Origin: Chrysoperla carnea
Taxonomy: Eukaryota > Arthropoda > Insecta > Neuroptera > Chrysopidae
Assembly (NCBI RefSeq): GCF_905475395.1
Contig: NC_058340.1
Span: 70,100,181-70,164,180 of the forward strand
Length of the DNA: 64,000 bases
Direction: 5' to 3'
Shown: piece by piece, positions 1 through 64,000 of the stretch
Layout: every line of letters begins with the position of its first letter
Position numbering within the stretch: position 1 is the stretch's first letter
Notes under the pieces: model-generated
The model's input: only the letters and a program-made list of their open reading frames with translations
Told to the model about the DNA's origin: nothing
The model's database searches: none
Program-made: the position numbers and the translations under genes

Positions 1-865
1 TTGTTTATAGCAATTACTGTATCCACAGGAAATGAGAGGAAAGGTACCCTTATTACTTTGAGTGTAAGAGTGACCATCTTTCTTTACATTTTTTTGTTTT
101 CACTGGTTTTTTTAGTCTTCCAAAATCAACCTAGTGCCTTTCTCCACAAATTTGTCTTTTTCATCTTTGTTTTTAGTCTTCGTAGTAGTAAATCAAACTG
201 GCTCCCTTTTGTCTATAATGAATAGTATGATCTCTTTTCCCCAACACTCTACGCCCAGATGCCACGCAATCACGGAATAAAGACGGTCCTGGTTGGTACA
301 AACAAAAAGCATTTCCGTATAACTTAAACTCCATTCACATTCAAATTTTCAACACTCTTACTTAATTTGACGGGACTGTAAAAGTTCAGGAAATTTGTTC
401 CGTTGATGTTAACTTTGAGGCTTTGCTGCTCATCGAATTTTTTTTATTTTTTCTAGTTATTATTTGCTGTTCTCGAAAACAATCAACAATTATAATTTTA
501 ATAGCGTATGTATTTAAAATTTATTTTACACAATTATTTTCGTATGTACTCTTAAGTATAGATATTTGATAGTTATTATTTTGTTAAAATTTTTATTGTT
601 ATATTAAAAAAAATCGAAAATATTAAGTAAAAAGTATGTTTATTTCGAACATTATAAGGTCTAGGGTCAGGATCCATGATTAATATTTGATAGTCATTTC
701 AAAAAATGCTTGAAGTATTTTCAAATAAACAAAAGGTACAGTATCAGTATAAAGACTTAAGTTTATTTTTACTCAAAAGATGTTAATGAAAATCCACGCT
801 TGCTATCTAGCATGCTGAATAGAGAATCAGCTTTATTAATTCTGTGATATTCATAATAATAGTAA
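1..865. other. AT-rich spacer without a recognised gene
   Basis: No conserved protein, RNA or element end was recognised. An open frame covers 1-225 on the plus strand, but it is a Phe/Leu/Ser-rich translation of T-rich DNA and looks like chance. Confidence 0.5.
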
Positions 866-1430
866 GAGGAGTACCGCAAATAAGTCCCTATAGCTATAGC
901 ACCTAGACCAGGGGGTCCAAAGGGGCCCGCTTCTTGAGAACAACCTGTTACCCGAAGCGAGACTCCGGGTAACAGATATTTTAAGCAGATTAAACTATAG
1001 GATTCTGTTGAGGCTAGACGCCGCGTATAAGCCAACAACTTCTTCGCCCAGATTTTTTCCAGAATTAATGAAAGGTTTCGTATCTAAAAATTTTAAATTT
1101 GTCGCCTTGCAGATTTCTACAAGTTATGAAGGTGGTAGTTCAATCGACAGTGTCTTGTCAAGAATCCCACCATCCTTCTCAACTGAGGCGAGTGACCTAG
1201 CTGTGGTAATGCATAGTTTTGCGTGTCGCATGTCCTGCGCGAAGTCCCATTAATCAAGATGGGCCTAACCATTTCTTGATTCAGTAAGATACGGAGAATG
1301 GGACAATCTCTCTCGTGCCAACGAATCCTTTGCGTCATTCCCTTTAACGCCAGAGTGATTCAGTACCCAGGTCAATCTGATTGTGTTATTCAGTGCCTGA
1401 AGGTTCAGTTCCTCGAAGAATTCATAGACT
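866..1430 (-). mobile_element. LINE 3' fragment (RNase H end, zinc-knuckle region and 3' UTR)
   Basis: Read on the minus strand, 1428-1290 encodes the end of a retrotransposon RNase H (IRLTWVLNHSGVKGND, then DSLARE). About 1180-1117 encodes LTRHCRLNYHLHNL, the conserved segment before the C-terminal cysteine knuckle of RNase H-bearing LINEs. The part from about 1100 to 868 matches the 3' end of the plus-strand copy at 34690-35470. Reading is broken by stops and frame changes, so it is a dead fragment. It lies just downstream of the polycystin-like gene. Confidence 0.75.
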
Positions 1431-1509
1431 AGTATTCAAGCAACAATTTACAAAATAAAAATATAATTTATTTAAACAAAATATAAAGCTGCGTTTACAC
1501 CATCAATAT

Positions 1510-3336
1510 TTAACGTGTTTTTCCATTTGTATTATAATTTCTATTCATTACAATTCGTTCATGATCCAAACGAATATCATTTCGTAAAATTCGTTCACTT
1601 ATATATTGCCTTATCGAATATTTCTTCTTATACACATTATTTGCTAATTTTTGTGCTTGATGATATGACGACATTGTTATAACCGTAAATATTTGTAATA
1701 AAAATAATTTTTGTATGGATAATTTACAAAAAGTTGACATAAAATATAAAATATTTCCAAAATAACCAAAAACATGATATCGATTTGCTGTTAACGATGT
1801 TAAATTATATTTAAAAAGTAAAATATTTCCACATAAAATACAAAGAAATATAAATATAGAAGTTGTTGGTAAAAGGAAATTTTTTAGAAATATTTTACAC
1901 CATGTTTGCATATTATTCGCGTAAATTATCAGATATATTAATTGTATTACGGAATTGGAAAATATAAATGCAATTGTGATATTCATTAAATGTTGAATGT
2001 AGATTAAATAATCGAGATTCACGTATTCGTTGGTGTCGATTAAAATATGATGATGGAAGATTTTGGAAACTTCCATTTCATACTGTAGAATTATGAATGA
2101 CATGAATATGGAGGTTAAAATTAAAGAGACATTCATGTAACATAAAATGTATTTAGATTGAGCTATGGATGTATTCTTCTCGAATGTTTCTCTTGTTGTG
2201 CGCAACGAACTAAATAAGGCAAATATTAGGAATAACATAAATATGACATAACGACATATTTGATTTTTAACGCTGTTTTCAAATAGTTTTATTGGTTGGA
2301 TCTGTAAAAAAGAAAAAAAAAATCGTTGGTAAAACCAGGCCCTTAACGAGGGTACATAGCGCCAGTGGCAGGTATTTAAGACGTCATCAGAATCCAAAAA
2401 ATTAAATTTTGCTCTATCACATCCAAAATTTATCCAATTTTAATAAATTAAGTATGTATAATCCTACTAAATTTGGGTCAAATTTGTTGTCAAAATTAAC
2501 CTAGCTTTAATAGGTTTCAAGAATGTGGGGTGCTGGTCTCGGAATTAAGCATATAAGTGGTAGCTAGCAAAAAACTGGCATCACAGCTGAAAAGAATGAC
2601 CCAAAATTAGTGTGTTTCAAAAAAAATTCCAATAAGATCGGATAAAAATTGCCTGTGCTATCAAAAAAATAGAATTTTTTAACTTGATGACGTCATCAAA
2701 ATCCAAAAAATTAAATTTTGCTCTATCACATCCAAAATTTATCCAATTTTAATAAATCAAGTATGTAATCCTACTAAATTTGGGTCATACTTTCCAAATT
2801 TGTGATCCAAATCAACCTAGCTCTAATAGGTTTCCAGAATGTAGAACCCTACCCGGATTACAAATTAAATAAAACTTTCGAATACCTTTTTAGTTAATAA
2901 ATAATCTCCACTAACAGATATTTCGACAGTTAATTTAACGTTCACAAAACAATTAACATGCGGATTATATGCGGTAAATTCGATAATTAAAATTCGTGTT
3001 AAATTATCAAACCAACTATAATCAAATACCAAAGTATTTAATATGTTTCTTGAATGTAACGGTGTTCGACCAAACGAAGCCATGTAACCTCCACCAGGAA
3101 TTAAATGATGTCCTAATATAATAAATCATTTTTATAATTCAACTTCGCAGATCTTTCGAATGCGAGTCCAACTTTACCTAAAATATTCGTTGTTCTTGAT
3201 ACATTTGGTAAATTATACATGAATGGTAAATTCTGTTTTAATATCCTTTGATGGTTATCAATTGGTTTCCAATTTACTGCAAAGTTGTCGGTTTCCATCA
3301 TACTCAATTCAAATTCATTTCGACATTCTCGAACAC
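1510..3336 (-). CDS. Polycystin-1-like gene: polycystin extracellular domain and C-terminal channel helices (last 3 exons)
   Basis: Exons 3336-3178 and 3112-2886 encode the end of the polycystin (TOP) domain: VRECRNEF, then GHHLIPGGGYMASF, then SWFDNLTRILIIEFTAYNPH and VNCFVNVKLTVE. This is the diagnostic W-x-D-x-x-TR-x-x-x-(V/I)-EFT-x-YNP-x-VN-x-F pattern. The final exon (2301-1510) encodes IQPIKLF, then five hydrophobic helices and a short basic cytoplasmic tail ending NTNGKTR. The tail lacks the EF hand and coiled coil of PKD2, which favours a PKD1-type protein. Open reading beyond 2301 is intron sequence made of a dispersed repeat. Confidence 0.9.
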
Positions 3337-6300
3337 CTATTTTGGTGAAATTCTTTTTTGGTATAAAGCATTTGCTTTCGATTTTATTTCGATGTTGTCG
3401 TAGTCTATGGAATTTAATTTATGAAAAGTATTTGTAAGATAATAGGTCAGTGAGATGTGAACATAGTATGGAATCAACCATATAAGGAAGTGGGTGTGAT
3501 TCGATTGTTTGGAGAGTACAGAAAGAAGAATCACTCTCCCTTCAGTTTTTTTTAGAAATATAGCATCTAGGACAGTTAAAGAAACTGGGAAATGATATCG
3601 CAGACCATTTGCTAGTTTTTAATAATTATTTAAATAGACTCCCTGCCAAATTGTACCAGTCGACTTCCGCCCTTTTCCCATACAAAAAACTCATCATTTC
3701 CCTTCTTTTTATCCCGCCCCTTTTGTCGTCGTCCTTTCTTTACCCAAAATTTTTTTGTATACTGAGTCCATGCGCCCTTTAATTACGCGCTGCCTGTATG
3801 CTTGTAGAATGGTTTATTCTCATAAACCTCCTAGTCTTATATTCATTACCGTGGTTCCTACTATTCTTATAGATCCCCTATTATAATTTCGCTGCTGTAG
3901 ACCCCTTTTGACTTCGTATCGATCACTTTGGGAATGATTGAGTTAGAGGAACATTTTGGACTTGCTTCAGTACTAGAAGAGTTGATTTGACTCCCCATTC
4001 TTATGGCTTCCTGGTACAAGAATTGTATGCGGTTAAAACAGGTAAGTCGAAGGTTCACTCCATATTATGTCTGGAGCTAATTGATAATTTTACCGTATTA
4101 CACCCAGAAGCTTGAAGTTTGTCATAACCATGTAAGATGGAGTCTGCCATTGTGTTGAGAATATGAGCGTGTTATTCAAATATGTCAATATACTGAAAAT
4201 AATAAATCTTTATTAAATATTTTCCACAAGACTTGCTCATTCGAACAGTTTGAGAACATGCTCGAACAGTTTGAAGTTGTCTGAAAAACGGTTGGATGAA
4301 TCAAGATGAGAAATATATTCCGCAAAAATAAACGCCACTTTTTCATTAAAAAAAATACATAATATTTGCGGGCATTTAACTTTGTTACCCTTAACTCTTG
4401 GACTCTACCAAGGTTCATTTTAAGGGTAAAAAAATGAATTTAAAGATCTTGGTCAGGGCGTCATATATTTTGTAAACATTTCCTTTGCAGGAATGCACTA
4501 TATCGATTATGAGCGAGCTCATACTCCGACTCGCATTTGGACGATTTTCGAGTGGCTGTGCCGTGCCCATCACCTTTTTTGAGGGCTGGATCCGCGCCTG
4601 AAACAGGCCAGAGTTCAATGGTTAAAAACTTACTTGTTCCAAGAATATATTTCGCTAAAACCAATTGTCGATGTATATTTGCCTTCAATTATATCATCGA
4701 TTGTTTTTTTATTATCGTACGAAAATGCAGTTGTGTAATATCTTGTAAGTAGGATTATAATTAGCAGCATACTTATGTGTATTATGAAATCATATTGTAT
4801 TATTCGATACAAGTTAAATTGTTTTTCTTTCTCTTCTAAAATCTTTATAAGAGTCGAAGATTTTACTTAGAAAAGCCTTCAAATATAAACATATACCAAG
4901 ATCGCTAAGCATATCGTTTTCTAAACACAACTTCAATCTATTTTTTCCGATTACTTTTCCGACTCTATGGATTATTTACGGTAATTAAGACCCAAAACTT
5001 AAAAAAAACCAACTAACTTTCCGATTTGATTAGTTTTTCGATATATTTTCGAGATTTCTTGTTCAGTAATTTGGTTGTGAAATGTAACTCTTTTTTTCTG
5101 TTATTAGCAATCTAGGTTTTGAATAGATCGATGTTATCTTATCTTACCGTTTGTAATTCTGTTGATATAGATTGAAACATATCTCTCTTTAAAAATTTCT
5201 TCTTTAATTTTTTTCCTGTCCATTTTTCGGAATTCTTTTGACTTACGTCTACATTAATGTTACAAAATCGTTCATTATGAACGTCCTATAATCAATTTGA
5301 TCAATTTTCAGAATCAACAAAAATTGGAGTTTGAATATTTAAGACTTTTGTACAAACCTTACTGATAAATTTCCAAAAAATAAATCGAATTAAAACATAC
5401 AATGGCTCTAATATTAAAATATCTAATAATAAAATTTCAAAATATATTAAAATAAAAACGTAACTACTTCGTGTATCGAAATCTTTTCCAAATATCGTCA
5501 ATAATATAAGACATGTTGCACTAATAAGGACATAAATTGACCTGTAGAAATTATTTTTGTATTAGAATTAAAAGACTTACACTCCAATTTGACAAAAAGG
5601 GAAAATATTAAATGTCTTTACTTGTATAGATTTTTTGACAACATGCCCGAAACAAAAGGGAATCTGTGAAAAAGGTCTTTGTGTATAAGAAATATACTAT
5701 TAAATGTCTCTTTGCGTGCTTGTGAACAGTAGCAGTACAATAGTAGCAATACTAGTATCTTTCTTATACACATTGTTTAATGTATATGTACTCTCTCACA
5801 CTCATTGATGGTTTATTGATGTTCCCAAATCAGTTATCGCGTGTATGAACAGACGAATTAATGGAAAGCAAGGCATGTTTTTACGATCAATATTTCAAAC
5901 AACTACAAATTCTAAGCGAGATTTCCCCGCAAATAACTTCCCAAGAAAACTTTTCAAATTTTACATTTACAAAATAAAATTGTTTTCTTAACTGATCGAA
6001 ATTTTTACTTACCATCCAATTATTCTACCCACGTATCCAAATTCATATAAAGGTGCACTAAGTTTTGGATCATAATTATTAAACATTGAGTAATTATAAC
6101 GTTCGATAGGATCTATATTCGAATTTCTAAAAAATGCGAAACAAAGTGTTTTATGTCTTCGAATATATAGGGCATGAAGCATATAGGAAGGAGAACGATC
6201 GCTATAGAAAATATTGTCCCCGAAATATGGATAAAATAAGTGAGGCGCTGCGATCAATACGTAGTATCAATAAAAGCGGGCTGTTGTGCGCTAATTTCAA

Positions 6301-9300
6301 ATGATATATCAATTTGTACATTATGCTAACAACAACAGCTAACTTCACAGATACTACTTCTTGATGACAGCGCGGCTGATGGCTTAAAAATGAACTATAA
6401 ATTCTACAAATTTTTAGGGACAGGTACGCTAATGCTTTAGTACATAGCGATCTTTCTCCTGTTCTATAACCTTCATGATATAGGGTGTATGCCGAAATAT
6501 ACACCAGTATACTGACCAGTGTTGCACATAACCTATAAAATATATTATGACATATTGCCATCATTATAATTAAATATGCTATAATATATTTTATAGGTTA
6601 TGTGTCACACTGGGCAGTATATTGGTGTATATTTTGGAATACACCCATTTTGACGTCATGAACAAAAGAATATGGCGGACATAGGATGTCAAAACATTTA
6701 TGATGTCATAAAAAATTCAATATGGTGGCATATTTTAAAACACAAATAAAATGTATTGTCAAAATCATTATTTTTTCTGGTACTTGGGTTATTTTTTGCA
6801 AAAACTGAACTTACTTTAAAAGATAACAAACCATTTGAACAATACTAAATGATAAAATTAACGATTTACTGCCAATTAAAAGTGCATTAGTTAAAGATAT
6901 TGCTTTTACATTAAATTTTACACGATTTTGTAATAAAATTGTTATAGACATTGCCAGTAATAACATTGTAAATATTGTAAAAACTTTAATTTTCCGAGAA
7001 AATGCATGCGTATGTTCTCTTATAAACATTCCAAACCATAAATGATGTACAGTAAAATCTTCACTTAATTCTTTAAGTAATGATGTTTTTTTAGTCACAT
7101 GTTGTTTATGTGTTAAAAATAATTTTGTATGACCATCAAAATGAATCAAACTAAACCATTTTTCTACAATAAATGTCCATTCTAACATTGCCAGATAATC
7201 GCGTACAATTATTTTTTCACATTTCCTAGAAATATTTTTTAGTTAAAAACGTATTATTTTTCGATTGGAAAATGTTTTTTTTTTACTCATACCAAGATGG
7301 TGAATATCCTCTGAAATCTGTCCATAGTTTGATGGCTTTTATGTGACCTAAAGGTTTCTCAGTCATGATAACAAACCAATCAATTGATCCTTTACGAAAA
7401 ATTCTTTTATTATTGTTGATTCCAAATAAAACATGATGCTAAATAATTTAGAAATTATAAATATCAGAAAATATGTAATGACTTGCTCATTTAGGTAAAA
7501 TTAAGCCGATTATTTCTATCATATTGTGAAGATATTTTTATCATATTAACCTTTTGGGTTGGCAAAGCTACTTCGCTTGGTATATAATAGGTTTTGGAGG
7601 TACAAATTTCCAATTCTTATATTTTGACTATAACGTACGTTGAACTTGAATGTTATGCAACGAACGTACCACGAGGAGTAAGGTTATTGAAGACGTTAAT
7701 AATAACGATTTTTTTTGATTATATTAAGACCGGGAGAGCGCGAACGCAGTCCCGACTACCAAAAATTACACGTCCGAGTTATCCACATTAGGGATAATCG
7801 CAAGGGTCAGCCTAACCGTAGTGCAATGGAAAGCCTCGCCCTGGGGGAACCGCCTTGTTGATCACGGTAACCCCTACGCCAGGTAAGTATGATTGGGTTA
7901 ACAAAGTTTTATTACTTATATCACCGACTTCATCAAACTGCTTGTGAGAGGAACAATAATTTTATACAATTTCTGACATTAAATACCATAAATAGATGCT
8001 ATCTTTCTTTATACAGCCTGTAAGTGTGCACCCATGTTAGTGTTGAACAGAGTGAAACAGCTTTACTAGATTTGGTGGATCTTAAATCATCTATTTTATA
8101 TTTCTTTCTCTGTTATTTGGTCTTTCCTTCTCTACTTGGGTCAACCTATTTTGACAACTTCACAAAGTTAAAATTTACTGTTGTGTACTTTCTTGATATT
8201 TTTAAGTGTGAGTCCCTGAGTTCCTAGTTTGTCGAGACTATTTTTCGATTTTTTTTACTGAATAATGTAATCATAATTTACTTTGCTATCATAAGAAGTA
8301 CCATATAATTTTATTCCCACATGTGATGTAGTTCCAGAATCACTATCGAGAGCTGTTACCACCACAATAATATAAATGTATGTATCTTGGGATTCATTGG
8401 ATAAAACAAATATAGGTTTTATCTAAATTTACACAAAATTTATGTCAAAACAGTAAATTCCATAATGAAATTAAATGATCTTTTAAAGTTCCTAACGATT
8501 TTGTTTACCTGTTTGGGGTCTTGTGAATCCAATTTGTATGCAATTATGAAAAATAATAGAAATATTAACGAAGTTATGGCTGTGGCATATGGAATGATAT
8601 TACGTTTATCTGATTGATAAGTAAAATCTAATTTTATTACACCATAAATATTTGTTTCCAATGAGAAAAATCTAGCTGAAAATAAATTTCCTTCTAAACT
8701 ATTACATTCACAGTGAAATTTTCGTGTCGTTTGATTCAAATGAAATTTCTACAAAAACAAAAAATACAATTTAGAAAATTTTCCGAGAAAAGATTTTCGA
8801 TATTAATCAAGTTAGTATCGTTTCCGATTGCTTTATACCTGGCATCCTGAATTATATTCTGATGAAATTGGATTCCATACCAAACAATCCACAGAGTAAA
8901 CAACGAATTTATATGGTATTTTCGATGTTTCCTTATTCTAATATCGAAAATATTAAGTCTTAATATTAAAAAGGTTTTTTTGTAATAATCGAATTATCTT
9001 CACATACCAAGGGTATAATTGAAATAAATAACTTCCTTTCGGTTAATACATTTTCTGGTAATTCATAATTATATGTGGAATTATTTTCATCTAATACGAT
9101 TGCAGAGGAAATAAAATCACTTAATTCTGGGTTTTTATCCAATTGCATTACTACCTAAATATTTGTAAGAAAAGAATAGTGTTTTGGATTAAATTTCCCT
9201 TGTTAAGAGAGTGTAGTGTCCCCACTAAATTAAATTCTAGAACGCTATTATTATGGTATAAGAAGACGGTATAAGGTCGATCTTCACTCATCTGACAACC

Positions 9301-12300
9301 AGGTGAGGTAGGTATATTTAGTATGAAATTTTGAAAAATTTAAACATTTCTATCATAGATTTTCTGTCGACAACAGTGTCCTGGGCTTTAGAATTTATTG
9401 AGGTGCCTCGTATATATTTTTAACTTCCCGCTAAGAAAATAGGGAAGTTATTGTTTTCACCCCGTTTTGCCAAAATCGAGTTTTCATCAGATCTCGACGT
9501 TTTAAGGTATCAGGAATCTTCCCTGACTACTTCCGCGAGGGTGTCTGTATGGCTGTATGTATGTATGAGTGTGTGTGTATGTAAACCTCTCATAACTTTT
9601 GAACGGCTTGTCCGATTTGATCGCGGTTGGTGTCATTCGAAAGGGTTTGACCAAACTTAGATTTTGAGGCCTATTTGGACCGATTCGAACCGATAGATTT
9701 TGAGAAATCTCAAAAAAACTGCAAAAAAAAGTTTTTTTTTAAGTGATTTTTTTTTTAATAACTTTTAAACGGCTGTATCGACCAATTCCAAAAACTAATC
9801 AGCTCTCAACATCAAAAAATCACGTCGATCATCACCAGTCCGGTCAAAATCGGTTGATTCGTTCGTGAGTTATCGTTGACGAAAAAAACCCAAAAAAGCG
9901 AGTGGTATGACATAGATAAAATTTTTTACACGTTATGAGTCAATACTTAGCGGGAAGTTACAGGGATGACCGGCAGGGTCATCCGTTTTCCAAATTTTTT
10001 TTGATTAATATTAGACCGGGAGAGCGCGAACGCAGTCCCGACTACCAAAAATTACGCGCCCGAGTTATCCACATTAGGGATAATCGCAAGGGTCAGCCTA
10101 ACCGTAGTGCAATGGAAAAGCCTCGCCCTGGGGGAACCGCCTTGTTGATCACGGTAACCCCTACGCCAGGTAAGTATGATTTGGTTAACAAAGTTTTACT
10201 ACTTATATCACAGACTTCATCAAACTACTTGTGAGAGGAAGAACAACTTTTTTAAAATATACGGTACACGAATACATCGTCCATCTCTGTTTATATTATT
10301 TAAAGACACATAACTTCCTTGTCGTACATGATTTTTTCAATAATATCATTGTGGACACGGAATTTCATAATAAAAATTTAATACCTGTAATGAATCGTTC
10401 AATAATGATTGACTAAAATCAATAATTAAATATTTCGATGTGTTTTCATTGATTAAAATGACATGTGAATATAAATATCGATCGTCATATACATTTAATG
10501 CAATATCAGACGTTGTAAATATATCAATTTTTGATATATCATATTCAAAAATAAAATTTCCATTCACAGTATTTTCGGAATTCCGTGTATGCTCGGTTAA
10601 TTTTAATCGTGTTTTATTATTTTTCTCTTTTGATTCGTCCGAAGAATAGTAATAATCAACGGTAGCTAATATACCAACACTTAAACTATCTTCGACTGTT
10701 ATGAACCACCAAAATGGATTACTTTCGAAAGCAATTATCTAAAATATAATCAAATTTTCTATAAATTAAAAGGTTTAAAGGGTATTTTTTGTTTATTAAG
10801 TTAGAATTTTTCACCCTGTGTATTAAATTGGTCGCTTCCAGTTTTATTCATTTTAGTCGTAGAAACGGAACACGGTTTTCGGCAATCGACAATTTTCTAC
10901 GACTATTTAGAATTTTAGGTACAATAATTTTGTTTAGTCTATACTTTAATTTTGTTATCGAATATGTTTCTATTGACTCAATTTGTACAATATATAAAGT
11001 CACCCGTTTGAAATCTTCGATTTTTTTACCCCCTCGATAATTTAGAAAGAGTTTAACATAGCAATATTCAGTCCCTAAACCCTATGTACTTTAACTGTAG
11101 TTGTTATGGAGTCCGGTTTATTCTGAGTATCATGTCACAAAGGCCCAAAAAAAATTTAACAGATTATCGACATCGTCTCTCATTTGAGACGATGTCGATA
11201 CCAATCATGTCGATGGTTGGTCTGGATTCATTTCAATAACGTTGATATCTTATATGACCTGATATTAACATTTTTTAATCTAGCTTTTAATATTTAGAGT
11301 CATTTTGATATATTTTTCATATTAAGATCGGGAGAGCGCGAACGCATTCACGAATACCAAATATTACACGTCCGAGTAACTCTCATTATGGATAATCGGA
11401 AGGATAAGCCTAACCGTGGTGCAATCAATGGAAGAGCTTCAACCTGGGGAACCACTTTGTTGATCATGGTAATCCGTACGCCAAGTATGATTTAGTGTTA
11501 GACCGTCTAAAACAAGAGATATAGTTATATATAATTAATAATCATATCTCTTATTCTAGGCGATGTACACAACAAAGTTTCACTACTTACATCACAAATT
11601 TCATCGTACTGCTTGTGAGAGGAACAATGATTGTATACAATATTTTTAAAAGCGATATCATACCATTATTTCAGCTATATTTGTTTAGATTATTTACATA
11701 CACATATAACATACTTTATTTGTGATGTATGTTAATGAATAAACACAAGCTTGTTCTTAATGTTTATTTACGCCCTTTTTACATTTATTGTCTGTAAGTT
11801 TCTTGAAGAAGGATTCAAAAAATTTACACAAACTTTGGAACAAAAAAACTAAAAGAATATTCGAAAGAATGATTCGATTAATTTTCCTCGACCAATTTTA
11901 GCAAAATTCGGTGAAATGTAGTGACGACCACTTATCGATAAGTATTAAACATGTTTTTAAGAACCTTAACAATAATTTCATTATTAACGTCCAAAGTACC
12001 AGTATAATTAAAAATAATGGTTGTATCGAATAATGTTACATTCTCTGGTGATTTCATTTGAAACATTTTAATCGATTCACGTTTAATATACGCTGATAAT
12101 TGTAATTCACTGTCAATATCATACTCATAACCGATAAATATTGGTGGCGTATATAACTTTTGGCCATTTTCTATTGTAAACGGTTCCATTAAGTCAATAA
12201 TTATATCCAATAATTTTAAGATTGTTAAAATTACGTTGTGTGTTGTACTTTGATACTACAAAATAAGAAAAATTTTAATTAAATATCAAGGATTTTCATT

Positions 12301-15300
12301 TTTATGTCCAGGGAATCATCTACCATTAATCGTAAATCGTCTATTTGTCTTTTATATATCGAGAATGTCTCATACGACGGTTCATTTTCATTCAAATTTT
12401 TATCGGATACTATTCGAATTTCATCTTTGGTATTTTGTTGAATAAATGAAGTCGTATAATCTTCATTTGTAGGAGGTATTTTGAGAAATTGTGTTGCTGG
12501 TCGTAAAATTGTTGTAATCACTTCCAAAATCGGTCTAGATTGAAAAAGAGTTTATTAGAATATTGTTTTTCGAAACTTGTTATTTTTTGGTGTATTTTAA
12601 TAAAAAAAGAGTGTCTTAATGGAGAGCTAAAAATGATTTAACAGAATTAAAAGAAAATGCTTCGAACGATTTGCAGAAAGCTAAGATGGCTGTTTCTTTA
12701 GCTCGATCTTTCGCATTATTAAAAGGCGGGACCTTCAATGGATCCTTGCGATTCGTGCATTTAAAAATGATCCAAAAATTGCAGTAAATACATGAATTAA
12801 AACTTACTCAATTAACTCAAAAACATGATACATTTTGTCTTCATAGAATTTTGGTATAATTTCACTTAAATGTTGGGTTATTTTCATAATAACTTGTGTA
12901 GTTTTATTAACAATATCTGGTAAAATTGGTAATGGCTGTGAATAAATTATTTCACGTACTAACAAAATAATAGCATTTATATCATCGGGAATATCGTATT
13001 GTATCTGAAAATTTTTTTCAATTAGTGAGCGTCTAATAAGTAAGCGGGAAGCCTGTGACAGGGTTTCGAAAATTCGCATATGGAATCAATGCTATTTATA
13101 CAATAGATTCACATTATGGATGATTACGTGTGCCAGGATTAATCCAGGCAAGTATAATGTAAAATGTATATATTTTTTAATGACTAATAGTTATGATCTA
13201 GGATATATTTTTTGATTTAATTAAGACCGGGAGAGCGCGAACGCAGTCCCGACTACCAAAAATTACGCGCCCGAGTTATCCACATTAGGGATAATCGCAA
13301 GGGTCAGCCTAACCGTAGTGCAATGGAAAAGCCTCGCCCTGGGGGAACCGCCTTGTTGATCACGGTAACCCCTACGCCAGGTAAGTATGATTTTGTTAGC
13401 AAAGTTTTACTACTTATATCACAGACTTCATCATGTTGTTTGCGCGAGGAACAATAATTTTATACAATTTCTAACAGAACACATCATAGCAATATAATAG
13501 CTGTCTCTGTTTAGCATACATGCATATACTACGTATATTATTTGATGTGTTTATTATGTACCCATGTTAGTGTTGAACAAAGTCAAACTTATGCGTATTT
13601 CTATGTACTACACATATTGTCATTGCACTCATACTAAAACTGAAATCAGCAGATCTGTTCCTAAATCAAAGTCGTCAAGCTGCCATTTTGTCAGGGTTTG
13701 TCCCTGAGATATCGGAATATTTGGATAGATTTTAGTCCGTATCTCAAAAACTATTCGACCAGTCAACAAATGCACCCGATTTTTGTACTCTTTGGGTTAA
13801 AATTACCTTATATACTGAGTTTTATCGAAATTGAAAATGCGTACTCCTTTGAAAAATTCGAGAAAATTGGAAAAAAAAAATTTTGTTTTGGAATTTAATA
13901 AAACTTAGTGGATGGGGTAATTTTGACCCAAAAAGTATACAAATTAGGTTAATTTAATGAAGGGACCCATAGAAAGTTACACTGTCAGCGAGTATCATGA
14001 GCAAAACGTCATTTTCAAAAAATTTAGAATTCTCCACCGAAAATTTAAAATCCATAATATTGTGTACAAAAGGTAGGATAAGTGAGAGCTATAACGTGAT
14101 AGTCTTTGTTTTAAATAGGAGAAATTGCCCTGCAAAGCGGGCGGGTATCTACTAGTTTAATATAAGATTGATAACGACAAAATCATGATAGGCACCTTAA
14201 TGTCAATGATTTACGATACGGACGCATTGTCTCACTCCATTCAAACTTTTAGATTACTGGAAATGAGATTTCCTTTAAGAGAAAAACAACCATATGATAC
14301 TTACATCTAATAATGAATGTAAACTATTTTGTAAAAACCATTGTTTTTTATCGTTTATATATAAATTATGTTCAAGATTTGCTGATAAACCAACATGTAA
14401 TGTTTCCACTAACATAAAATGTATTTTTTGACAGATTTGTATAATTTGATTATGTCTTACATCGAAATCAATTGATGTATACTTTTCTAAGTGTCCATTG
14501 AATAAATCAATTATGTAATGTATATGTGCTAAGGGATATTTATGACGTATCAATGGTGGCCATATCTATATATTATCAAAGATTACTCTTATTAAAATTT
14601 TGTATTTAATACTAGAAAATAGAAAAATCGCACGCAAATTATCCATATTTAGCATAAAATAGTCAGTGGTTTTGGTATACATAAATTTTTTGGAGAAGGA
14701 TAAATTGTCGGGGAATACCTACTTTTGCAAATACTTTTATCATATTTTTTTTAAGACTTTACTGAGTATCGTATAAAAATTCGGGATAAATTAGACTAAA
14801 TTTCATAAAGGCGAGAATCTCTACATTTTGTTCAAATTTATTCTTTCAATTCAAATCTAGCAAAACAAGATACTTGTTTCAAAGTAATCCCAGACTTTAA
14901 GGTATTTTCAGCACTTGACAAATTTGTCCTCTTTTTTCACAGACTCAGAAAAATGATAACTGTGAGATCCCGAAAAAGCAGAATTTTTCATTTTCAAAAG
15001 CATGAAATACACGAATTTGGTGATAACTGTCAATTTATTTTTGATTAAAATTAGACCGGGAGAGCGCGAACGCAGTCCCGACTACCAAAAATTATACGCC
15101 CGAGTTATCCACATTAGGGATAATCGCAAGGGTCAGCTTAACCGTAGTGCAATGGAAAAGCCTCTCCTTGGGGGAACCGCCTTGTTGATCACGGTAACCC
15201 CTACGCCAGGTAAGTATGATTTAAAATACAAAGTTTTACTACTTATATCACAGACTTCATCAAACTGCTTGTGAGAGGAACAACAAGTTTTTTACAATAA

Positions 15301-18300
15301 CTATCTATACGGCACTAGAATGCATCGTCTATCTCTGTTTAAATTATTTAAAGACACATAACTTCTTTGTCGTACATGATCTTTTTGTGGTATTAGTTGC
15401 TATAATTGAAAGTTTTTACCTGATAATGAAAGTGTGGATTTTCTTTTGCATAGTATACACTTTTAAAAGCATCATTTTGTATTTTATAATTAATAACTGA
15501 ACGACTACTTGAAGCTGCCAATAAAACATCAGTTACATAATTTACTTGCCCATAAGCAACAACTACACCTAAACATAAAAATGACTTTACGTTTCTCAAA
15601 ACTTTTTTCCAATATTGGCTTTTTTAACAGTCCAATTATTGAAGAGGATTTCGTTACCAAAAAAGCTTAAAACTTGAGGAATATTGATAAAAGTTTTTTA
15701 TGTAAATGGTAACACTTTGGTTACACTTTCGTTTTGGTATCGAAACATCTTAAGAGGATTTTATTCGGAGAAGAAATATCGTAAAAGTACCTAATTGAAC
15801 TATTATCGTAATTATTTACCTAATTTCGAATGAATTTCATTAATTTGTTGATAAAATGTATAAGAAATTGGATATTTAAGATTTTCATTTGTATAGCATA
15901 ACGAAAAATCATCAATTGTTGCAATACCATATAAACGCATTGCTGGCAGATAACATAATGTTGATTCATGTTTATAAGAATTCATAGTTGATGGATCATC
16001 CCAAAAATCAATATCAAAATTTGCTTCACTTATATTTAAAGCTAAAATCAATCAATGGCAATAATTTCGAATAAAATATAGTACAAAAACAAGTGAAAAC
16101 AAACAATTGACTGAGTTAATTGTTGAAATACCATGTATAGACAGTGTTGATTACTCTGTCAAATTACTATACTATACAAATTGTGCATAATTTGCGCTCT
16201 CACGGGTAAACAGTGATGTTTACGAAAAAATGTTTCAAACAAAAGTTGTTTAATTTTTTATAAGGAACATTTTTTACATTTAAACTTTTGTTCTATCTCT
16301 AACGGTTTACAAGATGGGTCCTACGGAATCAAGACGCAATTGACCTATGTTGCTCATATACGAACTCGACCTCAGTGTTTACGTCCTCAGCACACTATAC
16401 AAATTTTAGCTTGATAACTCTTCGTTTTTGAGTTATCGTGATAACAAATGGACAGACGACAGACATACAGATAGACAACCGGAATTGGACTAATTTGGTG
16501 ATTTTATGAACACCTATACCAAAATTTTGTTCATAGCATCAATATTTTTAAGCGATACAAACTTGGGACTAAACTTAGTATACCTCGATATATTTCATAT
16601 CCATGGTATAAAAAGGGTGGGAATAACAAAACCAATTATGTATTATAAATATAATCGGAGAACTGGAATTGTGTTACGAACAATTCCTTGTAAAAAAATG
16701 AGTCTAGAAGGATCAATTCTATTGTTCCATACACTTACTATCTGCTTTGATATGTAATTTATGTACATTAAGAAATGTTTTTGGTTTAATTATTAAATGA
16801 TTTAATGAATAATTTGTATTCCATAAAAAGATATTTGTATCATTATATTCATATGTTTCATTATTTATATACCATTTCCAAGTTGGTAATATATCAAAAT
16901 CCCAACATTCTGTTTGGATACGTAAATGAATTATATCAAAACGATCTGCTTGAAATAAACGTTGAAGCTTGAATTCATCATTATCATATTTACTGGTTCC
17001 ACCTTCACCACAATTTTTTATACATCTAACAAGAAAAACAAATAATTTTTTAAAGCCAAGCTTTTATTGTAATAGAAAGTAGAAAATAATTTTTCTTATG
17101 AGTCATTCATACATGACTATTATTAATTGTTATTTTCTAGAAACTGATAATTCTAGAATTTTGATAAGCTTTGAAATATTGAAGGACACTAAATATATTT
17201 CTAATACCATGATAGCTCGAACGCAGTCCTGACTTCCAAAATTGACGCAATATGCGGCAGAAGAGCACCTTTATCCTGCATCCCTTTCCAATAGAGTTCT
17301 ACGTCTCTAAATCAAATGTTCTTGCCGACGACATATTCTATAATATTTTTTGATTAGAATAAGACCGGGAAAGCGCGAACGCAGTCCCGACTACCAAAAA
17401 TTATACGCCCGAGTTATCCACATTAGGGATAATCGCAAGGGTCAGCTTAACCGTAGTGCAATGGAAAAGCCTCTCCTTGGGGGAACCGCCTTGTTGATCA
17501 CGGTAACCCCTACGCCAGGTAAGTATGATTTGGTTAACCAAGTTTTACTGGTTATATCACAGGCTTCATCGTACTACTTGTGAGAGGACCAAAAATTTTA
17601 AACAATGTGTTTAAGATCTTCTCTCTCTTTCTTATATCTTCGTTTGACGATAGGTAACAAAACAAAAAAATAATAGATGTACTTACATAATAAAACCAAC
17701 TGGCATTTCAGTATTATTATGATTTCTCATTTCCAAAAATAACGGACGTGAACAATATTGAACATCATTTAATATTCGACATGTTTTAAACATAAATAAA
17801 CCATATTGATATTGATTCGAATCGGATTTTCCACTTATTGATATTTCACAACTATTAGCTGTTTCAAAGAAATAGTCAAGAATATTTATTTTATTCAAGG
17901 AGTTTGCCGTAATAAACCCACCCTGATAACAAGTATATTTCAAATGACAAAATGTAGGTCCTCACATTTTGCAAACTCAAATCCCTACAGTTCCTACTTT
18001 TTTAAAGTAGGTGGCTTTTTTATAGTAAAAGCTAGTTTCTGGATTCTCAGAAATTATTTTCTTCATTAATAATCCAACAAAACGAGATAAATTAGATAAT
18101 TAAATGCGACGATAAAGACAGTGATGGTTTAAGATTTAGATATTTTTAATTTTAATAAAATATGAGTTTGTAAATTACTTTTATGTGTTTTTTCAACATC
18201 GGATTCTTCATATTTCCATAATTTCTTAGTCCAAATACATTCTAGATTTGGATCAGGTACCATAAATTTATCAAATAAAAATGGAACACCTTTAATTTTT

Positions 18301-21300
18301 ACTTCACAATTGAATCTATAATCACTTCGATAACCACCTTGAATATAACCGAGGGGTTCTTTAAACGTATGATAACCTATCCATCCCTTTAAAAAGAAGT
18401 ATAATCTATACAAAAGTAACATCAGCTATGTAATGTACATTGCATAAAAATTATAAAAAAGAAAAAAAAATTAAGATCAATTTAAAAAGAAAAACTTACG
18501 AAGCCATATCCTTTATTAGAATTTTCTTTTAACGTCTTTGTTGTATTAGTATTATTATTTATTTTTATATCATCATAATAATCAGAATAAAGATCTTCAT
18601 TGGATTTGTTTTTCATTTGGTTTGATCGATTTATTTGATCTGCATTGAATTGTGTATTGTGTAATATTTCTTCTTCAATTTGTTTACGAATTATAAAACC
18701 ATTTTCAGAATTATTTTTATAATTGATTAAATCATTTAATTTGAATATAGTATTTGGAATAGTTTGAGTTACAAGAGGAAGTTTATCAAAACTAATAGGA
18801 TCTTAAAAAAACATTATATTGAATTTAATCTTATATGCAACTTTCATATCAAATATGTAAAAATATAATATGCATTTATTAAGTAATTTTGAATTTTAAT
18901 TGAAGTTTTAATTTCTAGTCTTTGATTTTGAAAATAATTTTTGCTAAATTGTTTATTTATAGATTTAATTAGAAGTTTAAAACACAATTCAAACTTGGAT
19001 TTACTCTAATAAATTAGACCAGTCCCGACTACCATAAATAACGCTTCTATAACGGAATTATTATACAGGCGCCTTTGTTCTGCTCCCCTTACCATTCGAG
19101 TTCTACGTCCTTTTTGCCGACGACATATTCCATAATATTTTTTGATTAGATTAAAACCGGGAGAGCGCGAACGCAGTCCCGACTACCAAAAATTATACGC
19201 CCGAGTTATCCACATTAGGGATAATCGCAAGGGTCAGCCTAACCGAAGTGCAATGGAAAAGCCTCTCCTTGGGGGAACCGCCTTGTTGATCACGGTAACC
19301 TCTACGCCAGGTAAGTATGATTTGATCAACAAAGTTTTACTACTTATATCACAGAATTCATCAAACTGCTTGTGAGAGGAACAACCATTTATTTTAAATA
19401 CTATACGGTACACGAATACATCATCTATCACTGTCTATCTTATATAAAGAGAAATACACCTCCCCTGCCGAAATATCCATGAATATTACTTTGTACTTTG
19501 ATCAAAACAAACGCAGGAATTATGAATAACCTTCTTTCGGTTAAAAAATAAGTTAATTAATTAGTCTATTCGGTTCATCGTTACAGGGAAATTTTACGGA
19601 CTATGGTCGAAAATTTGGCTCTTGGTACGTTGTGATTTACACTTTATCACTCTTGTTTGAAACCCCTATCTTCGTGATTCATCATAATTGTAATAATCTT
19701 GTCAAACAAATTATATTAATTATATAAAATTAATAATAATAAGCTGGGCAGATGTTCTTAATTTTTATTTAAAACAAACTCAGGAAGAAGTATAATTTTT
19801 GTGCTTGGATAAACTTGAGAACAATACTCTACTATTTAGATGTTTCCTTCGTTAACAAAAGGGGGTATATTTTTGGTATTATAATAAACTTTTGTAACTG
19901 AATCAGTTACCAGAACAAGCCTCTAGAACCAAATTCGACCTGGTGTTTTTTCTAAACTTTCCATTAACATTTTTGGTCACATTTTTTCGAGTTATTCAAC
20001 TTTGAAGTTGCAATATTTCAGAATGTCAAAATGATTTTTTCTACAATATACATTAATGCAATGTGTATTGCCTATATACACCATGCATTTGTGATTTTGG
20101 ACTTGTAGAAAATTTAAAACAACTGTTTAGAATATATCGAATTACTCTCTCTTGATTATTTTAAAACGATGAAAAACAAGAATAATCCTTATTTAGTAGC
20201 ATGAATTTATATAAATAATAAACACTTGTGTAAAATATTTCAAAACGTTTCTTAGTATAAAAGTAAAAATTAAATAAATAAAAAGTTAAAATTACCATAC
20301 AATGCATATTGTTTATAATCAGTTTTTGTTATAAAATTACTTGAATCCTTACAACCAGGTGGTAAAGATATAAAAGACGTTAATTTATATTCCTTATGCA
20401 AAAGTAATGGTGGAAAAAAATTACTTTTCATGCTAGACAGAGGAATCAAAAAATTATTAGACTATAAACATAAATGATTTAAAATAAAAAAAAGATTTAC
20501 TGAATAAGATAACGATATTTTATGAAATCACAACGAAATTTCAGTTAAAATTATGATTTAATTAGCACGCATTGATAAAAATTAAATCACTGATGAGTAG
20601 TATTGTCACGTCAAAGTTCCCGGCTTTATACTCACTCGCTTGCCAAAACAAATTATTCGAAGTCACTTCTAGACGTTCTAGAAAGATACGGTTTTGAATT
20701 CGACGCAGAATTGCTTAAATCTACGGGAATAATTGGAAAACTACAACTTTTTCATTGTAACCCCTCCGGAAAATCGAAAAAACATCTCCAAAAATTACGT
20801 TTATCTGTTGTATACATGCTAGACAGATGGAATTTTCATCAATCAACCCCGGAATAAAGTCAAATTAACAGAATACTTCGAAAAAATTTCATTCTTTACA
20901 TCACTATCGTCCGAAAATGGCAAAAAACACCTAAAACTACCCTAAAATTATACCTGACAGCTCCGCCACCATAAAAAATTACATCCGGTAAGCAAATACT
21001 ATCATTTTGTTTAACATTATATTGATAATACCAAGCGAATACACGATTTAATGGAATATCTTGAGTGTCAATTGTACGTGTTCGAATTTCTACAATTGCC
21101 ATACCATGACGTCGAAATGTATGATTGAATGATACCCACATTTCTTGTACTATAAAATTATTGTAACCACGGTTGATAAAAAACTCTAGATTATTTAAAA
21201 AGCATTAGAATAAATACCAATTAACTCTTTTCCCGTAAATGTTGGAATATTTTTGAACAAAATATTTTTTGGTGATTCATGCATAAAATCTAGTGGTTGA

Positions 21301-23756
21301 AAATTATACGAAACTCCTTCCACAAATACTTCGATTTCATTCACACCATTCCAGTTTATCATCGTACAAAGGTATAAGGTTTCTTGTTGTAATTTTTTCG
21401 GTTCCAAATTTAAATAAACTGCCGGATGATGCATAGGAGATAATGTACCTTTTAAGGCGAAAAAAAACAATGAAAATTTAGTAAATATTTATCTGTGTCT
21501 GAGTGTAATTTTAGAAATGAGACTTAAACGATGTTTTTATAAAAAAATTCGTAAATTACAGTAGAATCTCGATAAGTTAAAGTCCAAGGGAAACACAAAA
21601 TATTTTAAGTTATAGAGGTTTTAAGTTATCAAGTGTCTATGTTAGGTAAAGGTTAATATAGAGGTATGTACATGTTTCTATGTACCCTAGTTAATATAGA
21701 GGTATGTACATGTTTCTATGTAGTTACTGAGGGCCTATACAGAGATTATTTATTTAAGTTATAGAGGTTGCGTCTTTTAAGTTATAGAGGTTTTGGGCTC
21801 TGATGGGAAGGGAACATAGTATTTTTTGAAGTAACAGAGGTTTTTATGTTACCGAGGTTTAAGTTATCGAGATTCTACTGTATATTATAATTAAACTAGT
21901 AAGCCCGTGCAAAATTCCGCAGTGTGGTACCTGGGGCTAAAATCAGGCTTGAAAAATAATATATAAGTGATACAAAAATAATTACAGTAACTTGTACTTC
22001 CTTTTCATTGTGTATAGGCAATTTTATTACGGATATGATATACAAATCACGTACTGAACAAAATTATACCTTTTAAATGAATAGTAAATCATGAAATTTG
22101 TTAAAGAAATAAGAAATGAACTAATTAGGTGATTTGATGAACACCTATATACCAAAATTTTGTTCCTAGAATCAATATTTCTAAGCGTTACATACATGGG
22201 ACTAAACTTAGTATACCTTGACATATATTACACATATATACAGGGTATAACAATGCCTATGAGAAAATAATTGTTATCGGAAAGAATTCACGTATCTTAA
22301 GTTTTATATTGGGTGTGTAATCTTTTTTTAAATCATCCAGTCAAAATTGTCATGGCCACTGACCATAACCGGAAGAATGCTTCATATCACTCCATTTCTT
22401 ACGAACCATAAATAATTAAGAATATATATATATAAATTATTATTTTAATTTGTCCATGCTAAGATTTTTTTATAATTTAAAATTATTCAAATATATATAT
22501 ACCCCCCCCCCCCCAATCTTTAATAATTTTGTTAAATGTCTGATGAACAATATTCTCGTCTATTCCAAAAGCTATTACTCGACTACATAACCTTTTGTAG
22601 GTGATTCAGGAGTATATTGTATAAATATTTCACTTACGTAATCCTCTGCCCAATTGACACATTTCACCCAAATTATCTTCATATGGTAAACATTCACACC
22701 AAACACCACCGAAATGAGGATGGCATTCTTTGGTACCCGGATAAAAACATGGATTACGTGTTTCACATATATCAACTGGCTTCTCACACGTAGTACCTAA
22801 AAGCAAGCAGTATTAAACTTTTAGAAGGGTAATCAAATTTGATGAAATTTCAATTGATTTGCTGAAGTTTTGGGTGTAGCAATGTCACCTATGCAAAAAA
22901 AAACCGGTGATTTCGGAAAAATCAACGATTTTCCACGTTTATTTCAGAATGTTATAAAAACATGTTAACAGCTAGAAGTTTTGATCAAAAAAGTAAAAAA
23001 AAAATCTGGTTAATTTAAAGATTGACTAGTTTTGGAAATATCATCGAAAAATTCTGTACAAAAAACTTTTATTTTCGATCGATTTTAGAAATATTCCGAA
23101 AAATACTTAACTAATAGTTGATTAAATATCATTTTTATGTTTCTTGGATTCTGATAAAACATAAATAATCCAAGATATGAAAATTTTGTGATTTTGCAAT
23201 CAACTGAAGAAATTATTGCGGCAACGAATTTAATCGTTATCCCAAAAACAAATCCTCAAAAGAATTGCTTCGATTTCTGTAATTTTGTTTAAAATTACTG
23301 TAGCAAAATGATTTTGATCCAACTTGACGATAATTTTCCAGGAGAAAGTTGGTAAACTTAATTAAAACCACAAAAGAAATTCTCCACAAGAGTTATTTAC
23401 CAATGAATGGATAAGAAAATCGGTGAAAAATCAGTCTCACCTTCATAATACTGTTTATAACATTCACAATATACATGAAAATCATCTTCATCAATTTTAC
23501 AAATACCACGTCCACCGCAAGTATCATCTGAACATTTTGTTACATTTAATAATGGATTGTTTATGATCTCTGTAATTAATAGATCATCATTTGGATCAGT
23601 TATTTGATTCTTTGGATCTATAATTGATGTAGCATTTGATGGATCTGTAATTGATGTACTATTATTTAATGTATGAACACCATTATTTATTAAAAAATAA
23701 TTATATAATAATAATATTATTAATAATATTAGATTATTTTTAAAAAGATAAAACAT
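1510..23756 (-). CDS. Polycystin-1-like receptor/channel protein, whole gene (about 28 exons)
   Basis: Coding exons read from splice sites and matching phases, 5' to 3': 23756-23441, 22796-22638, 21448-21218, 21149-20954, 20433-20296, 18801-18500, 18386-18179, 17960-17687, 17025-16739, 16041-15820, 15568-15420, 14565-14305, 13004-12808, 12534-12324, 12255-11965, 10738-10385, 9154-9008, 8937-8839, 8748-8509, 8422-8282, 7438-7293, 7225-6815, 6126-6013, 5541-5358, 4842-4634, a gap, 3336-3178, 3112-2886, 2301-1510. This gives about 2,220 residues. Domain order (EGF, REJ-like, GAIN/GPS, membrane segment 1, PLAT, polycystin channel) is that of PKD1/lov-1 proteins, large cell-surface proteins that join PKD2-type channels, often in cilia. 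The joins at 18179/17960 are weak, and at least one exon between 4634 and 3336 is not found. All other exon phases agree, which argues for a living gene. AATAAA lies just past the stop, near 1470. Confidence 0.9.
2380..2835. repeat. Direct repeat pair, about 145 bp each, in a polycystin-like gene intron
   Basis: The block GACGTCATCA(G/A)AATCC through TTAAATTTTGCTCTATCACA to CTACTAAATTTGGGTCA occurs at about 2379-2520 and again at 2687-2835, roughly 308 bases apart and same orientation. The unit between holds unrelated AT-rich DNA. The repeat reaches into the DNA next to the last exon's acceptor, where it lengthens the open frame without being coding. Confidence 0.8.
4634..6126 (-). CDS. Polycystin-1-like gene: middle membrane segments (exons 23-25)
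   Basis: Exon 6126-6013 (APLYEFGYVGRIIGW) joins by a split Trp codon to 5541-5358, which encodes two helices. The second helix contains LLLDILILEPLYVLIRF, matching the family pattern of a helix ending in QP-(L/I)-K-(V/I)-LL. Exon 4842-4634 starts with a charged linker and encodes the next helix (FIIHISMLLIIILLTRYY), followed by the start of the extracellular polycystin loop with FSEIYSW. Splice sites are canonical (GTAAGT at 6012, GTTTGT at 5357, GTAAGT at 4633). Confidence 0.82.
6483..6646. mobile_element. MITE with 70-bp inverted arms
   Basis: The left arm from GGGTGTATGCCGAAATATAC and the right arm ending GTATATTTTGGAATACACCC are reverse complements over about 70 bases with roughly one mismatch in seven. 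They include ACATAACCTATAAAATATAT near the centre. Total length is 164. No clear target-site duplication is visible. It lies in a polycystin-like gene intron. Confidence 0.75.
6815..8422 (-). CDS. Polycystin-1-like gene: PLAT/LH2 domain and second membrane segment (exons 20-22)
   Basis: Three exons in phase encode a PLAT domain: YIYIIVVVTALDSDSGTTSH (first strand, 8422-8282); GSIDWFVIMTEKPLGHIKAI then KLWTDFRGYSPSW (7438-7293); and KCEKIIVRDYLA then FIVEKWFSL (7225-6815). LG-x-I-x-x-W-D-x-x-G-x-x-PSW followed by IIVRD and F-x-V-E-KW is the signature of the polycystin-1 PLAT domain, which lies on the cytoplasmic side and binds lipid or protein. The last exon continues with the family's post-PLAT stretch, ending in two hydrophobic helices. 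A U1 snRNA copy lies in the intron between 8282 and 7438. Confidence 0.9.
7729..7890 (-). ncRNA. U1: U1 spliceosomal snRNA, copy 1 (class A, one base short)
   Basis: Read on the minus strand from 7890, the RNA begins ATACTTACCTGG, the 5' splice-site recognition sequence of U1. It then shows stem-loop I, the stem-loop II loop ATTGCACTACG (U1A site), the Sm site AATTTTTGG near 7759-7766, and stem-loop IV containing CTGCGTTCGCGCT. Length is 162, one A fewer than its sisters in the stem II arm (GGCTTTCC instead of GGCTTTTCC). It lies in the intron between exons ending 8282 and starting 7438. A conserved upstream block at 7931-7954 is in the place of a snRNA proximal sequence element. U1 snRNP defines 5' splice sites. 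Confidence 0.93.
7891..7954 (-). promoter_or_regulatory. snRNA promoter region (PSE-like block) of U1 copy 1; same block at the other copies
   Basis: About 64 bases upstream of the U1 start are conserved in all seven copies although neighbouring intron DNA is not. The outer part (minus strand GTTCCTCTCACAAGCAGTTT then GATGAAG) spans about -64 to -41, where insect snRNA genes carry the proximal sequence element bound by SNAPc. A second conserved run, GTGATATAAGTAGTAAAAC, lies nearer the start. Equivalent outer blocks: 10218-10240, 11602-11625, 13428-13451, 15258-15281, 17567-17589, 19359-19382. Assignment as a PSE is inference from position and conservation. Confidence 0.7.
8509..10738 (-). 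CDS. Polycystin-1-like gene: GAIN region, GPS site and first membrane segment (exons 16-19)
   Basis: Exon 10738-10385 encodes 118 residues of beta-rich sequence expected of a GAIN fold, and 9154-9008 continues it. The GPS motif is split over 8937-8839 (CLVWNP then SGCQ) and 8748-8509 (FHCECNSLEG). The four GPS cysteines and both flanking positions are present. After CNSLEGNLFSARF the exon encodes a membrane segment around IPYATAITSLIFLLFFIIAY, the first of the polycystin-1 helices. In this family the GPS is the autoproteolysis site. Here the residues usually HL/T at the cut are SLEG, so cleavage cannot be assumed. Confidence 0.85.
9421..9960. mobile_element. TA-flanked MITE with ACTTCCCGCTAAG ends
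   Basis: Perfect 15-base inverted ends TAACTTCCCGCTAAG / CTTAGCGGGAAGTTA bound 540 bases with no coding capacity. The outer TA on each side fits the TA target duplication of the Tc1/mariner superfamily. It sits about 55 bases from the 3' end of U1 copy 2. Open frames inside are chance. Confidence 0.82.
10015..10177 (-). ncRNA. U1: U1 spliceosomal snRNA, copy 2 (class A, full length)
   Basis: A 163-base RNA from 10177 down, with 5' ATACTTACCTGGCG, loop II ATTGCACTACG, Sm site AATTTTTGG and an intact 3' stem-loop. No break is visible. It is class A by GGGCGAGGC after stem I. The upstream block at 10218-10240 matches the sister genes, and the shared flank continues to about 10350, close to the host exon ending at 10385. 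On its 3' side the gene lies about 55 bases from a TA-flanked MITE (9421-9960). The antisense strand is open and reads IRPGERERSPDYQKL, but this is not a protein. Confidence 0.95.
11327..11488 (-). pseudogene. U1 snRNA pseudogene, copy 3
   Basis: Similar to the other copies over its whole length but damaged. Four bases are missing from the 5' splice-site recognition end (ATACTTGGCG instead of ATACTTACCTGGCG). The Sm site reads AATATTTGG instead of AATTTTTGG. The stem II region has a three-base insertion and several substitutions. The promoter-like flank is interrupted by a palindromic insert at about 11499-11570, and the conserved upstream block reappears at 11602-11625. It sits in the intron between exons ending 11965 and starting 10738. 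It cannot pair with 5' splice sites normally, so it is a dead copy. Confidence 0.9.
11499..11570. mobile_element. Short palindromic insert in the promoter of the dead U1 copy 3
   Basis: About 70 bases absent from the other six U1 upstream regions. It has imperfect inverted ends ACCGTCTAAAACAAGAGATA / TATCTCTTATTCTAGGCGAT and a TA-rich centre. It separates the U1 start from the conserved upstream block, pushing the block from about -41 to about -114. Confidence 0.65.
11965..21448 (-). CDS. Polycystin-1-like gene: extracellular REJ-like region (exons 3-15)
   Basis: Thirteen exons in consistent phase encode the large ectodomain. The exon at 17025-16739 carries CIKNCGEGG and later ECWDF with several Trp residues, the cysteine and tryptophan pattern of REJ (receptor for egg jelly) modules found in PKD1 proteins. 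Exons at 15568-15420 and 14565-14305 encode a helical, low-cysteine stretch typical of the later part of REJ regions. The exon at 18801-18500 encodes an Asn/Lys/Asp-rich linker without recognisable fold. The exon pair 18386-18179 and 17960-17687 is the least certain join; an alternative acceptor gives 17922. U1 snRNA copies lie in several of the introns here. Confidence 0.72.
13226..13388 (-). ncRNA. U1: U1 spliceosomal snRNA, copy 4 (class A, full length)
   Basis: A 163-base copy whose RNA region matches copy 2 in every place I compared, including GGGCGAGGC, GGGCGCGTAATTTTTGG and the 3' stem-loop. The upstream block at 13428-13451 differs from its sisters (TGATGAAG kept, but CGCGCAAACAACA in place of CTCACAAGCAGTT). 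A further 170 bases of upstream flank resemble copy 1, ending in CCCATGTTAGTGTTGAAC at 13560 (8030 in copy 1). It lies in the intron between exons ending 14305 and starting 13004. Confidence 0.95.
15055..15217 (-). ncRNA. U1: U1 spliceosomal snRNA, copy 5 (class B, full length)
   Basis: A 163-base copy with the standard U1 5' end, loop II and Sm site. Class B: the stretch after stem I is AAGGAGAGGC instead of AGGGCGAGGC, and the base of stem II reads AAGC instead of AGGC, changes that keep pairing. The upstream block is at 15258-15281. The flank shared with copy 2 runs on through ATTATTTAAAGACACATAAC to about 15380, near the host exon ending at 15420. Intron between exons ending 15420 and starting 14565. 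Confidence 0.95.
16105..16610. repeat. Dispersed repeat family R, copy 1
   Basis: The stretch from TTGACTGAGTTAATTGTTGA through TTTGAGTTATCGTGATAACA, a GACAGACGACAGACATACAG run and TTAGGTGATTTTATGAAC-type sequence to ACTTGGGACTAAACTTAGTA recurs at about 22128-22250 (end part only), 43500-43990 and 45070-45570. No protein is recognisable. Similar short interspersed sequences are widespread in insect genomes. The class is not clear from the sequence. Copy in a polycystin-like gene intron. Confidence 0.75.
17205..17250 (-). pseudogene. U1 snRNA 3'-end fragment beside copy 6
   Basis: On the plus strand the sequence AGCTCGAACGCAGTCCTGAC followed by TTCCAAAATTGACGC is a diverged copy of the antisense of the U1 3' stem-loop and Sm site. 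The rest of the gene is absent. It is followed by about 95 bases (ATAGAGTTCTACGTC, GCCGACGACATATTC) that recur beside copy 7, so fragment and gene were duplicated together. Confidence 0.7.
17364..17526 (-). ncRNA. U1: U1 spliceosomal snRNA, copy 6 (class B, full length)
   Basis: A 163-base class B copy, like copy 5 except for one change in the 3' stem-loop (GCGCTTTCCCGG against GCGCTCTCCCGG, as in vertebrate U1). The upstream block at 17567-17589 is the most diverged of the intact copies. On the 3' side lies an older U1 fragment (17205-17250), and the DNA between is shared with copy 7. It lies in the short intron between exons ending 17687 and starting 17025, leaving about 160 bases between U1 start and host exon. 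Confidence 0.94.
19014..19055 (-). pseudogene. U1 snRNA 3'-end fragment beside copy 7
   Basis: Plus-strand TTAGACCAGTCCCGACTACC followed by ATAAATAACGC matches the antisense of the U1 Sm site and 3' stem-loop, with the GGGAGAGCGCGAACG part lost. The following CATTCGAGTTCTACGTC and GCCGACGACATATTC match the flank beside the copy 6 fragment. Confidence 0.68.
19156..19318 (-). ncRNA. U1: U1 spliceosomal snRNA, copy 7 (class B, full length)
   Basis: A 163-base class B copy. It differs from copy 5 by GTAGAGGTTACC in stem I, ATTGCACTTCG in loop II (outside the invariant ATTGCAC) and CCGGTTTT at the 3' end. The upstream block is at 19359-19382. The flank TATACGGTACACGAATACAT is shared with copy 2. 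An older U1 fragment (19014-19055) follows on the 3' side in the same arrangement as for copy 6. It lies in the intron between exons ending 20296 and starting 18801. Confidence 0.94.
21559..21880. mobile_element. pogo/Tigger-like MITE
   Basis: Ends CAGTAGAATCTCGATAAGTT and AACTTATCGAGATTCTACTG (right end shown with one change) are inverted and flanked by TA on both sides, the end type and target duplication of pogo/Tigger Tc1-mariner elements. Length is 322. Inside, a 38-base unit around TTAATATAGAGGTATGTACA is tandemly doubled at about 21652-21722. No transposase. Intron of the polycystin-like gene. Confidence 0.85.
22128..22250. repeat. Dispersed repeat family R, end fragment
   Basis: Contains TTAGGTGATTTGATGAACAC, then AAATTTTGTTCCTAGAATCA, then CATGGGACTAAACTTAGTAT, the same end as the copy at 16105-16610. 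Confidence 0.7.
22638..23756 (-). CDS. Polycystin-1-like gene: signal peptide and two EGF-like units (exons 1-2)
   Basis: The first exon (23756-23441) opens with MFYLFKNNLILLIILLLY, a lysine followed by a long hydrophobic run, which reads as a signal peptide. A Thr/Asn/Asp-rich linker follows. The exon then starts an EGF-like unit (CSDDTCGGRGICK, then VYCECYKQYYEG). Splicing with a split Gly codon to 22796-22638 completes its last cysteine (TTCEK) and adds a second cysteine-rich unit with CETRNPC, ECHPHF and WCECLPYE. The donor is GTGAGA at 23440 and the acceptor is TTTTAG before 22796. The start codon is the only in-frame Met ahead of the hydrophobic stretch. Confidence 0.85.
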
Positions 23757-24257
23757 TTTCTTTTATTGTTTAAAATAACACAGACTGATAAAAAATAAGT
23801 GTGTCAAATATTTTAATAATATTGAAAATGGAACCATGGAGATGTAGTAAAAAGTTTTTGTAGTTTTTTTTTTATGGCTTCAAAAATACGCTTTAAAAAT
23901 GGAATATCCGAAAAAACCTTGCACAAAACTATGGTAAAACAAACAGTTCATGTGAATGCAACCCTTAAGCTAAAAAGTTAAATATGCGCTACCTATTCAT
24001 AAAATCTTGGAAATAAAACAAATTTGATCCACTTTCCGGTTTCCGGTTAAGCTAAAATTTTGCATGCACATTTCGTTTGGATAATAATGCATGGTAAGAT
24101 TGTGGCGTCCTGATTTTCCCATCGCTTCCAACATATTTGATATATATATACATTTTTTTTTGTCTTGAATTAAATATTTTAATAAAAAATACTTTTTAAG
24201 GGAAAAGCTTTTATTGTACTAAAAAGTAGAACATAATTTTATCTATGAGTCACACAT

Positions 24258-24397
24258 ATCCGACTATTTGTAAAAGCTTGAGGCGCTTAATATCAAGAAT
24301 TAATCGAAAAATAATTAGGCATGTGGAGTAGATGAAGCGTTCCATTTCATTTTTGATATTTTAAATTGAGTACCTCAAGCTTTTACAAATAGTCGGA
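24258..24397. repeat. Inverted repeat (hairpin) pair
   Basis: CCGACTATTTGTAAAAGCTT at 24258 and AAGCTTTTACAAATAGTCGG ending near 24397 are exact inverses, continuing for a few more bases (GAGG). The spacing is about 85 bases. A related sequence without the second arm is seen near 17057-17130. Confidence 0.7.
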
Positions 24398-24685
24398 TAC
24401 AGATTTTCTATCAAAAACTTTCTTGTTTCTTAATATTTCAAGAAAAATTTCAAGATTATAATATTTCTAAATTATATTTTTAAGAATTCTTTTCCAGTAT
24501 TCGTCGTGAGCAAAGAGCATTATTGTGCATTGGCGCATACTTAAGGCAGGAAAGGAGAGACGCGCGTTTATTTTTTATTTAGCTTATAATTTTCTAATAT
24601 TTATTTTTATGTATGAGAGAAAAATGCCTGTTGAAAATTAACATTTACCTTTTAACCATATAAACCAAATACATAGATACTTTGT

Positions 24686-25191
24686 ATGGCACGCCATTTT
24701 ACTATTTAATGTCCGAAAAAAAATGATCGTAATAATAATACATTATTATTATGTTATCATCATAATAATAATCATTTTCATTATGTACATAATTTTAATT
24801 CAATCATTTTTATTATGTACATAATTTTAATTCAATCATTTTTATTATGTACATAATTTTAATTCAATCATTTTTATTATGTACATAATTTTAATTCAAT
24901 CATTTTTTTTTAATCTAATTCAAATAAAATTAACTGATTTATTATTATGTATCATCATAATAATAATACATTATTATTATGATGATACATAATAATAATA
25001 CATTTTTATTATGTTATCATCATATTTTTAATTCTCATCTCTCTTTTCTCATCTCATCTTATATCAATCTCTCTTTTACTAAGATTTATTTTACAAAATA
25101 TAAAATATAAAATTTCTGATTGAAAAAAAATAATTAATTAATTTTTTTCTCGATAAAAATTAGCCTATTAAATAGTAAAATGGCGTGCCAT
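24686..25191. mobile_element. MULE-like MITE with 9-bp target duplication and internal minisatellite
   Basis: Perfect 25-base inverted ends start ATGGCACGCCATTTTACTAT. The identical 9-mer ATACTTTGT flanks both sides (24677-24685 and 25192-25200). Nine-base duplications with long inverted ends fit Mutator-like elements. Inside are four tandem copies of a 32-base unit (24771-24898, ATCATTTTTATTATGTACAT and on) and a hairpin of TAATAATAATGTATCATCAT type at about 24942-25010. No coding capacity. The element is inserted into an older repeat whose uninterrupted copy lies at 28690. Confidence 0.88.
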
Positions 25192-25199
25192 ATACTTTG

Positions 25200-26345
25200 T
25201 AGTGAAGTAATGAGTTATTTTTGGCTTTACAATACCACGCAACTACAAAAATATATAATATATTGTGTGCAAGCGATGCTTATAAATTTGATAATATAGA
25301 TATTGCTGTTCAATCATCAATACTCTAACTATAGTCGTCTCTGTTCATCAAATGATGGATCTTCGATGAACTCATAATTAAATTAAAATCTTGTTTTTTA
25401 TATCATCAACAATCTTATATTTTTATGGTATTATTTTAAACTACAAGATTGTCTAAATATTTTAGGTAGTTTTTTTTATCACATTCTCTAGATTTTTTGA
25501 TATAGAAATATCCAATTGAAAAGCATAACCTATATGATTCATCATTTTTTTCAGCCAACTTTGAACGAGAAAATAATAATAAAGAAACCGATGTACTAGG
25601 AATTTTTTGTGATTTTTGGGAACTTTGTTAATCAACAAATGTATTTATAAAGTTTTATTGAAATCCCTAGTATTATTCAATCCTTACATATCTCCTTAAG
25701 ACAACATCCTTAATATAAGACATTGAAGCACGATCATAGAATATTTCAGACAATTATTTATACTTATATGATTTAACACCGGACACACGAATACAAAATA
25801 ATTGTGTAAAAACGCATTCATATTTCATATAGATACTAACAGAACTCTAAAATATCATTGTTTATTTTTCTAAAACTATTTACATACTTATTTGCATACT
25901 AATAATACTAAGTATGAATATTAATTTCATATCCATCTATGTAATATGATTTATGATTAAAACTAATATTTATGAATATTAAATATTATTCAATTACAAT
26001 CTATAGATAGATATGTTATATGTATGAATTTGGAATTCTTAGTATGTATTACAGCAGCGAATTATTAACTATCTAATTATTTGTAAGAATTTTTTATTTA
26101 ACGAGATATGCAAGGATTGGATAATACTAGGGATTTCAATAAAACTTTATAAATACATTTTTTGATTAACAAAGTTTCCAAAAATCACAAAAAATTCCTA
26201 GTTCATCGGGCTTTTTATTATTATTTTATCGTTCAAAGTTGGCTGAAAAAATGATGAATCATAAAGGTTATCCTTTTAATTCGATATTTCTATATCAGAA
26301 AATCTAGAGAGTGTGATAAAAAACTATCTAAAATATTCAGAAGGG
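25200..26345. repeat. Older repeat with long inverted arms (fold-back)
   Basis: DNA from about 25441 to 25692 (AATATTTTAGGTAGTTTTTT, TTTGATATAGAAATATCCAA, CAGCCAACTTTGAACGA) recurs inverted at about 26104-26345, separated by roughly 410 bases. The left part (from TTTACAATACCACGCAACTA at 25232) recurs in direct orientation at 28741-29205. No protein is recognised. Confidence 0.8.
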
Positions 26346-28689
26346 TACTAATAAGAATGTATAAACACGATTTAAAAATGATCCTAAGAAAACGTGATTT
26401 TTCCATTCATAATTTTCAAAAAAAAAAAAACATCAGTTTTTTTACATAAAAATTTTCCTTAATATCATAGAAATACTCTTTTTAAATATTATGAAGAAAT
26501 TTGATGTGGAAAAAAAGTTATAGCCATTTATATGAACGAGTTTCTATACGTAAAAAAATTAAGTACGTTCGTATTATTATTATTATTAATTAATCCCAAA
26601 AAATGTTTATCTTGATCTAGTTTTGAGTATAACGAATCGAATTGAGTTTAAAATTTCCTCGAATTGAGTTTAAAAAGTTTAAAGAAATTTCTGTTCAAAT
26701 TTTTACAATTATTTTTAATGGAAATTTCTTACATCTAATTAAAACAACTATTATTTTTGTAAATTTTAATTAAAATCGTTAATAATTACAAAGATTTAAC
26801 TTAAAAATTACGAAAATCGAATGCTTACCCTTTTTCAAGATAAGAAATAATTAATCATTATTTTATAATAGGCAACTTGTGTAACATCAATGTCATAGCC
26901 ATTGCCAACCTATAAGTCAAAGTTCACAACTAGTAAATCAAGAAAATTTAATTATTCATAAAAATCTTTGAATGAATATTGTAAAAAGTGATATTTACTT
27001 AACGATGGCTAATAAAAAAAAACAGCTAAAGAAATGAATGAAACAAAAGGTATATATCGTAAATGATATGATGCATTGTTCCGGTTTTGTGTTAGAATCA
27101 GTCAGCATGACGGATGTACGGCGGCTCTGCATGACCGAGAAAATATTAGGAACCCTCTTTTAAAATATCGTGTGATATTTAATCATTGTTTTGTTGTAGT
27201 TAGTTATATAGAAGACGCTACTGCACCCACCTGTTTTAATTGTATATTAATCCGATAAACGTCATAAAAGTTACTGATTGGGAATAATGTCAGGTGGAGG
27301 AAATTAATGTACAACGGATTTAGGTTGGGTTATCAATTACATAATATGGTAACGTCTTTAGTTGAGTCCAATATATAAAATACGTTAGTCGGATAAAGGA
27401 ATACATAAAATAGCCATTCTTAGGGAGTCTTCAATAAAAGCTCCGATTTTGATGATTTTTATTTCAAAATGATTATTTTCGTATATTATTTGAAATTAGA
27501 AACATTTCAGATGGAGGAAATAATCAGGAAAGGGAAAAACAATTTCGCAACTGATATATCGACGCCCAGCCGAAATCGCTAATGATAGAAGTTTGAAATT
27601 TCGAGAAAATATTGATTTTATATAGTAAGTGTCACATAAGAAAGAATTTTTCGAAATTCATCTCCTAAGAGGGTGAAATAGGGGATGAAAGTTTGTATGA
27701 AAATATATACTTAACCGATTTCAAAAACTCTTTCACCAATAGAATGCTACATTATCAGCAAATAAAATGGCCTATTATCTTCGACTTTCCAGAGCTTTGA
27801 GGTAGAAACTCTGTCGAAAAGATTATTACTCCACAACATTACCATTGAAATAATTTTTCTGAAAATAGAGAATAGTTCTTTTCCTGTCGAATAAAATACA
27901 TCGTTAATTTTTTTTTTTTTTTTTGTAAACGATGGGAATTTTCTCATACATATAAGTTTTAACGAACATATAGAAACACTATATCGATTTCTATAGAATG
28001 CGGTTCGATTGCACACGTGTCATTTTTAATGAACATCCATTTGGTAAATATAATATGATTGAAACACCCTCTAAAGTCTATATCAATACGTAGTTTACCC
28101 TTTTTCCTACACAGCTGTGTGGATTATGTTAAAACAATCAATATGTAAACCTAATAAATACAAAAAAAATAACTACTTAAAGCTTAAAATATATTATTTT
28201 TGAAAATCTCATAATTATAGCCCTTTTATTTACAAAAGCCATCAAATTTTTAATTGTTGCTACAATTTCGAGAGTTGGTTTCAAAACGGCTGACTTTTTT
28301 ATACTTCTTTCCTTATGCAACTTAAGGACGTTCGCCTCAAAAAATCACGTGTTCTTAGGATCACCTTTAAATCTTATTATGCAGGTAAATTTTAAATACC
28401 GCTTACGATGTTAAATTTATAGTTTTGAGCCGTTAAAGTTTGCTTTTTTAACACGTAAGTTCTATATTGAAGTGTTTATAAAGGTATGTTTTATTATGTA
28501 CGTTGAGCTGTTAAAAGGATAATTTTCTTAAGATTAATTTGGAAAACTAATACTCATTAGTTAAAGGTATCACAAATATTTTAATATAAAGAAAATTGTA
28601 ACAATTTCGGCACTCATTTTTCTATAAAGTACATTTAAGGTGATGAAATCAGACAGTATTGTAAAAAAGTTCTGGTTTATTGCACGGTA

Positions 28690-29205
28690 CTTACATTTAA
28701 ACCAAATACATGCTTTGTAGTCAAATAATGTGTTCTTTTTGACTTTACAATACCACGCAACTACAAAAATATATAATATATTGTGTGCAAGTGATATTTA
28801 TAAATTTGATAATATAGATATCTCTGTTCAATCATCAATACTCTAACTATAGTTGTCTCTGTTCATCAAATGATGGATCTTCAATGAACTCATAATTAAA
28901 TTAAAATTTTGTTGGTATATCATCGACAACCTTATATTTTTATGGTATTATTATAAACTACAAGATTGTTTTAATATTTTAGATAGTTTTTTATCACACT
29001 CTCTAGATTTTTTGATATAGAAATATCCAATTGAAAAGGATAACTTATATGATTCATCATTTTTTCAGTCAACTTTGAACGATTAAATAATAATAAAAAG
29101 CCCGATGACCTAGGAATTATTTGTGATTTTTGGAAACTTTGTTAATCAGAAAATGTATTTAGAAAGTATTATTCAATCCTTGTATATATATCTCCTTAAC
29201 CAATC
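28690..29205. repeat. Second copy of the older repeat, one arm only
   Basis: Matches 24650-24676 plus 25201-25692 as if the MULE-like MITE were not there (AAACCAAATACATGCTTTGT at the join), then TTTACAATACCACGCAACTA onwards. A short internal loss near 29170 removes the stretch TTTTATTGAAATCCCTAG. The inverted arm is absent. Confidence 0.8.
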
Positions 29206-30073
29206 GAATGGGTATCAAAAGAAAGATAATTTAATTACGAAAATAATGTTATAGGTTTGCCTTAAAAAAAGCATTTCATTGAAAAAATTGTTTAAAATTA
29301 ATTTAATCAAAATTAATAGCCTTGAACACTTTTCGATATAAAAACTATGATAGGAGTGTTTAAAAATCAATAAAACTTCATCTGGTTAATCAGATGAAAG
29401 AAAATCGATCTTATATCGTCTCTTAGACCATGAATTTTTCTCAATGAGTCAGTTATTTGTATGACTCCCATAAAAGTCATATCTACCACTGACAGCTTTT
29501 TTATAAAGTTAATTTTAGTGTCCTTATATTAACTATTTAACTGCATTAGTTGCAATAACCGTTATTATATCAAACAACAACAAATATATAGGGCAAATGA
29601 TTTGACACCTGGATCAAAAAATTATTTTTGAAAAAACCAACCCTTATAAAAATGAGATTCTCATCTGTGTAGTTAAAGTAGTATGAAATGAAAATACAGA
29701 TGTGTTTTGAATATATAGGTACAGATGTGTTTCCCTCGCAATTATTTATTAGTGACCTATTATATATTGTGACATAGCAGATGGAATTAAACAAATTTTT
29801 CATATGAGAACTGATTTCGAATGTCGATAAAAAGTATGTATATACTTGTATGTATGTATTTAATAAAATGATCCCGTATAATTTATCGTGTGTGGGGTTT
29901 TTTGCACGCACTCGTCATCTTAATCTCATGTATTTCACAGCAGCATCCTGGTTTGATTTTTTTTCTCATGTGAAGTAATTAAACTAGCCACACTAGGGTT
30001 TTACGGATGTAATATTCAATCAGTCATGAGAATATGTTACTGTAAATGACGTTAATTATTTAAGTGTCTTGTA

Positions 30074-30459
30074 TTCGTTGTGTGCGTAGTCATGATAGGG
30101 ACAATAAAATCGATGCCAGCGCTTCCAGTGAAAATTTTGGCGTTAAAGGGGGCTGTTATGACTAATTTGCAATTCTTTACATGTTAATGTTATAGAAATG
30201 TCAAATTAAAATTATTGTAAAACACTAATTAATTAAACTTAATGCATTAAAAATTGTGAAAATAAGAAATCAAATTGCACAAATATTATTTTTCAAATGT
30301 AAATTATCATAATTATTTATTTAAATTTGTGAGACAATAATATTAAATTTTCAATGTTAGTCTTAAATGCAATCCATACAATTATATATGCATCCACACA
30401 ATTCTATAATTAAAGTAGTGTATCGTTACCATGGAAACGAAACTAACGCACGGAGCGAA
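30074..30459. mobile_element. TA-flanked MITE family M, copy A
   Basis: Bounded by TA, with ends TTCGTTGTGTGCGTAGTCAT and ACTAACGCACGGAGCGAA that are imperfect inverses (TTCG-T/C-T/C-x-G-x-GCGT). 386 bases, AT-rich, no coding capacity. Other copies: 32374-32765, 35926-36312 and, inverted, 51405-51791. Confidence 0.85.
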
Positions 30460-30529
30460 TATCTTGAAACCTTTGAAAATTCACTATAAAATATATGATC
30501 TAAGCTTGAAACGCTTTGCAATATTGGCA

Positions 30530-30865
30530 AAGAGCAATGGAGAGAAGCATGATGGGAATAAGTAAAGCGGAGCATTTGTGGAATGAGCAAATTAAATCAA
30601 TAACTAAAGTCACAGATATCTTCACCAGAATCGACTAACAAAAGTGGAGATGGACCGGCTATATGTTGAGGTCTAATGTAGAAAAATAGAGCAAAAATGG
30701 CAGACTGGAACCCAAAAAATAGTAAAAGGAGCCGGGGGAAACAAGCAAGTAGATGGTAGGACGTGCTAAAGATTACAGCTGGCCCTCACTGGAGAAGAGT
30801 GGCTCGTGACAGAGCCCGATGGAAAATGCTAGAGGTTGTAAATTCAAAAAATGGAAATGCAATTT
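30530..30865 (+). mobile_element. RTE-type LINE C-terminal remnant
   Basis: Translated pieces QRAMERSMMGISKAEHLWN, KVTDIFTRID and KWRWTGYMLRS, followed by KSGS-type and W-rich stretches, follow the conserved C-terminus of RTE-clade reverse transcriptases (RAMERSMLGIS, T-KVTDI, KWxWAGHxAR, GRPxTRWxDD, W-x-x-x-A-x-DRxxW). Several stops and frame changes show a dead copy. Confidence 0.75.
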
Positions 30866-32373
30866 AATTGTAAATTCAATGTCAAAACAAAATTCCCCGA
30901 TTTTTTAAAATTTTCTTTAAGGTTACCTTTTTGAAATTAAAGGATTTGCTAAACCACAATAATGCTTTCGTTTCGAAAAACGACACTTGATTCATAGGGT
31001 AATTTTGAACTAAGAGTTCAAAAATCGATTTCATTTAACGCTTAGGTGAGTATTTTTCGACATATTGACTTAGATCCGATTCAAAAAACCTTTTATTTAG
31101 AAGCGAATCAAAAATACTCATCTAATCAAAAAAATTATTGGATTTTTATGTATTTAAGGTCTTAATTAGCCTAAGAACCGTAGACAAGTTTCTAAGGTGT
31201 CAGTAGAAGAAATTGCTCCGACATATCACTCCTCCCATTTAGAACGTTTTACTTTTTTCGATAATATCTCAAAAATTTGTTTACTTAAAATAGTTTTTTC
31301 CTGAACTTCCTTAAAGTTGTTTGTATCAATTATGTATGAAAAGACTAGGATTTCGTGGGATTAATGATTAAAAGTAATACTTGCATGAGTGTGACAAAAT
31401 CTTTATTTTATGGAAAAAAGATACTTGGATCACTATGATTCTACCAACTTGATTCTTGAGAAAACAAATTGATTCATTTATTTTGCTTTTATTATTTTAC
31501 ATTTTTTTAACAAAATAAAGGTTTTGAAACACCTTTTTAAAAATTAGTCAACCTCTCGCCCCCTCTTAACTACGAAAAAATGCAAAAAAAAGAGAGAAAT
31601 AATACGACACTGGCTTGATTAAACTGACACTATACAAAACAAATCAGTGCAGGTTGTTGTATATTATTATTATTTTAAATGTATGTATGTGTGTGTATAT
31701 GTTTTAATATGAGAATTAATAATAACCATGGGAAAAACACATCGAACGTTATAGGATCAAATTGACCTTTTAAAAGAAATAATTTTGAATGAAAGTGTAT
31801 AACATTTATTATATTTTATACCTTTTGTAATACCTATCATATAGAATAGGTTAAAATGGCATGGTCAGCTGGAAAATAAACAACCATCGTCTCAACAACC
31901 CCCGACCCTTGAAGTGGTAACTTCTTCATGAATAATATGTTTCTCTCATTTAATTGATAACATTTTTTTTGGATAAAATGCAATTAACCATTTACGTAGA
32001 TAACATCTTACTGAACAACCCTGTATTTAACTTCAATCTTCCTTTTCACCTCTTCTGATTTAAGCTGATAAAAGCCCTATCGAATACCATCATCTGGTGC
32101 ATAAAAAAGTGCCATCCATAGGTATGAAATTGAATCAAATTAGAGGATTCTACTTTTTAGACTCTTGTCGGAGAATATCATAAAGTTTAATAATTTTTTT
32201 TTTTTTTTTTTTGCTATAAAAAGTTTTTTTTGAAGGGGACAATATTGTAACAAGTCTGGTATCATGGACGGCTGTGAAAAGGTTCTTACTAGAAAGCAAT
32301 GAAATTAAGTCAAAAATTTAAGATAAATGTTCAAATAGCAAAAATAGAACATCATTTTCACGGAAACGACATA

Positions 32374-32765
32374 TTCGTTCTGTGCGTAGTCATGGTAGGG
32401 ACAATAAAATCGATGCCAGCACTTCCAGTGAAAATTTTGTCGTTAAAGGAGTCTGTTATGACTAATTTGCAATTTTTTACATGTAAATGTTATAGTGAAT
32501 GTCAAATTAAAATTATTGAAAAACACTAATTAAACTTAATGCATACAAAATTGTGAAAATAAGAAATCAAATTGCATAAATATTATTCTTTAAATGTAAA
32601 TTATCATAATTATTTATTTAAATTTGTGAGACAATAATATTAAATTTTCAATGTAAGTCATAAATGCAATCCATACAATTATATATGCATCCATAAAATT
32701 CTATAATTAAAGTAGTGTATCGTTACCATGGAAATGCTTCCAATAAAACTCACGCACGGTGTGAT
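32374..32765. mobile_element. TA-flanked MITE family M, copy B
   Basis: Starts after TA with TTCGTTCTGTGCGTAGTCAT and follows copy A closely. The far end is worn: after ACTCACGCACGGT the sequence departs and the final GAGCGAA is missing. It lies about 0.8 kb upstream of the emc start codon. Confidence 0.8.
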
Positions 32766-33593
32766 TGTCAGTTGATATGGAGAAATCATTATAAACAGTT
32801 CAACTCGAAAAGTTTTTGAATTATTATAGTACAAGATCTGATACCGATTTGTGGTAAAAATGAATCTTTCTTTGCAATAATCAGTAAAATATATCAAAGT
32901 TTTCGCATAATTCCCCCAGTAGTTGTATTGTATAAAATCTATAAACCAGAACGAGAAAATATAATATTTTTTACGATAGAAATCATTGATATTCATGCTA
33001 AAGTATATTTTACATTAATTTTCTAAAACTTTTCATATTTCTAAAAACAAATTCAAAATTAATTATGTCTCATCCCAATCGTCACCTAAGACAGATAATA
33101 TTGTCCTAGCTGGCAATGTTTCACATTTATTCTCAGAATTAAAAAGATTTGAAGAAAAATGTTTTCTTTGAATAATTTTACAAACACCTCTACCATTTTG
33201 CCTCATTCTAAATCCAACATAATAGTTTATAACATAAACACATACAACGGCGCCACGCAATCAATATTATCCCCTCCATGATTGGCATGTATATTACAAA
33301 GTTAAAACTCCACCTAAAAATCCAACACCACAGTACACAAGAGAAGGGATGTTTTAAGTGCAACATTATTCTATTCTACCAGCAAGAGCAACCAAAAGCA
33401 ACATCATCATCATCACTAATAATCTGTAACTTGTGTTGAGTGAACACAGTGGAAGAAAGAGCTAACGCAGCGCCATAACATTTATCAGTGACACAAGTGT
33501 GAATCTAGTTTAATAGTTCTCCATTTTTTATTTTGTGATATTCAATTGTTTTAAAATTTATTAAAACATTTTTTTGTGTGGGAAATTTAAAAA

Positions 33594-36500
33594 ATGAAGG
33601 CAATTACAGCTGTATGTCCGACAACTGATGCAACAACAGTTGCAAATAATCGTCGTATAAATCGTCGACGACGCAATAATAATGTACATAATGATGAAAT
33701 ACAAATGTATATAAGTAAATTAAAGGATTTAGTACCATTTATGCCAAAAAATCGTAAATTAAGTAAATTAGAAGTGATACAGAATGTGATTGATTATATA
33801 TGTGATTTACAAACAGCATTAGAATCACATCCGTTAGTTAATGGTTTCTCATCAACAAAATCACAATCACCTGCCACATTATTAAATACTACGTCACCAA
33901 CCACACAACATCGTAAAGTTTTATCACAAAATTGTCAAAATCAACAACAGATACAACAAAATCAAGATAATAATACAACGTCATCAACAACAAATTTGAC
34001 ATTTCCAACATCACCGTGTGACGTCACATCAACGTTACTTAGAAATAAAATTACTACATTAATACCGGTGAGTTTTTCTTTATAATTTATAATTTATTTT
34101 CGAAATTATCTTTATTTTCTATTTAATTTCAAATAAGACTATTAGAATGTTAAAATTTCCTGATTAAGTTAATAAATATTAACGAAACGTCGTAAAATTT
34201 AATTAACATTTGCTAACTTAATTTGGTTCGAGTTTCCAATACTTTTACTTGCACCAACTACCTTAAGAAATTAAAATAAAAAAGAAATGGCAAAACAAGA
34301 CGACATTGGGATTTTGAAGAGATGAAGACCTTTGATATGTTTATTAAATTAATAATGTATCCCCCTTTTTTTTTTGTTAAATGACCTTATAATGGCCATT
34401 GTTTAAATATTTAACTTTTTAACAAATAATAAACAGAAAAGATTTTTTTTATTGACGTCATCCGATTGTAAACAAATTAATCTGTCTACAGATCAAGGTA
34501 CAGTTGTCTTCATAAATCATAAATCTTACCTTTTAAAGGCATCCTTTATAGAGCGTTATCCGTAAGAATACGGCTTTTGGAATATTTGCCTTTTAATGTA
34601 AGAACATATATTCTAAAAAGATTCTGTAAGAAGAGAGTAACGCTATCAATTTTCAAGCAGCAATCTTCGCCATGCTGAAAGGTGCTCAGATCTGTATCAC
34701 GAAAGGTTACAGTGGAGCACATAGGAGCATCTTCTCAGATAGTGATGCCCCTCGTCGAGCCTCTGCAGTGTCAAGATTTCAATCGAGGATTGTCTGAATG
34801 CTTCGAGAAACTGAATCGCCTGGTATTGAATAACAAAGTCAGGCTGGTCTGGGTACCGGGACACTGGTGTTCAGCGGGCTCGTTGGCACGAGAGGGGTCG
34901 TCTCAAACGCCCCTTTTACCTGAGCTTGTCTTTCCCATAACAAGATGCTCCGTAATTTACCGAATCAAGGAATAAGTACTACAGGTTCTTCTTGATTACT
35001 GGTACTTTGCGCAGGGCATGCGACAGACGACAAACCACAGCTAGGACTTTTGACTGCGCTCGACTGAAACCCGCTAGAGCACAGTTGAAAACGGTCGTGG
35101 GACTCTTGACAGGACACTGTTGATTGAACTACCACTTTCATAACATGGGGATCTCTGATGATCTCCTGAACTTGTAGGGCCTGTATAGAATGAAAGACGA
35201 TCAAACATACATATTATTTGCACCTTCAGAAGTCTGCAGACCGACAAGTTTAGAATGTTTGGGTCCGAAACCTGGGATTTACCAATCCCGCGAGAAATCC
35301 AGTCGAAAAGGGCTTTCAGCATAGCGTCTGAACTCAGCAGATAGCTTCATTTGCTTAAAATAGCATCTCTTACACGGAGATGCCCTGCCTTCGGGTGAAA
35401 AGTTGTTCTCAAGGAGAGTACTGGGCGCTCCTTGGTCTAGGAGCTAGGGAGACATTTACGGTACCCCTCTCATGTTTCATTATTATTTTTTTAATGCTTC
35501 CAATTCTTTATTTCTAAATTTAATCATTAATTCAATTAGACGTAAACAAAGGCTTCTTCTGTCCTGGAGCCCCAAAGACAAGCCGCCAACACTAGTTCAC
35601 CCATCTTCATTTAGTTCACCCGATTACCTTAATTATTATGTGTTACCCCAGAATACATTCAGAAATTTGCACTTCTTGGAATCAAGCCATCTTAACTTTC
35701 ACTTCTCATAAGTATCATGTATTGGTTGTCATATTAAAAATAAAATTCGTTTTGTACTATTTAATTCATATTGTTTTTGGAGAATGTATGTTTTAACTAA
35801 CATTCCAACCTTGGTATACGGAATCCTTAATAGTATACAAATGAAAAATTATTTAAACAAATTATTGTTTATCAAAAAAAAAATTTACTAAAAAAAAAAC
35901 AGGTGTCTTAAAGAACATTATAGTATTCGTTGTGTGCGTAGTCATGGTAGGGATAATAAAATCGATGCCAGCGCTTTAAGTGAAAAATTTTGGAGATAAA
36001 GTGGGCTGTTATGACTAATTTGCAATTCTTTACATGTTAATGATATAGAAACTGTCAAATTAAAATGATTGAAAAACACTAATTAATTAAACTTAATGCA
36101 TTAAAAATTGTGAAAATAAGAAATCAAATTGTACAAATATTATTTTTCAAATGTTAATTATCGTAATTATTTATTTAAATTTGTGAAACAAGAATATTAA
36201 ATTTTAAATGTAAGTTTTCAATGCAATCCACACAATTATATATGCATCCATTAATTCTATAATTAAAGTAGTGTATCGTTGTCATGGAAACGAAATTCAC
36301 GCTCGGAGCGAATACTTATTATTACATTATTTCTCGAAGAAGGCCACCATTTTTTTTTTCTCAACCACATAACCTTGATTGTGTTTTGTTTTTTTCATGT
36401 ATAAAACGTCAAACGGGAAGTTTGTTCCAGTTGAAAAAAAAAATGTATACTTTTATTTTATATATTCACATATAAGTACAAAAATAATAAAATATATTAT

Positions 36501-39500
36501 TCCGGGTGTTTATCGTGAGATAATAATTATAAATATAGAGAAAATAAAAAAGCAGGGAATTATGAATGAATATAAGTATATCGTGTATGACGAATAAATT
36601 GTACACGTGGCTGTTTTAGTTCGATAATAATGCTTGCTGTTTGAGTAGAGCAGAGAGGGTGAGATACGATTTCTTTCCTTTTGTATAAATCATGAGAAAA
36701 TTAATATAATGTATTTTATGTATATGTACAATGACGTTTGATCGTGTGTGCAAGCACCCTGACGGGTTTCTCTTTTTATATATATATGGGCTTTATTTAT
36801 CATTAGAGATATTAAAAAATTCCCAACATTCTTTACTTAGATTAGTTTTAATCAAGTTTATCATTTAGTTCTTTTTGTATGTAAGGGTATTGATTTTCTT
36901 CGCTTGTTTTTGTTATTTGCCCCGTGAATAATTGTTGGGAGGCAATCGTTTGGAAAGATAATTATTACCAAAGCGAGGGATAAGTAGATATAAAAGAAAG
37001 AACATGATTCGGTTTGCAAAAATTATTCGATGGTTTCCGAACGTATAATTTTCCGTAAAAAACTCACCGCTTAGATTCAAAAAGAAATTAACCAAGTCAA
37101 CAACGGAATTCTAGAAATCATGGCTGAATTGTCTAAGGTTTCGGAGTACCTCAATCCTGCTCCCGTAAGAGTCGTGAGGGCTTTGTTTGAAAGTTATTTA
37201 AATGCTATTCGAATTTATTTCTTGTTGCAACTGTGCTAGAGTATAGAAGAAATTGATAATGGCTTTCAGATCTTAACTTGAAACTGTAACCTGTTTATAG
37301 TTTCTGTTGGAAGCATTTTTACGATAAGAATTTCTCTGCTATTTACTTTTGAGATATAATTACAAAAAGTTAGTTTGTCTTTAATAAAGCTGTAGCAAAC
37401 ATTGCATATATCAAAAAGAGTGCCAACTCAATCATGCAGTCGCCAAATTGCATCACTTTAACTCTCAAAAACTGCTGGAAGAAATAGACACTTCTAATAA
37501 GAGATGACCATTCTTCATGCCTGGACATTTTTTTAAAGTGAGACAATCGGAGAAGCTGTTCTTACACAGGGGTTTTTAGAAATCAGGTTCAATTACTTCA
37601 AAGAAGCTTTCATTGCTTTATTATTTATAGCAAGACTATAAGATATGTCTCTTAGACTAGGTTATATTAGGTTAGAGCCGCTGTCCTGGGATGGGAATCA
37701 TTTAGAGTATAGAGTCTGTTTTGATATTTGCCCATCATCGGCCACTACATCATGAATTCTTTGGAGCTGTTTAAGAGCAGTAGGATGGCTTTGACGTCAA
37801 TGGACTTCAAATCGGAGAGGTCTTCAGAGAAAAGCTGACTCGAATGAGTCTATCTCAGAAGAGTTGAATCCGTTCCTTCCTCAAAATCTTAAGATATATC
37901 TCTTAGACACAATACGGTAGTTGCCTGATATCAATTTCAATGTATCTTTCGTAAAAAATTGAAAATTTGCGAGAATAGATGACAAGATCAAGTTATGACG
38001 TCACCACGAAGTCTTAAGTCGAAGTCGCCATTGTTATAACTTTATTGTGTATTATAAACTTTATTGTATGTCTCTTTATCCAAGTACATTGCTCATAGAG
38101 GAGGAAGCGAGGCGAGTATACGACTCTCCTACCTATCTCAGTTTCTCTAATAGTAATGAGATAAGAAGAAAAAAAATACCGTCTATCTGTCTTACTCATA
38201 TTTGAGTCCGAATCGTCTCGTTTGAGGCAATAAATAAATCTCAGACTTGAAAGGATCATGATGTTTTTCTCAATTTCATTGTTTATCACGACATCTAATT
38301 TTTAATAAAAAATTTATTTGACCTGAGAAGAAATTAAACCCACGATTTATTACTCCTACATCATATCATTGGCTAATAACTCTTACCTTATAAGAATAAT
38401 CCCAAGTTATTGAACTTAGAACAAACAAAAAATAAATTTTGTTTAGTACTATTTATTTTTCAGAATGTAGTGATTTAGTTACAGTTGGTATGCCGTATGT
38501 TCGAAAGAGCAGACTTTTAATAATAATTCACCCAACAACATTCTGTTCTTTTTAATTTAATTATATGACTTCATTTTACTACTTTGAGTACTCTCTCTGT
38601 CAAATCAACCCTCATGAATCTATAAAATGTGTGTATGTAATAAGACAAGCCTTAAAATGTCTAGAGAATTGATTAAACTACAAAATATATTAAATTGGAA
38701 AGTGTAAGTACTATGATGTATATATACTGGTTGTGTATTAGATATAGGGGTACAATCATTTTAACATCTCTATATATTATAAATGCGAAGGTAAGCATGT
38801 TAGTTTGTTAGCTTTCATGCTAAAACTAGCGAATGGTTTTTAATGAAACTGTACAGCAATATAGCTAATATATCAGAATAACACATGAGATATAATTTAT
38901 AAAGATATATTAAAAAAAAAAAAATAAATAAAAATTAATTTAATTTGACATTACCATAAAATACAGATTTCTGTAAAAGTAGTCATTTGACATTACCATA
39001 AATTACAGATTTCTGTAAAAAAAGTCAATATCAAATATTTCACGGCCATCTTTTCTGGTATACTCATTGAATAATCACGACTACTATACATTTAAAAAAA
39101 TAGAAAACCATACATATATTTTACCTGTGTAAAACAATTTTGACCATTATTTCGAGTGTTATAGCAAAGGGGATAAGCGAGAGTAATCTTTATCAATCTT
39201 TTAAACCGAAGCCGGTGGGTATCACTCTAGTGTTTAATAAAATATTCATTTGGGAAAAAGTATGTCTAATTCTGTAATCACACACGGTATTGCTGATTGG
39301 GTTTTATGTGATTAATCATTGAGAAATTAAGTCGATACGTTTTAACTTTTAGTTTTTACATATTAACTATACAATTAAAATCAAATTTACTGAATTTATA
39401 TCTTGTAAATTATGGTAAAATTTATTTTCTATTACTTTGCTTTTGGTTAATATTTCCAATAATACAAATTTTAAGGACGTTGCTCGGAAAAGACAAAAAA

Positions 39501-42500
39501 ATCGCCTTTTCTTAACAAAATCTTTAAATATTTTTTGGAAGGATTCTAACTATTTCAGAGTCCCCACTCTTTTTCGGACTAGGTACTATTCTATCACAGA
39601 AAGCAAGATATTTTAGTTAAATTTATTTTCTACAACTTTGTATATTTAATTCCTTGCACATTTTTTCCCATTCCACAAAAATTTAATTTTTAAAACCGTT
39701 AGATATACAGGTGCATAATATCTCTTTTGTAGCCCCCAAATTGAGGGCTCTAACTTTTTAATGACTTTGGCTTCATCTTAAATAAAAAGCTTAGCTAGTA
39801 AGTTAAAGGGTTCGCAAAAAAACATGTTTATTGTTCGAAACAATAACAAAATTCTCTGAAAATAAAAAAAAGTAGGATAAAGGACGTGGGAAAATGATTC
39901 CTTCTTCTGAATGAAACGCGCTCTAAACAATTTACTACTATTGCTCTAAAAATCACGCAGCTGCGTTCAATATCACACACAGCTGCATTTACAAATAAAC
40001 ACATCCCGTAAAATAATGTCTTTTGTTTAGTATTTTTATATTATGTTATATATACTCTCATCAATGTGTTGTAGTAAATAGCAAGCAAAAGGTGATACGG
40101 TCAAACCGTCACGATGTCATCTGGTGGTTTTTATAATATGTTGGTAACTCTATAATACGGTATGTATTTTTTAACACTGGGTATGCTATCTAGCCCGCGG
40201 GATAACATTCTTTTTGTTAAATAATCAATAAATACTTGAAACTTCGTGAGTGACTTCCTTTTGGCGAGCTTACCAAACTTTCTTTATATTTCTTGCAGAT
40301 ATCGAAAAATTTAATGAAAGTTGAAAATAAGGTACAAATAATTTAAATCCTAAATCTAAAATTGCGTCGGTGCTCGTTCCACCTTAAATGGAAAAGCAAA
40401 TAAAGAAAAATTGAAATTAAATTTTTTTTTTTCATTGAAATTAATCATTCTAATCTTAGAAAAATTCTATGATGTTTCTCATATTCTTCAATTCCGTGTC
40501 TGGGGTTTATCAAGTTATATATTTTGTCTGAAGTTCGATTGTTTTTTTACGCTGTTCATTTCTTTATCTCATAACTTGGTCTAATACCCAACGGAAATCC
40601 ATGAGATTAAACAACCTCTCTTCTTTTGAACCAAATTTGGTAAACAAAGTAGGCTTTGAAAGCTAAAGATGAGTACAAATAAGCAACTCAAATGACTTTT
40701 TACAAACTTATTGAATTTTAAAACAATTGATAAAACGGTTTCTTCAGTCGTTGGGGGCCCAGTTGGTTGTGTTTCTTGTCAATCAATTTACGGTATGTTC
40801 AATAATTAACGATAAACTCTTAATAACGAAGACAGTACAAGTATACATTTCAGATATGACTCAATAGTAAGAGAAATCCCCTATTTTTCTATATACAGTT
40901 CAAAAAAATACCATCTGTATACTATTTTATTGATTTCTATTTAAAATTTGTATTCCCAATTATTATTTTCTGGATCAATGTAGTGTATATACGGACAGTT
41001 GTTTGTGTTTTTTTTTTGTGTGTTTGTCTAAATCTTGCACCTGGAATTATTGTATAATATGACTTTCTTCCCCTGATCTTCAATGGGTATAATAGGGACT
41101 CTTTTTTTAGATTTTTGTTTTTATATAAAAGATACATCTGCATTTTGAAAAAATGGGAAATTTTCCTTTATACCTTTTTTTACAGCTGAGAAGAAATATT
41201 TTGAAATAATCATTTGATATAAACTTTATTTTTGAGGCAACGATACCTTTCAAAGTTAATTATTACGAACAGGCCCGAAAATTGCCCAAGTTAATATTTT
41301 TTTTGCTTAAACTTTTACTCTCCTGATCCCAAAGTTTTAAGGAAAGATGATTCCAAGAAATTGAGGAAAGTATGTGTCGAATTTCAAAACAATCGTGACT
41401 ATTTTGAGACAGTTCGAAGTTTAAACAGCTGGCTTTGTACGTTTTATTTCACCATGTTTATGAAAATGCATGATAAACTCCAGCATACGTTAAGGTTTTC
41501 TCAAAAACGCCATTGGGGATAAATTCTCATAAAAATTCATCTGATTTCTGAGGATTCATTTTACTAATACATATTTTTAATTTCGTGAAATTCTTGACAA
41601 TCTAATAATAGTTTGGAAATACCTTAAAAATTAACATTTGATTATGATCGGTTTGATAACAAATTGATATTGTAAAATTTCTTTATATAAACAGCTGAAA
41701 TTTATGTTTTATATTTTTATAGACTTAAACCTGTTGAAAAATTAGCGATACTTTTATTTTATTAAGGTAGTACGAACATCAAGACAATTTTAGATTTAGG
41801 GTTTAAATTATATGTACCTTATTTTCAATTTTGATGGTGAATTTTGCTTATAACTTCATGAAACTAGACGAAAAATAAGAATACAATTTTTCGATATCTG
41901 CCTTGGTTTTCGAACTATCGAAAGGTAAATAAAAAAATTACTCCAGTAATAATTGTTCATTCAAATATTCTTCTGAATTTTACAAAAGAGATAACACAAC
42001 AGAACGGAATTCTGGATAATTTTTCAGAAATACAATATTTCTCAACCTCTCACAGGTACTAAGTTCAGACTTTCATATTAAAAACAAACAATGAATAATT
42101 TTTTTGTATGGCCATTCGGGGTGTGCTGTTTTGATTCTAGTAACGTTTTCTAGACCATATAATATGGCACATGAAACATTCAATTAAATTAAACAAAAAT
42201 GAATGATTATACATATGTGCAATGAATGTTGAATAATAATAAAATCGTATACATGTACACATATGTAATATTCAACAACCAGTAAATAGATTTTTACAAC
42301 TATTGACTATTCATCTTTTATTTACCCTTACAGCTGTGCCAGAATAGAAAAACTTTTCATTTATTATTATGTATTATCAAATGTTTAGTGTGGTATTTTG
42401 TGTTTACCATATTGTACTATATTATGGAGTCATATAATATGTTCTTTTTTACATCGGTGTAGTTACACTAAATAGAAAAGGATCGTTACCATTAAAGTAT

Positions 42501-45500
42501 AATAAGACTATCTCATTTTATTTTTACACTAGGGTGTAAAAATTAACATACCTTCTTACTCATTTATTCACACAGATGGTTTAATTGCTGAAATGTATGT
42601 ACGTACTCGTCACATATTTTTGTTTAAATAAATAATCCACTTTGGTTCTAAAACATTTTAGGAGAGATAACAATAATAAAATGTTTAAAAAAAAAAAATT
42701 AGTCATATGTGCAATATGAACATCTGATACAAATATTGGACTGTTTTAATAATAGAGATATTTTATTCTCTATGAGTCTTTTTTAATTATGATAATTATC
42801 TATGGTATTAAATTTTATTAGGAAAAGATTTTATTTCAATAATATTCTGTTATGAATTAATTTACTCTTTAGTCCGCAGGACAGCACCTTTTTTGTTAAA
42901 TACTTAAACTTTCCGAGTGGCTTCGTTTTGGTGAGTCTACCAAACTTTTTCTCTACGACTTTTTTCTCGAAAGCGCTGCCAGCTGTTACGCTGTCTTTGC
43001 TTTTTAATTGTCATCACTTTACCAAGCAAATGGGCAAACATTATCTTACATCAATTTTGGGACACCCGTTACATCTGATATAAATATGGTGCAATATTTA
43101 TTGACATGTTGGGTCAATATGGTATCTTCTTTATATGGATCTTTAATTTTATTTGTATTCATGATTTTATAGATCTTTTATATTTCTTTGATCCATATGT
43201 TTTTTTTTCAACAATAACAGAAAAATAACCGTTGTTATCGGTCGTCGCAGATGATATTTTTGTCAAAATAAAATACAATTTGGGAGTTACCAAAATTAAA
43301 AATTTTTTATATAAATCCATATGTTTATACTAATAGTCCATATGTTAATTTTTTATTCTGTTTTTAACAATTCCATTTATGGTTCCAACAAAATTATTGC
43401 AGAGAACAGTTGTTTTCATTCAAGAACAGTTGTTAACATTGGAACTTCTTTTTTGGTACTTTTCATGAGGTTAAGTAAATTAAAATTGACTTTAAAAAAA
43501 AAAAAAAACCAAACGAAAACAAACCATTGACGAAGTTAATTATTGAAATACCCTGTTAAGAAAGTTTTGAATTTCAGTGCTTGCATTATATATTTTAATA
43601 AATTAAAAGTTACAAGACCACTAGTTAAAGCTACCTGCAAATTTTCAACTTCCTCTCTTTTATAGTTTTGGAGAAAATGAACACAAAACTTCACGGAAAA
43701 AATTTTCAAACAAAAGTTGTTAATTTTTTTATATTTAAAGGAATATTTTTTATATTTAAACTTTTCTTCTGTCTCTAACGGGTTACAAGTCACAATTGAC
43801 CTATGTTGTTCATTTACATTATCTCTCAGCTTGCTATCTCTTGACGTTTTTGAGTCATTGTGATCACGGGCGTGGAGACAGACGGAAGGAAAAACGTAAA
43901 TGAGATAATTAGGTGATTTTATAAACACCTATACCCAAATTTTTTTACACTATTAATATTTCTAAGCGTTACAAACTTGGGGAGAATAACACACACAAAT
44001 TGTGCTATTGGCCGTTGGATTGCGATCCAATATTTGTTTGAATTGAACTTTTAATGAGATGCAAGCAAACTCTAAATGGCCGAATTAAGTTAAAGAACAG
44101 TTCTTCAGAACTTAGTGTTATAGAAATATTTTTGTAACCGTTTTTAATAAAATTCGACAGTCTAAGAATTCATATCTTTTATTGAAGTAACAAAAATTCC
44201 ATTAAGATTAAATTCAACGGAAAGTCTTTTTAAAAAAATATATATATTCCTAGAATCCGAATGAATAGCTTAATTCTTCGATTTACTTATATATATGAAT
44301 CACTACAATATCCTTTCAGAAGCAAATCTTATCCACCTGACACTTTTAGGGTGGTCATTAATGTTTTAAAAACTTGACAGGAAATGAAGATAAACAGAGA
44401 ATTTTATTTTTTTGAATGTGTGGACAATATACAAGAAATATTTCAACATGTTAAAACATGATTCAAGGTTTCTTGTTTTTTTTCTCAAAAAAAAATATTT
44501 TGACTGTCTTTTCTCATATATAATAAAGTGAACTTAACCATATGCACGTTTTTACGTAAAAATTCTCGTTATAGTCGAGCCGGCACACATGAAAGGATTT
44601 CTTTAAAAAAAAAAAATTAAATAAATAATCTAAAAATGGTACAATTACTTGTGTAGGTTATAACACAAAAATAAAAAAACACCTGCATTTAAACATTTTA
44701 TCAGTCCTTTATGTCAAATATTACAACACCTAAAAACCAATCACTACACATATCATATTTATTGTCTGAACTGAAAACTTACTGACTAATAGTTCACCTG
44801 CATTATTATGTGAATTCATCTATATGTAATTATATTAAATGTCCTCTGAATTGATGTTTCATGTCCTGTCTTGCATCTCAAAAATTATAAATAAAACCCG
44901 TAAAAAGATGGCAAGACAAGATCCCTGATTTTTCCGAGGTTTCGAACGTGCCGACACATTTTTTTTCCCCGGTGAACTGAAGCACAAGCACATCAGTGTC
45001 CCTTTATTAATAAATTAGACAAGTTCAAAAAAATCAACTCATTTATGCCAAAATTTGTTTTCGTTTATCGAAAATCATTTTCGAGACTCGCTAGTTAAAG
45101 CTATCTACAAATTATCAACTGTCAATCTTTTACAGCTTTGGAGAAAATTGACACCAAAGTTTTGCACCAATTTGAGCCAACATGGAAAAACAATGACATT
45201 TATAAAAAACAAAAGTTGTTTATTTTTTAATAATTAACAACTTTTATATTTAAACTATTGATCTATCTCTTACGATTTACAAGATGGATCATACGATTCT
45301 AAGATCCCGTTGAACTATGCTCATTTACGAACTCAAATTCACTTTTTACGTCCTGTGCACGCTATAAAAATTTCAGCTCGACATCTCTTTTCCTTTTTGA
45401 GTTATCGTATTCACGGACGGGCAGACGGGCAAACTAAAATTAACCAATTAGGTGATTTAATGAACATCTATATCAAAATTTTGTTCGTATTAACAATATT

Positions 45501-48185
45501 TCTAAGCGATACAAACTTGGGACTAAAATTAGTATACCTTGATATATATTTCATACACTTGAACAGTATTCTTATAAATTACTATGGTTTCTTCATATCC
45601 ATCTATTTATTTAACTCAAATCTGTTATGATAGTTCTTTGTTAAACCATTAGTTATCACATGGTAAAGTAAATTTCATCCCAATATAATAAGTTTTTTTT
45701 TTGCAGTCAAGTTGAAATTATCGTTGATTTTTCAACAAGTTTCATTTTTAATATGAAAAGATAACAAAAAATGCGTTTTTTTTTTTGTAAGCACAGGTAT
45801 AGAATTTTTATTTACTCAAAAAAATAAAGAATTTCAAAATAAAAACTTTATATAAATAGGTACAATTATTTTGGTTGGGTAATGTTGGCAAAATATATTT
45901 ATATTAAGTGAGGTTAAGTAATAATGGTTTAGATTTAGGTAAGGTTATGTGGCTTTTATTAGAAGGAGGTACACAAAAATGTGCTTATAAATAAAGAACA
46001 CTTTTGTGTTGAATTGAAAGAGATTATAATAATTACTCACCAAAAAAAAAAAAGATTTTTAATTCTTGCATTAAACAAATTCTTTACTACCTGAGAAATA
46101 ATAAAATTACGAGGGAAATAATAAAATATATATGTTTTGACATTTATTGCTATATTCATGTTATGAATTATTTAACAGTCAATTAATTAATTAATAAAAT
46201 TATCAAGATACTTGGAAAAAATATATATTATATGTGTCTGTGATAATATAATTTATTAATGAATTATTTTAAAATCTTTCATTTTAATCTCTGGGTATTT
46301 ATTTTTGGGCTTGTTTTATATAGATAAGAGAGTTATTATTGATAAATTGATTATCTTTTATTTGTATTTATAATTTATTTTTGATACTAAATAAAAACCA
46401 TGTGAGAAAGTTGATAATGATTTTCACACATATGGTTTTGTATATTTGTTGTTTTGTTGTTGGGCTTATCGAACATTTAAAAATAAATATTTAGTGGAAT
46501 TTTAGATAAGAGTTAGGGTACGGTTGTTGTTGTCAATGCGTCAAGTATTTTAGAAAATAAATGTTTATCATAAAGTTAAACGGGAAGGATTTGAAAGTCG
46601 ATGAAACATTTAAAAAAAATATCTGCAATTCTTTGATAGAAAAAGACATTTAAAATGTCAAACATATCTAGAAAATGGTAGATATATTATTTTTTTTTAT
46701 GTTCTCTATGGTGCTAAATAATAATAAAAGAATAACAACTACTTTACGGAATTACATCTATTGTTAGGACTTCAGGAATTACAACTACGTAATTATACAA
46801 ATAAGGAATTAGTTTAATTGAAGTGAAGTTAACAGCGTAACAGAACTGAAATGTTAGGATTAGGCTCAACATGTTGAATAATTAGTAAAGGCTTTTAGAT
46901 TTACAATTGAGATTTCTTCTAAAGTAAAAAAATCCCCATTAAATCTCTAAGGAATCCCATAAAAGGTAACTAACTACTACATAAACAGAAATAATACACC
47001 TTTGTATAATTATTTGCAACGTATTCTTTAACAGAATATTAAAAAAAAAAATCTTAAATAAATAAAAATGGTTATGGTTTGTCTTCTGTTATTCACAGTA
47101 AAATACAGAATGAACAAATAACAAAATTCCACAACAATTTTTTTTCCTTTTTCTTATAAACTTTCTGTAAAAATTCTCACATCTTACACAAATATTTTTG
47201 CATATAAATAAATGAAAAAGAATGATGATTTATTTTTTGTGTATGTATGAATAAAAAAGGTTTTTTTTTTATTCACTTTATTATTATTATTATATTTTTT
47301 GGTATTATTATTACACTGTTTGGACATCTGTACAACGCGTAATATACGTGCATACATATATCGTGAATATTGTATGTATGGATTTATACATTTCGCAGCT
47401 GTTTTTCAAACTTATGTGTACACACATGTGTACACATAGAGTTCTTTTCTTACATAATTAAAACAACTTTATTATTAGGTAGACATAAAGTTTGTTTCTT
47501 TTCATCTTGGTGTAGTTCATTGAGTGTAAAGTAAAGTGTAGTATCTTGCAAAAATAACGAGTATTTTTTACACTGTTGTATACCCAGTGTAAAAAATTGT
47601 TCACCGAGGTACAAAAAGAACATATCTTGTTTTAATAATAATTCACAAATGTATGTGTACACAGATTTTTTTTTTAATGACAACAACTTCTTGTATCTGT
47701 TTCAAGAATAGAGACGACAGAATGGGTATGGCAATCTGTGCGTCTATAAACCTAACCAAACTATGTCTAGAAGTTTTAAATGATTTCGAGGAAATAACTA
47801 TGAGACAAATTTAGAATGATATATGATTGCGGACTAATATATACCCCATTTGAATAACTTAACAACTCTTGATCTTACCGCAGGCTTCCACCAAGTTCTC
47901 AAAGATATCCGAGTAATGGTTGTAAAATTTTCTGAAAGTTACCGTTTCTACACGTTAGTGAAGTCTAATTCGTAGACTGTATATATCAAGTGTATTCGTT
48001 TTAAGAAGCTTTACGGTCAACGCCACTTCTGGCTGGTTGCAACTTGTCTATAAAAAAACTTAATTGATAAACTTAAAACTATTGAATATGTGGTTTTCTA
48101 GAGAAATTTTCTAAATCTCAATTTCTTTTTGTTACAGATTCCAGAAAAATTATCACCATCAGATGGGCGACCACTTAGTATTTAA
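33594..48185 (+). CDS. emc: Extramacrochaetae (Id-family HLH protein lacking a DNA-binding basic region)
   Basis: Two coding exons, 33594-34067 and 48138-48185, join in phase 0 (donor CCG|GTGAGT, acceptor TTGTTACAG|ATT) to give 173 residues ending DGRPLSI. Residues about 35-78 are the HLH: MYISKLKDLVPFMPKNRKLS then KLEVIQNVIDYICDLQTALE, nearly the same as fly Emc and vertebrate Id proteins. These lack a usable basic region and sequester bHLH activators such as proneural proteins and Daughterless. An arginine cluster (RRINRRRR, residues 20-27) lies upstream of the helix but is not a bHLH basic motif. After the HLH the protein is Gln/Asn/Thr/Ser-rich. The intron is 14.07 kb. Reading through the donor would end after VSFSL. 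Confidence 0.95.
34690..35470 (+). mobile_element. LINE 3' fragment (RNase H, TGHC segment, 3' UTR)
   Basis: Encodes the end of an RNase H (CFEKLNRLVLNNKVRLVWVP, GHW, then LAREGS), then GLLTGHC and LNYHFHNMGI on the plus strand near 35100-35150, followed by about 300 bases matching the minus-strand copy at 866-1100. The RNase H has lost the GVKGNE part, and stops interrupt it. Same family as the fragment at 866-1430, dead. It lies just inside the emc intron. Confidence 0.78.
35926..36312. mobile_element. TA-flanked MITE family M, copy C
   Basis: 387 bases between TA duplications, ends TTCGTTGTGTGCGTAGTCAT and CACGCTCGGAGCGAA. It shares with copy D the variant GCGCTTTAAGTGAAAAATTT, absent from A and B, so C and D are the closest pair. 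Inside the emc intron. Confidence 0.88.
43500..43990. repeat. Dispersed repeat family R, copy 3
   Basis: Contains ATTGACGAAGTTAATTATTG, CTGTCTCTAACGGGTTACAA, GGTGATTTTATAAACACCTA and GCGTTACAAACTTGGG in the family order. Open frames here, including one on the minus strand over 43536-43928, are by-products of the repeat. Confidence 0.72.
45070..45570. repeat. Dispersed repeat family R, copy 4
   Basis: Contains ATCTCTTACGATTTACAAGA, TTTTTGAGTTATCGTATTCA, ACCAATTAGGTGATTTAATG and CTTGGGACTAAAATTAGTAT in the family order. Inside the emc intron. Confidence 0.72.
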
Positions 48186-51100
48186 ATCCACAAAAAGTAA
48201 ATTTTAAAAGAAAAACAAACAAATTGTATAATTAACAAAAAAAAATTCATTTTTTCTAAATTATAAAATTCACAAGTCATTTATTTAAAAAGAAATAAAT
48301 AAATAAATATTTTATTAATCACCGACGTTACGCGATTTTTATTAAGAAAAATATTAATATTATTTGTAAAGTGAGATTGATACATATTTAGTATATATAT
48401 TGTGTATTCAAACTAGAAAAAGAGGATATTAAAGAAAACTGTAAAGAATTTTTTTTTCATAAATAATTTCACAAAAAAATATTTTATTCTTAACTTTTTT
48501 TTTGAATATTTATTCTCTATAAGTTTAATAACAAACATTCCTTCTCTTTTTATAAAAAAAAAAAAAAGAGACCTAATAGATAGAGATCAGAAAACGGCTT
48601 TTGAATTTTTGTTTAATATTGTATTAAGCGTTTTCTTGAATACCTCGCAAATTAAAAACACCTTTGAATTTAATTCAACCGTTTTAAACATATTTACGAT
48701 AACAGTAAACAGTTTTTTTTAAAAACAATACCTTGATTACAATTAAATAAAAATTATACTATGTAAAAAAAAAAATAATATATCCTGGTTCCCATAAAAA
48801 ATTATCTTGTAACTGTTCTTTTAAAAAAATAATAATAATATTAACCTCACTTTTTCAATATTAGATGGTATTTCGCGACTACAAATAACTATAGGTGACA
48901 TTGTAATGGCGGTTCAAGAGTGTATAAACATCTATCTCTATGGTATGAACAAACAAAAAACCATAGAACATATAATCAGTTGAAATTCCCCTTTTATTCT
49001 TTAATTGTATGTTCTAAGATAATGTTTACACCCTCTTCTGCATTTCATATTTAAATCGGTAGAGGTCAGCTCAGTATTTTGGAGTCGTGATTAGAAAAAG
49101 GCCGCTTTCCTATTAACAGTTAAATTGTGCAAGTATAATGTTTTTTTATTTTACATAGTAGAATTTTTATGATGAAATAAATTTGTTAAATATCGTAATA
49201 TTGCAAAATTTGAAAAACTGCTGGAGATCTCATTTAAAAAAATATTTTTTTAAATATATTATATTGCACACAGTTTTTGTTTCAAGAATTTCATTTCCAT
49301 GTGTTCAATTTTAAAAATATTAGATGTATAAAAATAGTTCAATGTATTCTCTGTAGATTACCAAATTAAAAAATAAATTATAAATTTTTTTCAGCTGTTT
49401 TTCTCTTGTTTGAATGTCAATGATGACGGTTTACTAGTTATGTTTTAATGTACCTGTGTATTTTTTTTTCTTTTTTAAGTCTGCAATTCAACTTATTTAG
49501 GATTTAGATGCGATTTCAAAACCTACAAATGAAAAAAAACTTTTTCATTAATAAAATTCACGGGTTGTTGTAACAAGCTTTCAAATTATGTTCTCCTAAT
49601 ACCAAATATTAAAAATTCGTTCCACTTCAATATTTTACTGTCATAATTAAATAGTTAGTTCCAGTTGATTAATCATTAACTTCCTTTTATAAATTACACC
49701 ACCAGATAACCACAAATATTACGGACTCAAACCAAAAAAAAAAAAGGTTAAATCAAAACCCTAGTTTATTTAATTTTTTTCATAAAATCATGATTAAACA
49801 AAAATTTAATCAGATCTAACGTGCAATTATTTCTAATCAAGATCAACTTTTAAACCAAAAATTAAAGTAATCATGATTTTATAAAGAAAAAAATGTATAA
49901 GTTGAATTGTATTTTTTTTTTAAATCCATTTTCTTTAAATGACAGAATTAAATAATTATTTTAAATAATTTAAGTAGTACTTTCTGTTTGTTTTTTTTCT
50001 TAATTATAAAAAAAAATTATGTCTTTGTTTTTTGTTCGAATGTTTTATTATTGTGATTAAAAGTTCTATGTACATAATAATTATATAAATATATATAAAA
50101 AAAAATATTTTTAAGAAATTTACGCTATTCAATTTGTATGATCATTGAAACGTCGGCCATGAAAAATAAAGTGATAAATTCTTTTTATATGCATATAAGT
50201 ATCGTGTTAAAACAAGCTTTTATTTATTTATTAACTAATCGCCATCTTGGAAATTTTAATTTTTTGCTCAGATATAATAAATGTCAATTTATTGGGTGCA
50301 TTGAGATGAACCGCGTGATGAAAATTAACATATTTTAATTCTCTCATCGCTAATTTAATCTGAATGCAACCCAATATTCATTCATCATTGTTATTTTTGA
50401 GTATTTTATAAACAGGTGAAGTTTAAATAAAAGCTTGTGAAAAAAATTGATGATGTATTTTTAATTTAAATGCATTCTCTATGATAAAAAAAACAACACA
50501 CTTGATTATGAAATTTCATTAAATGAAATAATATACAAAATTAACAGACACCATATGGTGAGCGCGATTGATTTGACTGACGTTGTGCCGACTACAATGA
50601 TTCCTCTAGATAATTAAGTTTTCTTCTACTGAGTTAATGTTTCTACTCTTTTGTGTTTAGACACATTCCAGTGGTTGAAATTATATAATAATAATATATT
50701 TAAAAGAAAAATGAAAAATGTGTTATTTTGCGATGTGAAGTGAGTGTAATAATTGTCCTTTTATTTAGATCAAACAAAAAAAAGTATAAATATTTAATTT
50801 TTAAGACTTTCCTTTTCTTTTTGAACAGAATTTATTTTGTGTGTGGTTTTTTTTGTTTTGTACGATCTTGATAGATCAATTATAGTTTTCAAATTTTATT
50901 TCTTTTTTTTATATTTTGTAAAATTGTGTATAGCTTCTGTAGATTTCATTGAAGAAAAATTATTAATAATTTTCTATGTCACACCATTTAAGAAAAAAAA
51001 ATGATTTTATTTAAAAAATAAATGTTTTAAATACTAAAAATTAATTTTTTTTTATTTATCCACCATGTTTTTTTTACAGGAAATGTTATCATTATAACAG

Positions 51101-51404
51101 TCCATGTTATATTTGTTATGTTCATGGATTTATTACACATGTATGCATATGGAGTATAAAAATAACTGGAAAAACCTCTGGAACGTTAAGTTTTTTTTAA
51201 AAAAAAAGAAGTGTCGTTTTAAAATAATCAACAGACTACGATAAGAATTTCTAATATTTTTTTTATATATTTTATTTAATTTAAACTTATGATCTTTTCT
51301 GTATTTATCTCTGTATGTTCTTAATAAGTGAGTATGCAGGTGTTATTTTACAATTGAATTATATAAAAATAAATTTTTTCTTGTATTAAATCAAAATCTT
51401 TGTA

Positions 51405-51791
51405 TTCGCTCCGAGCGTGAATTTCGTTTCCATGACAACGATACACTACTTTAATTATAGAATTAATGGATGCATATATAATTGTGTGGATTGCATTGAA
51501 AACTTACATTTAAAATTTAATATTCTTGTTTCACAAATTTAAATAAATAATTACGATAATTAACATTTGAAAAATAATATTTGTACAATTTGATTTCTTA
51601 TTTTCACAATTTTTAATGCATTAAGTTTAATTAATTAGTGTTTTTCAATCATTTTAATTTGACAGTTTCTATATCATTAACATGTAAATAATTGCAAATT
51701 AGTCATAACAGCCCACTTTATCTCCAAAATTTTTCACTTAAAGCGCTGGCATCGATTTTATTATCCCTACCATGACTACGCACACAACGAA
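51405..51791. mobile_element. TA-flanked MITE family M, copy D (inverted)
   Basis: 387 bases between TA duplications, in the opposite orientation to copies A-C. It is almost identical to copy C, including TTATCTCCAAAATTTTTCAC and AAAGCGCTGGCATCGATTTT. It lies 3.2 kb downstream of the emc stop. Confidence 0.88.
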
Positions 51792-52512
51792 TAAAAGAAT
51801 TTTTTTCTTTACAATTTTAAAAGAATCCATGGGAATTAACGTAAAGATAATTAGGTAGCTTTATTTTGATAGCCTATAGCAGAAATATGGATGTTTTAAA
51901 GTTAACTGAGATTTTTAATCAGATAAGTGAGATTGGATATTACTGTCTCTTTTCTTTGTTTTTAATGCATTGAAACAAAAGATAGACGGACCTCCACCAA
52001 TCCGAAAATATTTTTATTTCCTCATCGATTCACTTTTCAATCCGACAGAAACAAATGTGATGGGATTAACTTTACAAAAGTGGATGTAATTGTAGGAGTA
52101 CTGGACGCACTTGACATTGTTAAACCCGGATACACTTTTTGCGACATCTCTGAATAGCTGCACTCGCGTCTAACGATAGTGAGAATCACTCCATAGTATA
52201 AAACAAAGTCGCTTCCGACTGTCTGCTGTTCGTATGTTTGCTTAGAACTTTAAAACCATGCAACGGATTTTAATGCGATTTTTTTAAAATAGAGTGAGTA
52301 GAGAAACACGAATAATTTTAGAGGTTTCTTCTTTCATTCTATAGTATATTTAGTATCAGCACTCGTACGAAGCCAGGGCAGCTCGCTTGTAGTTTATAAC
52401 TCACTAGAACCGAATTTATTTCATCATTAAAAACAAAAGCCCCACATAATTATATATACGTTTACATAGAGGTTAAAACCACTTGCATATAGATTTTCAT
52501 AAAACTTTTCAA

Positions 52513-52725
52513 ATAGATGCTACATTGTTTAAAGCTTTTTGTTAACCATAGAGAAGGTACAGAGTTTTTAAATGTATTTTCATGTGACTTTTCTAAAAGA
52601 TGCTACATTGTTTTAAGTAATTTTAACCATAGAGAAGGTTAAAGAGTTGTTAAATACATTTTCATGTGACATTTTTATAGATGCTACATTGTTTTAACTA
52701 TAGAGAATGTTAAAAAATTAAAAAG
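52513..52725. repeat. Minisatellite, about 82-base unit, 2.5 copies
   Basis: AGATGCTACATTGTTT recurs at about 52515, 52598 and 52679. The first two are followed by AACCATAGAGAAGGT and TTTTCATGTGAC; the third is truncated after ACTATAGAGAATGTTAAA. Confidence 0.8.
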
Positions 52726-54357
52726 GGTAGTTAGTTAAAACGATAATAAAACTACCTCAGAGCAGTAACAATAATTATTAAAGAAAAATGCATAAAGCTA
52801 TTAAAAAAAATCACAATACATAAAGGTAGGTAAAATAAAAACGATTAAAATTCTTTATGACTCTTTGGCTACAACAAGAATATTGTTTTTCTGTTCTTCA
52901 CTTCACATCAATAATAAATATCACATCTATCTCCATCGTTATATGTTCGTTCCTACGTTGTTATAAGGCTAAAAGCTGAGTACAATATTATTTTATTTTA
53001 TTTTATATTCATATTGTGTTGTTCCATAATAATATTAAATATAATATACAACACAGCCAGTGTTTTGTTACTAAATAAAATAATCTGTGTATGTATGTAT
53101 GTATGTATGTGTGTGAGACATAGTTTTCAAAAAATGTAAGAGTGCAGGTGTTACTCAGACATGGTGGCGCCGGTTCGCATTCTTTAAGTTGTATATTATA
53201 AAGACTACATACATACCTACACACGTGCATTGATCACACACAACAACTTTGTGTTGAACAAATCAGTGGCGATGGTATTTCGTATATTACTAGTTAGTTA
53301 GTAGAGGTTTTATATAAGTTTCTTGTTGAATGTTGCTTTATAGAAATTATACAGAGTTGTAAGGGATCAGAGAAGTTAGGTACATTGTTATTTGACTAGA
53401 CTTCAATTCCCCAACGGGAAAATAACTGATGACGTCAGTCAATATGGCAGACATTAATAAAGACTGAGCTACTTTTTTATTAGACAGTCCAGTCATACAT
53501 TTAAACAACATTGTTGCATATTACTATGGTTTCTTAATATTGATCTATTTATTAACCGCCTGTTAAACAATAATGTAATTAATTTGACGTTTTGATGTGT
53601 GTTCGAAATTTGTCGCCATTTATTGTAAAATACTTGCTGAAGTTTTACGAAAAAAATAGGGCTTTATATAGGATTTCAGACTACCATGAGAAATACTCGA
53701 CAAATCGTCAATATTGGGTCAATATTACTCTGTACGTCAGTATCCCTGAAGAGGTTCAGCAAATTGTAAAAAAAAAAAATGAGAAATTTCAGTAGATGAC
53801 GTAGGTTTGACCCAAAAAATACAAAAATCGTTTTCATTTAATGGTAGGAGGAAAAGTTTCTAAGATATCGTGAGAAAATCCCTTGTGATAAGTTATTACC
53901 CGAATCGATTATAGGTGTAATATCTTTTATTACTATAGCTTATGTCTAGCCAAATAATGCATTGTCGATTTCTTTTATGCTTAGGACGTACATATAGATG
54001 TTTTGTATAGTGGTGCTATGTAGTCGGATCTCATGAGCTATTACAATATTGGTTGTAATAGTGATGGTATATTACAGAACTTCTCGGAAAGATCAATATT
54101 ACTAAGACGCCATTTTGGAATGGAAAAAATATGTATAAACAAATCCTGAATTAATAAGCCTTTTGGAGTCTTTAATTTATTTGTTTGAAATCTGAAACAG
54201 GACAATTCATTTCAAAACAGCAGAAATGGGGATCAAAAAGATAAGGGACTTTGCTTTGGAAGATAGAAAATGTCAAAAGAATTAGAAAATAGGTTAAGTC
54301 TGTGAAATTAGGATAATAGGGGAGCATCGATCTTTCGAATAATGACGCGAAATATAA

Positions 54358-54785
54358 CACTTAAGAGAACAGAAAAGAATATAATTGTTAAAGGTTTTTG
54401 CAGCAGTGGAAGAAAAAGGATTCTTTAAAACAGGCATGGGCGAGTTATTTTAAGTCGAAGTCACCATTGTTATAACTTTATTGTGTCTCTTTATCCAAGT
54501 CCGCATTGCTCATAGAGGAGGAAACGAGACGGGTATACGACTCTTCTACCTATCTTAGTTTCTATTATAGTAATGAGATAGGTAGAAAACAAATGTTGTC
54601 TCTTTGTCTTACTCGTATTTTTGGTTGTCACTGGTTAGGCTGCCACTGTCTTACTCGTATTTTAGATACAGAAGTTTGAGGGACTTCTGCAAGCCACGTT
54701 TGCCCATGCCTGCACTTAAGAGAACTGAAAAGAATGTAATTCCTAGAGGTTTTTGCAGCGGTGAAAGAAAAAAGATTCTTTAAAA
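54358..54785. mobile_element. hAT-like MITE (54431-54712) between two copies of a 73-base repeat
   Basis: The element has inverted ends CAGGCATGGGCGAGTT / AACGTTTGCCCATGCCTG-type (CAGGCATGGGC common to both), as in hAT MITEs. A relative without ends is seen at 38000-38225. Immediately outside, the DNA CACTTAAGAGAAC(A/T)GAAAAGAAT through TTTTTGCAGC to GATTCTTTAAAA occurs at 54358-54430 and again at 54713-54785, same orientation, with several mismatches. Confidence 0.75.
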
Positions 54786-57119
54786 AGAATCAGAATCATT
54801 TAGATGATTGTACTTCCGAGAAGTGTAAAAAGAGAAGCGTCACATAATTTTTGGTCCCATCATTATAATATAGAACACACAAAGATGCTGTAGCTTATAA
54901 AATGAATACGGACGGTTTAGCTTCATACTCACAGAGAGTTACATATAGTATACACTGAAATGATAGACTGACCAGTTGATGTAAACGTTGTTGACCTCCC
55001 TCGACTCAGCGTGATATCATAAAGTAACACACCTACTAGTTCTTTGGTTCTCTGGCTTTAAAAAAAATACAAAATGCCTATCTATCTTGTTTGTTGTCCC
55101 TTTACCACCTGACTTTATTTAATTTTTTTTTTATATATACATACTTTTTCAAAGTCTATTATGTTACAAAAAAAATGTAATATGGTTTGCATGTTACAGC
55201 AAGTCTCCAAACACCAAAATCCAATACCAAATCAAACGATAATGTAGTCGAGTCGGAATTGTTTTTAAAAAAATCGTTACAAAATTTTAATGTTAACTTT
55301 TAATCTGACAATATATTTCACTCATGGATTATTTTGTTAAAGCTTTATTAGACATATAGACAGACATTTTTACCTCTCCAGATTTGATCGGAAGACTCTA
55401 GAAATCGTGTAGTTTATCCTGGCTGCCAGGTAAATTATACAATTCTGATCAACTTTTATTTCTCTAGAATATTTTTCCCTGTTTACTCGATATCTTGTTA
55501 ATTCTCGATACCTTGCTGGCTAATGACGAAAAATAGACCCACAATCAAAAAATGTACCGCTTAGAAAAAAAACAGGCTGGAGAAATAATATTAACATTTA
55601 ATTTTGTTCACTAAGCAATTTTTATATCATATCTGTAATAAAATTGCCTATAAATAAAAAACAAGTAAATTAATATTGATAGCACTCATTCATATTTTGT
55701 CTAGCCTATTTTTGGCTACGAAATTCCTCAAGGTTCGAGCTAGTTTATTTTAATTTTTAATTATTAAACAACTGGGTACACAAAATATCTATCCGGTGAC
55801 GTTTAGTTTTTTTTTTAACTGCCTTGTGCTAAATATATAATAATAAATCGGTTGCAAAAATCTACCAAATACGAAAATCTGTCGTGCCTATTAAATCAAT
55901 CCTAAAAAATTACTAAAGATACCGAGATATAATTTTTATTTTCCTTGATTTAGTTATCATTATAAGGCAGTTAATACGGCTATACGAAAAAAGCAAAAAA
56001 TAGTGAAAATACATTTCTCAATCAGTAGGCAATAGATAATACATCCTTGTAAAGTTTGTGTATAAATTTACAAATTAATGTGATATTTATCAAAGTAGTT
56101 TATAATAAATCAATGCTGTATTTAACAATAATAAAGCATAGAAATTATTTTCTGGGCAACGGGCATTAAGTAGTTTTTAAAAAAATAACAATTGCGCTTA
56201 GACTATAGTACCCAACAAAAGCGATACAATTGCCTGAGTGCGTTGTTTAGAAAATTGTTTAATTTAATTTTTTATTATGTTTTTTGATAGTTTTATATTG
56301 ATTTTTATGATCTTTCACAGTGTGAAAACAAAAATTAATAATTATTATTCCGTATTTAAAAAGGTAATCCCGCCCATTATAATATGATTTTATTTATTAT
56401 TTATGTGTGAGACTGAGAGTGACTGACTGACTGTAATATGGTGTTTTGTCTTTTTTTGTTGTTGTTGTAAAGAAATACGTCTCCAAAGAGGGGTGCAGAG
56501 AGATAATGTCTCTTACATATTATATAGTCGGCAATTAGATAAGAATTTGAAAAGATAAGAAATGTTGGAATTCGAAATGCGAGTAGAACAAATATTGTTG
56601 AGAAGTATTTCTTAAAGACTAAGTCATCTCATAAAAGTTGAAAAATGAAAAAGGGGTATTTATGGACTTCTGAGAATTGGGTTCTGATCGAGAATGTTTA
56701 AGAAGGCGAAGAAATAAAAAATAAATCAAAGCAGTTCTAGAAATCACTCTTTCTTGACCAAAAACGTTCAAAATGTCTTGAAGAGAAATAAATCAGAAGC
56801 TCCCAGCGATTTGTTTAAACGTTGCTCGAGGACGTTTAAACAAATAATGATTATTATCATTTGTTTTCCGATTTCCATTATTAAAGTGGCTCGGCTGTCA
56901 CGTGACTAGTCAATTAGTCAACTTGTATGACGTAAATTAAAAAAAATGCTCTAAAAATATCGTAAACTAGACAATTTATATGACTTTTTACAAATTTTCT
57001 TCATGATAAAAACTTTTTTGAAACTTATTCACCGATTAATTTTTGTACAATTAACATTATTGTAAGTTTCTTAAATAAACTTAAATAACGTAAGTAACGT
57101 ATAGATAAGTATTATATCA

Positions 57120-57960
57120 TAATATGTCAAAGGTGGAGATGTGGGTAGCCCAGTTGCCTCCGGTTACAGAGTACCCCGCTTCGTACCTAGCCTTGTCCCG
57201 ATTAATTTTTAATTAAATAAGGTATTATGCCGAGAGAATGTTATTTTTTTAGATAATTGTTCTGGGAACCAAAAGCGACAAATAAGTAAGAGGTATATTT
57301 TATGTTATTTTAATTCCCACCCCCTGACAGACGAGTGATTTATGACATAAATAGGAAAGTGGGTAAAAGAATATGTTCTCCTATTACAAAATCTTATAAA
57401 ATTTCATTTGACAATAATAAATTTTATCATGAACAAACAAAAAAGCAAGCAAAATAAGTATTTTTTTAATATTTTGTAATAGGCGAATATGTTATAAAAA
57501 AGTGGGATAAAATATATAACATATTCTCCTGTTACAAAATTTCAAATTTTGTTCTCAACGAGCGATTTTTTTATAATTACAAATTTTATTATTTTGTAAT
57601 AGGAGAATATGAGTAAGATAAGCCATTTGACATGTTCTCCTATTAAAAAGTGCCAAATTTTAGCATAACCAAGTCATTCTTGTACATATTTTGTAACAGG
57701 ACAACATGATTTTAAATGATTTATTTAAATTCCCACCCCCTGACAGAATAGTGATTTATGACATATGTATAACTGATGTTATTTATAGCCAGAGGGCGGA
57801 GTATACAGATAATTTAAACTATAAAAGAGTGGAAAATTTTTAACAACAGGAAAAATTCATTTAATTTAAAAGTAAAAAATGTTAACCACACCACGATACG
57901 AACCAGCGTACATTAGTTTCGAAGGCTAGTGCTATATCCACACAACCATCCGTCTTATTA
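57120..57960. repeat. Complex repeat with tRNA-like arms and alternating hairpin motifs
   Basis: The right edge read on the minus strand (GTGGATATAGCACTAGCCTT near 57945 and GGTTCGTATCGTGG near 57893) resembles the A and B boxes of a tRNA-derived SINE; the left edge near 57140-57190 has similar, inverted features. Inside, ATTCCCACCCCCTGACAGA and GTGATTTATGACATA occur at 57314-57349 and 57729-57765. Between them, a 20-base motif alternates in orientation six times (listed as a finding). Identity of the element is unknown. Confidence 0.5.
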
Positions 57961-58109
57961 CTAATCATATAATTAACTTGATACTTACCTTTACTAAATA
58001 ATTAATTAATTGATAATTTTGTTCTGAAAGAAAGAACGGGATAGAAAATCTAAAAAATAAAACAAAATTTAAAGTATATAACGATTTTTATTTATTTAAT
58101 GGTTTTATT

Positions 58110-59948
58110 TCATTTTAAATACTCCAATAATACAACAGAATCTGCATTTAAATCAATTTTTAATTGTTTACCAATTATATTATATAATTCACAACCATTA
58201 ATACCTAGAGGTTCTGATACTTTAATCACTAAATCATCTTCATTTAATATATGACCCTGTGATTGAGATCTTTTCATAACAATACTTTTACCAAGTTTAT
58301 GTGCGCATGATAATTCAGATATTTGAAAGGATTTCTTTGAAATACCTAACATAGTTTCTAAATTCCTAACACGTGATACCATTTTTGAAAATGTTGTTGG
58401 CGTTAGCGAACACTGATGATCCGATCCATTTTGAAAATGATTTAAAGTAAAATGTCGTTCAATAATCTACAAAACATCATTAATTATAATTAATTTAAAA
58501 AGTGGAAGTCAGTCATAGGGACTGTCAACAGAAACGAAAACTTAAAACTTTGGAATAGCTGTGTTTTTTTTTATAGTATGAATAGTTAAAATTTAATAAT
58601 TTGTAAACAATTTTAAAAAACGACAGCTATGAACAGTAATTAGAAGTTACCAAAGATCAGAATCACTAGCTTTAATTATTATACATATATTACATATCCT
58701 CTAACGCGCCTATAAAGGTTTTCACTTCAAAAATGTTCTTTACAAAATCACTCACCTTAGCACCTAAAGTCACTGCTGCAATCGTACAATCACTGTTCAA
58801 TTCGTGTCCTGAGTAACCGATTAATATATCAGGGAACATTTTTTGATATAATTGAATAACTTTTAGATTAATATCTTCAGCTGGTAATGGATATGCTGAG
58901 ACACAATGCATTAATACGAAATTTTTATGATAGTTTGTGACAATTTCGTAAATTTTTTGTACAGTTTCTATATTTTGCATACCTAAAAGAAAATATGTAA
59001 GTATAGAAGTTTCACAGCAGAAGCACAACTGAACACAGTCCTTCACCGAATCGCCGATGGTGCACCCTGTATAGGAACCTCACCTGTAGATATAACTAAT
59101 GGAACATTTTTTTTCGCTGCATGCTCAATTAATGGAAAATTATTTGCATCTCCTGATCCAATTTTCAAAAAAGGTACATTTAATTGATCACATAATATAT
59201 CTACAGAATTAATGTCCATTGCAGATGCAGTTAATGGAATATTAAGTGATTTTGCATACTCGATCAATTCCAAATACTCATCAATTGTAAATTCTAAATG
59301 TTGTTTATGTTCGCCATATGTATTACCCCAAGAATTCTTATTTTTATAAGGACGCTCTAACGCTTTTTGAGTAAATTTCATATTTAAATCACTTTTTTGA
59401 AATTTCACACAATTTGCACCACTTTTCTAAATGGAAAAATGTAGTCATTAGAATAAATTAGGTATATTTATACCAGCCTTGTTCAGAATATTAATTCCCA
59501 TTCGATTTGAGGACTCTCTTAAGAGCCAGCACAAAATCGAATGTGCATTTAACTTTTTTCTTTTTTTTTCGTTAGGCAATTTGTATAGCATATCTGTAAA
59601 CAAATTGCCTATAAATAAAAAGGAAATCAAATATATTGATATTTTGTATCACTAATTTCAGAATTAATAATAACAGAATTCTTTACGGGTCGAGCTAGTT
59701 ACATGTAAATACCCTAGTGGAGTCATTTAGATATTCTTGATTCAGAGTCTGTTCGAATTATCACAACTTGATAACACAATTATACTCTAATTATAGTGTT
59801 TCTAAATTAATTGAATTACCTTAGCAGCTAAAATTAATTTTTTTGCAAGTTCAACATTTCCTTGATGATTTTGTCCAATTTCAGCAATAAAATATGTTTG
59901 ACTATTATTGTCAATATATGAATTCGGTTCAATTTGAAAACTTGACAT
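58110..59948 (-). CDS. NANS: N-acetylneuraminate (sialic acid) synthase
   Basis: Four exons, 59948-59820, 59426-59084, 58982-58756 and 58466-58110, join in phase to exactly 352 codons (351 residues; human NANS has 359). The enzyme condenses phosphoenolpyruvate with ManNAc-6-phosphate to make sialic acid 9-phosphate in the cytosol. The NeuB barrel shows AEIGQNHQG (residues 23-31), KFQKSDL, ALERPY, NSWGNTYGEHKQHLEF, GSGDANNFP, ISTGMQ, SAYPL, GYSGHE and ERHFTL; the His residues in the last two are the family's metal ligands. The C-terminal SAF domain follows (LGKSIVM to the end). Every splice site is GT/AG. The start Met is the first in frame and gives the expected short N-terminus. An AATAAA lies just after the stop. 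Same strand as TAPT1, 1.4 kb away. Confidence 0.96.
59427..59819. repeat. NANS intron 1 with a dispersed repeat
   Basis: GCAATTTGTATAGCATATCT then AAATTGCCTATAAATAAAAA to CGGGTCGAGCTAGTTA (59577-59702) resembles 55615-55745 in the same order, a dispersed repeat of unknown class. The rest is plain AT-rich intron. Confidence 0.6.
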
Positions 59949-60675
59949 TATTATAGCTGATATCTGCTGGAGTGTTAAATAATAAACAAAATTATATACA
60001 TATATTAAAATATTAAATTCATAATTACCCTTATTAATACAAACAATGAAAACTATTAATTAATGGCACTATAATTTTCTTCTCAGTCTGTTTTTATTAC
60101 TTAAAAAAAAAAAAATAAAGTTTTTTTGGGAATCGTAAATATTAAAATTTAAAAAAAAAATATCTATTTACAAACAAATTTGATAATTTGTAGATAAAAA
60201 TAAGTTCAATTTTAGATGTAAAAGATCATCTGCTTATCGCATTCTTTTATTTATTCATTGTGTAAAATTGTATAAAGTGTGTAGCTTTTAAGATAAAGAC
60301 ACCCCCTTAACTCCTACTTCTTACCTTATCGTCTCTACTTATTAACCTTTCATCTCTCCTCATACAAAAATATATCTTTTACTCACCTTTTCTGACTTAA
60401 CTTACTTTCTTAATAACTTAGACGCCATTTATTTTAATTAAATAAAAAAATACTTGCCATACCATGAAATCATAAAAAAATTGACAATGCTTTATGGGAG
60501 ACACGCAGGATGACTGTTCAGAATCACATCTAATGAATTATCAAACAAGCAGGCAGTTTCCAGAATCATAACTTAGTGACAGTTTTTCAAATCTTCCCCT
60601 GGGGGGGAATATGACAAATAGAAATTCGAGGAACCTTACAGGGCGACTTGGAACATTACCTACTATCATATTTAA
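59949..60675. other. NANS upstream region
   Basis: AT-rich DNA upstream of the NANS start codon, probably with the leader and promoter. No element or gene was recognised. The spacer to TAPT1 continues past the MITE at 60676-61035 to 61376, the TAPT1 3' UTR. Confidence 0.5.
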
Positions 60676-61035
60676 GGAAGTTCCTTCACCAGCGATAGAA
60701 AAAAATAAATTAGTAGAAAATGATCCAAATTTTTAGTATGTTGTAGTTAACGATACATATTATTAAATCAAAAAAAAAATTTAGGTATCTTATCGATCAA
60801 TTAAGAGAGTAATTAATTAATTAAAAATACATTAAATAACATAGCATGATATGAGGATGATTATGTTAGCTATGTTATTTAGTGTATTTTTAATTAATTA
60901 ATTACTCTCTTAATTGATCGATAAGATACCCAAATTTTTTTTGATTTAATAATATGTATCGTTAACTACAACATACTAAAAATTTGGATCATTTTCTACT
61001 AATTTATTTTTTCTATTACTGGTGAGGGACCCTCC
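60676..61035. mobile_element. piggyBac-like palindromic MITE (TTAA flanks)
   Basis: A near-complete palindrome with arms of about 165 bases (for example TAGTATGTTGTAGTTAACGA and its inverse), a centre near 60855, ends GGAAGTTCCTTCACCAG / CTGGTGAGGGACCCTCC, and TTAA on both sides (60672-60675 and 61036-61039). TTAA duplication is the mark of piggyBac insertions. 360 bases, no coding capacity. It lies between NANS and TAPT1. Confidence 0.85.
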
Positions 61036-61376
61036 TTAAGGCTCAGCAGACGGTTACCATGACCATCAGTAAATCATATATGTACATCTCTCTAACTAAA
61101 ATGTCTTACTTATTTGAATGTGAAACTCCTGAAATTACGAAAATTTCCTTGAAAATAATTCAAAACAAATATATTGTTATTTAGTTACATATCTCATAGA
61201 AAATTCAAAAATATTAATTTTTGTATTATTGGCGACCGTCAAAATGTCCACTTAATAATTTAACGCAAAATTTTAAAATAATTTAATATTTATTTATTTA
61301 TATCACGTTATGACATCACATACTGGTTTTTTGTACAAAAATTTAAAAAAACAAACAAAAACATATTTATACGTAT

Positions 61377-63148
61377 TCAACTCGTTTCTTCATCCGATTT
61401 AACAATTAACGGTTCTGAATCCGATCGTTTTTTCATTTCACCACCTACAATACCCCCAATATTGTTGGTCGTATCAGCACATATAGTACTATCTAAATCA
61501 TTTTCTTCATTTAATTCCTTTTGAATATTCGGCACACTTTTTGACATACTATCCGTATCGTCGATATCGGTCATCTCTTTCGTAGATGGGGCCGTTATTT
61601 CATTCTGTTGTTGCTCTAATCGTAATAATTCTTCATTTAAACATACATTTTTCAAGTCTACAGAACTATTTGAAAAAATTGCTGTTACTCCAAAACCGGA
61701 TTCAGTGAAATCGTATTTTTTCTTGCTATCTGATGATTCATTGGACGTTGAATTTGTCATGTGACCTCCTGTACCTGTTGGTGATTTCACTGGGGTTGAG
61801 GTTGATGTTAAGCTATCTTTAATCGTATCCTTAGATGGAATTGTCGGTAACTTTCCATTATTTGTAGGGCTATTTAATAGTGGACTATTTGCACTACGAC
61901 CCACCGGAGATGAGGTACTTAAATTTTTGTCTTGACGATGTTGTTGTATTAAATAGCATGCCGTACCCAATATAACAATATTAATTAAAATACGAAATGT
62001 TAAAATATTTAAATATCCAATAAATAAAAGTGTTATAGACGTTGGACCTTGAATATGAAGCGCATGCGCTAAAACACGTACCATAACAACACCTAACGGT
62101 AATGGTATGAAACCCATACGACGTGCAACTAAATCTGAATGATCGGAAAAAGCATTCTTTTGTCGCGTTTGTGCCATATCGTACGCTAAACTCGTTGTAT
62201 AATCTCGATAAACGTCTTCTTGGAGTTCGTTGAAACGTGTGATAAAGCAATGTTTTGTCCAATCGACTAACATTTCAACAAATAGCACAAGAAAACAATC
62301 AGGTATTAATACCCAAAAACGTTCCTCTTTCCATGAATATTCTTTCATTGTTTCCAAAACAACGATAAATAATAATACAAATAAATGAAAACGTTCACGT
62401 ACATCGCTACATGATACTTGAAATAAATTATTTTTATCGAATTTTTTAAATACGCTACCTTTTAACTCGACAAACTGGAAAAGAAGATTGAAAAAAATTA
62501 AAAATTATTTGGTAATTTAACAGCATTTTGAAGTGGAAACTACGTTTGGGGTCGTAAATCGTAGTCGTACTCAAATGTAGCACAGGGATCCTCAAATGTG
62601 TGGACTCCTCAAAGGTGTGTCAAATGAACGTAAACCTGGTATCGGTAACGAGATACAGGGACATTCTTAGAAATATTGAAGCCGACGAGTTTCCTAGAAA
62701 TGACACAAGGCTGTTACAAGCTTCAATAGGCATCCAGGAGTTCCGTTTGTGAACTGCAAGCTGTTCGTGAATGAGAATGACATAAAAAAATGCCAATGTT
62801 AGACGTACTTGTGGTACTACAAGACAGATAAATATGGTCTGAGTACAATCATAGGCGATCCGAAAATCTTATATCGCTTCCAAGGGCCGACAGGCACACT
62901 GGATCTGACAGTTTACCACGATTATTGCAGAAGTTATCACAGATGAGAGGAGAAAGAAACGCGATGTCTCATCTTTTCTGTCACTGTCCAGCTTTTCGTT
63001 TCTTACAAGCTTGTGCAGTTATTTTTATGGAGCATTTGAACAATACTTACGTTATTTGACATCATAATGGTTAACAATGCCTTGTTATTTGAATTAATGG
63101 CAACATTTAAAGTTGTAGCTTGAAGTAAAACCAATACACTATGTAAAA
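61377..63148 (-). CDS. TAPT1: TAPT1 (transmembrane anterior posterior transformation protein 1), last two exons
   Basis: Exon 63148-63051 encodes VLLQATTLNVAINSNNKALL then TIMMSNN, and exon 62474-61377 continues FVELKGSVFKKFDKNNLFQV and on to the stop. Both are strongly conserved TAPT1 blocks, as are VARRMGFIPLPLG and the helices around WVLIPDCFLVLFVEMLV and ITLLFIGYLNILTFRILINI. The family is a multi-pass membrane protein of the ER and ciliary base, needed in vertebrates for axial patterning and ciliogenesis. After the last helix a tail of about 185 residues is Ser/Thr/Asn-rich and acidic, ending KSDEETS; it looks disordered. The gene is cut by the right end of the window; about 400 residues are present. 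AATAAA follows the stop near 61290. Confidence 0.95.
62475..63050 (+). mobile_element. TAPT1 intron with a worn LINE tail
   Basis: On the plus strand, 62960-63018 encodes MSHLFCHCPAFRFLQACA, the histidine/cysteine knuckle (HxLCxCPA) at the C-terminus of RNase H-type LINEs. Upstream sequence from about 62640 reads like the same open frame with stops. A dead fragment; its borders are uncertain. Confidence 0.5.
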
Positions 63149-64000
63149 CTGTCAAATATTAAGGAAAATTACAATATACAGTCAACTCTAGGTGAGTGAG
63201 ATCCAGAAGCGGATTAAGAAATTTGGATCCCGTAAGCAGTTTTAAAAATTAGCGCCCCCATAATAAGAATCTATCAATAAAGATCTGTTTTTAGTTGTTT
63301 AGTTTCAAGTTCTATATTTCTTAGAATCTGTAAAATCACGTTGGTTGTTCGGAGACGTACTCGGGCTCGAGCTATTGTTGTTAAGCAAGAACGTAGATAG
63401 ATACATTCATCAAAAAAGAACTTTTCTATATCACCCGAATACATCGTTACTCACATAATTGCTCTATTTTGAACTTCTTCAGTGTTCAAACTGATCTAAT
63501 TGCTAAGAAACGAAAATTTACTGTAAAAATTGCTTTTCAGTTCTCGTCTCTTTTGTTGTTCAATCACAAACCTGTCTATAATTTCTAGATATACTGTCAT
63601 TCTAAATGTTTCTCGAGCAAATAATCAAGAAACAAAATCTTCGATAGATTCATCTGCTGAGGGCTTTCCCTTCCGTATCCTCTTTGTGTCCTGTTCATAA
63701 TGTTTGAGAGTTCCAAACCTTGCTGTTCATTTTTGTTAAAATCTTATATTTGTGCCTCTTTTAATCTCGCGCCTACTTTGCTTTATAGATAATCCGCCTC
63801 TGAAACTGACCCAATATATATTTACTTACAAAGCAAGCAAATGTTTGCTACATGTAATGCTATCTAAAGTGAGAAACAGGGCATTCTATAAAAGAAGAAA
63901 GTCGCTTTTTCCTTCTTTTTGCTTGTGAACCTTGTACTTCGTACATTAAAAAAAAAAGGATACAGACATATGCAACAGTAAAAATAAAATGTAAAACAAC
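63149..64000. mobile_element. TAPT1 intron with a hAT-like element (63204-63802)
   Basis: Inverted ends CAGAAGCGGATTA (63204) and TAATCCGCCTCTG (ending 63802) are of the common hAT type. About 600 bases lie between, including GGCGCGAGATTAAAAGAGGC on the minus strand, without coding capacity. The 8-base flanks no longer match, so the insertion is old. The rest up to the window end is AT-rich intron. Confidence 0.7.

Follow-up and report, generated by a model that had tools for sequence, protein, structure and literature searches.

A likely cluster of U1 snRNA genes dispersed through the introns of one polycystin-1-like gene in the lacewing Chrysoperla carnea

Genes for small nuclear RNAs (snRNAs) are known to move, and to our knowledge their spread has rarely been caught in the act. 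RNU2 genes form tandem snRNA arrays with concerted evolution, and box C/D snoRNAs are the example of cis-duplication within a host gene. Among insects, published accounts describe five U1 genes in Drosophila melanogaster, with isoforms a few bases apart (PMC10645366, PMC4291461), and the Drosophila LU snRNA, nested with its host gene fas2 (PMC4053861). Here we analysed a window of 64,000 nucleotides on chromosome 4 of Chrysoperla carnea (positions are counted from its first nucleotide). We consider it likely that the window contains a dispersed U1 cluster nested in one polycystin-1-like gene, comprising six independently promoted genes, one dead copy and two relics, and that this cluster expanded through repeated short DNA duplications inside the gene.

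The host gene was modelled on the minus strand over 7288-20437. In order of transcription, its exons are 20437-20296, 18801-18500, 18386-18179, 17960(or 17922)-17687, 17025-16739, 16041-15820, 15568-15420, 14565-14305, 13004-12808, 12534-12324, 12255-11965, 10738-10385, 9154-9008, 8748-8509, 8422-8282 and 7438-7288. Neither outer end (20437, 7288) is splice-verified, and the gene probably extends beyond the modelled stretch on both sides. The first-pass annotation had named seven introns of this gene as carriers of U1, and these introns hold up: all seven have a GT donor, an AG acceptor and compatible phases (compared by eye), and the joined exons are free of stops, giving 962 aa over the introns of copies 1-6 and 148 aa over that of copy 7. 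The intron linking these two blocks has 30 in-frame splice choices, of which acceptor 17960 is best by our own score. The host product matches the Pfam PLAT domain (E 1e-10) and Polycystin-1 chains in the PDB (E 1.6e-18, residues 214-429 of a 481-residue query), and the PLAT domain is split by the intron that carries copy 1. PLAT was the sole domain at E 0.1 in the modelled 1316 aa, where REJ, GPS and channel domains were not matched, and we therefore call the host "polycystin-1-like". A domain search with the ORF at 1510-2439 gave no match. A whole-genome PLAT search is uninformative, because its zero matches failed to include even the window's own intron-split PLAT domain.

Exactly seven matches to RF00003 above the gathering score were found in the window by cmscan, each spanning the full model (positions 1-166) on the minus strand, and the splice-site check places them in seven separate introns on the host strand, as had been proposed. 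Six score 147.2-154.5 bits and one scores 74, against a cut-off of 69.5; counted against the commonest genomic U1, inserted bases included, the six carry 1-7 differences and the low-scoring one carries 35. Copy 1 (7729-7890, 147.2 bits; intron 7439-8281, 843 bp) has four differences: T59 deleted, G119A, C122T and A156C. Copy 2 (10015-10177; intron 9155-10384, 1230 bp) and copy 4 (13226-13388; intron 13005-14304, 1300 bp), both at 152.8 bits, have A156C only. Copy 5 (15055-15217, 153.7 bits; intron 14566-15419, 854 bp) carries G50A, C53A, G80A, C122T, G123A and A156C, and copy 6 (17364-17526, 154.5 bits; intron 17026-17686, 661 bp), the top score among 19 genomic U1 matches, carries the same variant except for A156T. 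Copy 7 (19156-19318, 149.3 bits; intron 18802-20295, 1494 bp) has seven differences, including G50A, C53A, C122T and G123A. These six copies agree in the 5' end ACUUACCUG, which pairs with 5' splice sites, and in the Sm site. All three base pairs touched by changes in copies 5 and 6 are kept and one pair is broken in each of copies 1 and 7, although pair keeping is weak evidence, since most of the changes are transitions, 56% of which preserve the pair when they fall at paired sites. By sequence, all six look intact and apparently working.

The remaining match, copy 3 (11327-11492; intron 10739-11964, 1226 bp), is a pseudogene. Its 5'-splice-site-recognition end ACTTACCTG is gone and 8 of the 13 base pairs touched by changes are broken. 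Moreover, a partly palindromic insertion at 11495-11570 (minus strand; edges approximate, set by eye) separates the RNA from its promoter element, which is absent from position -60 of this copy and lies at 11600-11621, where its distance from 11492 is 129 bp rather than 60, a net displacement of 69 bp; an nhmmer match at 11563-11641 covers the displaced element. The idea of seven live U1 genes is thus not supported, with one copy dead and six that look functional. Two sense relics of the U1 3' end were also identified in a search of 13 introns on two strands (26 tests, 200 shuffles). One lies in the copy-6 intron at 17211-17248 (nhmmer E 3e-6 over 17198-17248) and the other in the copy-7 intron at 19020-19044 (nhmmer E 0.034), and for neither did any of the 200 shuffles score as high. 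The earlier statement that no intron holds two copies is therefore correct for full copies and incorrect once these relics beside copies 6 and 7 are counted. A third candidate near 13107-13155 in the copy-4 intron, plausible on visual inspection, was rejected (nhmmer E 6; best sense match equalled by 16 of 200 shuffles), and a weak match at 14623-14657 in the copy-5 intron (2 of 200 shuffles) is not claimed given the 26 tests.

On the minus strand, a promoter-like element was located at -60 of every intact copy, in agreement with the suggestion that each has its own upstream block: 7929-7950 for copy 1 (CTCTCACAAGCAGTTTGATGAA), 10216-10237 for copy 2, 13427-13448 for copy 4 (two mismatches within the first seven bases), 15256-15277 for copy 5, 17565-17586 for copy 6 and 19357-19378 for copy 7. 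Of the 19 genomic U1 copies, 16 have their best match to its CTCTCAC motif at precisely -60, and these include every intact copy of the window. In 13 of the 19, a match between -60 and -62 has no more than one mismatch (random expectation 2.2%). A related element is present at U2 loci (8 of 15 fetched from 46 matches, at -61 or -49) and at U6 loci (7 of 10 fetched from 16 matches, at -63/-64), again with at most one mismatch and against 2.2% at random. Downstream of the RNA, most genomic U1 copies have a AATCAAAAA-like A-rich block, a candidate 3' box, as judged by eye. Because each intact copy carries the -60 element as U1 genes on other chromosomes do, and U2 and U6 have a related one, transcription of the intact copies is expected not to depend on the host. 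The sense orientation of all seven copies and the presence of one full copy per intron recall intronic snoRNAs, and both would be accounted for if the U1 RNAs were processed from spliced host introns. However, the -60 element of each intact copy and the A-rich 3' block, both as found at U1 genes on other chromosomes (the element at most of them), make such dependence on the host quite improbable.

How the copies spread is indicated by where their similarity ends. The first-pass annotation had held that the spread passed over intervening exons without copying them, and DNA self-BLAST of 5000-22500 bears this out, with no host exon repeats at the DNA level; the exon translations also differ from one another by eye. 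Neighbouring copies are 1.3-2.3 kb apart, a spacing compatible with tandem duplication of exon-plus-intron units whose exons later diverged or were lost, but the absence of DNA-level exon repeats rules against this explanation, which we regard as barely credible. Five of eight compared copy pairs align as single blocks of 309-383 positions whose ends lie within introns, and the other three as one block of 266 or two shorter blocks. In copies 2, 5 and 7, the shared sequence extends to roughly 160 bp upstream of the RNA start. Neither target-site duplication nor clear microhomology was seen by eye at the block ends. Since the host exons are unrepeated and the homology between copies ends inside introns, repeated short DNA-level duplication with conversion is the reading that we prefer.

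Two other routes were weighed against it. If U1-bearing introns had been copied as introns by reverse splicing, the sense orientation, the one-per-intron spread and the lack of exon copies would be explained jointly, and copies 2 and 5 do start at similar distances past their donors (207 and 202 nt). Yet the homology of these two copies starts only 47 and 34 nt past the donors, and the stretch before it aligns no better than shuffles (837 of 2000 as high). When the first 60 and last 80 nt of 14 introns were compared pairwise, the 15-of-300 cut was passed by no pair of U1 introns and by six pairs that included a non-U1 intron, one of these at 0 of 300. Whole-intron transposition, unsupported by these intron-end tests, is accordingly very improbable. 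U1 retropseudogenes are common in mammals, and the A-rich stretch after the RNA could be taken as a mark of retroposition of U1 transcripts. This block is nevertheless not a tail, because a similar one follows most U1 copies genome-wide, and the copies include sequence upstream of the RNA start. The shared upstream sequence disfavours retroposition for the six intact copies, and we give it hardly any credence as their origin.

Comparison of bodies and flanks suggests that short duplication was accompanied by exchange between copies. The six intact bodies are identical at 156-163 of 162-163 positions, whereas 12 of 15 pairs show 36-49% identity upstream of -85. Sequence matching the block upstream of copy 1 lies ahead of six of the seven window copies (copy 1 itself counted; copy 6 missed), as well as at C4:70256839 and at one orphan place on C2, and a block farther upstream of copy 7 has matches solely at copy 7 itself and at copy 2. 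The place matched by the promoter block at C2:20200411 gave no Rfam family at the fetched locus. The bodies of copies 2 and 4 are identical, whereas the upstream flank of copy 2 is closest to that of copy 5: copy-2 sites side with copy 5 rather than copy 4 by 42 to 6 upstream and by 5 to 7 in the body plus 3' box (Fisher p 0.002). Two of six such body-flank comparisons were not significant (p 0.29 and 0.22). The copy-2 incongruence is read from the alignments as a sign of gene conversion.

At least 19 U1 matches were found in the genome, and the intact window copies make up 6 of the 18 above 119 bits. Trees were built from 17 of these 19 matches, omitting copy 3 and C2:78877503. A single branch separated the six window copies from all others in 2% of 200 bootstrap replicates with promoter plus RNA and in 0% with the promoter alone, although the AU test did not reject such an arrangement (p 0.41 and 0.128). 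A156C is common to most window copies, yet it also occurs in C4:53942818. Outside the window, the U1 at C4:70256839(+) is probably also intronic and sense, because it starts 178 nt past the likely donor of a PH-domain exon (+) and is followed 18.6 kb downstream by oxysterol-binding-protein exons (+). The U1 near C1:97281062 is probably not intronic; its placement in a peritrophin gene was rejected on a possible signal-peptide start between U1 and the large exon.

The distribution over introns is unsurprising and could have arisen by chance: if seven insertions are placed at random, with the 16 modelled introns weighted by length, the probability that no intron receives two is 0.075 or 0.088. 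Location of all seven on one strand has a probability of 2 x 0.5^7 = 0.016 if the copies are independent, which they probably are not, and there are few independent events behind the orientation argument. Reverse-complementing the U1 5' end gives CAGGTAAGTAT, a perfect 5' splice site. Exact occurrences of it in the 64 kb, both strands included, are confined to the six intact copies, where they lie antisense, and among 15 scored native host donors the best agrees with it at 9 of 11 positions. A reversed U1 would add a perfect 5' splice site to the host pre-mRNA, a plausible cause of the sense bias.

Taken together, we propose that a unit of a few hundred bases, comprising promoter, RNA and 3' end, would have been duplicated repeatedly within the gene. 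Exonic copies would break the protein and be lost, leaving intronic survivors. Antisense copies would introduce CAGGTAAGTAT, a perfect consensus 5' splice site, into the host pre-mRNA and may be purged by selection, leaving sense survivors. Purifying selection and gene conversion may hold the RNA bodies alike while the flanks drift. A stronger form, in which the U1 gene acts as a short-range copying element restricted to a single gene and splicing permits only sense intronic copies, is possible but doubtful. If it is true, U1 dispersal is policed by splicing, and the product of a U1 gene sets where that gene may live. The locus also yields a testable rule: intronic U1 genes should be sense, as antisense copies create a perfect donor. 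Our analysis suggests that a splicing RNA gene can spread by self-copying inside a single host gene, and the intact, dead and partial U1 copies of this gene make duplication, decay and conversion traceable copy by copy.

The lacewing cluster resembles box C/D snoRNA cis-duplication in having paralogues in several introns of one gene, in host orientation. However, the duplicated RNA is U1, and the intact copies carry promoter-like elements of their own, unlike box C/D snoRNAs, which are mostly made from host introns. As in RNU2 arrays, the bodies are homogenised, but the units are parted by unique exons and introns rather than arranged in a regular tandem array. It is similar to the multi-copy U1 of Drosophila melanogaster in having several genes with few-base isoforms, although the portions of those accounts drawn on here describe no spread through the introns of one host (PMC10645366, PMC4291461). 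Finally, as described for LU and fas2, an snRNA gene is associated with a protein-coding host, but LU/fas2 is one gene in one host, whereas the lacewing locus is a multi-intron family (PMC4053861).

Our data demonstrate that the seven U1 matches found by cmscan on the minus strand of the window (7729-7890, 10015-10177, 11327-11492, 13226-13388, 15055-15217, 17364-17526 and 19156-19318; copies 1-7) lie, as the first-pass annotation had proposed, in seven separate introns of one polycystin-1-like gene; these introns are all GT-AG, their phases match and the joined frames are open. Joining the host exons across the introns of copies 1-6 gives an open frame of 962 aa, and across the copy-7 intron one of 148 aa; the intron between the two blocks has 30 in-frame solutions, the top one by our own score using acceptor 17960. 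The host model matches Polycystin-1 structures at E 1.6e-18. Its PLAT domain (E 1e-10) was the only Pfam domain found in the model, hence the name polycystin-1-like.

A search of the genome (559,487,470 bases, 337 contigs) revealed at least 19 U1 matches: the seven in the window (C4:70100181-70164180), another four at C4:5.57-5.59 Mb (strands -, +, -, -), a plus-strand match at C4:70256839 and seven more. The commonest form is shared by six copies from three chromosomes, all of them outside the window and identical across all 163 bases. Copies 2 and 4 differ from this form by one base each, copy 1 by four, copies 5 and 6 by six each, copy 7 by seven and copy 3, a pseudogene, by 35. Counting 42 of the 49 pairs of the predicted U1 structure, copies 5 and 6 keep 3/3 touched pairs, copies 1 and 7 have one broken pair each, and 8/13 are broken in copy 3. 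A standard pair survives 18% of random substitutions and 56% of transitions at paired sites; because most changes are transitions, which often keep a pair, predicted base-pair keeping backs U1 function only mildly.

Thirteen of the 19 genomic U1 copies have, at -60 to -62, a match to CTCTCAC with no more than one mismatch; random placements match at 2.2%. We take this motif to be the snRNA-gene proximal sequence element (the name is assumed, the common position measured). The best match falls exactly at -60 in 16/19, including all six intact window copies, and is weaker in copy 4 (two mismatches) and in C1:58258080, outside the window (three). C2:78877503 has a two-mismatch match at -62 only. 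The claim that every copy has its own upstream block is supported for the six intact copies; in copy 3 the best match near -60 still has four mismatches, and the promoter element is displaced to 11600-11621. Matches with at most one mismatch were also present at 8 of 15 U2 loci examined (of 46 hits; -61 in five loci, -49 in the other three) and 7 of 10 U6 loci (of 16 hits; -63 or -64). Four U2-family hits (L030, L031, L034, L035) start with GTATCTTTT, not ATCGCTTCTCGG, show no match to the -60 element with fewer than three mismatches, and may represent variants or pseudogenes, or else a different RNA. Locus L047 (C2:20200411-20200457) carries a U1-like upstream block, and no Rfam family was found within the surrounding 3 kb. 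At C3:34789761-34831814, ten U6 matches lie in 42 kb (9/10 on the plus strand, 9/10 at top score); visual inspection of eight loci showed no clear coding exons.

Self-BLAST of window positions 5000-22500 showed homology around the U1 units, five further short or repeat-like pairs and no similarity between modelled host exons, which supports, at the DNA level, the proposal that the spread passed over intervening exons without copying them. Homologous blocks terminate within introns, and no homology was shown among the ends of the U1-bearing introns. Aligned positions in common number 355 for copies 2/5, 336 for 2/7, 323 for 5/7, 383 for 6/7 (relic included), 309 for 1/4 and 266 for 1/2; copy 3 shares two shorter blocks with each of copies 4 and 1. 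When a block upstream of copy 7 was searched against the genome, the matches were confined to that block and to copy 2. Two relics of the U1 3' end (17211-17248 and 19020-19044) lie next to copies 6 and 7 and share their orientation, an arrangement suggestive of tandem duplication within an intron; "never two in one intron" therefore applies to full copies only. If insertion were random and weighted by intron length, seven full copies would all fall in different introns with P 0.075 or 0.088, so this distribution requires no rule. The upstream flank of copy 2 resembles copy 5 while its body resembles copy 4 (p 0.002; four of six body-flank comparisons had p under 0.01), a mismatch that suggests gene conversion. 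In trees of 17/19 U1 copies, the promoters of copies 2, 5 and 7 group together (95/97); window copies were not recovered as one clade, yet a single clade was not rejected.

The long U1-free host intron 16042-16738 owes its length to a repeat (16071-16615) that recurs many times, both elsewhere in the window and in the examined loci (45 BLAST pieces). The copy-2 intron holds an apparent transposon-like insert (9422-9959) flanked by AACTTCCCGCTAAG and its reverse complement, and the copy-4 intron a repeat (13704-13960) with 94.6% identity over 130 bp to L012:9211-9339, in the locus holding the C4:70256839 gene.

All seven copies are sense relative to the host, as first annotated. The antisense of the U1 start, CAGGTAAGTAT, has six perfect matches in the window, each of them within U1, and fits a donor better than any of 15 native host donors scored (best 9/11), so selection against antisense copies would be reasonable; the evidence is weak, because local copying also passes orientation on. 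A further U1 gene (L012:4437-5002, C4:70256436-70257001) lies sense in an apparent intron of an oxysterol-binding-protein-related gene. Its U1, at C4:70256839, starts 178 nt past the probable donor site of a PH exon, and the same strand carries oxysterol-binding-protein exons 18.6 kb downstream; we infer that these exons form one gene, and this is probably another intronic sense copy. Three copies at C4:5.586-5.591 Mb, on mixed strands and flanked by kinesin exons on one side and an FHA-domain exon on the other, are probably intergenic. The distance from host donor to U1 start is 160-207 nt in four intronic genes (introns 9155-10384, 14566-15419 and 17026-17686; L012).

In the literature searched, which covered few subscription papers, no study came up that describes U1 genes spread through multiple introns of a single host. 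Intronic snoRNA families are well described (PMC8178906, PMC2653536), with paralogues in separate introns of one host, as for U1 here; Drosophila has a lone snRNA gene associated with a host gene (PMC4053861), in contrast to U1 over several introns here. Taken together, the intronic dispersal of U1 in this host gene is real.
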